Assembly (NCBI GenBank): GCA_022793995.1
Contig: JAAWDY010000043.1
Span: 29,375 to 93,374 of the forward strand
Reading direction: 5' to 3'
DNA: 64,000 bases
Source of the DNA: Coprococcus sp.
Lineage (GTDB): Bacteria; Bacillota; Clostridia; Lachnospirales; Lachnospiraceae
Of this stretch, positions 1 through 64,000 are shown piece after piece; position 1 is the stretch's first letter, and every line of letters starts with the position of its first letter. The translations under genes and the position numbers were made by a program. The notes beneath the pieces are model-generated. The model had not been told where the DNA came from and searched no databases. It worked only from the letters and a program-made list of their open reading frames with translations.

Positions 1-2
1 GG

Positions 3-473
3 GTCGGCGCGTTCGGCGACGCGATGTACAATCTGCAAAAGTATGGGCTGGATGAGGTGATCCATGAGGCGGTGGATCAGAAGAAGCCGTTTCTTGGCAT
101 CTGTCTGGGACTTCAGCTTCTGTTCGAGAGGAGCGAAGAGTCGCCCGGCGTTCCTGGACTTGGTGTGCTGCCGGGCGAGATCCTGCGGATACCGGATCAG
201 GAGGGGCTTAAGGTCCCGCATATGGGGTGGAACTCGCTTGATTTGTCAGGAGAGGGAAGGCTGTTTCGGGATCTGCCGGAAGAGCCGTATGTGTATTTTG
301 TGCATTCTTATTATTTGAAAGCAGCGGATGAGAGTATTGTGAAGGCGTCCACGGACTACGGCGTTCGGATTCATGCGTCCGTGGAGAAGGAGAATGTGTT
401 CGCCTGCCAGTTCCATCCGGAAAAGAGCGGGGATACGGGGCTTAAGATGCTGGGAAACTTTGTTTCGCTATAG
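3..473 (+). CDS. hisH: Imidazole glycerol phosphate synthase subunit HisH (5' partial, begins before the window)
   Basis: Frame open from base 3 (VGAFGDAM...), class I amidotransferase motif [11 protein letters not shown]-terminal [11 protein letters not shown]; followed by hisF. Confidence 0.96.
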
Positions 474-484
474 GAGGTCGGATT

Positions 485-1249
485 TTGTTTACGAAGAGGA
501 TCATCCCCTGCCTGGATGTGAACAACGGGCGGGTTGTAAAGGGTGTAAATTTTGTGGATTTAAAGGATGCGGGCGATCCGGTGGAGATTGCCAGGGCTTA
601 TGATAAGGCGGGGGCGGACGAGCTTGTATTTCTGGATATCACGGCGTCTTCCGATGCCAGGAATACGGTGGTGGACATGGTGCGCCAGGTGGCGGAGCAG
701 GTATTTATCCCGTTCACCGTGGGCGGCGGAATCCGGACAGTGGAGGATTTTCGCGCGCTCCTTCGGGAAGGGGCGGATAAGATCTCGGTGAACTCCGCGG
801 CGATCATGCGCCCTCAGCTTATCAGCGAGGCGGCGGAAAAGTTCGGGAGCCAGTGCGTCGTGGTGGCTGTGGACGCGAAGCGCCGGGAAGATGGAAGCGG
901 CTGGAACATTTATAAAAACGGTGGGCGTATTGATATGGGAATCGACGCCATCGAGTGGGTGCGAACGGCGGAGAAGCTGGGAGCAGGAGAGATTCTTTTA
1001 ACCAGCATGGACTGTGACGGGACGAAAGCGGGATACGATCTGAAGTTGACAAAGGCTGTGGCCCAGAGCGTCTCAATCCCGGTGATCGCTTCCGGCGGAG
1101 CGGGCGCTTTGGAGCATTTTTATGAGGCCCTGGCAGAAGAGGGCGGAGCGGACGCCGCGCTTGCCGCCTCTTTATTCCATTATAAGGAATTGGAAATACG
1201 GGAAGTTAAGGAATATTTAAAAGAAAAAGGAATATCTGTCCGGCTGTGA
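485..1249 (+). CDS. hisF: Imidazole glycerol phosphate synthase subunit HisF
   Basis: [23 protein letters not shown]...; TTG start with upstream GGAGG; (beta/alpha)8 HisF motifs. Confidence 0.97.
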
Positions 1250-1274
1250 CAGATGTAAAAAGCGGGGAGAAAAG

Positions 1275-1955
1275 ATGGCTGCGATCAATAACGACTGGCT
1301 GGACGCCCTCAAGGGGGAATTTAAAAAGCCATATTATAAACAATTATTTGAAAGAGTGAACAGGGAATACCATACCCGGCGGATCTATCCGCCGGCGGAC
1401 GATATTTTTAACGCGTTTCATCTCACGCCGTTAAAGGATGTGAAGGTGGTGATCTTAGGGCAGGATCCGTACCATGGGGATGGGCAGGCGCACGGGCTTT
1501 GCTTTTCGGTGAAGCCGGATGTGGAGATTCCGCCGTCGCTTGTGAATATTTATCAAGAGCTGCACGACGATCTGGGATGCCGGATCCCCAGCCACGGCTA
1601 TCTGGTGAAATGGGCGAAGCAGGGAGTAATGCTTCTGAATACCGTACTCACGGTGCGGGCGCATCAGGCAAATTCCCACCGCGGGATGGGATGGGAGGAG
1701 TTTACGGACGCCGCGATCCAAGTACTGAACGGACAGGACAGGCCGATCGTCTTTATCCTGTGGGGAAGGCCGGCGCAGATGAAGAAGCGGATGCTGAACA
1801 ATCCACAGCATTTGATATTGGAAGCGCCCCATCCAAGCCCATTATCGGCCGGCAGGGGGTTTTTTGGGAGCCGTCCGTTTAGCCAGACGAACCGATTTTT
1901 AGAGGCGCATGGCATAACGCCGATCGACTGGCAGATCGATGAGGAGGAACGTTGA
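1275..1955 (+). CDS. ung: Uracil-DNA glycosylase (family 1)
   Basis: GQDPYHGDGQAHGLCFSV and HPSPLSAGRGFFGSRPFS motifs. Confidence 0.97.
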   Translation: MAAINNDWLDALKGEFKKPYYKQLFERVNREYHTRRIYPPADDIFNAFHLTPLKDVKVVILGQDPYHGDGQAHGLCFSVKPDVEIPPSLVNIYQELHDDLGCRIPSHGYLVKWAKQGVMLLNTVLTVRAHQANSHRGMGWEEFTDAAIQVLNGQDRPIVFILWGRPAQMKKRMLNNPQHLILEAPHPSPLSAGRGFFGSRPFSQTNRFLEAHGITPIDWQIDEEER

Positions 1956-2323
1956 ACATGAAGAAGGCAGAACCAGAATGTGAAGTTTGTGAAGTGCCCC
2001 ACATCCATGAGGAACTGATCCGCAAGGCATCTGGACACATGCCGGATGCGGAAGTGCTTAAGGAACTGGCGGATTTTTTCAAGGTCTTTGGGGATACTAC
2101 AAGGATCCGCATTCTATGCGTGCTGTTCCAGTCGGAGATGTGTGTATGCGACCTGGCGGAGGTACTGGGGATGACTCAGTCGGCTATCTCCCATCAGCTC
2201 CGTGTGCTGAAGCAGATGAAGCTTGTGAAGAACCGGCGCGAGGGAAAGACGGTATTCTATTCTTTGGCGGACAGCCATATTCAGACGATTATGGACCAGG
2301 GGATGGAGCATATATCGGAGTAG
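1952..2323 (+). CDS. ArsR/SmtB-family metalloregulator-like transcriptional repressor
   Basis: CEVCEVPHIHEE, winged HTH VCDLAEVLGMTQSAISHQLRVLKQMKLVKNRREGKTVFYSL. Confidence 0.9.
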   Translation: MNMKKAEPECEVCEVPHIHEELIRKASGHMPDAEVLKELADFFKVFGDTTRIRILCVLFQSEMCVCDLAEVLGMTQSAISHQLRVLKQMKLVKNRREGKTVFYSLADSHIQTIMDQGMEHISE

Positions 2324-2402
2324 GCCTTCTTCAGAGGATGAATGGTGTATCCGGGCAGCCGGATTCCATGGCAAAAGACACAAGATGCGAGGGCATGATG
2401 AT

Positions 2403-2993
2403 ATGATGACATATAGAAAAAGGATTCCGTGGATGCTGGCGCTTTTTATGATCCTTCTGTTTTGCGGCTGCAAGAAAGAGGACAAGGTGGCAGACGGCGC
2501 CGCCCTGCTCGGACAAGGGCAGTATACTGAGGCGCAGGAGAAGTTTCAGGAAGCGGTGGATGAGGGAGAAAACCTGGGGGAAGCATACCGGGGGATTGGG
2601 CTGTGCCTGTGGGAACAGGAGGATTATGAGGGGGCAGCCGTCTCTTTTGGCGCCGCGTTGGATAACGGGGCTGAGGAAACGGCGACGATCTATAATCTGC
2701 TGGGAATCTGTGAGATGAAGCTGGGAAGAGCAGAGCGGGCGGCGTATTATTTTGGAAACGGACGTGTTTTTCCGGACGCCGAGATGGAACTTTTGAAGGA
2801 GATGGCGTTCAACGAGATCGCGGCATACGAGGAGATGGGGGATTATCTGACGGCGAGAGATAAGCTGGAGGAATATGTGCAGAAATATCCCGACGATGCG
2901 CGCGCGGCCAAGGAGCTGGATTTCCTAAAGACGCAGGCTCCTGGGGAGCCAGATACAGATGCGGACAGCGGGGCGCAGACGTCGGGAGAATAG
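2403..2993 (+). CDS. Tetratricopeptide-repeat lipoprotein
   Basis: Signal peptide with a lipobox-like Cys (LLFCGCKKED), TPR-like repeats (GEAYRGIGLCLWEQEDYEGAAVSF...); likely ATG at 2403 inside the 2385 ORF. Confidence 0.75.
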   Translation: MMTYRKRIPWMLALFMILLFCGCKKEDKVADGAALLGQGQYTEAQEKFQEAVDEGENLGEAYRGIGLCLWEQEDYEGAAVSFGAALDNGAEETATIYNLLGICEMKLGRAERAAYYFGNGRVFPDAEMELLKEMAFNEIAAYEEMGDYLTARDKLEEYVQKYPDDARAAKELDFLKTQAPGEPDTDADSGAQTSGE

Positions 2994-3002
2994 GAGAGAT
3001 CG

Positions 3003-4250
3003 ATGGCAGGATATGAAGTGAAAGAGGGAAAGGAACGGCTCATCCTTGTGGGGGTGAGCGCTGCGTCCGGCGGGTACGACGACACGGAGCAGTCGCTTTC
3101 GGAGCTTTCGGAGTTAATAAAGACCGCGGGAGCCGAGGAGGCGGGGCGGGTGATACAAAGGCGGGAGATGATTCATCCCGCCACTTATGTTGGAAAAGGG
3201 AAGATCGAGGAGATAAAGGAGCTTCTCTGGGAACTGGATGCAGCAGGGGTGGTCTGTGACGATGAGCTGTCCCCGGCGCAGATGGCGAACCTCTCTGAGG
3301 CGCTGGATACGAAGGTGATGGACAGGACACTGGTGATCCTCGATATTTTCGCAGGGCGCGCCGCCACCAGGGAAGGGAAGATTCAGGTGGAGCTGGCACA
3401 GCTCAAGTACCGACAGACCCAGCTTACCGGAGCAGGCAAGGCGTTGTCGCGTCTGGGCGGTGGAATTGGGACAAGAGGGCCTGGGGAAAAGAAGCTGGAG
3501 ATGGACAGGCGCCTTATCAAGGACCGGATCGCGCAGCTTGGCCGGGAACTGAAAGGGGTGAAGCGTCACAGGGAACTGACGCGGGAGCAACGAATCAGGA
3601 ACCATATGCCGGTCATCTCCATTGTGGGATATACGAACGCCGGGAAATCGACTCTGCTCAACAAACTGACGGGTGCGCAGGTCTTTGAGGAGGACGCCCT
3701 TTTCGCAACCCTGGATCCCACGACGCGGAATCTCCGGCTTCCAGGCGGGCAGGAGATCCTTTTGACGGATACGGTCGGTTTTATCCGCAAACTGCCGCAC
3801 CACCTGATCGACGCGTTCAAAAGTACGTTGGAGGAGGCGCGTTATGCAGATGTGATCCTCCATGTAGTGGATTTGTCGAACCCGCAGATGGACGAGCAGA
3901 TGCATGTAGTGTATGAGACGCTGAAACAGTTGAAAGTGATGGACAAGCCTGTGGTGACAGCGCTCAATAAGATGGACCGTCTGGAAGAGATGGTAAATGT
4001 CCGTGACCTGCGCGCAGACCGTGTTGTACGCATATCAGCAAAAACGGGGGAGGGGCTTACAGAGCTTCTAGGCGCGGTCACAGACGTCTTGCGCACTCAG
4101 GAAATCTATATTGAGCGGGTCTTTGGATACCGAGAAAATGAGGGCCTTCAGCTGATACGTAAATACGGTGAGATTTTCGAGGAGGAATATAGGGAGGACG
4201 GGGTCCATGTAAAAGCCTGTGTGCCGAAAGAGATTTACGGCAGGGTTTGA
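3003..4250 (+). CDS. hflX: GTPase HflX
   Basis: GYTNAGKSTLLN, DTVGFIRKLPHHLIDAFKSTLEEA, GGGIGTRGPGEKKLE. Confidence 0.96.
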   Translation: MAGYEVKEGKERLILVGVSAASGGYDDTEQSLSELSELIKTAGAEEAGRVIQRREMIHPATYVGKGKIEEIKELLWELDAAGVVCDDELSPAQMANLSEALDTKVMDRTLVILDIFAGRAATREGKIQVELAQLKYRQTQLTGAGKALSRLGGGIGTRGPGEKKLEMDRRLIKDRIAQLGRELKGVKRHRELTREQRIRNHMPVISIVGYTNAGKSTLLNKLTGAQVFEEDALFATLDPTTRNLRLPGGQEILLTDTVGFIRKLPHHLIDAFKSTLEEARYADVILHVVDLSNPQMDEQMHVVYETLKQLKVMDKPVVTALNKMDRLEEMVNVRDLRADRVVRISAKTGEGLTELLGAVTDVLRTQEIYIERVFGYRENEGLQLIRKYGEIFEEEYREDGVHVKACVPKEIYGRV

Positions 4251-4261
4251 AAGGAGATTTT

Positions 4262-7200
4262 ATGTCACTTCAGTTTATTTTGGGAAATTCCGGTTCCGGA
4301 AAGTCCCATTATTTATATGAACATGTCATTTCAGAATCAATCCAGCATCCTGATAAGAATTATATCGTTATTGTGCCGGAGCAGTTTACCATGCAGACAC
4401 AGAGGGAATTCGTCATGCGGCATCCCCGGCACGGTATCATGAATATTGATGTACTCAGTTTTGCGCGCCTCGCCTTTCGGGTGCTGGAGGAAACCGGAGC
4501 GGCAGACCGGACAGTGCTGGACGATGAAGGGAAGAACCTGATCTTGCGTAAGATCGCGGGCAAGGTGGAGAATACGCTCACAGTGCTTCGGGGGAACCTT
4601 CGGAAAACGGGATATATCAGCGAAGTGAAATCCGTCATATCCGAGCTGACCCAGTACAGTATCCCGCCGGAAGGAATGGAATCTATGATGGAGGCGGCCG
4701 AGGAAAATACCTACCTATATTATAAGTTGCAGGATATTCAGAAGGTCTATACGGAATTTGAAGCGTACCTGGAAGACCGTTATATCACGAAAGAAGAAAT
4801 CCTGGACATTCTGTGCAGGGAAATCCCTAAGTCCAGGCTTATGCAGGGGAGCGTGGTGGCGCTGGATGGCTTTACCGGCTTCACTCCCTTGCAGAACCGT
4901 GTGCTGGGGGAAATGATGAAGGTCTGCCAGAAGGTTTTTGTGACGGTCACGATCGATGGGAGGGAGGACCCTTTTGTACTGGAGGATAAGTTCCGCCTTT
5001 TCGCCTTGAGTAAGCAGATGGTGACGTCCCTGGTGCAGATTGCCGGGAGTGAAAAGGTCTGGATCGAAGACGCTGTAGATCTGTGTGGAACCCCTGTCCG
5101 CCGGTTTCGGGAGAATCCGGCGCTTGCCTATTTGGAGGCAGGGCTGTTCCGGTACGAGAATAAAAGCTATGGGGATCAACAACAGAATGTACGTCTCTAT
5201 GCTGCGCAGAATCCCGCGGCAGAGACAGAATGTGCGGCGCAGCGGATCCGTTTTCTGGTGAGAAAGAAGGGATACCGGTATCGGGATATTGCGGTGATCG
5301 CAGGGGACATGAACATTTACGGGGATGAGATCGAGCGTGTGTTTGCCCGGTACGACATCCCGGTATTTATGGATTATAAACGCAGCGTGCTCCTCAACTC
5401 CTTCGTGGAATATCTGCGGAGCCTTCTGAATATGGCGGAGCAGAATTTTACGGTGGACGGTGTGCTCCGTTTCTTAAGGACGGGCCTTGCCGGATTTACA
5501 GGGGATGAGGCGGATGTGCTGGAGAACTACCTGGGAGCGGTGGGCATCCGTGGGTATAAGAAATGGCAGGAAAAGTGGATCCGCAGAACAAAGAGGACTT
5601 CGGAAGAAGAGCTGGAACGCTTGAACCATCTGCGTGTACGGATGGTCGAGAAGGTGGATTCGCTTATGTATGTTCTGAAGCAGCGCCGGAAAACGGTGTG
5701 CGATGTGACAACGGCGCTTTATGAGTTTCTGGTAAAGGGGGAGCTTCAGAGAAAGGTGAAAGATCAGGAGAGGAAGTTTGCCGAGGAGGGGGAGCTGGCT
5801 CTTGCAAAGGAATATGCCCAGATTTACCGGGTGGTGATGGAACTTTTTGACAAGTTTGTAACCCTTCTGGGCGAGGAGACGATCTCTCTTAGCGAGTACG
5901 GTGAGCTTCTTGACGCCGGGATGGAGGAAGCGCGCATCGGCGTAATTCCGCCCAGTATGGACGAGGTTATGGCGGGCGATATTGAGAGAAGCCGTCTGCG
6001 GGATGTGCGCGCTCTCATCCTGCTGGGAGCGAACGACGCCCTGATTCCGGGGGCAGTGCAGGCAGGCGGTCTTTTGTCCGAACGGGACAGGGAACGCTTC
6101 CAGGAGGAGGGTATCGTGCTCGCGCCCGGAGCGAAAGAAAAAACATATATACAGAAATTTTATCTATATTTACATATGACGAAACCGACGGAGGAGCTGG
6201 ACGTGTGTTTCAGCAAGGTATCATCGGAGGGAAAGAGCCTTCGCCCCTCTTATCTGGTGGGCGATCTTCGGAGGATGTTTCCGAAAACCGTGGTCTTTGA
6301 CCTGGAAAAGTACGGTCCGGAGTATCGGGAGCTTCTGCCGGAGACAGGGGTTGACTATTTGATACAAGGGTTTCGCTCGGAAGAGCAGATGGAAGGGGCA
6401 GTATGGCAGGAATTATATCGCTGGTATCTGGCGCAAGGGGCCTGGCGGCCTGCGGCGCTGCGCCTGGCGGCGGCTTCCCTGCACCGGAAGCCTGATGAGA
6501 GGCTGTCGCAGATGACCGCGCAGGAATTATATGGTCCGTGGGAGCCAAGCGTGTCAAGGCTGGAGCGATTCGTTTCCTGCGCTTGTGCCCATTTCCTGAC
6601 CTATGGACTTCGTATAAAAGAGCGAGAAGAGTACGAGTTTGCCGCGCTTGATTTTGGAAATGTATTCCATACGGCGCTGGAGCGGTACGCCCGGTTTGTC
6701 GAGAAGGCGAAAGTGGACTGGACCAGTCTTACCGAAGAACAGCAGAAAGAATTGGCGGTAAGAAGCGTGGAGGAGAGTATTGCGGATTACAGCAACACTG
6801 TGCTCTATAGTTCGGCGAGGAACGCCTATATGATTCCCAGAATGAAGCGGATGATGAACCGCACGGTCTGGGCGATGACAAGGCAGCTCAAGAGGGGGGA
6901 TTTTCGTCCCGTGGGATATGAGGTGGATTTCGGGAGCGGCAAGATCGATCGGATCGATACCTGCGAGACAGAGGATACCGTATATGTGAAAATCATTGAC
7001 TACAAGACAGGAATGAAGGCGTTCGATATGGCGGCATTTTACCACGGCCTGCAGATGCAGCTCGTCGTCTACATGGAAGAGGCCCTGAAGCTGGAAGAAA
7101 AACGGCATCCGGGCAAGACAGCTGTTCCGGCGGGAATCTTCTATTATCGGATGAAGGATCCGGTGGTGGATAAAGAGCCGGATCAGGAGAAGCTGGAGGA

Positions 7201-7642
7201 GGCGATTCTTAAGGAACTGCGCCTGGACGGGCTGGTAAACGAGGAGGACGCGGTAATCCGGCGTCTGGACAGGGAATTCCAGGATACGTCCAGTGTCATT
7301 CCGGTGAAGAAATCCAAGGGCGGTTATGCCAAGTCATCGAAGACCTTGAGCCAGGAAGAATTTACGGAAGCGCTCGTTTTTGCCGGGAAGAAGCGGGAAG
7401 AATTAAAAGAGAGGATGACCCAGGGGGACGCGGACGCGGCGCCCTATGAGCTGGGAAAGGAGACGGGATGCGATTTCTGTAGGTATCGGAATATCTGCGG
7501 GTTTGACGAACGAATCGAGGGATATGAGTACCGGAAGCTTTCACGCCTGACAAAGGACGAGGCGCTGGAGGCGATGAGAGGAATAAAGGAGGATATACGG
7601 CATGGCGGTGAAATGGACAGAGGAGCAGAAGCAGGTCATTGA
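4262..7642 (+). CDS. addB: Helicase-exonuclease AddAB, subunit AddB
   Basis: MSLQFILGNSGSGKSHYLY, C-terminal Fe-S/nuclease motif ETGCDFCRYRNICGFD; overlaps addA. Confidence 0.94.
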   Translation: MSLQFILGNSGSGKSHYLYEHVISESIQHPDKNYIVIVPEQFTMQTQREFVMRHPRHGIMNIDVLSFARLAFRVLEETGAADRTVLDDEGKNLILRKIAGKVENTLTVLRGNLRKTGYISEVKSVISELTQYSIPPEGMESMMEAAEENTYLYYKLQDIQKVYTEFEAYLEDRYITKEEILDILCREIPKSRLMQGSVVALDGFTGFTPLQNRVLGEMMKVCQKVFVTVTIDGREDPFVLEDKFRLFALSKQMVTSLVQIAGSEKVWIEDAVDLCGTPVRRFRENPALAYLEAGLFRYENKSYGDQQQNVRLYAAQNPAAETECAAQRIRFLVRKKGYRYRDIAVIAGDMNIYGDEIERVFARYDIPVFMDYKRSVLLNSFVEYLRSLLNMAEQNFTVDGVLRFLRTGLAGFTGDEADVLENYLGAVGIRGYKKWQEKWIRRTKRTSEEELERLNHLRVRMVEKVDSLMYVLKQRRKTVCDVTTALYEFLVKGELQRKVKDQERKFAEEGELALAKEYAQIYRVVMELFDKFVTLLGEETISLSEYGELLDAGMEEARIGVIPPSMDEVMAGDIERSRLRDVRALILLGANDALIPGAVQAGGLLSERDRERFQEEGIVLAPGAKEKTYIQKFYLYLHMTKPTEELDVCFSKVSSEGKSLRPSYLVGDLRRMFPKTVVFDLEKYGPEYRELLPETGVDYLIQGFRSEEQMEGAVWQELYRWYLAQGAWRPAALRLAAASLHRKPDERLSQMTAQELYGPWEPSVSRLERFVSCACAHFLTYGLRIKEREEYEFAALDFGNVFHTALERYARFVEKAKVDWTSLTEEQQKELAVRSVEESIADYSNTVLYSSARNAYMIPRMKRMMNRTVWAMTRQLKRGDFRPVGYEVDFGSGKIDRIDTCETEDTVYVKIIDYKTGMKAFDMAAFYHGLQMQLVVYMEEALKLEEKRHPGKTAVPAGIFYYRMKDPVVDKEPDQEKLEEAILKELRLDGLVNEEDAVIRRLDREFQDTSSVIPVKKSKGGYAKSSKTLSQEEFTEALVFAGKKREELKERMTQGDADAAPYELGKETGCDFCRYRNICGFDERIEGYEYRKLSRLTKDEALEAMRGIKEDIRHGGEMDRGAEAGH

Positions 7643-10600
7643 TCTAAGGGACAGAAATATTCTGGTTTCCGCGGCGGCAGGCTCCGGTAAAACGGCGGTA
7701 CTGGTGGAACGGATCATCGCGCGTCTCACGAAAGATACGTATCCGGTGGACGTGGATCGTATGCTGATCGTAACTTACACGGAGGCGGCGGCAGCCGAGA
7801 TGAAGGAGAGGATCGTGGACGCTCTCGAAAAGGCGCTTGCAAAGAATCCTTCGGATATCCATCTGAAACGCCAGTTGGCGCTGATCCATACAGCGAAGAT
7901 CACGACGATACATAGTTTCTGCCTTTCCGTTATTCGGGAGTATTTTCATACCATTGACCTGGATCCAGGTTTTCGTATCGCGGAGGAAGGGGAAATCCGG
8001 CTTTTGAAGCAGGACGTCATGCGGGAAATGCTGGAGGCCCGCTATGAGCAAGGAAGCGAGGAGTTCCTGCGCTTTGTGGAGACGTTTGCCACAGGACGGG
8101 GGGACGATCAGCTCTCGGAGCTGATCCAGGAACTTTTTGAGTACGCGGGGAGCTATCCGGACGCGGACGCGTGGCTGGACGGATGTGCGGACGCATATGA
8201 TACAGGTCTTAGTGAGGGTTCCCCTTTCGTGCAGGCGCTTTTGTCCTATATGAAAGAGTGTCTCCAGGATTTCCAAAAGCTTTTCGCGGAGGCGGAGGAG
8301 ATCTGCCGGGAAGCGGACGGACCCTATATGTATGAGAAGACGATTGAGGCGGACTGGCAGCGGTTGGAGCCTGTTTTTAACGCTCGGGATTTAGAAGGGT
8401 ATTTCCTTGCTTTTCAGTCATTAGGAGCGTGGGCAAAGCTTGCGGCGAACCGGGATAAAGAGGTGTCCCGGGAGAAGGCGGAGCGTGTGAAAGCTCTTCG
8501 CGGAGCGTGGAAGAAACTGGCGGACGATATACAGTGCGGCTTCTTCTTCCAGCCGCGCGGGGAGATGGAGGAAGATATTGCACTGAGCCGCCCGGTCATC
8601 CATACGCTGGTGGAGCTGGTAAAAGAATTCGACCGGGCCTTTGCCGCGAAAAAAGCGGAGAAAAATGTGATCGATTTTCGGGATATGGAGCATTTTGCGC
8701 TGAAAATACTGACTCGCAGGGAGGAGGGGAAGCTTGTGCCCTCTGAGGCGGCGAAGGAATATCAGGAACAGTTTGTGGAAGTGATGATCGACGAATATCA
8801 GGACAGCAACCTGATCCAGGAGGCGATCCTTGGCAGCGTGTCACGGAGTAGCAAAGGAGAGAATAACCTGTTCATGGTGGGGGACGTGAAGCAGAGTATT
8901 TACCGTTTTCGGCTGTCCCGGCCGGAGCTTTTCATGGAAAAATTCGATTCATACAGTACAGAAGAAGGAGACTGCCGCCGCATTGACCTGCATAAGAATT
9001 TTCGGAGCCGGCGGGAAGTTTTGGATTCGGTAAACGTCATTTTCCGGCAGATCATGACGAGAAAGCTAGGGAAAATAGAATATGACGATAACGCCGCTTT
9101 ATATGTGGGTGCGACCTATAAGGAGCAAAAAGGCAATGAGACGGAGATTCTGGTGATCGACACCGAGACTTTGGGGGAAGAGGAGGAGAGTCCCGAAGAT
9201 GGGGGATACGAGGGAGGCACAGGCGGCAAGGGAAGATCAGCCGGCGCGGACGCGGCGCGGGAGACGGAAGCTCGTGCGGCGGCGGAGCGGATCCACGCGC
9301 TTCTGGAAAGTCACCGGGTATGGGACAAGGAGCTGAATGAGTTTCGGCCTGTCCAATGCCGCGACATCGCGCTCCTTACCCGGAGTCTTGCGGGCTGGAC
9401 GGACATTTTTATCCGGGTACTAGGGGAGGAAGGAATCCCCGCTTTTGCCCCATCGAAAGAAGGGTATTTCGGGACGCCGGAGATTGGGTGGATGCTGGAT
9501 TACCTGCGGGTGTTGGATAATTTTCGGCAGGACATCCCCCTTGCGGCTGTGCTGAAATCCCCTTTTGGAGAGTGTACGAATGAAGAACTTGCCTGTATAC
9601 GCAAAAGATACCCCAAAGTAGCGTTTCACGAAGCAGCGCTCATGACAGCGGGAATCCTGGATGAACCGGAACAGACGGACGCAGACGCGGATACGGATGC
9701 GAAGAGGAACGCCGGAGAGGGAAAGCGGGAAGAGACGGAAGAAATACCGCAGGCCATGCGGGAGAAGCTTGCACGTATCTTTGGGGAACTTGCTCGTTTC
9801 CGGGAACGGGTGCCGTATACAGCCATCCATGACCTGCTCTGGATGATTATGAAGGAGACCGGTTACCGGGATTATGTCTACGCAATGCCGGGAGGAGAAC
9901 AAAGGCTGGCAAACCTGGAAATGCTCCTTGCCCGTGCAAAAAGCTTTGAGGCGGCAAGCTATAAGGGATTGTTTCATTTTGTCCGGTATATCGGGCAGCT
10001 CCAGAAATATAACGTGGATTTCGGCGAGGCGGGGATTTATGACGAGGGGACGGACGCGGTACGGGTGATGAGTATCCATAAGAGTAAAGGGCTGGAATTC
10101 CCGGTCGTGATCGTGGCAGGAATGGGGAAGCAGTTCAACACCCAGGATTTGAAAGGAAGTATCGTGGTACACCCGGAGCTTGGCGTAGGGATGGATGCGG
10201 TGGATCTTGTAAGAAGGACAAAGTGCCCCACGATTTTTAAGAAGATTATCCAGACAGAGACAAAATTGGAAAACCTGGGCGAAGAGCTGCGGGTACTCTA
10301 TGTGGCGATGACGCGTGCGAAAGAGAAGCTGATCCTTCTAGGGACAGTATCGAAAGCAGCGAAGAAGCTGGCAGATTACGAGGCCAGGGAAGAAGACGCA
10401 CGAACGCCTCTTTCTTTTACAACACTTGCAGGCGCGAAGTGTTACTATGACTGGGTCCTCCCCGCGGCGGCAAAGCTTTCCGGGACGCTCCCTCTTACAG
10501 TCACTTTGCTGGACCCCGGCGGGATCCGCGCAGGAGGGAGAACGCGGCGGAAGATGGATCGGGTGGAAAAGGAAATGTTCCTGAATGCCGCGGCAGATCG

Positions 10601-11354
10601 GACGCATCCGTTAGCTAAGACGGACGAAAGGTTTGCCAAGCGCCTTATGGAACAGTTTACGTACCGGTATCCTTTCGAGAAGGAAGAACAGTTTAAGCTG
10701 AAGTATACTGTGTCCGAGCTGAAGAAGCGGTCCATGCCCCTGCTCCTTAGGGAACCTGGGGAAGACGGGGAGATTCTGGTGGAGGAGGAAGAGGTCATCC
10801 CGCTGGTTCCGAAATTTATGCAGGAGGAACATGAGCTGACGGGCGCATCTCGGGGAAGCGCATATCATAAGCTTTTAGAGCTTCTGGATTTTACAAAGGA
10901 ATATACCAAGGATACACTGGCGGCAGCAGTCGCTCATTTTCAGGAAGAGAAGCTTTTGAGCGAAGAGATGGCGGTATGCATCCGTGCGGAGGATATCCAA
11001 CATTTTCTGAGTACGGATATCGGAAAGAGGATGCATCAGGCGGCGCTTTTGGGACGTCTTTACCGGGAGCAGCCGTTTGTGTTCGGCATTGACGCAGGAG
11101 AAATGTATCCCGGCGCCGATAACGGGGAACTGGTATTGATCCAAGGGATCATCGACGTATTTTTTGAGGAAGAGGATCGCCTGATTGTGCTGGATTATAA
11201 AACGGATAAGGCACGGGAGGCAGGAGAGCTTGTCGAGAAATACCAGGAACAGCTGCATTTATATGGAAGAGCGCTGGAACAGATGACAGGAAAGAAGGCT
11301 GCGGAAAAAGTGATCTATTCGTTTACACTGCGGCAGGAAATCGTATTGGAGTGA
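7602..11354 (+). CDS. addA: Helicase-exonuclease AddAB, subunit AddA
   Basis: [57 protein letters not shown], nuclease motif VLDYKTDKA. Confidence 0.96.
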   Translation: [1250 protein letters not shown]

Positions 11355-11437
11355 GACTGCATTGGTGGTATTCCAAATGTCGTTGTATGAGGGATACAAT
11401 TTGTAGAAATAACAGTAACAAAAGGATGGAATAAGAT

Positions 11438-12670
11438 ATGAAAAGAGGAGTATGCAGACTGTTTTTATGCATTCTATGCATCCTGTTACTTACAGGGTGT
11501 AATAAAACCGAGGAAACGGCTATGGTAAACAAACAACCAGAAAAAGTGGAACTGGTAGTCTGGGGAGCTGAGGAGGATACGGAACTGATGAATCAGATCA
11601 TCCAGAGCTTCGAGGCGAATTATCAGGGGCAGGCGGACTTCCAGATATCATTTGAAGTACAAGGAGAGTCCCAGTGTAAGGACGCATTGATCGGCGGGCT
11701 TGAGGAAGGCGCTGATGTGTTCACTTTTGCTGACGACCAGCTAAACGCGCTTGCAGCTGCAGGAGCCTTAGATCCAATTGAAAATGCAGATGAAATCAGG
11801 AGTAAGAATCTTTCCAATGCAGTGGAGGCGGCTTCGGTCGGGAGCAACCTCTATGCATATCCGCTGACGGCGGATAATGGATATTTCTTATATTATAACA
11901 AGCAGTTTATTACCGAAGAGCAGGCGCGGACGCTGGACGGGATATTGGATGCGGCGTCGGCAAGCGGCAGGCTGTTCACGATGGACTGGTCTTCGGCATG
12001 GTATGTGTACTCCTTTTTTGGAAATACAGGGCTTCAGGTAGGGCTTAACGATGACGGGATTACAAACTACTGTACATGGAACCAGGCGGACGGAAATCCC
12101 AGTGGTGTTGAAGTGGCGCAGGCAATGCTCCGGATAGCAGGAAGTTCAGGATTTGCCAGCCGTACGGATGAAGAATTCCTTAGCGGGGTAAGAGACGGCT
12201 CGGTGATTGCAGGTGTCAGCGGTGTGTGGAATGCTGTTGCAATAGAGGAAGTATGGGGAGAAAACGCAGGGGCAGCCAAGCTTCCAACCTATACCTGCAG
12301 CGACGGACAGATACAGATGGCGTCTTTTTCGGGATGTAAACTGATCGGTGTAAACGCATATTCGGAACAGCCTAAATGGGCGGCTGCACTTGCAGAGTGG
12401 ATTACGAATGAAGAGAATCAGCGTCTCCGTTTTGAGATGAGGGGACAAGGTCCGTCCAATATTGCGGTTGCTGATTCCGCAGAAATTCAGGCTTCGTATG
12501 CAATCGCCGCACTTTTAGAGCAGTCAGAGTTTTCTCAGCTCCAGCGGGTGGGCGGCAAGTTCTGGGATCCTGTTACAAAGTTTGCGGGAAATATGGCGGC
12601 AGGGAATCCTTCTGGACAGGGACTGCAGGAGCAGCTAGACGAGATGGTAGAAGGTGTTTCCGCGAGATAG
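11438..12670 (+). CDS. Extracellular solute-binding lipoprotein (sugar-type family 1)
   Basis: Lipobox LLLTGC, KVELVVWGAEEDTELMNQIIQSFEANY, no adjacent permease genes. Confidence 0.85.
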   Translation: MKRGVCRLFLCILCILLLTGCNKTEETAMVNKQPEKVELVVWGAEEDTELMNQIIQSFEANYQGQADFQISFEVQGESQCKDALIGGLEEGADVFTFADDQLNALAAAGALDPIENADEIRSKNLSNAVEAASVGSNLYAYPLTADNGYFLYYNKQFITEEQARTLDGILDAASASGRLFTMDWSSAWYVYSFFGNTGLQVGLNDDGITNYCTWNQADGNPSGVEVAQAMLRIAGSSGFASRTDEEFLSGVRDGSVIAGVSGVWNAVAIEEVWGENAGAAKLPTYTCSDGQIQMASFSGCKLIGVNAYSEQPKWAAALAEWITNEENQRLRFEMRGQGPSNIAVADSAEIQASYAIAALLEQSEFSQLQRVGGKFWDPVTKFAGNMAAGNPSGQGLQEQLDEMVEGVSAR

Positions 12671-12703
12671 ATCTAATATTACGAAAGGATAAGTGAGAAT
12701 AAG

Positions 12704-14290
12704 ATGAAGAATAAATTCAGTATACGGCAACGTCTGATCCTCCCGATCCTCCTTCTGGGAGTCGTGGCATTCACATCCAACGTCCTGTCGGTTTTCAGCA
12801 TCAATAATGTAAATTCAAATGCATTAAGGATTGTTGACGATTATATGGTGGGTTTGGAGACTTTGCAGAATATCCGCCACTCTACCACCAATATCCATAA
12901 GATGGCGCTGTCCCATATTGTCGCGGCAGACTATAACACTATGATTACTGTCGTGGCACAGATTAAGGAAGAAGAGAAGGTACTGGAAAAATATCTGGAT
13001 GAATATAAAAATTATGTCACGGAAGAGGAAGAGGCAATCTACGCGCAACTCCTGGAAAATTACGATTCTTTTAAGCATGCGTTGGTCTATCTTGTCTGTG
13101 CAAGCGCAGACAGCAAGACCCAGGACGCCTATGCGTATGCTAACGGCGACGTCGCAGGTTTCGGGGAAGCCATGGCAAAGAATACTGACGAACTGTATGC
13201 GGCTGTCAGCGCTCGGACGGACAGTGCAAGGCAGAAGCTTTTGGTCGTTTACATAAGTTCTCTTATTATCGCCGCAGCCGTGGTTGTCGCATGCGTGGTT
13301 CTGGTATTTGCCGCGGTCAGGATGATCAAGAAATACGTGATCACGCCGATTAAAGGAACAGTAGACACACTTCAGGGAAGTTCGAATAAACTTGACGAGG
13401 TGACGGGTGGAGTTCTGAATCATACCCGCACATCAGGTGAAAGCGCGAGAGGGCTTTCCGCTCTTACCGATTCTTTATCTATGGCGATCCAGAAGGTAGC
13501 AAATAGCGCGGCTCTCATAAACAACAGCGCGTCGGACGTTAAAGGGGATGTCCGAAGCATGGCGGAAGAATGCAGTGCGATAATGAGATACTCTTCTGAA
13601 ATGAAAGCGCGGGCAAACGAGATGGAGGTATCGGCGCAAACAAATACGGACGCCATCCAAAAGAAAGCTTCCGATATTCTAGAAGTACTTGAGGAGGCGA
13701 TCGAGAACAGTAAGAGCGTTGACCAGGTGAACAGCCTGACAAAAGATATCTTGTCTATCTCTTCAACGACCAACCTGATCGCCCTTAACGCATCCGTGGA
13801 GGCGATGCGTGCCGGGGAAGCAGGGAAAGGATTTGCAGTTGTTGCGAACGAAATTAAGAGCCTAGCAAATTCCTGCGGTGAAACAGCGGGTCGTATTCAA
13901 GAAGTGAATAAGATTGTCACAAACGCTGTATATAATCTCTCCAGGCATTCTCAGGATATGGCGGATTATTTAAATGAGACCATTTTGACGGAATTCCGGG
14001 AGTTTGTCCGTTCCGGCAGGCAATATAAGGAAGATGCTGACTATGTAAAAGAAATAATAGATGCGTTTAACGGCAGGATAGACAACCTTAGGAATTCTAT
14101 GACCGAGATAGCGGATTCTATCCAAAGTATTACAAAGGCGATCGATGAAGGCGCATCTGGAATTGCCGGAGTTGCGGGCAGCGCTAGGAATCTGGTTGAA
14201 GATATGGCGGATATCGCAGCACAGATGGATATCAACAGGGAAATTGTGGAAGAATTGAAGAAACAGATGGAGGTTTTAACCGAGCTGTAG
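12704..14290 (+). CDS. Methyl-accepting chemotaxis protein
   Basis: N-terminal TM plus helical sensor domain, second TM, signalling hairpin ISSTTNLIALNASVEAMRAGEAGKGFAVVANEIKSLA. Confidence 0.93.
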   Translation: MKNKFSIRQRLILPILLLGVVAFTSNVLSVFSINNVNSNALRIVDDYMVGLETLQNIRHSTTNIHKMALSHIVAADYNTMITVVAQIKEEEKVLEKYLDEYKNYVTEEEEAIYAQLLENYDSFKHALVYLVCASADSKTQDAYAYANGDVAGFGEAMAKNTDELYAAVSARTDSARQKLLVVYISSLIIAAAVVVACVVLVFAAVRMIKKYVITPIKGTVDTLQGSSNKLDEVTGGVLNHTRTSGESARGLSALTDSLSMAIQKVANSAALINNSASDVKGDVRSMAEECSAIMRYSSEMKARANEMEVSAQTNTDAIQKKASDILEVLEEAIENSKSVDQVNSLTKDILSISSTTNLIALNASVEAMRAGEAGKGFAVVANEIKSLANSCGETAGRIQEVNKIVTNAVYNLSRHSQDMADYLNETILTEFREFVRSGRQYKEDADYVKEIIDAFNGRIDNLRNSMTEIADSIQSITKAIDEGASGIAGVAGSARNLVEDMADIAAQMDINREIVEELKKQMEVLTEL

Positions 14291-14429
14291 GGGAAGCGTA
14301 ATAGCAGAGCGGGGTACACCAGAACTTGATGCCGCACGTGACACATGTTAGATAGAAGAGGAAAAATAGCCTGTGTATTGCAGGTTATTTTTTGTGTAAA
14401 AAAATATATAAGAAAAAAATAATATTATA

Positions 14430-14462
14430 TTGACAACCAATATTATATAAAATATAATATTG
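14430..14462 (+). promoter_or_regulatory. Consensus sigma-A promoter overlapped by a perfect 25-bp palindrome (putative PadR operator)
   Basis: TTGACA 14430-14435, 17-bp spacer, TATAAT 14453-14458; CAATATTATAT-aaa-ATATAATATTG 14438-14462. Confidence 0.8.
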
Positions 14463-14550
14463 CTAATAAATCAATATTGGAAATGGAATAGCTAACAGAG
14501 GAAGCATCAACCTATCAGCGATGGAATTTAATAGGAAAGGAGTTGAGAAT

Positions 14551-14874
14551 ATGGTATTTAATACTGGTGCAGCCCTTCTGGATGCGATTGTTCTTGCGGT
14601 TGTTTCCCATGAGAAGGAGGGTACCTATGGATACCGGATCACACAGGATGTGCGCAGAGCCCTGGATGTATCAGAATCTACGCTGTATCCGGTGCTCAGA
14701 AGGCTGCAGAAGGATGAATGTCTGATGGCATACGACATGCAGTTCGACGGACGGAACCGGCGCTATTATAAAGTGACTGAAAAAGGGATGGCACAGCTTA
14801 ATTTGTACCGGGTCGAGTGGAAGAGTTATTCTCAGAAGATTACAGCGATGTTTGAGAGAGGGGTGAGAGTATGA
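14551..14874 (+). CDS. PadR-family transcriptional regulator
   Basis: MVFNTGAALLDAIVLAVVSHEKEGTYGYRITQDV...ESTLYPVLRRLQKDE; RBS upstream. Confidence 0.93.
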   Translation: MVFNTGAALLDAIVLAVVSHEKEGTYGYRITQDVRRALDVSESTLYPVLRRLQKDECLMAYDMQFDGRNRRYYKVTEKGMAQLNLYRVEWKSYSQKITAMFERGVRV

Positions 14875-15593
14875 ACCGCAGGGAGTTCATGGACAGATTA
14901 GAGGCATTGCTTCAAAGTATTTCACCGGAGGAGAGGAATGAGGCGATGCAGTATTACAACGATTATTTTGATGATGCAGGCCCGGAGAATGAAGGGCGTG
15001 TGATCCGGGAGCTGGAAAGTCCGGAAAAGGTGGCGGCGATTATTAGGACAGGACTGGCCGACGGGGACGATGGAAACAAATTTTACAGTGAACGAAGTGA
15101 ATACAGGGAAACAGGCTATACGGATACACGTTTTGAGGAGTATAAGGTTCCGGTGGCAAGAGAGATGAGCGCGAATGGAAGAGAGGACAGGGGGACTCAG
15201 GGAAAGGGACCGTGGACCAGCCGTCCTTTGAAGATTTTGCTAATCATCCTGATTATCTGTGTCGGTGTACCGACAGTGATACCGGCCGTAGGCGGCGTTT
15301 TCCTTGGCATACTCGGGATACTGGCGGCGATCTTTGGAGTGATCGTGGCGTTCCTGTTCGCAGGAGTAGGCATTATGATCGGCGGTGTCGTGTGCTTTGC
15401 AACAGGGGTAGTACAACTCTTTCATTTCACCCCGGCGGGTATTTTACTGATCGGGATCGGGCTTTTGCTGGCTGCGCTGGGCGCGGTGCTGACCGCATTT
15501 ATGTGGTGGCTCTGTATCGTTAAGATGATGCCTACGGTATTCCGGGGAGTGGTAGAGATATTCAGGAAACCGTTTCAGAAAGGGAGGCGATAG
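14871..15593 (+). CDS. DUF1700 membrane protein
   Basis: MNRREFMDRLEALLQSISPEERNEAMQYYNDYFDDAG followed by TM segments; ATGA overlap with the PadR gene. Confidence 0.88.
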   Translation: MNRREFMDRLEALLQSISPEERNEAMQYYNDYFDDAGPENEGRVIRELESPEKVAAIIRTGLADGDDGNKFYSERSEYRETGYTDTRFEEYKVPVAREMSANGREDRGTQGKGPWTSRPLKILLIILIICVGVPTVIPAVGGVFLGILGILAAIFGVIVAFLFAGVGIMIGGVVCFATGVVQLFHFTPAGILLIGIGLLLAALGAVLTAFMWWLCIVKMMPTVFRGVVEIFRKPFQKGRR

Positions 15594-15595
15594 AT

Positions 15596-16471
15596 TTGAG
15601 ACGAGGATGGAAAATTTTTTGGATTATTGTCGCAGTACTGACAGGATTGGGAATCGCGTGTTGCGCGGCTGCGCTGGCTTTGGGAATATCTTCTTCCCAG
15701 ATCAGGGAGATATACCCGGACGGCATCGGATTTTTCCAAAGTATCCATACAGAGGAGAGCAATCTGCCGGAAGACGTGGAGGCGAAAAACGAAGGGGAAG
15801 TAAGCGTCTATGAGGACATCACATCGTTGGAAGCCGATATCGGAGGCTATGAGTTGAAGATACGGCCGAGTGAAGACGAGGACGTACGGGTCGATACAAC
15901 GGACTGCTGGTTTGGAGGAGACACGGAGATCGCGGTGTATGAAAAGAATGGGAGACTCTATATCAAGACTGTCCAGAGCGGAGAGTTCCTAGATGTTTTC
16001 TCGTTTTTCACCGAAAGGGGAGAGCATTACGGGGAAATCCGCGTCTATCTGCCGACATCGCTCAGGCTTACGGAGGCAGAACTTTCAATCGGGGCTGCGG
16101 AGGTAGAGATCGATACGTTAAAAGCAGATAAGACGAAGATTTCGATCGGGGCTGCGGACTGCCACATCCAGCGCATAGAGACAGAAAAGGCCGATATCAT
16201 GGTGGGCGGGGGAGACCTGGAGCTTGCCGGGAAGATAGACGGAGACATCACAGTAAAATGCGGCGCGGGGGATGTGGATCTCGAGCTTAAGGGCGGCGAG
16301 AGCGATTATAATTATGATGTTGTCTGCGGCGCAGGTGAAGTTGAGATTGGGGAAGCGGAGTACGGAGGTGCGGCCAGCACGAAAAGGATCGACAATGGCA
16401 GCAGCCGTACCGTGGATATCAAATGTGGAGCAGGAAAAGTAGAGATTTCTTTTAAGAAGGAGGATATGTAA
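15596..16471 (+). CDS. DUF4097-family (adhesin-like beta-helical) protein with N-terminal TM
   Basis: Repetitive SIGAAEVEIDTLKADKTKISIGAADCHI...CGAGDVDLELKGG pattern; TTG start. Confidence 0.85.
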   Translation: MRRGWKIFWIIVAVLTGLGIACCAAALALGISSSQIREIYPDGIGFFQSIHTEESNLPEDVEAKNEGEVSVYEDITSLEADIGGYELKIRPSEDEDVRVDTTDCWFGGDTEIAVYEKNGRLYIKTVQSGEFLDVFSFFTERGEHYGEIRVYLPTSLRLTEAELSIGAAEVEIDTLKADKTKISIGAADCHIQRIETEKADIMVGGGDLELAGKIDGDITVKCGAGDVDLELKGGESDYNYDVVCGAGEVEIGEAEYGGAASTKRIDNGSSRTVDIKCGAGKVEISFKKEDM

Positions 16472-16668
16472 TGGAACCGAAACGTTTATACCGTTCAAGA
16501 ATGAACCGCACGATCTGCGGAGTATGCGGAGGAATCGCAGAATATTTTAACATTGACCCAACGATCGTAAGGCTGGGGGGCGTGCTCTTGGCATGTATCA
16601 GCTTTGGGACCGGCGTGCTGGCTTATTTTATAGCGGCTGTCATCATACCGGATAATCCCCAGTATTGA
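16471..16668 (+). CDS. PspC-domain protein
   Basis: MEPKRLYRSRMNRTICGVCGGIAEYFNIDPTIVRLGGVLL. Confidence 0.92.
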   Translation: MEPKRLYRSRMNRTICGVCGGIAEYFNIDPTIVRLGGVLLACISFGTGVLAYFIAAVIIPDNPQY

Positions 16669-16730
16669 TTCCCCTGTCGGTGAATAAAAGGGAAGATATG
16701 GGAAATACTCCTGTAAAGGAGTTGATTCAC

Positions 16731-16934
16731 ATGAATGAAAAAAAGCAAAAACCGATCCGTTTGGAAGATATTCAGAAAATGGAAGGGGAAGAAAAACTGA
16801 AATATGAAATAGCGGAAGAACTTGGGCTTTTGGACAAAGTGCTGGAGGGAGGGTGGCGCGCCCTCACCTCTAAAGAAACGGGCAGGATAGGAGGAATTAT
16901 TTCCAAGAAAAGAAAAGATGATTTAAAAAATTAA
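16731..16934 (+). CDS. Small acid-soluble spore protein, alpha/beta-like (clostridial type)
   Basis: LKYEIAEELGLLDKVLEGGWRALTSKETGRIGGIISKK; internal ATG 16731 with upstream RBS. Confidence 0.8.
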   Translation: MNEKKQKPIRLEDIQKMEGEEKLKYEIAEELGLLDKVLEGGWRALTSKETGRIGGIISKKRKDDLKN

Positions 16935-16984
16935 AAAGAATGTTAACAAGTATGTTAAAAAGTATGAAGTTTCTGCAACGTCGG

Positions 16985-17013
16985 TTGAAAAAATGCTGTG
17001 GGTTTGGTATAAT
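16985..17013 (+). promoter_or_regulatory. Sigma-A-type promoter
   Basis: TTGAAA 16985-16990, 17-bp spacer, TATAAT 17008-17013. Confidence 0.65.
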
Positions 17014-17044
17014 CGCTTGACTGAAAAGAAAACAGGTGAATTTT

Positions 17045-17728
17045 ATGGATAAAAAGATGAACGTGTTGGATGTGCGGTTAGACGATTATACAGCCAAAGA
17101 TGCCATGAAAGCGGTCGCTGAATATCTGCAGACAGAGCTGGTGAGCACGGTCAAGATCGTGACCGCGGACGTCCTGATACAGGCCGCGCAGACGGACAGG
17201 CTTAAGGAAGAAATCGAGCAGCTGGATCTGGTGCTCGCAGGGAATAAAGCGATTCTTGAAGCGGCTGAAGTCCTGGATAAGAGGCGTCTCGAAGAAGCGC
17301 ACAATCAGACGTTCCAGAAGATGTTATTCCGCTATTTCCACAAGAACCATTTCGGTCTTTTTGTGCTGGCAGATTCCGAGGAGGAATTGATGTGGCTGAA
17401 GGCATACCTGGAAGATCACTACGGGGGGATCCGCATTGTGGGCGGAGAAGTCGTCCCTGGAGATGAGAGCGCGGATGATATGATCATGAACCAGATCAAC
17501 GGCTCGGAGGTGGACTGTGTACTGGCAGGGTTGACCTCACCGAAGCAGGAAGATTTTATCCTGCGCTGTCGGGAGGCGTTGAACGCTCGGTTGTGGCTTG
17601 GGATCGGTAGGGAAGATCTTCCACAACTTGGAGAAACTGGCGTAAAGGAAAAGATGAGGGAGCTTTTTGAGCGCACGATACTGAAGCGTAGAGTAGAAAA
17701 AGAAAAGAAAAAGAGTCATTGTAGCTGA
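17045..17728 (+). CDS. WecG/TagA/CpsF-like glycosyltransferase-family protein (divergent)
   Basis: C-terminal half FGLFVLADSEEELMWLKAYLEDHYGGIRIVGG...VDCVLAGLTSPKQEDFI...LWLGIG matches family architecture. Confidence 0.7.
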   Translation: MDKKMNVLDVRLDDYTAKDAMKAVAEYLQTELVSTVKIVTADVLIQAAQTDRLKEEIEQLDLVLAGNKAILEAAEVLDKRRLEEAHNQTFQKMLFRYFHKNHFGLFVLADSEEELMWLKAYLEDHYGGIRIVGGEVVPGDESADDMIMNQINGSEVDCVLAGLTSPKQEDFILRCREALNARLWLGIGREDLPQLGETGVKEKMRELFERTILKRRVEKEKKKSHCS

Positions 17729-17768
17729 GGAAATGCATAAAAAGATGCGATTTCCTCTTTCTTTTTTT
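17727..17768 (+). terminator. Rho-independent terminator
   Basis: GAGGAAATGC...GCGATTTCCTC stem followed by TTTCTTTTTTT. Confidence 0.8.
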
Positions 17769-17818
17769 GTGTATTTGTATTAAAGTATAGTATAACAGTG
17801 ACGACGGAGGGAAATCAT

Positions 17819-18907
17819 ATGATATCGAATCAGATACTGCTGAATACGATTGAAGGCTTGAAAGCGATCACACGGATCGATCTGGGTGTAATGGATACAG
17901 ACGGCAAGACGCTTGCCACAACGTTCCAGGAATCAGAAAAGTGTGGGGCTGCCGTAGCCTCTTTTGCAGAGTCGCCTGCTGAGAGCCAGGTGATCCAGGA
18001 CTGTCAGTTTTTCAAAATTTACGACGAGCATCAGCTTGAGTATGTCCTGGTCGCGAACGGTGGAAGCGATGAAGTATACATGGTGGGGAGGATTGCCGCA
18101 TTTCAGATCCAGAACCTTTTGATTGCATATAAGGAGCGGTTTGATAAAGATAATTTTATGAAGAATCTTCTTCTTGATAACCTTCTTTTGGTGGATATTT
18201 ATAACCGCGCTAAAAAATTACATATTGACACTGAGATCAGACGTGTTATCTTTATAGTTGAGACTTCTCACGAGAGGGATATCGGCGCGCTGGACAGCCT
18301 GCGTTCTCTTCTGGGCGGAAAGAGCCGGGATTTTATCACTGCAGTCGATGAGAAGAATATTATTGTAGTGAAAGAATTGGAGGATGAAGAGGGCTATCCG
18401 GAGATGGATCAGTCCGCGCATGAGATCCTTGAAATTCTGCAGGGCGAAGGGGAGGATAATATCCGCATCGCCTATGGAACCATTGTAAACGATATTAAAG
18501 AGGTGTCTAAGTCTTATAAAGAGGCAAAGCTCGCACTGGATGTGGGAAAGATTTTTTTTGCCGAGAAGGAGGTTATCGCATATAGCGCGCTGGGAATTGG
18601 GCGTTTGATTTATCAGCTTCCGGTTCCTCTGTGCAAGATGTTCATACGTGAGATTTTTGAGGGGAAATCCCCGGATGAATTTGATGAAGAGACACTGACT
18701 ACGATCAACAAATTTTTCGAGAACAGCCTGAATGTTTCCGAGACGTCCAGACAACTGTATATCCACAGGAATACACTTGTATATCGGCTGGACAAATTGC
18801 AGAAAAGCACCGGGCTGGATCTTCGTGTGTTTGAAGATGCGATCACCTTCAAGATCGCGCTGATGGTCGTCAAGTATATGAAGTATATGGAAACAATGGA
18901 GTATTAA
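17819..18907 (+). CDS. CdaR/PucR-type helix-turn-helix regulator
   Basis: N-terminal sugar-diacid-recognition-like region; C-terminal NVSETSRQLYIHRNTLVYRLDKLQKSTGLDLRVFEDAITFKIAL. Confidence 0.82.
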   Translation: MISNQILLNTIEGLKAITRIDLGVMDTDGKTLATTFQESEKCGAAVASFAESPAESQVIQDCQFFKIYDEHQLEYVLVANGGSDEVYMVGRIAAFQIQNLLIAYKERFDKDNFMKNLLLDNLLLVDIYNRAKKLHIDTEIRRVIFIVETSHERDIGALDSLRSLLGGKSRDFITAVDEKNIIVVKELEDEEGYPEMDQSAHEILEILQGEGEDNIRIAYGTIVNDIKEVSKSYKEAKLALDVGKIFFAEKEVIAYSALGIGRLIYQLPVPLCKMFIREIFEGKSPDEFDEETLTTINKFFENSLNVSETSRQLYIHRNTLVYRLDKLQKSTGLDLRVFEDAITFKIALMVVKYMKYMETMEY

Positions 18908-18923
18908 TAATCAGGAGGAGCAT

Positions 18924-19610
18924 ATGATAGAACTGAAAGAAGTTACGAAAGAATACTCTAAGGGGATTGCCGCGCTGAACGGCATTAATCTGAAAATTAG
19001 GCAGGGAGAGTTCGTATTTGTCGTGGGCGACAGCGGTTCCGGCAAATCGACTCTTATCCGTCTTTTGATGAAGGAGATCGACCCGACTTCCGGGACGATC
19101 ATTGTAAACGGGCAGAATTTGAACCGGATGAAGCATCGGCAGATTCCCAAATATAGAAGAGGGGTCGGGGTAGTATTCCAGGATTTCCGTCTTCTGCGGG
19201 ATCGGAATATTTACGATAATATTGCTTTTGCACAGAGGGTGACAGAGAAGCCGACCCGCGTCATTAAGAAGAAGGTTCCCGCGGCGCTGTCCTTGGTGGG
19301 ATTGGCACAGAAATACAAGGCGTTCCCGAAAGAACTTTCTGGGGGCGAGCAGCAGAGAGTGGCGATCGCAAGAGCAGTGGTGAATGAACCTGCCATCCTG
19401 CTTGCAGATGAGCCGACCGGGAATCTGGACCCTACGAATTCATGGGAGATCATGAAACTTTTGGAGGAAGCGAACGAAAGAGGAACTACGGTGTTGGTAG
19501 TGACCCATAATCAGGAAATTGTCAACGAGATGAAGAAACGCGTCATTACAATGAAGAAGGGGGTCATTGTCAGCGACGAGCGAGAAGGTGGGTATAGAAA
19601 TGAGAATTAG
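18924..19610 (+). CDS. ftsE: Cell-division ATP-binding protein FtsE
   Basis: GDSGSGKSTLIRLL, ELSGGEQQRVAIARAVVNEPAILLADEPTGNLDP; followed by ftsX. Confidence 0.95.
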   Translation: MIELKEVTKEYSKGIAALNGINLKIRQGEFVFVVGDSGSGKSTLIRLLMKEIDPTSGTIIVNGQNLNRMKHRQIPKYRRGVGVVFQDFRLLRDRNIYDNIAFAQRVTEKPTRVIKKKVPAALSLVGLAQKYKAFPKELSGGEQQRVAIARAVVNEPAILLADEPTGNLDPTNSWEIMKLLEEANERGTTVLVVTHNQEIVNEMKKRVITMKKGVIVSDEREGGYRNEN

Positions 19611-20508
19611 TACATTTGGATATTCGGCAAAACAGGGAGTCAAGAATATCGGACGGAATAAGATGTTTTCACTGGCGTCCATTGCAACGATGTCGGCGTG
19701 CATTTTCGTGTTCGGACTCTTCTTCGCCATTGTCATGAATCTGCAGTATATCGTCCATAAGGCAGAAGAAGGCGTTGCGATCACTGTATTTTTTAACGAA
19801 GAAGCGACGCAGGCGGAGATCGACAACATAGGGGAGCAGCTTAAGAAGCAGGACGGTGTAAAAGATATCAATTACGTGTCAGCGGACGACGCGTGGGATC
19901 AGTTCAAGGATGATTATTTTGGGGAGAACAGCGATCTTGCGGAGGGATTTAAGAACGACAATCCGCTTGCGGGTTCGGATAACTATGAAGTCTATATGTC
20001 GGACGTGGCTTCGCAGAAGGGGCTGGTGGATTTTGCCATGGGGCTTCCGGGCGTACGCAAGGTCAATAAGTCGGACGTGGTGGCGAATACCTTGAACAGC
20101 GTAAATCGTCTGATGTGGTACGTGTCGATCGTGATTATTGGAATTCTTCTCGCGGTATCCGTTTTCCTTATCAGCAATACGGTAACCATGGGTATCACGG
20201 TCCGGCGGGAGGAGATCGCCATTATGAAATACATTGGGGCAAAGGATGGGTTTGTCCGCGCGCCGTTTATCATAGAAGGTATTCTGATTGGGATTATCGG
20301 CGCGATTATACCTCTGACTGTACTGTATTTTATGTATAATAAGGCGGTAGAGTATATTTTGAGTAAGTTCAGCCTCCTAAACAACATTCTGGATTTCCTC
20401 CCGGTGTATGAGGTTTACAAGACATTGCTTCCGGTAGGGCTTCTCCTGGGAATCGGAATCGGTTTTGTCGGAAGTTTTCTAACGATCAGGAAACATTTAA
20501 GAGTATAG
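19600..20508 (+). CDS. ftsX: Cell-division permease-like protein FtsX
   Basis: MRISTFGYSAKQGVKNIGRNKMFSLASI, four TM, VRREEIAIMKYIGAKDGFVRAPFIIEG. Confidence 0.95.
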   Translation: MRISTFGYSAKQGVKNIGRNKMFSLASIATMSACIFVFGLFFAIVMNLQYIVHKAEEGVAITVFFNEEATQAEIDNIGEQLKKQDGVKDINYVSADDAWDQFKDDYFGENSDLAEGFKNDNPLAGSDNYEVYMSDVASQKGLVDFAMGLPGVRKVNKSDVVANTLNSVNRLMWYVSIVIIGILLAVSVFLISNTVTMGITVRREEIAIMKYIGAKDGFVRAPFIIEGILIGIIGAIIPLTVLYFMYNKAVEYILSKFSLLNNILDFLPVYEVYKTLLPVGLLLGIGIGFVGSFLTIRKHLRV

Positions 20509-20530
20509 TGGAGTATAGTGGACTATAGAG
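20501..20530 (+). repeat. 10-bp tandem repeat (about 3 units) at the ftsX stop codon
   Basis: GAGTATAGTG GAGTATAGTG GACTATAGAG. Confidence 0.8.
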
Positions 20531-20661
20531 CAGTATAAATATAGAAGTACAGATATGACGACAGGGTAAAAGATGCCAGCCGGATTGCTTTGCACGATGT
20601 GGTTTATGGCGTATGACCCTGGCATCAGAGAATTAATAAGGGATAATGAACAGGGTGATGA

Positions 20662-21810
20662 ATGATGATGAAAAGAAAGAAACTACTTAGCGTATTGTTG
20701 ATCTGCGTGTTTTGCATGGGGGGGACATTTACGGTACAAGCGGACGATATCTCCGACGCCAAGGCAGAACAGGAGAGGTTGGAGCAAGAAAAAAAGGACG
20801 CGGAGGCGGAACAGGCGGAACTGTCTGCAAAGCTTGACGCAATCGTTGCCGATATGGAGCAGACGCAGGAAGATCTGTACGCGAAAGAAAATGAGATCAA
20901 TGAGACGGAAACACAGCTCGTAGAGGCCAAGGTGCGGGAGAACGACCAGTACGAGAGCATGAAGCTGCGGATCAAGTATATGTATGAGAACGGCAATAAT
21001 GAGTTCATCGAGATTTTGATGGAGTCGAGCAGTATTGGCGATCTGCTTAACAAGGCGGAGTACATCAACAAGATTTCAGAGTGCGACCGGCAGCTTTTGA
21101 CGGAATATGAGAACACCCGCAAAGAGATCGAGGAAAAAGAAGTGGTCCTGAAGGAAGAATACGCTGAACTAGAAGTACTGAGAGACGAGTTGAAGCAGCA
21201 GGAAGAGAACGTTCAGGCGCTCCTGAAGGAGAAGAACCTGGAGATCGAGAACTTGACGGATGAGATCAGCGAGAATGCTGAGAAGATCAAGAAACTTGTC
21301 GCCGAGGCGAAAGCGGCCGAAGAGAGACGCAAGCAGCAGGAAGAGGCGGCAAGGAAGGCAGCCGAGGCTGCAAAGTCGCAGAACAGCGGCGGCGGGGGGA
21401 ACGGCCAGGTTGTGGTAAGCGGGAACGGACAATTATCCCATCCGATTCCAGGGGCGCGGATTACCAGTGGTTTCGGGTATCGTGTAGCTCCGACGGCAGG
21501 GGCCACCAGCCGGCATGACGGGATTGATTATGGAGCCGGCACAGGTACGCCTATTTATGCGGCGGACAGCGGTACGGTCATCACGGCCACGTATAACAGC
21601 GCCAGAGGGAATTATATTGTGATTAACCATGGAAACGGGATGCAGACCTGGTATCAGCACTGCAGCGCGATGTATGTCAGCGCGGGACAGACGGTATCCA
21701 GAGGACAGAATATTGCGGCGGTCGGATCCACGGGAATCGTTACAGGACCGCATCTGCACTTTGAAGTACATATTGGCGGAGTTCCGGTAAATCCGCTTGG
21801 ATACATATAG
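20662..21810 (+). CDS. Coiled-coil M23 peptidase (EnvC/PcsB-like murein hydrolase activator)
   Basis: Signal peptide, long coiled coil, M23 motifs RHDGIDYGAGTGTPIYAADSGTV and GPHLHFEV; adjacent to ftsEX. Confidence 0.93.
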   Translation: MMMKRKKLLSVLLICVFCMGGTFTVQADDISDAKAEQERLEQEKKDAEAEQAELSAKLDAIVADMEQTQEDLYAKENEINETETQLVEAKVRENDQYESMKLRIKYMYENGNNEFIEILMESSSIGDLLNKAEYINKISECDRQLLTEYENTRKEIEEKEVVLKEEYAELEVLRDELKQQEENVQALLKEKNLEIENLTDEISENAEKIKKLVAEAKAAEERRKQQEEAARKAAEAAKSQNSGGGGNGQVVVSGNGQLSHPIPGARITSGFGYRVAPTAGATSRHDGIDYGAGTGTPIYAADSGTVITATYNSARGNYIVINHGNGMQTWYQHCSAMYVSAGQTVSRGQNIAAVGSTGIVTGPHLHFEVHIGGVPVNPLGYI

Positions 21811-21842
21811 ATTTCCGAATACATAGATGAGGTGCATATTTT

Positions 21843-23081
21843 TTGAGAATGGAAAACATGGGAAATATGGAAGAAAAAAGAAATTCTAATCATTTTTGGC
21901 AGGGCGCTCTCTCAGGCGCCCTTGCTATGTTTTTGTTAATCTCAGTTCTGGCCTTTACACTGCGGATGAGCGGAGCGAATTTCGCGGTAACGAAGCAGGA
22001 TTCAGGGATTGATCGTACAACGGAAAATAAGATCGATGTTCTGAAAGGGTTGATTGACGAGTATTATCTGTATTCCGACGAGATCGGGGAGGACGACTTG
22101 GAGGAGGGGATCTACTCAGGTTATATCAATGCACTCGGCGACCCGTATTCGGTCTATTATGACGAAGAAGAAACAAAAGAACTGTACGAGTCTACAAGCG
22201 GAGAGTACTCTGGGATCGGGGTTGTGTTTTCCCAGAATTTGAACACCAAAGTGATTACGGCTGTCCAGGTTTACAAGGGAAGCCCGGCTGAGGAAGCGGG
22301 CGTAAAGGTGGATGATATTCTCTATAAAGTGGACGGGGAAGAAGTGGCGTCGGTGGACCTTTCCGACGTGGTCCAGAAGATCCGCGGTGAAGAGGGCACT
22401 ATGGTGGAGCTGACGATGCTGCGCGGGGAAAAAGCGGAGGAAGTCGCCTTAGAGATTCAGCGCCGGAAAATCGAGGTTGAGACGGTCTCACATGAGATGA
22501 AAGAAGGCGGTATCGGTTATATCCGTATTACAGAGTTTGATTCTGTCACATACTCTCAGTTCGAGAGCGCTCTTGAGGAACTGGAGAAGGCGGGGATGAA
22601 AGGGCTTGTGGTGGACCTTCGGGCAAATCCGGGAGGCAATCTGATGACAGTGTCAAATATTTTGGATCTTTTGCTGCCTGAGGGCACGGTCGTATACACG
22701 GAGGACAAAAACGGGCACAAGGAAGAGATGACTTCCGACGAAGAGCATCAGTTTACAAAGCCGATGGCGGTGCTGGCGGATGGAAACAGCGCAAGCGCGG
22801 CGGAAATTTTTGCAGGGGCAATCCAGGACTATGAGTTAGGCCCGATTGTAGGGACGACGACTTATGGAAAAGGTATTGTGCAGCAGATCATTGACCTGAA
22901 GGACGGAACCAGTGTGAAGCTTACAATTTCCGAGTATTTTACCCCGAAGGGACGTAACATCCACAAGATCGGGATTAAGCCGGATGTGGAAGTAGAATTT
23001 GAAAAGGATGAAGAGAATCCAGAAGCAGATAACCAGTTAGAGGCTGCTCTCGAAGAAGTTCGGAAGCAGATTGAGGAGTAA
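21843..23081 (+). CDS. S41-family C-terminal processing peptidase
   Basis: PDZ-like YSGIGVVF...GSPAEEAGVKVDDIL; catalytic NSASAAEIFAGAIQDY and TYGKGIVQ. Confidence 0.94.
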   Translation: MRMENMGNMEEKRNSNHFWQGALSGALAMFLLISVLAFTLRMSGANFAVTKQDSGIDRTTENKIDVLKGLIDEYYLYSDEIGEDDLEEGIYSGYINALGDPYSVYYDEEETKELYESTSGEYSGIGVVFSQNLNTKVITAVQVYKGSPAEEAGVKVDDILYKVDGEEVASVDLSDVVQKIRGEEGTMVELTMLRGEKAEEVALEIQRRKIEVETVSHEMKEGGIGYIRITEFDSVTYSQFESALEELEKAGMKGLVVDLRANPGGNLMTVSNILDLLLPEGTVVYTEDKNGHKEEMTSDEEHQFTKPMAVLADGNSASAAEIFAGAIQDYELGPIVGTTTYGKGIVQQIIDLKDGTSVKLTISEYFTPKGRNIHKIGIKPDVEVEFEKDEENPEADNQLEAALEEVRKQIEE

Positions 23082-23084
23082 AGA

Positions 23085-24371
23085 ATGAAAATACTGATTA
23101 AAAACGGTCATGTGGTGGATCCAGGGGATAAGCTGGACGCTGTGCGGGACGTCCTGATCAATGACGGATATATCGCGCGGGTCGGGGAGGATATCACGGA
23201 TACGGCGGATAAAGTGATCGACGCGGAGGGGATGTATGTCCTTCCGGGGCTGATCGACCTTCATGTACATCTGCGGGACCCGGGACTGACCTACAAGGAG
23301 ACGTTGGCGACCGGGGGAGCAGCGGCGGCGCGCGGCGGTATCACGACCATCTGCGCTATGCCCAATACCCAGCCGGTGACGGACACCAAAGAGATGATAG
23401 AAGACCTCCATAAGAGGGCAAAAACGGAATGCCCTATCCATGTGATTCAGCTTGGCGCTGTCACGAAAGGGCAGAGGGGAGAGGAACTGGCGGATATCGA
23501 GGGGATGGCGGCGGCCGGATGCCATGCCATAAGTGAGGACGGCAAATCTGTCATGAACGCGGCTCTGTACCGCAGAGGGATGAGTAAGGCAAAAGAGTCT
23601 GGAATCTCGGTATTTGCACATTGCGAAGACATTAGTATGGTGGAAGGCGGTGTGATGAACGCCGGCAAAAAGCAGGAGGAGCTGGGGCTAAGAGGAATCA
23701 CCAACGCTGTGGAGGATGTGATCGTGGCGCGGGATATTCTGCTTGCCAAAGAGACGGGAGTTAAGCTTCATCTTTGTCATTGTTCAACGAGGGACAGCGT
23801 AGAGATGGTGCGTCTTGCCAAGAAAGAAGGGCTCCCGGTTACCGGGGAGGTATGTCCGCATCATTTTACCTTGTGTACGGATGATATCAAGGAAGACGAC
23901 GGGAATTTCAAGATGAACCCGCCGCTTAGAAGTAGAGAGGATAAAGACGCCCTGAGGGCGGCCTTGGCGGAAGATGTGATGGACGTGATTTCAACAGATC
24001 ATGCGCCTCATGCGGCCAAGGAGAAGGAATGCTCTATGGCAAAAGCGGCGTTCGGTATCGTGGGACTTGAGACCAGCGCGGCGCTTACCTATACCGAGCT
24101 GGTTGAACCGGGAATCCTGACGATGATGCAGATGGCGGAGAAGATGAGTTATAATCCGGCTAAGATTCTGGGACTAGACCAGAAGGGATCCGTGTCGGAG
24201 GGGAAGATCGCGGATCTGGCGATATTTGACCCAACAAAGGCGTATCGGATCGATGTCAATACCTTTGTGTCAAAGGGGAAAAATACACCGTTTGCGGGGT
24301 ATCCTGTAAAGGGAGAGACGGTTTATACGATTGTGGACGGCAGGATTGTGTATGATAGGAATCAAAGATAA
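23085..24371 (+). CDS. pyrC: Dihydroorotase
   Basis: DLHVHLRDPGLTYKET, STDHAPHAAKEKE. Confidence 0.96.
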   Translation: MKILIKNGHVVDPGDKLDAVRDVLINDGYIARVGEDITDTADKVIDAEGMYVLPGLIDLHVHLRDPGLTYKETLATGGAAAARGGITTICAMPNTQPVTDTKEMIEDLHKRAKTECPIHVIQLGAVTKGQRGEELADIEGMAAAGCHAISEDGKSVMNAALYRRGMSKAKESGISVFAHCEDISMVEGGVMNAGKKQEELGLRGITNAVEDVIVARDILLAKETGVKLHLCHCSTRDSVEMVRLAKKEGLPVTGEVCPHHFTLCTDDIKEDDGNFKMNPPLRSREDKDALRAALAEDVMDVISTDHAPHAAKEKECSMAKAAFGIVGLETSAALTYTELVEPGILTMMQMAEKMSYNPAKILGLDQKGSVSEGKIADLAIFDPTKAYRIDVNTFVSKGKNTPFAGYPVKGETVYTIVDGRIVYDRNQR

Positions 24372-24401
24372 AAGGGACATGGATACGAAGGAGGAATCGA
24401 G

Positions 24402-25328
24402 ATGATTAACAAACTAATCGAGAATATTAAGAAGACAGGGGCGCCGATCGTGGTAGGGCTTGACCCCATGCTTGGTTATGTGCCGGAACACATCCAAAAG
24501 AAAGCGTTTGCAGAATATGGAGAGACGCTTGACGGGGCGGCGGAAGCGATTTGGCAGTTCAACAAGGGGATTGTGGATGCGACATGGGATTTGATACCTG
24601 CCGTAAAACCGCAGAGCGCTATGTACGAGCAGTTTGGAATTCCGGGGCTTGCGGCTTTTAAGAAAACGGTGGATTATTGCAAGGAAAAAGGGCTTGTTGT
24701 GATCGGCGATGTGAAACGCGGCGATATCGGCTCCACCTCGGCGGCGTATGCGGCGGGACATCTAGGACGGGTGCAGGTAGGAAGCAAAAGTTTTGTACCG
24801 TTCGGAGAAGATTTTGCCACAGTGAATCCGTACCTGGGTTCAGATGGGGTGAAACCATTTATCGAAGTGTGTAAGGAAGAGAAAAAAGGGCTGTTTATCC
24901 TGGTGAAGACGTCGAATCCTTCAAGCGGAGAATTCCAAGACCGCGAGATCTCCGGTCGGCCGCTCTACGAGCTGGTAGGTGAAAAGGTGGCGGAATGGGG
25001 AGCCGATCATATGGGGGAGGAGTACAGCTACATAGGAGCAGTCGTGGGGGCAACCTATCCTGAGATGGGAAAAGCGCTCCGGAAGATTATGCCGAAAACA
25101 TATATTTTGGTTCCAGGCTACGGGGCACAAGGTGGAAAAGGAAAAGACCTAGTGCATTTCTTCAATGAGGACGGGCTTGGTGCGATCGTAAATTCTTCCC
25201 GCGGTATTATTGCGGCATATAAGCAGGAGGCGTACGCGAAGTTTGGCGCGGAGAATTTCGGCGATGCGGCGCGCGCGGCGGTAGAAGCGATGGCGGCGGA
25301 TATCCGCGAGGCGCTGGGGGCAAAGTAA
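24402..25328 (+). CDS. pyrF: Orotidine 5'-phosphate decarboxylase (type 2)
   Basis: IVVGLDPMLGY, VVIGDVKRGDIGSTSAAYA. Confidence 0.96.
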   Translation: MINKLIENIKKTGAPIVVGLDPMLGYVPEHIQKKAFAEYGETLDGAAEAIWQFNKGIVDATWDLIPAVKPQSAMYEQFGIPGLAAFKKTVDYCKEKGLVVIGDVKRGDIGSTSAAYAAGHLGRVQVGSKSFVPFGEDFATVNPYLGSDGVKPFIEVCKEEKKGLFILVKTSNPSSGEFQDREISGRPLYELVGEKVAEWGADHMGEEYSYIGAVVGATYPEMGKALRKIMPKTYILVPGYGAQGGKGKDLVHFFNEDGLGAIVNSSRGIIAAYKQEAYAKFGAENFGDAARAAVEAMAADIREALGAK

Positions 25329-25343
25329 ATTTTCCCGGCGGCA

Positions 25344-25381
25344 AAGTGTTCCAACGTAACCTAAGTGTTCCAACGTAACCT
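25344..25381 (+). repeat. Perfect 19-bp tandem duplication in the pyrF-pyrK spacer
   Basis: AAGTGTTCCAACGTAACCT repeated twice head-to-tail. Confidence 0.95.
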
Positions 25382-25408
25382 GAGAAAAGACAGTGAGAGG
25401 ATAAAAAG

Positions 25409-26191
25409 ATGGCGGACAGAAAAAGAGAAATTGCGGTCGTGGCATCGCAGGAAGAGATCGCAGATGGGATTTTCAGTATGCGTATTCGCACCGAGGCGGC
25501 CAAAAGCGCGGTGCCCGGGCAGTTTATATCCATGTATACCAATGACGCGAGTAAGATTCTTCCAAGGCCGATCAGTATTTGTGAGATCGAGAAGGAAAAC
25601 CAGACGCTCCGTGTAGTGTACCGTGTGACAGGCAGGCAGACGGGAACGGAGGAATTTTCAAAGATGAAGGCGGGGGATACTCTGCCGATCATCGCGCCCT
25701 TAGGGAACGGATTTCCCCTTGAGAGGGCGGAAGGAAAAACGGCTTTTCTGATCGGCGGAGGAATCGGCGTTCCTCCGATTCTGGAGTTGGCGAAACAACT
25801 TCACTGTAAGAAGCAGATTGTGGCGGGATACCGCGACAGTCAGACCTTTTTGCGCAGAGAATTTGAGCAAAACGGCGAGCTGTTTATTTCCGCAGAGGAC
25901 GGGAGCGTTGGGACAAAGGGAAACGTCCTGGACGCAATCCGGGAAAATAACCTGACGGCGGATATTATCTATGCCTGCGGGCCAACCCCTATGCTGCGTG
26001 CGGTAAAAAGGTATGCTGAGGAAAAAGGAATCGAGTGTTACCTGTCTTTGGAGGAGAGAATGGCATGTGGAATCGGCGCCTGCCTTGCGTGCGTGTGCCG
26101 GACAACGGAAAAAGATTCCCACAGTAATGTAAATAATAAACGGATTTGTAAGGACGGCCCGGTATTCTTGTCTACGGAGGTGGAAATCTGA
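25409..26191 (+). CDS. pyrK: Dihydroorotate dehydrogenase electron-transfer subunit
   Basis: FAD/NAD-binding domain, [2Fe-2S] motif CGIGACLACVC. Confidence 0.95.
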   Translation: MADRKREIAVVASQEEIADGIFSMRIRTEAAKSAVPGQFISMYTNDASKILPRPISICEIEKENQTLRVVYRVTGRQTGTEEFSKMKAGDTLPIIAPLGNGFPLERAEGKTAFLIGGGIGVPPILELAKQLHCKKQIVAGYRDSQTFLRREFEQNGELFISAEDGSVGTKGNVLDAIRENNLTADIIYACGPTPMLRAVKRYAEEKGIECYLSLEERMACGIGACLACVCRTTEKDSHSNVNNKRICKDGPVFLSTEVEI

Positions 26192-27114
26192 TGAATAAAA
26201 TGAATGAAACTCCTTGTCTTGCGGTAAATATAGCGGGCGTTACCTGGAAAAATCCGGTTACTGTGGCGTCGGGCACATTTGCTTCCGGCGCGGAATATAC
26301 AGATTTTGTGGATTTGAACCGTCTGGGAGCGGTGACGACAAAGGGAGTAGCGAACATCCCTTGGGAGGGGAATCCCACTCCCAGAGTTGCGGAGAGTTAT
26401 GGTGGAATGATGAATGCGGTGGGACTTCAAAATCCTGGGATTGATTTGTTCTGTGAACGCGATATCCCATTTTTGAGGCAGTTCGATACCAAAATTGTCG
26501 TCAATGTGTGCGGGAGATCCGAGGAAGATTACTGTGCAGTGGCGGAGCGCCTGGCAGGTGAGGACGTGGACATGCTGGAGATCAATATTTCCTGCCCGAA
26601 TGTGAAGGAAGGCGGGATCGCGTTCGGCCAGAATCCCAAGGCAGCGGAAGAGATTACGCGCGCAGTGAAACGGTACGCAAAACAACCTGTGATTATGAAG
26701 TTAAGTCCCAATGTGACGGACATCGGTGAGATGGCCCGCGCAGTGGAAGCGGGAGGCGCTAACGCAGTTTCTCTTATCAATACGATTACTGGGATGAAGA
26801 TCGACATAGACCGCCGTAGGTTCCTTCTGGCAAATAGGACGGGCGGATTGTCCGGACCCGCGATCCATCCGGTCGCGGTGCGTATGGTCTATGAAGCGGC
26901 CTGTGCGGTGAAGCTTCCGATCATCGGCATGGGCGGTATCTTCAGTGCGGAAGATGCGATTGAGATGATTCTTGCAGGGGCGACTGCCGTCTCGGTAGGA
27001 ACTGCGAACTTCCATAATCCGGGGATCACGATGGAGATCGTCGACGGGATTGAAGCGTATATGAGGAAGTATGGGTTCGCGTCGGTGGATGAGATGGTCG
27101 GGATTGTGGAGTAG
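26191..27114 (+). CDS. pyrD: Dihydroorotate dehydrogenase (NAD-type, PyrDB)
   Basis: NPVTVASGTFASGAEY, NISCPNVKEGG, IIGMGGIFSAEDAIEMILAGATAVSVGTAN. Confidence 0.95.
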   Translation: MNKMNETPCLAVNIAGVTWKNPVTVASGTFASGAEYTDFVDLNRLGAVTTKGVANIPWEGNPTPRVAESYGGMMNAVGLQNPGIDLFCERDIPFLRQFDTKIVVNVCGRSEEDYCAVAERLAGEDVDMLEINISCPNVKEGGIAFGQNPKAAEEITRAVKRYAKQPVIMKLSPNVTDIGEMARAVEAGGANAVSLINTITGMKIDIDRRRFLLANRTGGLSGPAIHPVAVRMVYEAACAVKLPIIGMGGIFSAEDAIEMILAGATAVSVGTANFHNPGITMEIVDGIEAYMRKYGFASVDEMVGIVE

Positions 27115-27120
27115 GGACAT

Positions 27121-27489
27121 GTGGGGGGGATTATCAAAGAAAAACATATTGCTCAAATCCAATATAATATGAATATTGGTGTTACGGAGCCAAAATATGC
27201 TCTTTTGGATGATGGAACCCAGGTTATAGTAAAATTAGCGCAGGGTCCAGAAGGGAATCTGGTACTATTTAACGAGTATGTGTGTTATAGACTTGCAATA
27301 TTAATTGGTCTTCCGATGCCCTACTGCGGAATATGCGTTATGGATGAAAATACAGAAGTATTTGATTCCAGTATCGCTTCAAGCAAAAACTATGGACATG
27401 CATTTTATTCGACATATATGCCTAAAACAACAAAATTATTACCCTCGATCGATTCTATAATGTCTGCGATCATGCAATATATAAAGTGA
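27121..27489 (+). pseudogene. HipA-like kinase, N-lobe only (C-terminal catalytic half missing)
   Basis: ALLDDGTQVIVKLAQGPEGNLVLFNEYVCYRLAILIGLPMPYCGI resembles the N-terminal half of HipA-like kinases; stop after IMQYIK, no catalytic-loop or DFG-like motif. Confidence 0.6.
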
Positions 27490-27503
27490 AAAGGCGGTAT
27501 ATC

Positions 27504-28250
27504 ATGAGTCATATTAAATATTCGGCTTTGAATTATTATCATTCGCCTATATCGGACGAGTGTTTATGTCTTGGAGTCCTGTTCCACAATATCACTACAG
27601 GTCAGCGTGATTTCAGGTATATTTCTAATTTCAAGAGATTCCAGATATTTGATGACGAGGCGGATGTAGATTTTGTAAAAGCATATCTTGTAGGGATTAA
27701 AGAAGATGTTGAGAATTCCATTTTGAACTATAAGGAAGAATTTGATTTACAATCATATATTAACGTGTTTGCCAATGAATTTAGGTTCTCCACAATTAGA
27801 AAGCCTAATGTGGAGGAAAATGAAAATTGCGTGGAGGAACTTACCAAAGTTTACTTAAAATATGATCTGGCAAAATCACAGAGACTTAACAGTAATGAAG
27901 AAAAGAAACTAATTAAACGTGTGCTCGAAATCAACAATCTAGAATATTCAAATGGAAGGATTTCAGGGGAATTTAACGATGAAATACCATTTGATTACCA
28001 GTTAGATAATTTGTGTATTAAGCATTTTTCGTTTAAAGGCAAAAATTTAAGAAGAGTTATAAGTAATGCGAGACAATGGTCGTTTGCAGCAGGCGAAATA
28101 GATGGAATAAAAAAGGTTCTGTTTATTTATGATAGTGATTTTGAAGACAGAGAGAATTTGAAAATCATTATTGATATTTTGTCTAAACATGCAGAAGTCT
28201 GCCAGATGGATGACGGTATGGACTATATATTGAAATCGTGTACGATATAA
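27504..28250 (+). CDS. DUF3037-like protein
   Basis: IKYSALNYYHSPISDECLCLGVLFHNITTGQRDFRYISNFKRF; adjacent to a HipA-like gene as is common for this pair. Confidence 0.7.
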   Translation: MSHIKYSALNYYHSPISDECLCLGVLFHNITTGQRDFRYISNFKRFQIFDDEADVDFVKAYLVGIKEDVENSILNYKEEFDLQSYINVFANEFRFSTIRKPNVEENENCVEELTKVYLKYDLAKSQRLNSNEEKKLIKRVLEINNLEYSNGRISGEFNDEIPFDYQLDNLCIKHFSFKGKNLRRVISNARQWSFAAGEIDGIKKVLFIYDSDFEDRENLKIIIDILSKHAEVCQMDDGMDYILKSCTI

Positions 28251-28325
28251 AGCATATCAGCCGTAGACTACCGACTATCTATGCTGTCATTTGGATAGTA
28301 GAAAACCATTAGAGGAGGTATTGAA

Positions 28326-31300
28326 ATGTATATAGCGGATCTTCACATTCATTCGCGTTATTCTCGTGCGACAAGCAAGGACTGCACACCGGAGTATTTG
28401 GACTTGTGGGCGAGGCGCAAGGGAATTCATATTGTGGGCAGCGGAGATTTTACGCATCCGGCGTGGCGCAAGGAATTGGAAGAGAAGCTGGAGATTGCGG
28501 CGAACGGGCTGTATACGTTGAAAAAAGAGTACCGAATCGGAGACGATATGGCTGCAGACACAATGCAGCCGTATTTTGTCATTACCGGAGAAATTAGTTC
28601 GATCTATAAGAAAAACGGGCGTGTCCGTAAAGTACACAGCCTGATTATACTGCCGCATCTTGAAGCCGCGGAACTCATTTCACGTAAGCTGGAAGCGATT
28701 GGAAATATTCACTCGGATGGACGGCCAATCCTGGGGCTGGACTGTCACGACTTGCTGGAGATTATTCTGGAGTCCTGCCCGGACGCCATATATGTCCCCG
28801 CGCACATCTGGACGCCACATTTTTCACTGTTTGGCGCATTTTCCGGGTTTGATTCAGTGGAAGAATGTTACGGAGATCTGACGCCCTTCATCCATGCCAT
28901 GGAGACAGGACTTTCATCAGACCCGCCTATGAATTGGAGAGTATCGGCGCTTGACAATTACCAGTTGATTTCTAATTCAGACGCGCATTCCCCAGCAAAA
29001 CTAGGAAGAGAGGCAAATCTTTTGGATATTGACCTCTCCTGCCAGGGGTATCGGGGAATTTGGGATGCGATTCAGACCGGGAAAGGACTTGCGGGTACGA
29101 TCGAATTTTTCCCGGAGGAAGGAAAATATCATTTGGACGGGCACCGAAAATGCAATCTGTGCCTGGAGCCGCATGAAACGGAGAAATACGGCGGAATCTG
29201 CCCGGTTTGCGGGAAGAAGATCACGATCGGCGTATCGCACCGGATCGAGCAGCTTGCGGACAGGGAAGAAGGCTATATCAGAGGAAATGCGTCGGCATTT
29301 GAAAGTCTGATGCCGCTTCCAGAGGTAATCAGCGCATCCATAGGACGGGCCCCGTCGAGCGCGGGGGTACAAAAGGAGTACCGAAATATGCTACAAAAGT
29401 TGGGAGCAGAGTTCCAGATCTTGCGGGAACTGCCCCTGGAAGAAATACGAAGCGTCTCCGGGAGGATGATTTCGGAAGGGATTGGAAGGTTAAGAAAAGG
29501 CGAAGTGACAAGACTTCCGGGATTTGACGGGGAATATGGGATTATCCGCCTTTTTACGCCGGATGAGATCATGCAGACGGACGGACAGATGAGCTTCTTT
29601 TCCTCCATTCCGGGAATGGGAGACGAAGCGGCGGGGGATTCGCCCGGAAAGGTGACGGGACGATCTGCTTCAGGCGGACAGACGGCGCTGGAAGGACAAG
29701 GCGTTTTAAAGGAACGGACAAGCTCTGTAGAAGAAACACTTTTGGAGGGACAGAAACTACCTGAAAGACAAGTGTTGGCTCCGAATGAGAAGCAGCAGGA
29801 AGCGACACGGGCGGCGGAAGCTGTCGTTGCGGTTACCGCAGGTCCGGGGATGGGTAAGACTCATACGCTGGTATCCCATATCCTGTATCTGATGGAGGAA
29901 AGAAGGGTGCGCCCGGCAAATATCACAGCGGTCACATTCACGAACCAGGCGGCAAAAGAAATGCGGGAACGGATTCAGAAACGGGTAGGCAAAGGGAAAA
30001 GTATCCGGCAGATGCAGATTGGGACGTTCCATACACTTGCCCTGAATCAGCTTAAGGAAGCAGGAATGGAATTTACCCTAGCCGGGGAAGTGGAAATGCA
30101 GGAATTGGCGGATTCTGTGATAAAGGAGCGGGGGCTTAATATATCGGTCAGGGAATTTTTGCTTGCGGTGTCACGCATAAAGACAACAGGATATGGCACA
30201 GATGAGATATCGGAAAGGATAAGGAGAGACGCAGGCGAAGAAATAAGAGAAGAGATAAGGAAAGAAATAAAGGAAGAGATAAGGGAAGAAGTAAGAGAAG
30301 GGATAAGAGAAGAAATACAGGAGGCGGCCGCGGATTATCAACAATATCTGGCGGACAGGAAAATGCTGGATTTTGACGACCTGCTTCTGGAAGCGCTGCG
30401 ATTTGCAAAGGAAGAGGAAATGGGAGGATGCTTTACTTATCTTATGGTGGATGAATTCCAGGATATCAGCCCGTTACAGTACCGTTTGATTAAGGCGTGG
30501 AACCAGGGAGGCAGGCAGCTTTACGTAATTGGCGACGCCGATCAGGCGATCTATGGCTTCCGGGGCGCGGATGCCGCGTGTTTCAAAAAACTGGAGGGGG
30601 ATTTCCCAGACCTTCATAAGATCATGCTCACACAAAATTATCGTTCCACGCCGCAGATTCTTTCCCTGGCGGAAGAAGTGATCTCCAAGAATCCAGGCGG
30701 GAAAAGGATCCTTTGCCCCAACAAGCCGGACGGCTGCGCGGTACGTGTAGTGAATGCGGCAAGCGAAATGGCGGAAGCAATTTTCATCGCAAAGGAGATC
30801 AACCGTCTTGCGGGCGGAATCGGCATGCTGGAAGCCCAGGAGATTTTCCTCAAAGAAGAAGGCAGGGCGAGGGCATTTGACGAAATTGCGGTACTATACC
30901 GTACCCACCGCCAGGCGGATATTCTGGAGACATGCCTGAAAAAGGAAGGAATCCCTTACGTGGTGGCAGGAAGGGATGATTTCCTTATGGATGCGAAGGT
31001 GCGGGGAACGTGCGCTTTCTTCCGAAGCCTGATAGAAGCGGAAGGGGGAAATTCTGGAAGAAGTGAGCGAAGCGAAGGCGGCGAGGGGAGAAAGTCTGCC
31101 CTAAAACTTCTGTGGGGTCTGGAAGATGATGAACTCAGCGAAAGCATTTACAAAAATATGGCGGAGAAATACTGTCCATACCTTAAGAAAAAACGCCCGG
31201 AGAAGATTCTGGACGAATGGATAGAAGACCTGGGGCTTGAAAAGAATAAAGCGATGCAAAAACTCTGCCGGACGGCGGTATTTTATTCCCATATGAAGGA

Positions 31301-31700
31301 ATTTCTAGAGGCGCTCACATTGGGTACGGAAGGCGATCTGCGGCGTTCCGGCGGGAGAAAATGCCCGAAAGGCGCGGTGAATTTAATGACCCTGCATGGC
31401 GCGAAAGGCCTGGAGTTCCCTGTGACGATCATTTTCGGCGCAAATCAGGGGATGATTCCTTTTGAAAGCGAAAGACATACGGCGGATATAGAGGAGGAGA
31501 GACGGCTTTTCTATGTCGGGATCACCAGGGGAAAGGAAGAACTGATTCTGACAACCTCCGGGGAGGAGTCGGAATTCCTCAAAGACATTTCCAAAGAAAA
31601 GATATGCTGGGAGAAGGCGGATAAGAGAAGAGGGGCGGACGGGGGAAAACAGATGAGCCTGTTTGACCTGGTTCCGACGATTATTTCAAGCAAACAATAA
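28326..31700 (+). CDS. Endonuclease Q-like PHP nuclease fused to UvrD/PcrA-type SF1 helicase
   Basis: N-term DLHIHSRYSRATSKD, GSGDFTHP, CNLCLEPHETEKYGGICPVCGKKITIGVSHRIEQLADR; C-term AGPGMGKTHTL, VDEFQDISPLQYRLI, GDADQAIYGFRGAD, TLHGAKGLEFPVTIIFG, RRLFYVGITRGKEEL. Confidence 0.9.
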   Translation: MYIADLHIHSRYSRATSKDCTPEYLDLWARRKGIHIVGSGDFTHPAWRKELEEKLEIAANGLYTLKKEYRIGDDMAADTMQPYFVITGEISSIYKKNGRVRKVHSLIILPHLEAAELISRKLEAIGNIHSDGRPILGLDCHDLLEIILESCPDAIYVPAHIWTPHFSLFGAFSGFDSVEECYGDLTPFIHAMETGLSSDPPMNWRVSALDNYQLISNSDAHSPAKLGREANLLDIDLSCQGYRGIWDAIQTGKGLAGTIEFFPEEGKYHLDGHRKCNLCLEPHETEKYGGICPVCGKKITIGVSHRIEQLADREEGYIRGNASAFESLMPLPEVISASIGRAPSSAGVQKEYRNMLQKLGAEFQILRELPLEEIRSVSGRMISEGIGRLRKGEVTRLPGFDGEYGIIRLFTPDEIMQTDGQMSFFSSIPGMGDEAAGDSPGKVTGRSASGGQTALEGQGVLKERTSSVEETLLEGQKLPERQVLAPNEKQQEATRAAEAVVAVTAGPGMGKTHTLVSHILYLMEERRVRPANITAVTFTNQAAKEMRERIQKRVGKGKSIRQMQIGTFHTLALNQLKEAGMEFTLAGEVEMQELADSVIKERGLNISVREFLLAVSRIKTTGYGTDEISERIRRDAGEEIREEIRKEIKEEIREEVREGIREEIQEAAADYQQYLADRKMLDFDDLLLEALRFAKEEEMGGCFTYLMVDEFQDISPLQYRLIKAWNQGGRQLYVIGDADQAIYGFRGADAACFKKLEGDFPDLHKIMLTQNYRSTPQILSLAEEVISKNPGGKRILCPNKPDGCAVRVVNAASEMAEAIFIAKEINRLAGGIGMLEAQEIFLKEEGRARAFDEIAVLYRTHRQADILETCLKKEGIPYVVAGRDDFLMDAKVRGTCAFFRSLIEAEGGNSGRSERSEGGEGRKSALKLLWGLEDDELSESIYKNMAEKYCPYLKKKRPEKILDEWIEDLGLEKNKAMQKLCRTAVFYSHMKEFLEALTLGTEGDLRRSGGRKCPKGAVNLMTLHGAKGLEFPVTIIFGANQGMIPFESERHTADIEEERRLFYVGITRGKEELILTTSGEESEFLKDISKEKICWEKADKRRGADGGKQMSLFDLVPTIISSKQ

Positions 31701-31817
31701 ACCTTTCCCATGAAATGCTTCTTATGACGCTAGTATAAGAATTGAGAAATGAGAACAAAAATGTTGATTATGGCATTGGCTGAATTTTTCAATATGGATT
31801 AAAATAGTTTTGTACGG

Positions 31818-31850
31818 CAAGATTGGAAACTGTAACAGTTTCCGATCTTG
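31818..31850. repeat. 15-bp inverted repeat (hairpin) downstream of the nuclease-helicase gene
   Basis: CAAGATTGGAAACTG-taa-CAGTTTCCGATCTTG, one G:T mismatch, no U-tract. Confidence 0.85.
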
Positions 31851-32032
31851 CTATTCGAGGGCATCCGGCCTTTCTATAAGTATAAGTTCCTTGCTTTCAG
31901 TTCTAATTGAAAACACATCTATTTTATTCATATTATACTATGCCTTAATATATCGTGTTGCCTTCGATTCGCCGATTCGTTTTATCGTATCGTTTTTCAC
32001 CATAGCGCCAAGAACAGCTTTCCTGCAACGCG

Positions 32033-32737
32033 TTGTCGGAAATCCGCATTCCAGCCTCAGTAACTTCTATAGACGGCGGCGCTTTTGCAAAGTGCGCGTC
32101 CCTTACATCTGTTTATTTTGTAGGAGATGCCCCTAAATTTTATACTTATACAGTAAAAGGAGAGGGTATATGGAAAGCGTTTAATAAGGCTAGGGCAAAT
32201 GTATATTACCCATATGGAAATCCTACCTGGACAGAGGAGAATATGCTGGATTATAGCGGGGAACTCACCTGGCTGGCATGGAAACCGGATCTTCGTATTA
32301 TTTTGGAACTGACTGACTCTGTTTATGTTATTGGGAGCGGCGGTGATGTGACGATTACCTGTTCGGGCCGTTATCCAGAATTTGTCAGTGCAGCTATGGA
32401 CGGCGTTACTATGGATTCTTCGCAATATCAGGTAAAAGAAGGTTCTACGGTCCTGACAATGGTTTCCAAATATCTGGATACCCTATCCGTGGGCAGCCAT
32501 ACAGTGACTCTCAACTATACCTATGGTTCTATTGACACAAATTTAAAAATACTTGACAGGAAAATAACTGTGGAGGAGGAAGTAACTTCTGGTACAGCGG
32601 TAAATGCTCATACAAGTTCTGTCAACACGGGTGATGAGTCCTCCGTTGCTTTATGGCTTCTTGGCGCAGGGGGATCCTCTTGTGTGTGTTTCTACATATG
32701 TATGTGGCATAAAAAGAGAAAAGGGGTTAAGAATTAA
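32033..32737 (+). pseudogene. 3' remnant of a BspA-like leucine-rich-repeat surface protein with a TGD-type sorting tail
   Basis: LSEIRIPASVTSIDGGAFAKCASLTSVYFVGDAPKF; tail VNTGDESSVALWLLGAGGSSCVCFYICMWHKKRKG; no signal peptide upstream. Confidence 0.65.
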
Positions 32738-32820
32738 GAGATAAAGGGTGAAGCAGTGTAGATTTCCATAGTTTCTGATTGAAATAGCAACGACTCAGTT
32801 ATAGGCGGAAGCAAGCTGCT

Positions 32821-32863
32821 CCGAAGATGATACAATATTTTGCGATAGAGATATCATCTTCGG
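32821..32863. repeat. Perfect 12-bp inverted repeat between convergent genes (possible bidirectional terminator)
   Basis: CCGAAGATGATA ... TATCATCTTCGG. Confidence 0.8.
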
Positions 32864-32908
32864 GGTAACTATTTGAAGCCATTCCTGGTGGCACTGGGGC
32901 AGTTTTCT

Positions 32909-33451
32909 TTACAATAAATCAGAAATTTTGATAGTCAGATCATTAAAAATGTAAACTGGTATTTCTTCTTCAAAAGAAAATAAATTTGAATCTTCTTCAC
33001 CTTCAAAGAAATAAGTCTGAACAGCTTTTTTCATTGGGTTTACTATCCAGTACTCCCGAACACCGGCAGTGCGATATTTGAACAGTTTAATGGAATAATC
33101 TACCCGGGCACTGCTTGGGGAAACGATTTCGATAATCCAATCAGGGGCGCCTTTACATCCATGGTCTGACAGCTTGTCTTTATCGCATATGACAGAGAGA
33201 TCGGGTTCTACCCAAATCTTATCGTCTGCGTTTAGGTTTACAGCAAATGGAGCGTAGTAAATTTTGCAGTCCCCTTCGTTTGATTTGATATAATTATTAA
33301 TTATGGTATAGAGTTCCCCGGATATTTCCTGATGAATCCGGCTGGGTGGAGTCATAGCGTATAATTTCCCGTCTATCAGCTCTGCCCGCTGTCCTTCCGG
33401 CAGATGCCAGTAGTCTTCTGATGTATAAATGCGTTCCTGCGGCATTGGCAT
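32909..33451 (-). CDS. Uma2-family (DUF820-type) putative endonuclease
   Basis: AELIDGKLYAMTPPSRIHQEISGEL, WVEPDLSVICDKDKLSDHGCKGAPDWIIEIVSPSSARVDYSIKLFKYRTAGVREYWIVNP; good RBS. Confidence 0.88.
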   Translation of the reverse strand: MPMPQERIYTSEDYWHLPEGQRAELIDGKLYAMTPPSRIHQEISGELYTIINNYIKSNEGDCKIYYAPFAVNLNADDKIWVEPDLSVICDKDKLSDHGCKGAPDWIIEIVSPSSARVDYSIKLFKYRTAGVREYWIVNPMKKAVQTYFFEGEEDSNLFSFEEEIPVYIFNDLTIKISDLL

Positions 33452-33559
33452 GTTGCGAACCTCCTTATTATTCTACCGTTTATAATATATCCTGTTTTAA
33501 TTTGCCGACGATTTGCTTTTAGTCCCAATTATATCAATTAATCCGAGGGGTATTTGGGA

Positions 33560-33944
33560 AGGCGGTTTAGCCGTCCGTTCTTGTTTCGTCAATTTCATTC
33601 ATGATAGAATCCCATACTTCTCAGGCACTTCATAAAGCAACTCCAATAACGTAGAAAGAGTAGCTTTTTTTGCCGGAGTAGAATTCTCCATTATCTATCC
33701 GAAACGATTATAAGCCTTCTGGTAAGGAGCTGATTGAACATATCTATTTTCGTCTCTGCCCTTACCTGTTCTTAACTATTCTTCATTTATGTTAAATTTT
33801 TTACATATCAAACTGATGGTTTGGTCTGATGGTGAATTTTCACCAGTTTCTATTTTAGAGACGGAGGAACTTTGTATTTTTATCCGTTTTCCAAATGCTT
33901 CCTGACTAAGACCTAAATCTAATCATAATTCTTTGATTATTCAT
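33560..33944 (-). pseudogene. Xre/Cro-CI-type helix-turn-helix regulator, multiply disrupted
   Basis: Minus strand reads LGLSQEAFGKRIKIQSSSVSKIETGENSPSDQTISLICKKFNINEE(TAG)LRTGKG..., frameshift after the N-terminus and again before WDSIMNEIDETRTDG. Confidence 0.75.
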
Positions 33945-34051
33945 GAGGTTATCTCCTTGAAAACACAATACTATAAGAATGACCTTAAGTCAACAAAAAG
34001 GCACTCCTTTTGGCTGCATCTCAAATTGGGCGTTCGCCGCATTCCACTCCA

Positions 34052-34336
34052 TTACGCGATTTTAGGTAATGTCATCATACCAAAAGCGGCAACCCCGCCG
34101 ACAGCATAAAGTCCATTTACGACCAAACAGATTTTCATTAAATTATTCCGTACCTTTGCTTTGCCATACGAGATCATAGTGAACACCCCGCTGAAGATCA
34201 TAAACGCGGCATAGCAGGAAATCATAATCTCGGCTGCGGGCGATTCTAATGCCCAATCAAAAGTCCGAAGCGGAAGAATTGTCCACGGGACAAAAAGCAT
34301 GATGACGCTGACAGCGGTTAAAATTTTGTTTTTCAT
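34052..34336 (-). CDS. Small membrane protein, hypothetical
   Basis: 94 aa with about three hydrophobic segments; RBS GGAGAC upstream. Confidence 0.6.
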   Translation of the reverse strand: MKNKILTAVSVIMLFVPWTILPLRTFDWALESPAAEIMISCYAAFMIFSGVFTMISYGKAKVRNNLMKICLVVNGLYAVGGVAAFGMMTLPKIA

Positions 34337-34606
34337 AATTGTTGTCTCCTTTCAGCCTGCCCGAAACAAAGGCAGGAAATACTTAAAATATAAGATAGTC
34401 AGAACAAAGGCGGCAGGTGACCGTGATTCAAGATACGGATCGTTTTCCGATCAAAGCGCTTGCAAGACCTGGTTTTTGCTCCTTTCCTTTGCTTTTCTTA
34501 TCATCGCAAATATATTGTAATCTCTGAACCTTATGCGAACCATCCCGTGTCTTTACATTTACCTTACATTTCCTCGCATCTTCTTTTGGAGACATCATGA
34601 AACGTC

Positions 34607-34634
34607 TTGTTTCGCACCGAAAAAATGTTATAAT
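34607..34634 (+). promoter_or_regulatory. Sigma-A-type promoter upstream of the radical SAM gene
   Basis: TTGTTT 34607-34612, 16-bp spacer, TATAAT 34629-34634. Confidence 0.5.
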
Positions 34635-34710
34635 GTAAGAAGAAAAATCGCAACGTGGGAGTGTTTTAGCTGCTGAACGAATTATAATCAAGACCGAGGA
34701 GGTAACCGTT

Positions 34711-35640
34711 ATGAATTATGAAGGACAGATATGTCGTGCGCCGATGGAGCGGTCCTCGTTTATGCTGCCGGTGATGGTAGGATGCTCCTACAACCGGTGC
34801 AAATTTTGCAATCTATTTCGCCATCTTACATATCGTGAGCTGCCGATGGAGCAGATCGAAGAGGAATTGAAGCGCGTCAAATCAGTGGGAGGCGCCCCGA
34901 AAAGGATCTTTTTGGGGGACGGCAATGCATTTGGGCTTAAGACGTCTCATCTTACGGAGATATTAGAACTGATTGGCCGTTATTTCCCGGAGTGTGAAAG
35001 CGTCAACATGGACGCTACGGTGACGAGTATTTTGAAAAAATCGGACGATGAGCTGCGTAGGTTCTATCAAATGAAAGTGCGTCATCTCTATTTAGGGATT
35101 GAGAGCGGGCTTGATGATGTGCTGGCGTTCATGGAGAAAGATCATACGATTCCCCAGGCTTATGAAGCGATCGACAGGCTCCATGCGGCCGGGCTTATTT
35201 ACGACGCTCATATTATGACTGGGGTGGCCGGGAAAGGCCGTGGAACTGAGAATGCCGAGCATTTGGCAGAATTTCTGAACCGTACCAAGCCGGCGCATGT
35301 GGTGAATTTTTCGATGTTCCTTCATAAAGAGGTTCCGCTGTATCGCCATATAGAGGATGGGACCTATGTCCCGGCGGATGAGGTGGAAAATTTGAAGGAA
35401 GAAAGGATGCTCCTGGAGCTTTTGGAGACCGAACTTTTGTACGACGGTTTTCATGATTTTATTAAAGTGCGCGTCCGGGGAAATTTGCCAAAGGACAAGG
35501 AGAAGATGCTTGCAAAGCTGGATCATACAATAGAAGAGTACGAAGGGAAGGAAGCGATTTACTCCTATGTAATGGGAGAGTGTCCGGTTTTGGAAAAGTG
35601 CGAGGAACAAGAAAAAGTGTGGGATATGTGGGACAATTAA
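34711..35640 (+). CDS. Radical SAM protein
   Basis: CSYNRCKFCNLF (CX3CX2C), FLGDGNAF, LYLGIESGLDDVLAFMEK. Confidence 0.92.
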   Translation: MNYEGQICRAPMERSSFMLPVMVGCSYNRCKFCNLFRHLTYRELPMEQIEEELKRVKSVGGAPKRIFLGDGNAFGLKTSHLTEILELIGRYFPECESVNMDATVTSILKKSDDELRRFYQMKVRHLYLGIESGLDDVLAFMEKDHTIPQAYEAIDRLHAAGLIYDAHIMTGVAGKGRGTENAEHLAEFLNRTKPAHVVNFSMFLHKEVPLYRHIEDGTYVPADEVENLKEERMLLELLETELLYDGFHDFIKVRVRGNLPKDKEKMLAKLDHTIEEYEGKEAIYSYVMGECPVLEKCEEQEKVWDMWDN

Positions 35641-35759
35641 AAGTCGCTATTCACAGTCGATATAGATTGGCGGACAGACTGTGAATGATAATGTTGCGAA
35701 TCATAGCGATTAAATAATTAAATAATTGATAAATGATTTGAAATGATTAAATTTTACAG

Positions 35760-35788
35760 TTGACAAATCCGCTAAAAGTGAATATACT
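35760..35788 (+). promoter_or_regulatory. trp operon promoter
   Basis: TTGACA 35760-35765, 17-bp spacer, TATACT 35783-35788. Confidence 0.75.
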
Positions 35789-35807
35789 AATAAAATCTAG
35801 ATAGTAA

Positions 35808-36074
35808 ACCGATGAGCAAGAGGAGTAGGTAAAGATATTTGTTCCCAGAGAGCGGCCGGTTGGTGGAACGGCGGCAACAAGAGTCTTTATTGAATGGGCT
35901 TGCGAGGGCAGCCTGAAACCGGAATCCGGGAGTATGCGCTGACGGGATTCTCGCCCGTTATCAAGGAGATGCGTATGTTAGTACGTAAAAGAGCGGCCGC
36001 ATAGCGGCAAATTGGGTGGTACCGCAGAAGTAGACGAGAGCTTTTGTCCCTTTACAGGGATAGAAGCTTTTTTT
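35808..36074 (+). promoter_or_regulatory. T-box leader RNA, predicted tRNA-Trp specific
   Basis: AGAGAG 35847-35852, GGTGGAA, specifier GAA-UGG (35895-35897), antiterminator TTGGGTGGTACCGC 36012-36025, terminator before T7. Confidence 0.93.
36037..36074 (+). terminator. T-box terminator hairpin
   Basis: AGCTTTTGTCCCTTTACAGGGATAGAAGCTTTTTTT. Confidence 0.85.
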
Positions 36075-36125
36075 GTTGTCAGAGTTACTACGAAGCTAAA
36101 ATGCAGGAAATGGAGGTAATGCAAA

Positions 36126-37148
36126 TTGATCAGGGATGCAATCGCAAAATTGACGAGGAAGGAAGATTTGACATACGAAGAAGCACGAGGCGTGATGGAG
36201 GAAATGATGGACGGCGCCGCGACGCAGGCGCAGATGGGAGGTTTCCTCATGGCGCTTAGTATGCAGGGAGAGACGATTGATGAGATCACCGCGTTTGCGA
36301 CTGTGATGCGGGAGAAGGGGGTGAAGCTAAGGCCCGAGCGGGAAGTGATCGACATCGTGGGGACCGGAGGCGACCAGGTCGGCACCTTCAATATTTCCAC
36401 CACATCGGCCTTTGTCGTGGCGGCAGGAGGCGTACCTGTGGCAAAGCATGGGAACCGCAGTGTTTCCAGCAAAAGCGGCGCGGCGGATGTGCTGGAAAAG
36501 TTGGGAATCCAAGTGGCTTTGACGGTCATGCAGAATGAAAAGATTTTAAAGGAAACGGGAATTTGCTTTTTATTTGCGCCGGTGTACCATTCGTCGATGA
36601 AATATGCCGCTCCGGTCAGAAAAGAGCTGGGAGTAAGGACGGTATTTAATATTCTGGGGCCCTTATCGAACCCAGCGGCGGCGACCATGCAGCTTTTGGG
36701 GGTATACGATAAAAAACTGGCGGAACCGATGGCGAGGGTTCTTGCCAATCTGGGAGTGACGCGCGGCGTGGCAGTCTGTGGTGAGGACGGGCTGGACGAA
36801 ATCACATTGACCGGTGAGACGCAGGTGCATGAGATTCGATTTGGCGAGATTACATCTTATACGATCACCCCGGAACAATTCGGACTTACGCGTTGCCCAC
36901 TCGATCAGCTGATCGGTGGAACGCCGGAAGAAAACGCGCGGATCACGCTGGATATTTTGAACGGAAAGGAAACGGGTCCGAAGAGAGACGTGATTCTTAT
37001 GAATGCAGGAATGAGTTTATATCTGGGTATCGACGGAATTTCTTTGCCGGATGGAATCTCTCTGGCGCGTGAACTGATCGAGAGCGGGAAGGCAAAGGAA
37101 AAATACGAGGAGTTCCGCGATGTGACGAAAAAAATAGCGCAAAGCTAA
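36126..37148 (+). CDS. trpD: Anthranilate phosphoribosyltransferase
   Basis: VGTGGDQVGTFNISTTSAFVVAAGGVPVAKHGNRSVSSKSGAADVLE; TTG start. Confidence 0.96.
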   Translation: MIRDAIAKLTRKEDLTYEEARGVMEEMMDGAATQAQMGGFLMALSMQGETIDEITAFATVMREKGVKLRPEREVIDIVGTGGDQVGTFNISTTSAFVVAAGGVPVAKHGNRSVSSKSGAADVLEKLGIQVALTVMQNEKILKETGICFLFAPVYHSSMKYAAPVRKELGVRTVFNILGPLSNPAAATMQLLGVYDKKLAEPMARVLANLGVTRGVAVCGEDGLDEITLTGETQVHEIRFGEITSYTITPEQFGLTRCPLDQLIGGTPEENARITLDILNGKETGPKRDVILMNAGMSLYLGIDGISLPDGISLARELIESGKAKEKYEEFRDVTKKIAQS

Positions 37149-37170
37149 GAGAAGGAAGGGGCGGGAGAAG

Positions 37171-37992
37171 ATGATATTAGACAGACTGGCAGCGGATACG
37201 AAGCTCCGCGTTGAGAAGGCAAAGAGGGAGGTTCCATTTTCGGAAATGTGCAGGGCGGCATTTCTCAGGAATGCGGACATCGGGTTTCCATTTGAGAAAG
37301 CTCTGCAGGGGGAAGGGATGCACTATATTTGCGAGGTGAAGAAAGCGTCCCCGTCCAAAGGGGTGATCGCAGAGGAGTTCCCGTACCTGGAGATCGCGAA
37401 GGAATACGAGGCGGCAGGCGCGTCGGCGATTTCCTGCCTAACCGAGCCGAAACATTTCCTGGGAAAGAATGAGTATCTGAAAGAAATGGTGGAAGAAATA
37501 AAGATTCCAGTGCTGCGCAAGGATTTTACGATTGACGAGTATATGATTTACGAGGCGAAAGTCCTGGGGGCGTCGGCGGTGCTTCTGATCTGCGCGCTTC
37601 TCGATACGGAAACGCTGAGGCGGTATATCGGAATCTGCGACCGGCTGGGGCTTTCAGCCCTGGTGGAGGCGCACGACGAGAAGGAGATGGCGTCCGCCGT
37701 CCATGCCGGGGCGAGAGTGATCGGCGTAAATAACCGGGATCTAAAAGATTTTACCGTGGACATTGAAAACAGTATCCGGTTAAGAAAACTGGCTCCGAAA
37801 GAGGTAATATTCGTGGCGGAAAGTGGAATCAAAACGTCCATGGATATAGAGAGGCTGAGACAGGCGGATGTAAATGGCGTGCTCATCGGCGAAACGCTTA
37901 TGCGAAGACCGGATAAGAAAGCCGCGCTCCTGGAACTTAGCGGTCGTCTTGATGGAAAGAACAGGGAAGAGCCGGGGAGAAGGGTACAGTGA
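37171..37992 (+). CDS. trpC: Indole-3-glycerol phosphate synthase
   Basis: YICEVKKASPSKGVI, VLRKDFTIDEYMIYEAKVLGASAVLLI, GVNNRDLKDFTVD. Confidence 0.96.
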   Translation: MILDRLAADTKLRVEKAKREVPFSEMCRAAFLRNADIGFPFEKALQGEGMHYICEVKKASPSKGVIAEEFPYLEIAKEYEAAGASAISCLTEPKHFLGKNEYLKEMVEEIKIPVLRKDFTIDEYMIYEAKVLGASAVLLICALLDTETLRRYIGICDRLGLSALVEAHDEKEMASAVHAGARVIGVNNRDLKDFTVDIENSIRLRKLAPKEVIFVAESGIKTSMDIERLRQADVNGVLIGETLMRRPDKKAALLELSGRLDGKNREEPGRRVQ

Positions 37993-38612
37993 TGACAAAG
38001 ATTAAGATTTGCGGTCTTACGCGTATGGAAGATATCCGGGCGGTGAACCACCTGAGACCGGACTTTGTAGGATTTGTCTTCGCAAAGAGCAGGCGGCGGA
38101 TAACGGACGGGAAGGCAAGGGAGCTTCGGCAGGCACTCGATATGGAAATCCCGGCGGTAGGTGTTTTTGTGGATGGGCCGATCGAACATATAGAGCAGTT
38201 GTGCCGGGAAAATGTCATCCAGATGGCGCAGCTGCATGGGGACGAGGATGGGGCTTATATCCGGCGGCTTCGGGTGAAAATCCCGGGAATCCCGATTATA
38301 AAGGCAGTCCGTGTAAAAACAACGGAACAGATATATGACGCTGAACAGATGGATTGTAATTATTTGCTCCTGGACGCTTTTGCGAAGGACACATACGGAG
38401 GGAGCGGAAGGGTGTTTGACTGGAGCTTGATTCCAACGCTTAGTAAGCCGTATTTTCTTGCAGGAGGGCTTAACGCGGACACGGTGCGTGAAGCGATCGC
38501 GTTCTGTGCGCCGTATGCGGTGGATGTAAGTAGCGCGGTAGAGACAGCGGGAGTAAAGGATGAGGAAAAGATAAAGAAATTGATAGAAAGGGTGAGAAAA
38601 TATGAGCAGTAA
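37992..38612 (+). CDS. trpF: Phosphoribosylanthranilate isomerase
   Basis: [41 protein letters not shown]. Confidence 0.95.
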
Positions 38613-39789
38613 AGGCAGATTTGGAAAATACGGCGGACAGTTTGTCCCGGAAACGCTAATGAACGCGGTAAGCGAGCTGGAGGAGGCCTACGAAAAGTAT
38701 AAAAACGATCCAGAATTTAACCGGGAGCTGAAAGATTTGCTGGAAAATTATGCGGGAAGGCCGTCCCTTTTATACGAGGCTAAAAAAATGTCCCGCGATC
38801 TGGGAGGAGCGAAGATTTACCTCAAACGGGAGGATTTAAATCATACGGGTTCTCACAAGATCAATAATGTGCTTGGACAGGTGCTTCTGGCGAAAAAGAT
38901 GGGGAAGACCCGTGTGATTGCGGAAACGGGGGCCGGGCAGCACGGCGTTGCGACGGCGACGGCAGCGGCGCTTATGGATATGGAATGCGAGGTGTTTATG
39001 GGCGAGGAGGATACCAAACGGCAGGCGCTGAACGTTTACCGGATGGAGCTTCTGGGGGCAAAGGTGCATCCGGTCACGATAGGGACCATGACTTTAAAAG
39101 ACGCAGTCAACGAAACCATGAGGGAATGGGCGGGGCGCATGGACGATACCTTATATGTACTCGGTTCCGTCATGGGACCGCATCCGTTTCCGACGATCGT
39201 ACGTGATTTCCAGAAGATCATAGGACGGGAAATCAAGGAACAGCTCATGGAACGGGAAGGAAAACTCCCTGACGCGGTGATCGCCTGCGTCGGCGGCGGC
39301 AGCAATTCTATGGGGGCGTTTTATGAGTTTATCCCGGACAAAGAAGTACGGCTGATCGGCTGTGAGGCGGCGGGCCTGGGAATAGACACGGAAAAACACG
39401 CGGCCACAATCGCAAGAGGTACGGAAGGGATTTTCCACGGGATGAAGTCGCTGTTCTGCCAGAATGAAGACGGACAGATCGCCCCGGTGTACTCGATTTC
39501 GGCAGGGCTGGATTATCCGGGGATTGGGCCGGAACATGCTATGCTCGCGGCAGAAGGGCGCGCACAGTATGTGCCGGTTACGGATGAGGAAGCGGTGCAG
39601 GCGTTTGAATATCTTTCAAGGATAGAAGGAATCATCCCAGCGGTGGAGAGCGCTCATGCGGTTGCCTATGCGATGAAGCTGGCGCCGGCTATGAATAAAG
39701 AACAGATCATCGTCGTCAATATATCCGGGAGAGGAGATAAAGATGTGGCGGCGATCGCAAGATATAGGGGGGTGCAGATCTATGATTAA
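38602..39789 (+). CDS. trpB: Tryptophan synthase beta chain
   Basis: [43 protein letters not shown]. Confidence 0.97.
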
Positions 39790-40558
39790 GATGAAAGAAG
39801 CATTTGAGAACAAAAAAGCATTTATTCCATTTATCACAGGAGGAGATCCATCCCTGGATGTGACAAAGAAACTTTTGATCGCACTGCAGGAGGCAGGAGC
39901 AGACCTGATCGAGGTAGGGATTCCATTTTCAGATCCCATCGCGGAAGGCCCGGTGATACAGGAGGCGGATGTACGCGCGCTTGCGGGCGGCTGCACGACG
40001 GATAAGCTATTTGATGCGATCGCGGAGGTACAAGATCAGCTCCATGTGCCGATCGTATTCATGACCTATATGAATGCTGTTTACACGTATGGAAAAGAGC
40101 GGTTCATGAAGCGGTGCGTTGAATGCGGGCTTTCCGGTATCATTGTGCCGGATATGCCGTATGAAGAAAAGGAAGAGCTTTCCGGCGTATGCCACAAATA
40201 CGGGGTGGAGCTGGTATCGCTTATCGCTCCTACGTCTCATGACAGAATCAAGAGGATTGCAGAGGAAGCGGAAGGGTTTTTATATTGTGTCTCTTCTCTT
40301 GGCGTTACTGGTGTGAGAAAGGATATTACCACGAATATCAAGGAGATGATCGATCAGGTAAGAGAGACGACGGATATCCCTTGCGCTGTCGGATTTGGAA
40401 TTGCGACGCCAAAGCAGGCGCGGGAGATGGCTGAGGCGGCGGACGGTGCGATCGTTGGCTCGGCCATCGTGAAAATGATTGCAGAATATGGGGAAGACTG
40501 CGTTCCATATGTGGCGGACTACGTACGGGAGATGAAGGCGGCGGTTGCCTCGGCATAG
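39782..40558 (+). CDS. trpA: Tryptophan synthase alpha chain
   Basis: [47 protein letters not shown]. Confidence 0.97.
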
Positions 40559-40672
40559 TATTTTTGCGGCACAGCAGAAAGATTTTCTTCTGTTTCATCC
40601 GTAGAAAATATGGTATGATGTAAGAAAAGTGCAGTTCCAAGGAACAGACAAAATGAGAGAGGAGAAAGTGTG

Positions 40673-41371
40673 ATGAAAGAAGAATGTTTGATCTGCAAGG
40701 CGCCTCTGGAATACCTGGAGCATGGAGAAATGATGGAATGTGTGATCTGCCACAAGAAGGAAGAAAGCAGGGCGCGGTGCGTGAACGCGCATTATGTCTG
40801 TAATGAATGCCACACGAAGGGAATCGACGTTATGGTGGGGACCTGTCTGTCGGAAACCTCGAAAGATCCTTTTGTGATTTTTGAACGACTGGTAAGCCTG
40901 CCGTTCTGCCATATGCACGGGCCGGAGCATCATAGTTTGGCCGGAGCCAGCCTCCTTACCGCATATAAAAACGCGGGCGGCGATATCGACCTTGAGGCAG
41001 CGCTTGCCGAGATGCAAAAAAGAGGAAGCGAGGTACCAGGAGGCATATGCGGCTTCTGGGGAACCTGCGGCGCGGCAGTCAGTTCCGGTATCTTCCTATC
41101 CATTATTACAAAAGCAACGCCTTTGTCAAAAGAAGAGTGGGGACTGTCGAACCGGATGACGTCAAGGTCACTTGCGGCCATCGGCGAAGTGGGAGGCCCC
41201 AGATGTTGTAAACGCAACGCCTATCTTGCGATAACAGAAGCGGTCAGATTCGTGGAAGAGAATCTGGGAATCCATATGGAATCGCACAAAGTCCTCTGCA
41301 GTCATTCTTCTGAAAATAATCAATGCCTGGGGAAAAAATGTCCGTTTAATAAAAACCGTTCCGATCTCTGA
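40673..41371 (+). CDS. DUF5714-like cysteine-rich protein
   Basis: ECLICKAPLEYL...ECVICHKKE, CGFWGTCGAAVSSGIFLSI, PRCCKRNAYLAI. Confidence 0.75.
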   Translation: MKEECLICKAPLEYLEHGEMMECVICHKKEESRARCVNAHYVCNECHTKGIDVMVGTCLSETSKDPFVIFERLVSLPFCHMHGPEHHSLAGASLLTAYKNAGGDIDLEAALAEMQKRGSEVPGGICGFWGTCGAAVSSGIFLSIITKATPLSKEEWGLSNRMTSRSLAAIGEVGGPRCCKRNAYLAITEAVRFVEENLGIHMESHKVLCSHSSENNQCLGKKCPFNKNRSDL

Positions 41372-41381
41372 TGGAAACGCA

Positions 41382-41441
41382 CTGGTACTGCCTTGCGCAG
41401 ATAACGCTGAATTCACCGAAATTTGCGCAAGGCAGTACCAG
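41382..41441. repeat. Perfect 18-bp inverted repeat with 24-nt loop between convergent genes
   Basis: CTGGTACTGCCTTGCGCA (41382-41399) ... TGCGCAAGGCAGTACCAG (41424-41441). Confidence 0.95.
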
Positions 41442-41448
41442 CAGGGCG

Positions 41449-41595
41449 TTAATACCGGAGCTGGATGCCTTGTTCTTCGATCCAGTCTTCCAGCTCCTCT
41501 TGGGAATCAGCCGCCCATTGATCGTTATTTCCAGCCGTATACTCCTCTTTTAACTCTTCTTGTTTCAGTTCTTTGCCATATTCTGGATTTGGCAT
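41449..41595 (-). CDS. Small acidic protein (48 aa), hypothetical
   Basis: MPNPEYGKELKQEELKEEYTAGNNDQWAADSQEELEDWIEEQGIQLRY; RBS GGAGGG upstream of ATG 41595. Confidence 0.6.
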   Translation of the reverse strand: MPNPEYGKELKQEELKEEYTAGNNDQWAADSQEELEDWIEEQGIQLRY

Positions 41596-42200
41596 GATAC
41601 ATCCCTCCTGCTGTTTGCATGTGTTTGTTTGCTGAAAAATCATATTTTTTTATAAGAGAAAAGACACGACCACAGTCATGCCTTTTCTTTTTGGTATGTC
41701 ATTGAGAGGTTTTTCCTCGTTGCATTGCAGTTTTGTCTATATACAAAGCTGGGGAATGCTCCTCGTAAGAGGGTATATATAAATTGGAGTTTACTGCCGC
41801 AAAGCTATTCTTGGGGGAAATAACCAGCAACAATAAAACTGCAACTGCAACCAATTTGTTGCCACTTGACCAGGATGTCTAAAATAGGTCGTATTCCCGA
41901 TTAAGTGGTTTTACTATACCACTTTATAGCGATGATGTCAATAAAAACATTTGCTATTACTTATACATATTATAATCGCATGTGTATAAGCAGCGACGAT
42001 CATGCAATGGAGATAAGATGTAATCAGCATTTCAATTTATTTATCAAAAAAACTTTACAATAACCACACAATTTAATATTACAACAATATAATACAATAT
42101 ATAATGATATATAATGGATAGGCAATAACAATTAGAATTCAAAGATTACAAATGCATATTATACAGTAAAGTCCACTGTGTTTTTGAGGAGGGTGAGACA

Positions 42201-42882
42201 GGAAGATGTGGAATCCGGCTGACAGAAGGAGACAGGGTCATAACGGATGAAAATGATGCCGGCGTTGTAAAGAGCCGTCCCCTTATGATTACGGAAGCCG
42301 GACAAAAGTATATCTCGTCCTTTGATGTGGCGCACAGCAGTTGTTTCAGTTATATAGAAGACCAGCTGGGAAAGATCAAGGCGACGGGGATTCCATTGGT
42401 CTTTGATTTTTCAGATGTGTGGACGGAAGATACTTTCAAAAACATTTGCCCGGATATTTCTATCGCGTTTTTTTCGGGGAAAGAGCGGGAGAAAGAAGCG
42501 TTAAAAGAACAGCTGGAGATGTGTGTGAAAGAGTATGGCTGTGAAATGGCGGTGACAACCATTGGCGGAAGGGGCGCGGTCGTTTACAACGGCAGAAAAT
42601 TTTATGAGAAACTGCCATACAATTTTGAAGGAGGGGCGATTGATACTACAGGCGCAGGGGATTCATGGATAACCGCCTTTTTGTCCTCTTACTATGCAAA
42701 TGACAAAAAGAAAAAAGGACTGATATTAAATCATGAGGGGGGTATTACGGAGAGTGGATTATGAGGATTACGAGGAATGGCTGATTCAGTACAGTATGTG
42801 TATGGGAAATATTTTTGCCAGGCACAAATGTATGACGAAAGGTTCTTTTGGGTACGGCGTCAGGATAAAGGCAGAATGTTAA
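42201..42882 (+). pseudogene. PfkB-family sugar kinase (fructoselysine-6-kinase-like), 5'-truncated and frameshifted
   Basis: GIRLTEGDRVITDENDAGVV...DTTGAGDSWITAF; then RVDYEDYEEWLIQYSMCMGNIFARHKCMTKGSFGYG in another frame. Confidence 0.8.
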
Positions 42883-42925
42883 AGCGGAAGCGCTTAACAT
42901 AAAAAAAGAAAAGGAGAGAAAGAAA

Positions 42926-43928
42926 ATGAAGAAAAAGGTTATTTCAGGAGTACTTTGTTTCATGATGGTTATGGTGATGGTTTTTACAGGGTGTGATGAT
43001 TCAATGGATGCCGAAAGCAAAGACAGCAAGGACAAGGAGGGCATCACAATCGGTATGGTTACCAGCCAGGGGAGTTATTTTTCCAGAGCGTTGAAGATTC
43101 CTTACGTCCTTTAGTGGAAAAAGACGGCGGGGAACTGATCGTTACAAATGCAAATAACGATGTGACGAAAGAGGCTTCGGCTGTGCAGACATATGTGGAA
43201 AGGAAGGTTGACCTGATCTTGCTTGCCACACAGTCCGCGGAATCCTCCCTGGCAGCGGTGCAGCAGGCTTACGACGCGGGGATTCCGGTGATCTGTTATA
43301 ACAACGGGCTGGAAGAGGAGTCGGCGAAAAAATATACAAAAACTTATATAGAAAGCGATAATACGGCTTTGGGGACGGACGTTGGAAAATATGCGGCGTC
43401 ATACATGAAAGAAAATATGGGGGGACAGTAAATTTAGGTATTATTGAGGCGGACTGCTTTGAGGTGTGCAAGTAGCGCCACGACGGATTTATCGAAGCGC
43501 TGGAAAAAGAGGGAATCAAGGTAAATGTTGTAGGTTCGCAGCAGTCCTGGATGGCGGACGAGGCAGCTGCAAAAGCAACCAATATTATCACGGCAAATTC
43601 TGACATTAACGTGTTCTGGGCATCCAACGACGGCGGGACTTCCGGGGCAATAGCCGCGGTGAAATCTTCCGGAAAGGATATTGTGGTTTTCGGTACGGAT
43701 ATGAATGCAGAATTGGGTAATTACATCCTGGACGGACAAATACTGAAATGTACGATCGGACAAGATGGCGCGGGCATCGGGGAAAAAGCTTACGAGGTTG
43801 CAAAAAAGGTGATTGCAGGGGAAACGATCGATCCCTTTACGATTTCTATTCCGGGAAGCATATTTTCAGTAGACGATCTTGACGCAGTGAAAACGTATAT
43901 AGAAGAGTCGAAAGGGGCGGAGGGATAA
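42926..43928 (+). pseudogene. Periplasmic-type sugar-binding lipoprotein (RbsB-like), multiple lesions
   Basis: Three ORF pieces collinear with one RbsB-like protein; frameshift near 43080, frameshift at G6 43419-43424, in-frame TAG near 43473. Confidence 0.85.
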
Positions 43929-43930
43929 AA

Positions 43931-45191
43931 GTGCTGTCTGTAAATCATGTTGTAAAAACATTTGGTACAACAAAGGTCCTGGACGATGTGAGCCTGTCTA
44001 TCAAAGAAGGAGAGGTAAGAGCATTATTAGGGGCAAATGGAGCTGGAAAAGCAAAGAACTCGCGAAGGAAACTCTGAAAATGCTGGGGCAGACCATGGAA
44101 CTGGATAAACTGGTGGGGGAACTGAACGTGGCCGACCAGCAGATCGTGGAGATAGCCAAAGCGTTGAGTACAAAACCAAAGTTGTTGATCTTAGATGAGC
44201 CGACCAGCTCATTGTCGAAAGAAGAAGGAGAAATCCTGATTAAATTAGTCCGTAATCTGGCCGGTCAAGGGCTGGCGATCATTTATATTTCCCATCGGAT
44301 GGATGAGATTCCTCATGTGGCGGATACCCTTACTATATTAAGAGACGGAAAGGTGACGGGAAGCCTCACGGCAGCGGAAGCAAAGACAGAAACGGTAGTC
44401 AGTCTGATGATATCAAAAGACGCTTCTGTTCACGGACAGAAACAGGATATGGGGATGCCGGAAAAGGAAGTCGTTCTGTCTGTAAATGGCCTGAGCAGAA
44501 ATAAAAAATTCAGGGACGTCAGTTTTGAACTCCACAAAGGGGAAGTTTTAGGATTCGCGGGGCTGGTGGGTTCCGGGCGTACAGAACTTTTAGAGTGCCT
44601 GTTCGGGAGCGCGCAGGCGGATTCAGGAGCCATAACTGTAAATGGGCGGGATATAGTAAATCCGTCAATCAGGAAAATGATTGCGCAGGGAATCGGCCTG
44701 GTTCCTGAGGACAGAAGAACGCAAGGGCTTGTTCTGCCCCTGACAGTTGAAGATAATCTGGTTATGGCTTCTTATCACCGGTTCATTCATCATGGATTTG
44801 TCGATCTTACCCAGGCGAAAATGCTAAGCGAGGACGTGATTGACAAAATATCGATCAAGACGGCAGGAACAAGGGAGATGACAAAAAACTTAAGCGGCGG
44901 GAACCAGCAGAAGATTGTTATAGGGAAATGGATTAATGCCCAGACGGACATCATTTTATTTGACGAGCCGACAAGAGGAATTGATATCAATGCAAAAAAA
45001 CAGATTTATGGAATTGTCGCGGATTTGGTGAAACAAGGAAAGAGTATTATTTTTGTTTCTTCCGAGATGGAGGAATTATTCCATTATGCCATAGGATATG
45101 CGTGATGAACCGAGGAAACCTGACCGATACGCTGGACGCCGGCAAGACGGATTTGCAGGAGATTATGACTTTAGCGATGAAGGAGATTTAA
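43931..45191 (+). pseudogene. Sugar ABC transporter ATP-binding protein (RbsA/MglA-like) with deletion after Walker A and 3' frameshift
   Basis: VLSVNHVVKTFGTTKVLDDVSLSIKEGEVRALLGANGAGK then an abrupt junction to KELAKETLKMLGQ...; 3' end continues out of frame as RICVMNRGNLTDTLDAG. Confidence 0.85.
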
Positions 45192-45193
45192 AT

Positions 45194-45823
45194 ATGAAGA
45201 ATAGAAAGAAAATACCTTTCGAGAAATTATCACTGATCTTGGTTCTGGCGGCGCTCTATGTCCTGTTCAGTTTTACGGCGCCTAATTTTCTGTCATCGTC
45301 CAACCAACTGAATATACTCCAGGAATGCGCTTTTGTCGGAATTCTGGCGTGGGGGATGACATTTGTCATTATCGCGGCGGAGATTGATATCAGTGTGGGA
45401 AGCGCGGCGGCGCTCGCCTCCGCTTTGCTTGGCGTCCTGGTGGTGGATAAAGGGCTGCCGATGTGGTTCGCGGTGATACTCGTACTTCTGGAAGCCACAT
45501 TGTTCGGGTTCTTTAATGGTTTTATCAGAACGAGATTCAATGTTCCGGCATTTATTGTCACATTGGCAGGATATAAAGCCCTAAAGGGCGCGGCCCTTTT
45601 GATTACGAACGCCACCCCGATCTACATCAGTACAGAAGGATTTTCATTTGTGGGTTCCGGCAGATTGTTTAAGATTGTTCCCGTTCCAGCGGTCATCCTT
45701 GTTCTGACATTTTTTGTGTTCCATATTTTACTGACCCGTACTTCGCTGGGCAGGTCGGTCTTTGCCATTGGGGGTAATCCTGAGGCGGCCAGACAGTCGG
45801 GTATCCCGGTCAATAAACCCTGA
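45194..45823 (+). pseudogene. Sugar ABC transporter permease (RbsC-like), 3'-truncated
   Basis: FVGILAWGMTFVIIAAEIDISVGSAAALAS, IGGNPEAARQSGIPVNKP then stop. Confidence 0.8.
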
Positions 45824-46142
45824 ATATCCCGGTAAAAGTAAAAGTGACAATAGAAGGAGATAGGGCGACGGTTTCGGACGTCCCTGTGACACAGACATAG
45901 AGAAAGTGCGCAAAAATGTTCGCGACGGGATTATTTCCAAAAAGAAGGTAGAAGAATTGTTTGGTGTAATTTTATCCGATGATTTCGACCCGGTAGTCGA
46001 CATGGAGGGGACGAAGCTTCTCCGGGAAAAATTAAAGGCGCAGAAGTATATCGTGGTACAGCCGGTACAGCCGGCGTCGGGAACCTGGCGTCAGGAAACG
46101 ATGACAGAAGATGACGAATATGTATTAAATCCAACAGTTTGA
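45824..46142 (+). pseudogene. Hydantoinase B/oxoprolinase-like C-terminal fragments
   Basis: IPVKVKVTIEGDRATVSD then IEKVRKNVRDGIISKKKVEELFGVILSDDFDPVVD out of frame. Confidence 0.65.
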
Positions 46143-46160
46143 TGTGGGAGGAAAAGTGAT

Positions 46161-47048
46161 ATGACGGCGAAGGAGATGATGAAGCAGACAAAAATATTTG
46201 TGCACGGCACGACGGTCGCCGCAAATATGCTGATCGAGAGGAACGGTTCAGAAATCGCGCTGCTTTGTAGACCGTTTTCTGAGGTTTGGAATTCCGCAGA
46301 GAATGAACCGTGAAGGAAAAGTCGTAAAAGGATTGGATGAAAGCGCTGTCAGGGATATGGCGAAAAAATTAAAATCCCGCTTGAGGCAGGAGTACTTTGC
46401 TCGTTCGGTATGACGGTGACGGACGTCAGGCACGACCATGTGGACGTATATCACAGTAGTTCAAAAGAAGCCGATTTGGAAAAGGTCAATGAAGTCATAA
46501 ACGCTATGGAAGAAAAGGCCAGAAAAGAATTAGAAGAAGAAGGATTTTCAGATTCATCCATTTATATTGATCGGTTCGTGGATGCCAGATACCAGGGGCA
46601 AATCCACGAATTAACGGTATCCGTCCCAGAAGATGGAACGGTTACACAGGATACGGTGGTTAAAATTGTACAAAATTTCCATAAGGAACACGAAGCGCAG
46701 TTTGGCTATTGCAGAGAACAACTTCCCCTTGAATTTCTGCACTGGCGGGTCACCGCAATGGGGAGGCAGTCCGAGGAGAGCGGATATGGAAGCCATGAGA
46801 TTATAAAGGATGCGGTTCCAAGAAAAATGCACAGGACATATGACAGCGACAGGAAAGCGTTTATAGATACGGCTTTGTATAATGTGGAGGATGTTACGGT
46901 TGGATGCCGCGTGGCTGGCCCGGCGGTTATCGCGTCGCCGACGACAACGATTATTCTGCACCCGGGAGATACGCTGTCACGCCATTCGGAGCATGGATTT
47001 TTGGTGGATATTGCGGATGGACGGAATCATGAATTGAGTGAAGAATAA
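46161..47048 (+). pseudogene. Hydantoinase A/oxoprolinase-like, internally deleted and frameshifted
   Basis: IFVHGTTVAANMLIERNGSEIALLC then RFGIPQRMNREGKVVKGLDESAVRDMAKKLK, then MTVTDVRHDHVDVYHSS...VAGPAVIASPTTTIILHPGD. Confidence 0.75.
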
Positions 47049-47124
47049 AATAAAAAGCTCTTCACAAAATAACTTAAATAATGTAACGTAACATTATAAT
47101 ACATTGTATTAAAGGAGGAGCAAT

Positions 47125-47637
47125 ATGTTTAATTTTGACATTCCAAGGTATGAAAAGGTGGTGAAAGATGCCATAGCGCTTCGCCCGCAGATCGAAGAAG
47201 CCGTGGATAAAATCTGTGAGGAAGGATACAGCAACCTGTTCTTCATAGGATGCGGAGGGACTTACGCCCATTCACTTCCCATGAAATACTGGCTTGATAC
47301 AAGGTCGGATATTGAGAATTATAGTGTGATTGCGGCAGAATTCTTCCATGGGACTTTGGATCTGGTGGAAAAAGGGACAAGCATGATTCTGCTTTATGGT
47401 GAAGATGAGACGCGGCCGATAATGGACAGGGTAAGGAGATTCAGCATGAACATCACGGACGTAATCCATACTTTTGACACGAAGTCAGTAGAGCTGCCGT
47501 TTACAGAGGAGGAGTATCGTATCCTGGTATCGCCCATGGTGATTTACGCAGTAATGGAAAGACTGAGCTGCCATCTGGAGAAAGAAAGGAACCACCCTTT
47601 AACGACCAGAAGATACTACAGGCAGATGGAATATTGA
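47125..47637 (+). pseudogene. SIS-domain sugar-phosphate deglycase (FrlB-like) with an in-frame internal deletion
   Basis: NLFFIGCGGTYAHSLPMKYWLDTRSDIE joined directly to NYSVIAAEFFHGTLDLVEKGTSMILLYGEDETRPIMDRV...HPLTTRRYYRQMEY; 170 aa. Confidence 0.75.
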
Positions 47638-47743
47638 TTTCCAGATATGGCTTGGACGGGCGTCCTGCCCGGAAAATAACGTCAGAGTGATTCCAGCGCT
47701 CTGACGTTATTGCGTGTATATGTAAAAAGAAGATCGTAAAGTG

Positions 47744-48460
47744 TTAAAAATAAAATTTCATACGCTCTGTATTATAAAGCTGTTTAGAAATGAAAACCGG
47801 TTCTCCGGAAGGAGTACGCTGATCGTCGCGGAACAGAAGAAGCGGAGTAGAGGTCTTTAAGTTCAACAGCTTTATTTCCTCCTTGGTGGGGTAACAGATT
47901 TCCACAGACCTTAAAGCATTGATGATGGTAATATGATGCTTTGTCTGAAGAAGCTCAAACAGCGAACCTTCCAAATTCTCATCAAGAAGAAATGAAAACG
48001 ACGGGGGATAATGGTTTTCCTATATCAGGACAGGGTTTCCATCTACAGAACGAAGCCGCTTTGTGCATATAATCATTTCTGTTTCCGAAATTTCAAAAAA
48101 CGACATGTCTTTTTGTGTTGGGTAAATTTTTTCGGCGCTCAGGACTTTTGTGACGGGAACTTTTCCGATCAAATGGCAGGAGCTAGTAAATCCAACTTTG
48201 TCATTGACCTGGTATACCGCCTTTTTTTCCGCTACAAAGGTTCCTTTCCCCTGGGAACGTATGAGGGTTCCATCCTCCACAAGCTCCATGATCGCGGAGC
48301 GGATGGTAATGCGGCTGACGTCGAATTCTTTAAGCAAGGTGGTCTCGGGAGGGAGCTTATCACCGGGCTTTAATTCTCCGGAGTCTATCCGATTTTTGAT
48401 GATGTTCAAAACCTGTTTGTACATGGGAATGGCGCTGTTTGGATTAATATAATTTGGCAT
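47744..48460 (-). pseudogene. GntR/UTRA-family regulator interrupted by one in-frame amber codon
   Basis: ORFs 48020-48460 and 47744-47974 share a frame; TAG at 48020-48022 (minus strand) is the only break. Confidence 0.88.
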
Positions 48461-48562
48461 GAATAGAACTCTCCTTTAATGAATATGTTTTATATTATTC
48501 TATAATATCATATTAAATTTAAAAAGGAAGAGCTAAAAAACCGGACAAGCCCGGACAAGCGA

Positions 48563-48958
48563 CTACTTTTCGATATATATTTTTCTGGAAATAAAGTTAT
48601 ATACCATCACGACAAAGGTTGCGATTACTTTTGAAATCATATAGTATATTCCCAGGAATCGGACGAAAAACCACATCAACACCTGATTGATTCCCAGCCC
48701 AATGACGCTGAGGAAGAGAAAGACGAATAAATCTTTCCCCTTTTTCCGATCCTTTTTTACGTCGAATACCCATGTGATGCTAAGAATGTAGTTAAAAATC
48801 ACCGACACTGTAAATGAGATTATGTTTGAAATCAAAGGGTCAATTCCAAAATACTCGGTTAAAAAGAAAAGGATACCAGCGTCGATGGCGAACGCGCCCC
48901 CGCCCACTACGCCGAAACGTAGAATTTGTTTCACAAACACTTCGTGGTTTTTTGTCAT
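48563..48958 (-). CDS. GtrA-family membrane protein
   Basis: ILRFGVVGGGAFAIDAGILFFLTEYFGI, four TM, VIATFVVMVYNFISRKIYI. Confidence 0.9.
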   Translation of the reverse strand: MTKNHEVFVKQILRFGVVGGGAFAIDAGILFFLTEYFGIDPLISNIISFTVSVIFNYILSITWVFDVKKDRKKGKDLFVFLFLSVIGLGINQVLMWFFVRFLGIYYMISKVIATFVVMVYNFISRKIYIEK

Positions 48959-49147
48959 AAGCTCCAGTCCTTTCCTTTATATAACAATATAACAGTGGAT
49001 TTTCCGCTACCTTCCGCTATTCTACCGTGAATTATAACAGTTTTCCTGTCTCTTGCAAATGATTTCTTAAAAAATGGATTGTATGTTCTATTCACGATGC
49101 CTTGCACTCCGCTGTAAGGCATCCGGTCAGTAAAGCAGCGGTTTCAG

Positions 49148-49230
49148 GCATCCAGCCCCTCGCCGACAGGCGACTTTTCAGCGGGCTGGATGCGTTACAG
49201 TTCGCGGCCGGTTAAGCCGTGAACTGTAAC
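49148..49230. repeat. Two tandem hairpins upstream of the S10 operon promoter
   Basis: GCATCCAGCCC/GGGCTGGATGC (49148-49193) then GTTACAGTTC/GAACTGTAAC (49194-49230). Confidence 0.85.
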
Positions 49231-49269
49231 GATTGTATGGAAAAAAGTACAATATTTTTTTGAAACCAC

Positions 49270-49298
49270 TTGCAAACCCCGATTTTATCCTGTATACT
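49270..49298 (+). promoter_or_regulatory. S10 operon promoter
   Basis: TTGCAA 49270-49275, 17-bp spacer, TATACT 49293-49298. Confidence 0.65.
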
Positions 49299-49329
49299 GA
49301 AAAAGCTGTGACATGATAGCTGTGAAGCG

Positions 49330-49547
49330 CGAGGTTGCCGCTATATAGCGGGTTTTTCCGTGGAGCGAATGTCAAGTTAGGAAACTGGCGACAAGTCACT
49401 GTACGAGATCATTATAGTTTAAAAGAGCATCGAAAGAAAGACTATAATGATGAGAACGTCTGTGTTACCCACGACACACACGGAGAAGTGTACAGTCACC
49501 GCTTGTCGTACTGTGGTTATAAGTACGAAAAGGAGGCGACTTTTTTT
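49330..49547 (+). promoter_or_regulatory. Structured 5' leader of rpsJ (candidate ribosomal-protein leader)
   Basis: Nested helices 49389-49395/49502-49508, 49398-49404/49490-49496, 49408-49417/49442-49451; hairpin 49507-49527 beside the RBS. Confidence 0.6.
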
Positions 49548-49865
49548 ATGGCAAGTCAAGTAATGAGAATCACATTGAAGGCGTACGATCATCAATTAGT
49601 AGATGCGTCTGCCAAAAAAATCATCGAAACTGTAAAGAAGAATGGAGCACAGGTCAGCGGTCCGGTACCGCTTCCGACAAAGAAGGAAGTAGTTACGATT
49701 CTGAGGGCGGTACACAAGTATAAAGACTCCAGAGAACAGTTCGAGCAGAGAACTCATAAGAGGCTGATTGATATTATCACACCGACGCAGAAGACGGTTG
49801 ATGCTCTTTCCAGACTGGAAATGCCGGCGGGAGTGTATATTGATATCAAAATGAAAAGCAAGTAA
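49548..49865 (+). CDS. rpsJ: 30S ribosomal protein S10
   Basis: [47 protein letters not shown]. Confidence 0.98.
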
Positions 49866-49949
49866 GAACAACGACAAACACAGTAATTCCTAAGTTTAGG
49901 ATGAACGCGAAAAGATGCGTTCCGCTGTAAATCACAGGAGGTATTTATA

Positions 49950-50630
49950 ATGAAGAAAGCTATTTTAGCTACCAAAGTCGGAATGACTCAAATCTTCAAC
50001 GAAGATGGAGTGTTAACTCCGGTAACTGTTCTTCAGGCGGGACCCTGTGTTGTGACACAGGTTAAGACTGTCGCGAACGACGGTTACAGTGCGGTGCAGG
50101 TTGGCTTCGTGGACAAGAAAGACAGAATTGTTAACGTAGACAAGAACGGCAAAAAAGAAATTATTCACAGACATGGCGTTACCAAGGCGGAAAAGGGACA
50201 CTTTGACAAGGCTGGAGTAACAGGCAAGAAATTTGTCAGAGAGTTTAAGTTTGAGAATGCGGAAGAGTATCAGTTAGCGCAGGAAATCAAAGCAGACATT
50301 TTTGCGGCTGGCGACAAAGTGGATGCAACAGCAATCTCCAAAGGTAAAGGATTCCAGGGTGCGATCAAGAGATTTAACCAGCACAGAGGACCTATGGCGC
50401 ACGGCTCTAAGTTCCACCGTCATCAGGGTTCCAACGGCGCTTGCTCTGATCCGAGCAGAGTTTTCAAGGGAAAAGGAATGCCGGGACATATGGGCGCAAA
50501 GAGGACTACGGTTCAGAATCTTGAAGTTGTCAGAGTGGACGCGGAGAATAATCTGCTCCTGATCAAGGGCGCTGTACCGGGACCGAAGAAATCTTTGGTA
50601 ACGATTAAGGAATCTGTCAAATCCGTTTAG
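49950..50630 (+). CDS. rplC: 50S ribosomal protein L3
   Basis: [34 protein letters not shown]. Confidence 0.98.
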
Positions 50631-50659
50631 GATCTGAATCAGGAAAGGAGGACACACAA

Positions 50660-51280
50660 ATGGCAAACGTATCTGTTTATAATATGGAAGGCAAAGAAGT
50701 TGGCACGATCGAACTGAACGACGCTGTTTTCGGCGTAGAAGTGAATGAACACCTCGTACACATGGCAGTCGTGAACCAGCTTGCGAATAAACGTCAGGGA
50801 ACACAGAAGGCAAAAACCCGTTCTGAAGTTTCCGGTGGTGGAAGGAAACCCTGGAGACAGAAGGGAACAGGACATGCAAGGCAAGGCTCTACAAGAGCTC
50901 CGCAGTGGACGGGCGGCGGCGTAGTGTTTGCACCGACACCGAGAGATTATTCTTTCAAGTTGAATAAAAAAGAAAAGAGAGCGGCTCTTAAGTCAGCTCT
51001 GTCATCCAGAGTGGAGGAGAAGAAGCTGATTGTGCTTGACGAGCTTGCGCTGGATGAGATTAAGACAAAGAAGTTCAAGGAAGTGCTTGATAATCTGTCT
51101 GTGTCCAAGGCACTTGTGGTGCTGGAAGACGAGAATCAGAACGCAGCGCTTTCAGCGAGAAATATTGCTGACGTGAAGACGACAAAGACAAACACGATCA
51201 ACGTATATGATATTCTTAAGTACAATACTCTGATCGTGACGAAGGCTACTGTACGCGCAATCGAGGAGGTGTACGCATAA
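50660..51280 (+). CDS. rplD: 50S ribosomal protein L4
   Basis: KTRSEVSGGGRKPWRQKGTGHARQGSTRAPQW. Confidence 0.98.
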   Translation: MANVSVYNMEGKEVGTIELNDAVFGVEVNEHLVHMAVVNQLANKRQGTQKAKTRSEVSGGGRKPWRQKGTGHARQGSTRAPQWTGGGVVFAPTPRDYSFKLNKKEKRAALKSALSSRVEEKKLIVLDELALDEIKTKKFKEVLDNLSVSKALVVLEDENQNAALSARNIADVKTTKTNTINVYDILKYNTLIVTKATVRAIEEVYA

Positions 51281-51585
51281 TGGCAAACATTCAGTATTAT
51301 GATGTAATCCTTAAACCGGTAGTAACCGAGAAGTCTATGGGACTTATGGGAGAGAAGAAATACACGTTTCTGGTTCATCCGGAGGTGACAAAGACCCAAG
51401 TGAAGGAAGCGGTTGAGAAGATGTTTCCGGGAACCAAGGTGAAGAAAGTCAATACCATGAACATTCAAGGCAAGAAGAAGAGAGTCCGCGGGGCAATGCA
51501 GTACGGCAGGACGGCAAAGCAGAAGAAAGCGATCGTACAGCTTACCGAAGAGTCCGCAGAGATCGAGATCTTCCAGGGGCTATAA
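51280..51585 (+). CDS. rplW: 50S ribosomal protein L23
   Basis: YYDVILKPVVTEKSM...YTFLVHPEVTKTQVKEAVE. Confidence 0.97.
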   Translation: MANIQYYDVILKPVVTEKSMGLMGEKKYTFLVHPEVTKTQVKEAVEKMFPGTKVKKVNTMNIQGKKKRVRGAMQYGRTAKQKKAIVQLTEESAEIEIFQGL

Positions 51586-51694
51586 GGCTTGCTGAAGGCG
51601 AGCAAAGCGAAGGCTGAAGCTTAGCCGGGAACATTCAAACTATACACAAAAAAGTGTGATGATAAATTTTAATCAGTGAAAGGAGAGAAAAGTA

Positions 51695-52537
51695 ATGGGA
51701 ATTAAAACTTACAACCCATATACACCTTCCAGAAGACATATGACCGGGTCTGATTTCACCGAAATCACAAAGACAACTCCGGAAAAGTCCTTAGTTGTAT
51801 CTTTGAGTAAGACGGCCGGCCGTAACAATCAGGGTAAAATTACTGTAAGACACCGCGGAGGCGGCGTTAAGAGAAAATATAGAATTGTTGATTTTAAGAG
51901 GAAAAAAGACGGAATTCCGGCTACTGTGATCGGAATTGAGTACGATCCGAACAGGTCGGCAAATATCGCGCTGATCTGCTATGCAGACGGTGAAAAAGCA
52001 TATATCATTGCACCGCAGGGACTCACTGACGGCATGAAGGTTATGAACGGGCCGGAAGCTGAGGTAAGAGTGGGCAACTGCCTGCCGCTTGCAAATATAC
52101 CTGTCGGTACACAGCTTCACAATATTGAGCTTCATCCGGGAAAGGGCGGACAGCTTGTACGTTCCGCGGGAAATGCAGCTCAGTTGATGGCAAAAGAAGG
52201 AAAATACGCAACCCTTCGTCTTCCATCCGGCGAGATGAGAATGGTTCCGATTAACTGCCGTGCATCTGTCGGAGTTGTAGGAAACGGTGACCACAATCTG
52301 ATTAACATCGGAAAAGCAGGACGTAAACGCCACATGGGATTCAGGCCTACGGTACGTGGTTCTGTTATGAACCCGAACGACCATCCGCACGGCGGCGGCG
52401 AGGGCAAGACTGGTATCGGACGCCCGGGGCCGTGTACTCCGTGGGGTAAGCCGGCGCTTGGACTTAAGACCCGTAAGAAAAATAAGCAGTCCAATAAACT
52501 GATCATCAGAAGAAAAGACGGTAGGGGAATCAAATAG
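51695..52537 (+). CDS. rplB: 50S ribosomal protein L2
   Basis: [41 protein letters not shown]. Confidence 0.98.
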
Positions 52538-52560
52538 AGAGTTTTGAAGGAGGTTAGAAT

Positions 52561-52842
52561 ATGGCTCGTTCACTTAAAAAAGGACCATTCGCAGACACAA
52601 GCCTGCTTAAGAAAGTGGAAGCAATGAACGCATCGGGAGATAAAGGCGTTATCAAAACGTGGTCACGCCGTTCTACGATTTTCCCGATCATGGTTGGACA
52701 TACAATCGCAGTTCATGACGGAAGAAAACATGTTCCGGTATATGTTACAGAGGATATGGTTGGACACAAGCTCGGCGAGTTCGTTGCAACCAGAACTTAT
52801 AGAGGACATGGAAAAGACGAGAAGAAATCAAAAGTTAGATAG
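52561..52842 (+). CDS. rpsS: 30S ribosomal protein S19
   Basis: [39 protein letters not shown]. Confidence 0.98.
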
Positions 52843-52876
52843 AGAATGACATTTAAATCGGAAGGAGGTTTTATCC

Positions 52877-53263
52877 ATGGCAAAAGGACATAGATCCCAA
52901 ATCAAGAGAGAAAGAAATGCAAATAAGGACACAAGACCATCGGCTAAGCTGTCTTACGCCAGAGTTTCCGTTCAGAAAGCATGTTTCGTATTAGATGCCA
53001 TCAGAGGTAAAGATGTACAGACTGCACTCGGCATTCTGACATACAATCCAAGGTATGCTTCAAGCATTATTAAGAAATTATTAGAATCAGCGATTGCGAA
53101 TGCTGAGAACAATAACGGAATGAATGCCGACAATCTTTATATTGAGGAGTGCTATGCAAATAAAGGACCGACAATGAAGAGAATCAGACCGAGGGCACAA
53201 GGCAGGGCTTACAGGATCGAGAAGAGAATGAGCCATATCACAGTTGTGCTGAATGAGAGATAA
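52877..53263 (+). CDS. rplV: 50S ribosomal protein L22
   Basis: [41 protein letters not shown]. Confidence 0.98.
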
Positions 53264-53274
53264 GGAGGAAGAAT

Positions 53275-53931
53275 ATGGGACAGAAGGTTAATCCTCATGG
53301 CTTAAGAGTTGGTATTATTAAAGAGTGGGATTCCAGATGGTACGCTGAAAAAGAATTTGCGGACTATCTTATAGAAGACCACAAGATCAGAACATTTCTG
53401 AAGAAAAAATTATACAGCTCCGGCGTTTCTAAGATTGAGATCGAGAGAGCGTCAGATCGTGTTAAAATTATCATTTATACCGCAAAACCGGGCGTTGTGA
53501 TCGGCAAGGGCGGTTCAGAGATCGAGAAGGTAAAAGGCGAGCTTCAGAAGCTGACCGATAAAAAACTGATCGTTGATATCAAAGAAGTAAAGAAACCAGA
53601 CAAGGATGCGCAGCTTGTGGCAGAAAATATTGCGCAGCAGCTTGAGAACCGTATCTCTTTCCGCCGTGCAATGAAGTCCTGCATGTCCAGAACGATGAAG
53701 GCGGGAGCGCTTGGAGTGAAGACTTCTGTATCCGGACGTCTGGGCGGCGCGGATATGGCGCGTACAGAGTTCTACAGCGAAGGCACGATTCCGCTGCAGA
53801 CACTTAGAGCAGACATTGACTATGGCTTCGCTGAGGCAGACACGACGTATGGTAAAGTCGGCGTCAAGGTATGGGTATACAAAGGCGAAGTACTTCCAAC
53901 AAAGGCAGGTAAGGAAGGGAGCGATAAATAA
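53275..53931 (+). CDS. rpsC: 30S ribosomal protein S3
   Basis: [32 protein letters not shown]. Confidence 0.98.
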
Positions 53932-54368
53932 TGTTAATGCCAAAAAGAGTAAAACGTAGAAAACAGTTCCGTGGCTCCATGAGAGGAAAGGCGCTGAGAG
54001 GAAATAAAATCACCAACGGTGAGTACGGTCTTGTTGCTACAGAGCCTTGCTGGATCAGATCCAACCAGATCGAAGCGGCTCGTATCGCTATGACTCGTCA
54101 TATCAAACGTGGTGGTAAAGTGTGGATCAAGATTTTCCCGGACAAACCAGTAACAACGAAACCGGCTGAGACGCGTATGGGTTCCGGAAAGGGAACTCTG
54201 GAGTACTGGGTAGCGGTTGTGAAACCGGGACGCGTTATGTTTGAACTGTCCGGAGTACCGGAAGAAGTTGCAAAAGAAGCTCTGCGTCTGGCTATGCACA
54301 AATTACCCTGTAAATGTAAGATCGTTTCTCGTGCAGACTTAGAAGGCGGTGATAACAGTGAAAATTAA
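53931..54368 (+). CDS. rplP: 50S ribosomal protein L16
   Basis: [25 protein letters not shown]. Confidence 0.98.
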
Positions 54369-54564
54369 AACATTCGTAGAAGATTTAAAGGCAAAATCAG
54401 TCGTAGAACTGAACGAAGAATTAGTAGCTGCTAAAAAGGAACTCTTCAATCTGAGATTCCAGAACGCAACAAACCAGTTGGACAATACAAGCAGAATCAA
54501 AGAAGTCAGAAAGAATATCGCAAGAATCCAGACCGTTATTACCGAGAAGGCAATGAACGAGTAG
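54358..54564 (+). CDS. rpmC: 50S ribosomal protein L29
   Basis: [41 protein letters not shown] start. Confidence 0.96.
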
Positions 54565-54595
54565 GCGGCGGGCGTGTTCGGAAAGGAGTATAACT

Positions 54596-54850
54596 GTGGA
54601 AAGAAACCTGAGAAAGACGAGAGTTGGAAAGGTTATCAGCAACAAGATGGAAAAGACCGTTGTTGTTGCGGTGGAAGACCATGTAAAACATCCACTTTAT
54701 AATAAAATCGTAAAAAGAACTTATAAGCTGAAGGCACACGACGAAAAGAACGAGTGCAATATCGGCGATCGAGTGAGAGTGATGGAGACAAGGCCGCTGT
54801 CAAAAGATAAGAGATGGAGACTTGTCGAGATCGTAGAAAAAGCGAAATAA
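54596..54850 (+). CDS. rpsQ: 30S ribosomal protein S17
   Basis: [27 protein letters not shown] start. Confidence 0.97.
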
Positions 54851-54864
54851 GGAGGTTTACCTGC

Positions 54865-55233
54865 ATGATACAGCAAGAAAGCAGATTAAAAGTAGCAGAC
54901 AACACAGGTGCGAAAGAATTACTCTGTATCCGTGTGCTGGGCGGTTCTACAAGAAGATATGCAGCGATCGGCGATGTGATTGTTGCCACCGTTAAAGATG
55001 CAACACCAGGCGGCGTTGTCAAAAAGGGCGACGTTGTGAAGGCTGTGGTTGTTCGTACTGTAAAGAGTACCCGCCGTAAAGACGGTTCTTATATCAGATT
55101 CGATGAGAATGCGGCTGTCATCATCAAAGATGACAAAAACCCGAGAGGAACTCGTATTTTTGGACCTGTAGCCAGAGAGCTTCGTGAGAAACAGTTTATG
55201 AAGATTGTTTCCTTGGCTCCGGAAGTACTGTAA
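54865..55233 (+). CDS. rplN: 50S ribosomal protein L14
   Basis: [28 protein letters not shown]; internal ATG 54865. Confidence 0.98.
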
Positions 55234-55245
55234 GGAGGTTTCAGT

Positions 55246-55560
55246 ATGTCGACAATGAAGATCAAAAAGGGCGACAACGTCAAAGTAATCGCCGGAAAAG
55301 ATAAAGACAAAGAGGGCAAAGTAATCGCCGTGAATAAAAAGAAAGGAACCGTCCTTGTGGAAGGCGTGAACATGAGAACGAAACACGCGAAACCAAGTCC
55401 TTCCAATCCGGAAGGCGGGATCATCCATCAGGAAGGTCCGATCGACGCGTCCAACGTTATGTATATCCACAAAGGAAAAGCGACAAGGATCGGTTTTAAG
55501 ATGGAGGGCGACAAAAAGGTACGTTTTGCCAAAGCAACAGGCGAAGTGGTCGATAATTAA
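55246..55560 (+). CDS. rplX: 50S ribosomal protein L24
   Basis: [29 protein letters not shown]. Confidence 0.97.
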
Positions 55561-55583
55561 TCTGAGGAAGGAGGTCAAAGGCT

Positions 55584-56123
55584 TTGAGCAGACTGAAAGA
55601 ACAATATAAAAATGAAATCGTAGACGCTATGATCAAGAAATTCGGCTACAAAAACGTTATGCAAGTACCGAAGCTTGAGAAAATCGTTATCAATATGGGC
55701 GTAGGCGAAGCGAAGGATAATGCAAAAACATTAGACTCAGCTGTAGCTGACCTGGAAAAGATCACCGGACAGAAAGCTGTTATCACAAAGGCTAAGAAAT
55801 CCGTGGCAAACTTTAAGATAAGAGAAGGCATGGCGATCGGCTGTAAGGTTACACTGCGGGGAGAAAAGATGTATGAATTTGCAGACCGCCTGATCAACCT
55901 TGCACTTCCGCGTGTGCGTGACTTCAGAGGGGTAAACCCGAACGCGTTTGACGGAAGAGGTAATTATGCTCTTGGAATAAAGGAACAGTTGATTTTCCCT
56001 GAAATCGAATATGACAAGATCGACAAGGTAAGAGGTATGGATGTGATTTTCGTCACAACTGCAAAGACGGACGAAGAAGCACGTGAATTATTAAAACAGT
56101 TCAACATGCCATTTGCAAAGTAA
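55584..56123 (+). CDS. rplE: 50S ribosomal protein L5
   Basis: [41 protein letters not shown] start. Confidence 0.98.
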
Positions 56124-56135
56124 AGGAGGAAAATC

Positions 56136-56321
56136 ATGGCAAAGACAGCAATGAAAAATAAACAGCAGCGCAAACAGAAATTCTCAACCAGAGAGTATAA
56201 CCGCTGCAGGATTTGTGGACGTCCACATGCATATTTAAGAAAATATGGAATCTGCCGTGTATGCTTCCGTGAACTGGCATACAAAGGCGAGATCCCAGGA
56301 GTCAAGAAAGCGAGTTGGTAG
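56136..56321 (+). CDS. rpsN: 30S ribosomal protein S14 (type Z, zinc-binding)
   Basis: [40 protein letters not shown]. Confidence 0.98.
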
Positions 56322-56535
56322 GCACTGAACACTTGGCGAGGCCAAGCGTCCAGCGCCGGTCCGAGCCTAGTGAGAAGGCCGCTCCCAAGCGTTAGCGAAG
56401 CCGAGCGCATAGGGCGAAGTCGAGCTGAAAGCGAAGGCTGAGTGTAGTGGAGGGACGCGTGTTGGCTTGCGTATAGCAGAACAATGCGTGTTGGCTTAGG
56501 CGGACAGGGCCGGAGGCTAATGCCGCAGATATAGA
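56322..56535 (+). repeat. GC-rich intergenic repeat element in the rpsN-rpsH spacer
   Basis: Unusually long spacer; shares AAAGCGAAGGCTGA with 51604-51617 and TAGGCAYTGAACACTT with 62858. Confidence 0.6.
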
Positions 56536-56558
56536 AAAGAAAAGGAGGATAATCCACA

Positions 56559-56960
56559 ATGACTATGAGTGATCCTATTGCAGATATGCTTACAAGAATC
56601 CGTAATGCAAATACTGCAAAACATGATACAGTTGATGTTCCGGCATCAAAGATGAAGATTGCGATCGCAGATATTCTTTTAAACGAAGGATATATTGCAA
56701 AATATGATATCGTGGAAGAGGGAAATTTCAATACGATCCGTATCACGCTGAAGTACGGAGCAGATAAGAATGAGAAAGTAATTTCCGGTCTGAAGAAGAT
56801 TTCAAAACCAGGCCTTCGTGTTTACGCAGGCAGGGATGAGCTTCCGAAAGTTCTCGGGGGACTGGGAACAGCGATCATTTCCACGAATCAGGGTGTTATT
56901 ACTGACAAAGAAGCAAGAAAGCTCGGCGTAGGCGGAGAAGTGCTTTGCTTTATTTGGTAG
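56559..56960 (+). CDS. rpsH: 30S ribosomal protein S8
   Basis: [31 protein letters not shown]. Confidence 0.98.
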
Positions 56961-57021
56961 AAACTGAAAACAGAGTGGGCGTAAGGCTCATTCCGAAAAT
57001 GTAAGTGTAGGAGGTAAGAGA

Positions 57022-57564
57022 ATGTCACGTATAGGGAAACATCCGGTTGCGATTCCGGCTGGAGTTACGGTCGAGATCGCAGAGAAAAATGTTGTGACTG
57101 TAAAAGGCCCGAAGGGAACGCTTACAAGAGAGCTCCCGGAGGAAATGGAAATCAAAAAAGAGGGCGAAGAAGTTATCGTTACCAGACCGAACGATCTGAA
57201 GAAGATGAAATCCCTTCATGGACTTACCAGAACTCTGATCAATAATATGGTGGTCGGTGTTACGGAAGGATATCAGAAGGTTCTTGAGATCAATGGTGTA
57301 GGATACAGGGCTGCAAAGTCAGGCAATAAGTTGACCTTGAGCCTGGGATACTCTCATCCGGTCGAGATGGTGGACCCGGAAGGAATCGAGACTGTTCTTG
57401 AAGGACAGAACAAGATTATCGTCAAGGGTATCAACAAAGAAAAAGTAGGCCAGTATGCAGCGGAGATCAGGGATAAGAGACGTCCGGAGCCATATAAGGG
57501 TAAGGGCATCAAGTATGCTGATGAAGTGATCCGTCGTAAAGTTGGTAAGACCGGTAAAAAATAA
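57022..57564 (+). CDS. rplF: 50S ribosomal protein L6
   Basis: [47 protein letters not shown]. Confidence 0.98.
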
Positions 57565-57582
57565 GTAAGGAGAGTGTGAACA

Positions 57583-57951
57583 ATGGTTAGTAAAAAATCA
57601 AGAAGCGAAGTTCGTATAAAGAAGCATAAAAGACTGCGCAATCGTTTCAGCGGCACCGCTGAGAGACCACGTCTGGCTGTGTTCAGAAGCAATAACCATA
57701 TGTATGCTCAGATTGTCGACGATACGATTCATCACACCCTGGTTTCTGCAAGCACTCTTCAGAAAGATGTGAAGGCAGAGCTGGAGAAGACGAACAATGT
57801 TGCGGCAGCGGCATATTTAGGGACAGTGATCGCGAAGAAGGCGATCGAGAAAGGCATTACCACTGTTGTATTTGACAGGGGAGGATATGTCTACCATGGA
57901 AAAGTGAAAGCATTAGCAGACGCAGCGAGAGAAGCTGGTTTGGATTTCTAG
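57583..57951 (+). CDS. rplR: 50S ribosomal protein L18
   Basis: [31 protein letters not shown]. Confidence 0.98.
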
Positions 57952-57965
57952 AAGGAGGCGCACAC

Positions 57966-58475
57966 ATGAGACAGGAACGTATTGATGCTAGTCAATTTGA
58001 ACTTACAGAAAAAGTAGTATCAATCAAACGTGTTACCAAGGTTGTAAAGGGTGGCCGCAACATGAGATTCACAGCGCTGGTTGTTGTTGGCGATGAAAAC
58101 GGCCATGTTGGTGCAGGTTTAGGAAAGGCAACTGAAATTCCGGAAGCGATCCGCAAAGGAAAAGAGGACGCCATGAAGAAACTGATTTCAGTTTCATTAG
58201 ATGAAAATGGAAGTATTATGCATGATTTTGTAGGGGAGTTTGGAAGTGCTTCCGTTCTCCTCAAGAAGGCTCCGGATGGTACCGGTGTTATCGCAGGCGG
58301 TCCGGCGCGTGCCGTGATCGAGCTGGCGGGAATCAAGAATATCCGTACAAAATCATTGGGCTCAAATAATAAGCAGAATGTAGTGCTTGCTACGATCAAC
58401 GGGCTTAAGCAGGTCAAGGCTCCGGAAGATGTGGCAAGGCTCCGCGGAAAATCTGTGGAAGAGATTTTAAGCTAA
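57966..58475 (+). CDS. rpsE: 30S ribosomal protein S5
   Basis: [34 protein letters not shown]. Confidence 0.98.
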
Positions 58476-58488
58476 GGAGGGAATAGCA

Positions 58489-58671
58489 ATGGCAAATTTG
58501 AAGATCACATTAGTGAAATCAACAATCGGCGCTGTTCCGAAGCATAAAAAAACAGTAGAAGCATTAGGACTCAGAAAGCTTCATAAAACAGTTGTCCTGC
58601 CGGATAATGACGCGGTAAGAGGGATGGTGCGGCAGGTAAGCCATCTGGTTAAAGTGGAAGAAGAAGCATAA
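58489..58671 (+). CDS. rpmD: 50S ribosomal protein L30
   Basis: [36 protein letters not shown]. Confidence 0.97.
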
Positions 58672-58696
58672 ATCTTATGGATAAGGAGGTGTCGTT

Positions 58697-59137
58697 ATGG
58701 ACTTATCAAATTTAAGGCCTGCTGACGGATCAAAGCATAGCAATAATTTCAGAAGAGGCCGTGGACACGGTTCAGGAAATGGTAAGACAGCCGGAAAGGG
58801 GCACAAAGGACAGAAAGCCCGTTCAGGAGCGCCGAGGCCTGGATTTGAAGGCGGTCAGATGCCGCTTTACAGACGAATCCCGAAAAAAGGATTCACCAAC
58901 AGGAACTCGAAAGAAATCGTTGGAATCAATGTCAGCACTTTGGAAGTGTTTGAGAACGACGCGGTAGTTTCTGTAGAAACATTAATTGAGCAGGGCATTG
59001 TCAAGAACCCGCGTGACGGTGTTAAAATTCTTGGAAACGGAGAATTAACCAAGAAGCTCACAGTTCAGGCAAATGCATTCAGTGCAGGCGCAGTAGAGAA
59101 GATTGAGGCACTTGGTGGAAAAGCAGAGGTGATCTAA
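58697..59137 (+). CDS. rplO: 50S ribosomal protein L15
   Basis: [42 protein letters not shown]. Confidence 0.98.
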
Positions 59138-60489
59138 TGCTACAGACAATCCGTAAGGCATTTCAAATCGATGATATACGGAGAAAGATCTTGTACACCC
59201 TCATGATGCTGGTTGTAATCAGGCTTGGGTCGCAGCTCCCGACACCGGGAGTTAATCCAAGCTATATCAGGAATTTTTTCGCAAGCCAGTCAGGGGATAT
59301 GTTTAATTTCTTTAACGCGTTTACCGGCGGTTCCTTTGAACAGATGTCGGTATTTGCGCTGAGCATCACTCCTTATATTACATCTTCCATCATCATGCAG
59401 CTCCTTACGATTGCGATTCCGAAATTGGAAGAGATGCAAAAAGAGGGAGAGGACGGAAGAAAGAAGATCGCTACGATCACGCGTTATGTAACAGTCGGTC
59501 TTGCGCTGATTGAATCCACGGCTATGGCCGTAAGTTTTGGACGCCAGGGACTTCTGGTGGAGTACAATTTTGTAAACGGGGCAGTCGTAGTTTTGACGTT
59601 AACGGCAGGTTCTGCATTTTTGATGTGGATCGGCGAGCGGATTACGGAAAAAGGGGTGGGGAATGGAATTTCCATCGTCCTCCTTATCAATATCTTGTCC
59701 CGTATCCCAAACGACCTCACAGCTTTGTACGAACAGTTTGTGAAGGGAAAAGGTCTTGCCCGCGGCGGACTTGCGGCGATCATTATCCTGGCGATCATCC
59801 TGGCTTTGGTCATTTTTACAGTAATACTTCAGGACGGGGAGAGAAAGATTCCGGTTCAGTATTCCCAGAAAGTACAGGGACGGCGGCTGGTTGGCGGACA
59901 GTCCAGCAATATTCCACTTAAGGTCAATACAGCGGGAGTCATTCCTGTTATCTTCGCATCCTCGATTATGCAGTTCCCAATCGTGATCGCGAGTTTCCTT
60001 GGGAAAGGAAATGGCACAGGCCTTGGAAGCGAAATCCTGCGGGGCTTAAATTCTGGTAACTGGTGTAATCCGTCTCACCTTAAGTATTCCTGGGGATTGA
60101 TTGTGTATATTTTGCTGACCGTATTTTTCGCATATTTCTATACGAATATTACGTTTAACCCCATGGATGTTGCGAACAATATGAAAAAACGGGGCGGCTT
60201 TATTCCGGGAATTCGTCCAGGTAAACCTACTGTGGATTACCTGAATGAGATACTTCATTATATAATCTTTATAGGAGCCTGCGGTCTTGTAATCGTCCAG
60301 GTGGTTCCGTTTGCATTTAATGGAATCTTCGGCGCCCAGGTATCATTTGGAGGCACATCGTTGATTATTATTATTGGAGTCGTACTGGAAACAGTAAAAC
60401 AGATTGAATCGCAGATGCTCGTACGCAATTATACAGGATTTTTAAACAGCAAGGGCGGTTCTAATAAGAACAGCTTCCTTGGGTTTTAA
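59137..60489 (+). CDS. secY: Protein translocase subunit SecY
   Basis: [40 protein letters not shown]; ten TM. Confidence 0.97.
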   Translation: MLQTIRKAFQIDDIRRKILYTLMMLVVIRLGSQLPTPGVNPSYIRNFFASQSGDMFNFFNAFTGGSFEQMSVFALSITPYITSSIIMQLLTIAIPKLEEMQKEGEDGRKKIATITRYVTVGLALIESTAMAVSFGRQGLLVEYNFVNGAVVVLTLTAGSAFLMWIGERITEKGVGNGISIVLLINILSRIPNDLTALYEQFVKGKGLARGGLAAIIILAIILALVIFTVILQDGERKIPVQYSQKVQGRRLVGGQSSNIPLKVNTAGVIPVIFASSIMQFPIVIASFLGKGNGTGLGSEILRGLNSGNWCNPSHLKYSWGLIVYILLTVFFAYFYTNITFNPMDVANNMKKRGGFIPGIRPGKPTVDYLNEILHYIIFIGACGLVIVQVVPFAFNGIFGAQVSFGGTSLIIIIGVVLETVKQIESQMLVRNYTGFLNSKGGSNKNSFLGF

Positions 60490-60592
60490 TTCAGACATCA
60501 CAGCTCGGTTCCGCCGGATAAGGCGCGACCGGGCTGTTGTGGCAGAATCAAATCGCCTGCAGGCTCACCTGTTCGGCGATGAATTTCACAGG

Positions 60593-60713
60593 GTAACCCC
60601 GATATGTGGGATACCGTAATTCAGATCGCCTAATTGGCAATGAAATTTATAAGGTAACCCCGTCGAGCGGGGTACCGTAACTCAATTGCCTATTCGGCAA
60701 TGAAGTTCACAAT
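60593..60713 (+). repeat. Two copies of a 60-61-bp imperfect tandem repeat (plus a leading partial copy) in the secY-adk spacer
   Basis: GTAACCCCG...ACCGTAAYTCARWTYGCCTAWTYGGCAATGAARTTYAYAA units starting 60593 and 60654; third GTAA at 60714. Confidence 0.8.
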
Positions 60714-60731
60714 GTAAGGAGGAAAGTGGGC

Positions 60732-61376
60732 ATGAAAATCATTATGTTAGGTGCACCGGGAGCCGGAAAAGGGACGCAGGCAAAAAAAATAGCCGCTAAG
60801 TATAGCATCCCCCATATTTCCACGGGAGATATTTTCCGGGCAAATATCAAAAACGGGACGGAGCTTGGAAAGAAGGCAAAGACATACATGGATCAGGGAC
60901 TTCTTGTACCGGACGAACTGGTGGTGGATCTGGTGGTGGATCGTGTGAATCAGGAGGACTGTGCAAAGGGATATGTCCTGGACGGTTTTCCGCGGACGAT
61001 CCCGCAGGCGGAAGCGCTTGATGCAGCGCTTGCGAAGCAGGGACAGAAAATGGACTATGCTGTTGACGTTGACGTGCCGGACGAGAACATTATTCGTCGT
61101 ATGGGGGGACGCCGTGCATGCGTGGGATGCGGGGCTACATATCATCTTGTCTACGCTGCTCCCAAACAGGATGGGATCTGTGATACCTGCGGGGGAGAAT
61201 TGATTCTGAGAGACGATGATAAGCCGGAGACAGTGGAAAAGCGTCTGGGTGTTTACCATGAGCAGACACAGCCGTTGATCGATTATTATACGAACGCCGG
61301 AATTTTAAAAACAGTGGACGGAACAGTGGATATGGAAGATGTATTTGGCGCCATTGTTTCTATATTAGGAGAATAA
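60732..61376 (+). CDS. adk: Adenylate kinase (zinc-containing LID)
   Basis: [33 protein letters not shown]...CDTCGGEL. Confidence 0.97.
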
Positions 61377-61379
61377 CAG

Positions 61380-62138
61380 ATGCCGATTACGATTAAATCA
61401 GAAAGAGAAATAGCGCTGATGACTGAGGCGGGCAGGATTCTGGAAATCGTACATACGGAACTGGAAAGGGCATTAAAGCCGGGAATGACGACGCTGGATA
61501 TTGACAGGTTAGGGGAGGAAGTGATCCGCAGTTTCGGCTGCGAACCTTCTTTCCTGAATTACAATGGGTATCCGGCATCTATCTGTGTTTCTGTAAATGA
61601 TGAGGTCGTCCATGGGATTCCTTCAAAGCAAAGAGTCGTCCGTGAGGGGGATATCGTAAGCCTTGACGCCGGGGTGATTTATAAGGGCTACCATTCAGAC
61701 GCGGCCAGGACGCACGCAGTCGGAGAGATCGGGCCTGAAGTGAAGAAGCTCGTTGAGGTGACAAGGCAGAGCTTTTTTGAAGGAATAAAGTTTGCAAAAG
61801 AAGGCAATCATCTATTTGATATATCGAATGCGATCGGACGCTATGTGCGGCAGTTCGGTTATGGCGTAGTGCGGGAGCTGTGCGGACATGGTATCGGGAC
61901 ACACCTGCACGAAGAACCAGAGATCCCGAACTTTTCTGTGCTCCGCAGAGGGCCGAAGCTCAAAGCAGGGATGACTTTGGCGATTGAGCCGATGATCAAC
62001 CTGGGAACAGCGCGGGTCAGATGGCTTGAGGATGATTGGACCGTTGTCACAGCGGATGGGAAGCCTTCAGCACATTATGAAAATACAGTGCTGATTACAA
62101 AAGGCGAGCCCAGGCTTTTGACGCTTACCGGGAAGTAG
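61380..62138 (+). CDS. map: Methionine aminopeptidase (type I)
   Basis: ITIKSEREIALMTEAGRI, SLDAGVIYKGYHSDAARTHAVG, GHGIGTHLHEEPEIPN. Confidence 0.97.
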   Translation: MPITIKSEREIALMTEAGRILEIVHTELERALKPGMTTLDIDRLGEEVIRSFGCEPSFLNYNGYPASICVSVNDEVVHGIPSKQRVVREGDIVSLDAGVIYKGYHSDAARTHAVGEIGPEVKKLVEVTRQSFFEGIKFAKEGNHLFDISNAIGRYVRQFGYGVVRELCGHGIGTHLHEEPEIPNFSVLRRGPKLKAGMTLAIEPMINLGTARVRWLEDDWTVVTADGKPSAHYENTVLITKGEPRLLTLTGK

Positions 62139-62146
62139 GGGAAAAG

Positions 62147-62413
62147 ATGGACAGATGGGAAACAGGAATGCTTGCGCGGTCCCTTGCAGGACATGACAAA
62201 GACAAGATTTATGTCATATACGGTCTGGAAGAAGCATATGTATATTTAGTGGACGGGGAAAATAGAACCGTAGAAAAGCCGAAAAAGAAAAAGAAAAAAC
62301 ATGTGCAGCTTATCAGAAAAAAATATGATACCGTGCAGGCGGACGATATAAAAATCAAGCGGATACTGAAAGAGTACAGGACTCAGGAAAGAGGAATGAA
62401 GGAGGAATCATAA
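62147..62413 (+). CDS. KOW-domain RNA-binding protein (L14e-like) typical of clostridial map-infA intervals
   Basis: [49 protein letters not shown]. Confidence 0.85.
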
Positions 62414-62414
62414 T

Positions 62415-62633
62415 ATGTCGAAAGCAGATGTTATTGAAATTGAAGGGACTGTCGTAGAAAAACTTCCGAACGCTATGTTCCAGGTGGAACTGGAGAACGG
62501 ACATCAGGTCCTGGCACATATCAGCGGAAAGCTGCGGATGAATTTTATTAAGATTTTGCCCGGTGATAAAGTAACATTGGAGTTGTCCCCATATGACCTG
62601 TCAAAGGGGAGAATTATCTGGAGAGATAAATAA
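62415..62633 (+). CDS. infA: Translation initiation factor IF-1
   Basis: [49 protein letters not shown]. Confidence 0.98.
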
Positions 62634-62746
62634 TTTGCTATTGACTTTATAATTTCTGTGGTGTTATAATATTATGCGTACTGCCGTCAGATATTTTAGG
62701 CAGACGGATAATGGAAAACAGGCAAGGGAGGAAAGGAGGATTTGAC

Positions 62747-62860
62747 GTGAAGGTTAGATCATCAGTAAAACCAATATGCGAGAAATGTAAAGTTATCAAG
62801 AGAAAAGGACGTGTCAGAATTATCTGCGAGAATCCGAAACATAAACAAAGACAAGGGTAG
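62747..62860 (+). CDS. rpmJ: 50S ribosomal protein L36
   Basis: [40 protein letters not shown] start, not in the ORF track. Confidence 0.97.
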
Positions 62861-63039
62861 GCATTGAACACTTAGTGAATGCAAGCCGCAGGCGCGGCAT
62901 GAACTTAGTGTGAAAGCCCATCTGGAAACTTAGCGAGGTGTTTCCGAGCTTAGTTGAGGGATGTTACCTTTTATTATGTTTATCAATTAATCAGGCGGCT
63001 GATAGCGGGATGTGCAAAGGGTGTGCGAAGGCGCGGACT

Positions 63040-63286
63040 GCTATTTCAAATATACAGGGAAGCACCCCACTTGTGAAGAGCAGAAGTGGTGATTTCAAGT
63101 ATATTGCTTAGAATACCGGCTGTCATTGGCCGTTTAGACGGTTGCCGGTAAAGGGCGCGGATACCGACGTGCCTGGGCTGGGATATCGAAGATGAGCTTC
63201 GGTAGGGTACAGACTCTCAAGTGCCCGCAGCCTCATTGTAAGACAAAATCAGGAATCAAGATCAAAGAAAATGGAGGAAATCACAA
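63040..63286 (+). promoter_or_regulatory. Structured leader upstream of rpsM (candidate autoregulatory RNA)
   Basis: CCACTT/AAGTGG, TACCGGC...GCCGGTA enclosing CCGT/ACGG, CGAAG/CTTCG enclosed by GGCTG/CAGCC. Confidence 0.5.
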
Positions 63287-63655
63287 ATGGCTCGTATTGC
63301 AGGTGTAGACTTACCAAGAGACAAACGTGTGGAGATTGGATTAACTTATATCTACGGGATCGGCAGAGCAAGTTCCGACCGTATCCTGAAAGAAGCAGGA
63401 GTGAATCCGGACACACGCTGCAGAGATCTGACGGACGACGAGGTCAAGAAGATCAGCGCGGTTATCGACGAGACTCAGACAGTGGAAGGTGATCTTAGAA
63501 GAGAGATCGCCCTAAATATCAAGAGGCTTCAGGAGATCGGATGCTATAGAGGGATCCGGCACAGAAAAGGTCTTCCGGTCCGTGGACAGAAGACGAAGAC
63601 GAATGCAAGGACAAGAAAAGGTCCGAAGAGAACTGTTGCGAATAAGAAGAAATAG
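63287..63655 (+). CDS. rpsM: 30S ribosomal protein S13
   Basis: [30 protein letters not shown]. Confidence 0.98.
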
Positions 63656-63730
63656 TGCGGCTCATAAAGCAGCAAAATGAAACCGAATAACAAGGCAACT
63701 ATAATGAGGAAAGTGTAGGTTAGTTTTATT

Positions 63731-64000
63731 ATGGCTAAAAAAGTTACAAAAAAAGTGACAAAAAAACGTGTCAAGAAAAACGTTGAACGCGGACAGGCAC
63801 ATATCCAGTCATCTTTCAATAACACGATCGTTACTTTGACGGATGCACAGGGTAATGCGTTATCATGGGCAAGTGCCGGTGGTCTGGGATTTAGAGGTTC
63901 AAGGAAATCTACCCCATATGCAGCGCAGATGGCTGCGGAGACAGCAGCAAAGGCAGCTTTGGTACATGGTCTTAAATCAGTGGATGTATTCGTAAAAGGA
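63731..64000 (+). CDS. rpsK: 30S ribosomal protein S11 (3' partial, runs off window)
   Basis: [70 protein letters not shown]. Confidence 0.97.

Follow-up and report, generated by a model that had tools for sequence, protein, structure and literature searches.

An uninterrupted gene of the gut bacterium Coprococcus sp. encodes a protein in which an Endonuclease Q (EndoQ) is joined to a UvrD-type SF1 helicase and which carries two predicted beta-clamp-binding motifs. We propose that this protein is probably a replication-clamp-tethered excision-repair enzyme for deaminated bases, operating by a nick-and-peel mechanism. The step that follows the EndoQ nick is a long-standing question, and in one published model a helicase is required for clearing the strand (PMC4357722). 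In many Clostridia and several other phyla, the clade described here joins a helicase to EndoQ and keeps two predicted clamp hooks; the post-incision step thereby becomes directly testable with one protein plus DnaN. These data also suggest that EndoQ is coupled to the replication clamp in both archaea (PCNA) and bacteria (beta clamp). Together, sequence comparisons and structure modelling support the view that the fusion is a divergent and widespread EndoQ-helicase with clamp motifs, within a known enzyme family. We found no published description of an EndoQ-helicase fusion, in a literature search that lay mostly outside the subscription journals and is no proof of absence.

The DNA analysed (hereafter, the window) is a stretch of 64,000 nt of the contig JAAWDY010000043.1 (assembly GCA_022793995.1; positions 29,375 to 93,374, forward strand), and its relevant features are collected in Table 1. 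An earlier note on this DNA had read the gene as a single 1124-aa polypeptide comprising an EndoQ-like PHP nuclease and a UvrD-type SF1 helicase. The sequence matches and the predicted fold bear this out, and all the motifs named in that note were found in the protein, whereas the two motifs QMSFF and QMSLF had been overlooked. The fold was predicted with AlphaFold2 from 52 fused homologues (mean pLDDT 82.5). A full-length copy, 87% identical, occurs in a sister species (G425). A chance or mis-assembled fusion was ruled out because the same two-domain arrangement, with its conserved linker motif, recurs in about a hundred other genomes.

Table 1. The EndoQ-UvrD fusion, its parts and neighbouring genes (positions of the window).
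Feature	Position	Strand	Basis
EndoQ-UvrD fusion gene	28326..31700	+	uninterrupted ORF, 1124 aa, ATG start at 28326
Endonuclease Q domain (PHP fold, zinc-binding domain, C-terminal domain), residues 1-417	28326..29576	+	sequence and predicted fold
Catalytic and base-pocket residues E89, H104, H160, G195, S197, D219, H221	28590..28988	+	alignment with PfuEndoQ
Predicted zinc-binding site, HC3 type: H273, C276, C292, C295	29142..29210	+	aligned with Pfu C249, C252, C268, C271
Disordered linker between the EndoQ and helicase halves, residues 420-482	29583..29771	+	pLDDT below 50
Internal predicted beta-clamp-binding motif QMSFF, residues 421-425, right after the EndoQ domain	29586..29600	+	conservation
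UvrD/PcrA-type SF1 helicase, residues 486-1080, with shortened 2B region (about 905-1008)	29781..31565	+	sequence and predicted fold
Walker A AGPGMGKT, residues 505-512	29838..29861	+	K511, T512 invariant in 52 proteins
12/24-nt tandem repeat inside the helicase half	30237..30317
Walker B DEFQD, residues 709-713	30450..30464	+	D709, E710, Q712, D713 invariant in 52 proteins
C-terminal predicted beta-clamp-binding motif QMSLF, residues 1109-1113	31650..31664	+	conservation
Ung	1221..1955		GQDPYH motif
AddB	4193..7642		size, order, P-loop sequence
AddA	7587..11354		size, order, P-loop sequence
HipA_2 kinase fragment (122 aa) and DUF3037 gene, between pyrD and the fusion	27121..28250	+
Short BspA-type LRR and CBM_X2 surface protein, possibly a fragment	32033..32737	+	both weak Pfam matches
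Uma2-family putative restriction endonuclease gene	32909..33451	-	Pfam PF05685

Residues 1-417 are an Endonuclease Q by sequence and predicted fold. Searches with phmmer matched them to PfuEndoQ (5zb8, 7k30-33) at 1e-46 over residues 4-417, and the TIGR00375 model matched at 1.4e-51 over residues 4-407, with a score of 176 bits that lies below the curated cut-off of 326.6 bits. Using Foldseek, the predicted fold was aligned with PfuEndoQ (5zb8/7k30) at TM 0.85-0.89, the N-terminal half of the full-length model reaching a TM of 0.89 (normalised by target) with an rmsd of 2.6 Å. When this half was modelled alone, EndoQ was the only significant match, the next PHP proteins following at E 5e-3 or worse. 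The structural comparison advised in the earlier note thus came out in favour of EndoQ, with no other PHP protein close. The clade scores below the TIGR00375 cut-off, and its members would likely be named only as UvrD-type helicases.

To map individual residues, PfuEndoQ was placed in an alignment of 159 EndoQ sequences, in which Pfu E76, H84, H139, G169, S171, D193 and H195 correspond, in that order, to the seven catalytic and base-pocket residues of Table 1. All seven are invariant in 96 fused relatives, and the first six (E89 to D219) also in 33 other clade members; a PHP half lacking the metal or base-binding residues of EndoQ, which had been named as the finding that would speak against the EndoQ reading, is therefore not what we observed. 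Roles have been reported for several of these residues. E76, H84 and H139 of PfuEndoQ are zinc ligands whose mutation abolishes activity, and H139, G169 and S171 belong to the pocket and are said to keep T and A out (both reported in the review PMC8307549). D193 is replaced by Asn in the 7k31 construct, and the matching essential residue of the M. acetivorans enzyme was mutated (D192A) to provide an inactive control (PMC6202378). The zinc site departs from the four-cysteine module announced earlier, since the aligned ligands are His273-Cys276-Cys292-Cys295. Of the two cysteines of the 'CNLC' motif, C276 is retained as a putative ligand, and C279, which varies among relatives, is not. The first ligand position is His in 96/96 fused proteins, and Cys in 30/30 canonical Clostridia EndoQs and in PfuEndoQ (Cys249); all four positions of the fused proteins hold ligand-type residues and form a putative zinc site. 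Near the active site, G40 and P223 make the fusion closer to PfuEndoQ than the canonical Clostridia enzymes are.

The clamp motifs are the most informative feature for the mechanism. We searched the terminal 20 residues and the linker of 95 fused proteins whose 3' end was complete for the pattern Q..[LIMF]F. The C-terminal motif occurred in 89 of them (mean 2.0 and maximum 12 in 1000 shuffles) and the linker motif in 73 (mean 1.4, maximum 6), with an almost constant spacing between the EndoQ domain and the linker motif. In a set thinned to 60% identity, the counts were 45/48 and 37/48, respectively. Among 973 neighbouring proteins, the background was 9 matches. The motif positions show high pairwise identity (1.0 for the Q and the last F, which the pattern itself fixes), compared with mostly 0.1-0.2 immediately outside. 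An alignment of 52 fused proteins made without such selection likewise shows no variation at Q1109 and F1113, and at least 90% conservation of G420 and Q421. Both segments are predicted to be disordered, the C-terminal tail having, like the linker, a low pLDDT in the AlphaFold2 model. The clamp motif was absent from the 30/30 canonical Clostridia EndoQs checked and from the stand-alone members nested within the fused clade, and it was found at the end of nine Nitrospirota EndoQs. In archaea, EndoQ binds PCNA, which stimulates nicking, through a PIP box at the equivalent C-terminal position; that study also drew attention to beta-clamp-type motifs ending some bacterial EndoQs (PMC4858679). The linker motif is therefore this known feature of EndoQ, retained within the fusion, and the motif at the helicase end is an addition, for which we have so far found no description. 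From these motifs we infer that both hook the replication clamp (DnaN), bearing in mind that they are short and that a match alone is no proof of binding.

The C-terminal half is related to PcrA, UvrD and Rep. It matched the domains UvrD-helicase (1.3e-58) and UvrD_C (3.2e-42), as well as the PcrA structure 1pjr (1.2e-66, phmmer), and residues 487-903 plus about 1008-1078 align with PcrA/UvrD. The corresponding half of the model retrieved UvrD/PcrA/Rep structures with TM up to 0.74. In addition to the Walker residues, R746, T1067 and R1068 are invariant in the 52 fused proteins, and the earlier claim of intact catalytic motifs holds in both halves. The helicase half departs from PcrA: it scored 314 bits against the TIGR01073 (PcrA equivalog) cut-off of 911 bits; its 2B region is shortened to about 105 residues, versus 145 in PcrA (403-548), as judged from the phmmer alignment; and the PcrA-type C-terminal extension is absent, QMSLF standing in its place. 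The same genome encodes a separate PcrA-like helicase, and its helicase paralogues are about 34-36% identical to the helicase half. Among the fused loci, identity to the window protein is about 52-81% in the EndoQ half and about 30-57% in the helicase half, which indicates a stronger constraint on the nuclease than on the motor. The tandem repeat in the helicase half encodes an EIREEIRKEI-type charged helix and has a reduced length in the sister protein (L195; 87% identity), as expected of a length-variable insert.

The earlier note had suspected that the fusion lay unremarked in databases and had proposed counting its fused and split forms. It is indeed widespread: a scan of genome contigs gave at least 589 relatives of the EndoQ half, the best 80 of which include Nitrospirota, Chloroflexota, a deltaproteobacterium and a Treponema. 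Within the phylum, 30 of 300 sampled species, from at least 17 other families, have the fused gene (the helicase half was checked in each). Among 119 other genera sampled in the family, 14 have an intact fused gene, one has an interrupted copy and two have a stand-alone EndoQ of the same clade; in the genus, the distribution is patchy (3/8 species). An interrupted EndoQ-UvrD gene (L067:7984-11232) is broken in the helicase half (672 aa + 381 aa), and is a decaying or frame-shifted copy. A FastTree EndoQ tree, which is indicative only, separates 129 sequences of the fusion's clade from canonical EndoQ with 100% support. Fused forms dominate this clade, and stand-alone forms are nested among them with at least 14 state changes, for which repeated helicase loss appears to be the simplest reading, the tree alone being unable to separate gain from loss. 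A Nitrospirota branch consists of stand-alone EndoQ and provides the one clear split form (L184), in which endoQ is followed 10 bp downstream by a separate uvrD-type gene, in an apparent operon; both proteins end in clamp-type motifs, QGTLF for endoQ and QMGLF (PQMGLF) for uvrD. Some genomes (e.g. G148 and G181) possess the fusion together with a higher-scoring canonical-type EndoQ. One genome (G001) has a fused (L090:3570-7202, +) and a stand-alone EndoQ (L090:14250-15512, -) of the same clade 7 kb apart; they adjoin on the tree, consistent with a possible duplication followed by helicase loss.

The gene neighbourhood varies between lineages. In the window, the fusion lies downstream of pyrC-pyrF-pyrK-pyrD (named from the ORF sequences), from which it is separated by about 1.16 kb holding the HipA_2 fragment and the DUF3037 gene. 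This insert is missing from the sister species (G425, L195), where the fusion directly follows pyrD, and we saw no sign that the fusion is mobile cargo. In Moorella stamsii and its relatives, the fusion is preceded by uvrB and followed, on loci that extend far enough, by uvrA and uvrC (Pfam-confirmed in L085), and a small PIN-like gene, named from its sequence, lies in opposite orientation between uvrB and the fusion (L085, L098, L101, L102, L108). A further lineage has mini-RNase III, thyX (thymidylate synthase) and an RlmB-like gene next to the fusion. Outside these lineage-specific uvrB/uvrA and thyX neighbourhoods, no conserved operon partner was found across the clade. Anti-phage defence, with the fusion as a Gabija-like nuclease and UvrD pair directed against uracil- or hypoxanthine-containing phage DNA, is very improbable. 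Although the best PADLOC matches are GajB helicases (257 bits) and an antiviral role has been suggested for Bacillus EndoQ (PMC8307549), the PcrA model scores higher (314 bits), and there is no GajA-type (OLD nuclease) partner, the adjacent ORFs being the HipA_2, DUF3037, BspA/CBM_X2 and Uma2 genes of Table 1. Furthermore, no recurring defence gene was seen among the 44 immediate neighbours scanned, phage records gave no match to the EndoQ half, plasmid records held no place covering 80% of the query, and the gene stands within a uvr cluster in one lineage.

The Ung and AddAB genes reported earlier in the window were confirmed. A uracil-DNA glycosylase (UDG) was present in 36/36 family genomes tested, this one included, in carriers and non-carriers of the fusion alike, so that uracil repair alone fails to explain why the enzyme is kept, and a role as a substitute for UDG was ruled out. 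EndoV is absent from this genome and from 35/36 family genomes checked, and an EndoQ-EndoV double incision was rejected on this ground. The redundancy of dU repair could also mean that the EndoQ half has drifted to another substrate (a different modified base, some DNA structure, or exclusively AP sites), the protein still being a clamp-linked nick-and-unwind enzyme but not one for deamination repair. The distance of the fused clade from canonical EndoQ, the score of 176 bits against a cut-off of 326.6, and the altered zinc ligand set go in the same direction; we nonetheless regard such a drift as quite unlikely, because the pocket residues matching Pfu H139, G169 and S171 are invariant, the zinc position and the fold are kept, and G40 and P223 are more PfuEndoQ-like than in the canonical Clostridia enzymes.

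The EndoQ identity of the N-terminal half, its intact residues, the intact helicase motifs, the two conserved clamp motifs, the archaeal PIP-box parallel, the apparent L184 operon and the uvrB-uvrA context thus all point to a nick-and-peel enzyme, whose nicking, unwinding and clamp binding we infer from the sequence. First, the two clamp-binding motifs would hold the protein on DnaN. Second, the EndoQ half would flip out dU, dI, dX or an abasic site and nick 5' of it, leaving a 3'-OH; such nicking 5' of deaminated bases is expected because the active site and the base pocket are intact and invariant. Third, the UvrD-type half would load at the nick on the intact strand and, because SF1A helicases translocate 3'->5', would move 3'->5' along it; the downstream strand with the lesion would be peeled off 5' end first, and peeling and repair synthesis would run in one direction. 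Fourth, a polymerase on the same clamp would fill in, and a flap nuclease and ligase would presumably finish. Of the two models in the EndoQ discovery paper, one includes 'removal by helicase activity' (PMC4357722), a step that the fusion would supply in cis, and the absence of EndoV argues against EndoV as the partner for 3' incision. Other observations weigh against the nick-and-peel proposal: the helicase half is less conserved and was apparently lost many times, so that nicking may not need it, and the gene lacks conserved neighbours outside the uvr and thyX lineages and is patchy even within the genus.

Alternatively, the protein could be a true EndoQ nuclease to which the helicase, instead of peeling the nicked strand, feeds DNA, by tracking single-stranded or newly replicated DNA near the fork and exposing lesions or remodelling forks, while the clamp motifs hold it there. 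The clamp motifs do imply a replisome link, U and Hx are also cut by archaeal EndoQ when the DNA is single-stranded (PMC11354406), and the helicase motifs are intact yet the 2B region is shortened. However, a single-stranded template nicked at the fork would break the chromosome, and the uvrB-uvrA context favours excision repair over fork scanning, so that we hold this possibility to be unlikely. Going beyond nick-and-peel by a single protein, it is conceivable, if somewhat doubtful, that the clade represents a widespread bacterial repair pathway, in which one polypeptide sits on both pockets of the dimeric beta clamp and couples recognition, incision and strand removal behind the fork, serving as the main route for hypoxanthine (and misincorporated dU/dI) in bacteria devoid of EndoV.

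Compared with known systems, the fusion has in common with archaeal EndoQ (PfuEndoQ PF1551, TkoEndoQ TK0887) the fold, the metal and base-pocket residues and a clamp-type motif where the EndoQ domain ends, whereas the archaeal enzymes are stand-alone, have no helicase, possess a Cys4 zinc site and bind PCNA instead of the bacterial beta clamp. The bacterial EndoQs of the canonical type (TIGR00375; as in B. subtilis and B. pumilus) have the same domain arrangement and catalytic residues, but they form a separate clade, lack a helicase and have a Cys4 zinc site; near the end they carry GGGG in place of the GYDGE of the fusion clade, and the 30 Clostridia sequences mentioned above show no clamp motif. 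With the PcrA/UvrD/Rep SF1A helicases, the fusion shares all helicase motifs and the fold, and differs in a 2B region about 40 residues shorter and in the clamp motif that replaces the PcrA C-terminal extension. EndoMS/NucS is a lesion or mismatch endonuclease reportedly enhanced by the sliding clamp (PMC8228993), with an unrelated nuclease fold and no helicase. Finally, AddAB/RecBCD and Dna2-type nuclease-helicases likewise combine a nuclease with an SF1 motor, but their nucleases are of the PD-(D/E)XK type and act on ends or flaps, whereas that of the fusion is a predicted lesion-specific N-terminal PHP nuclease.
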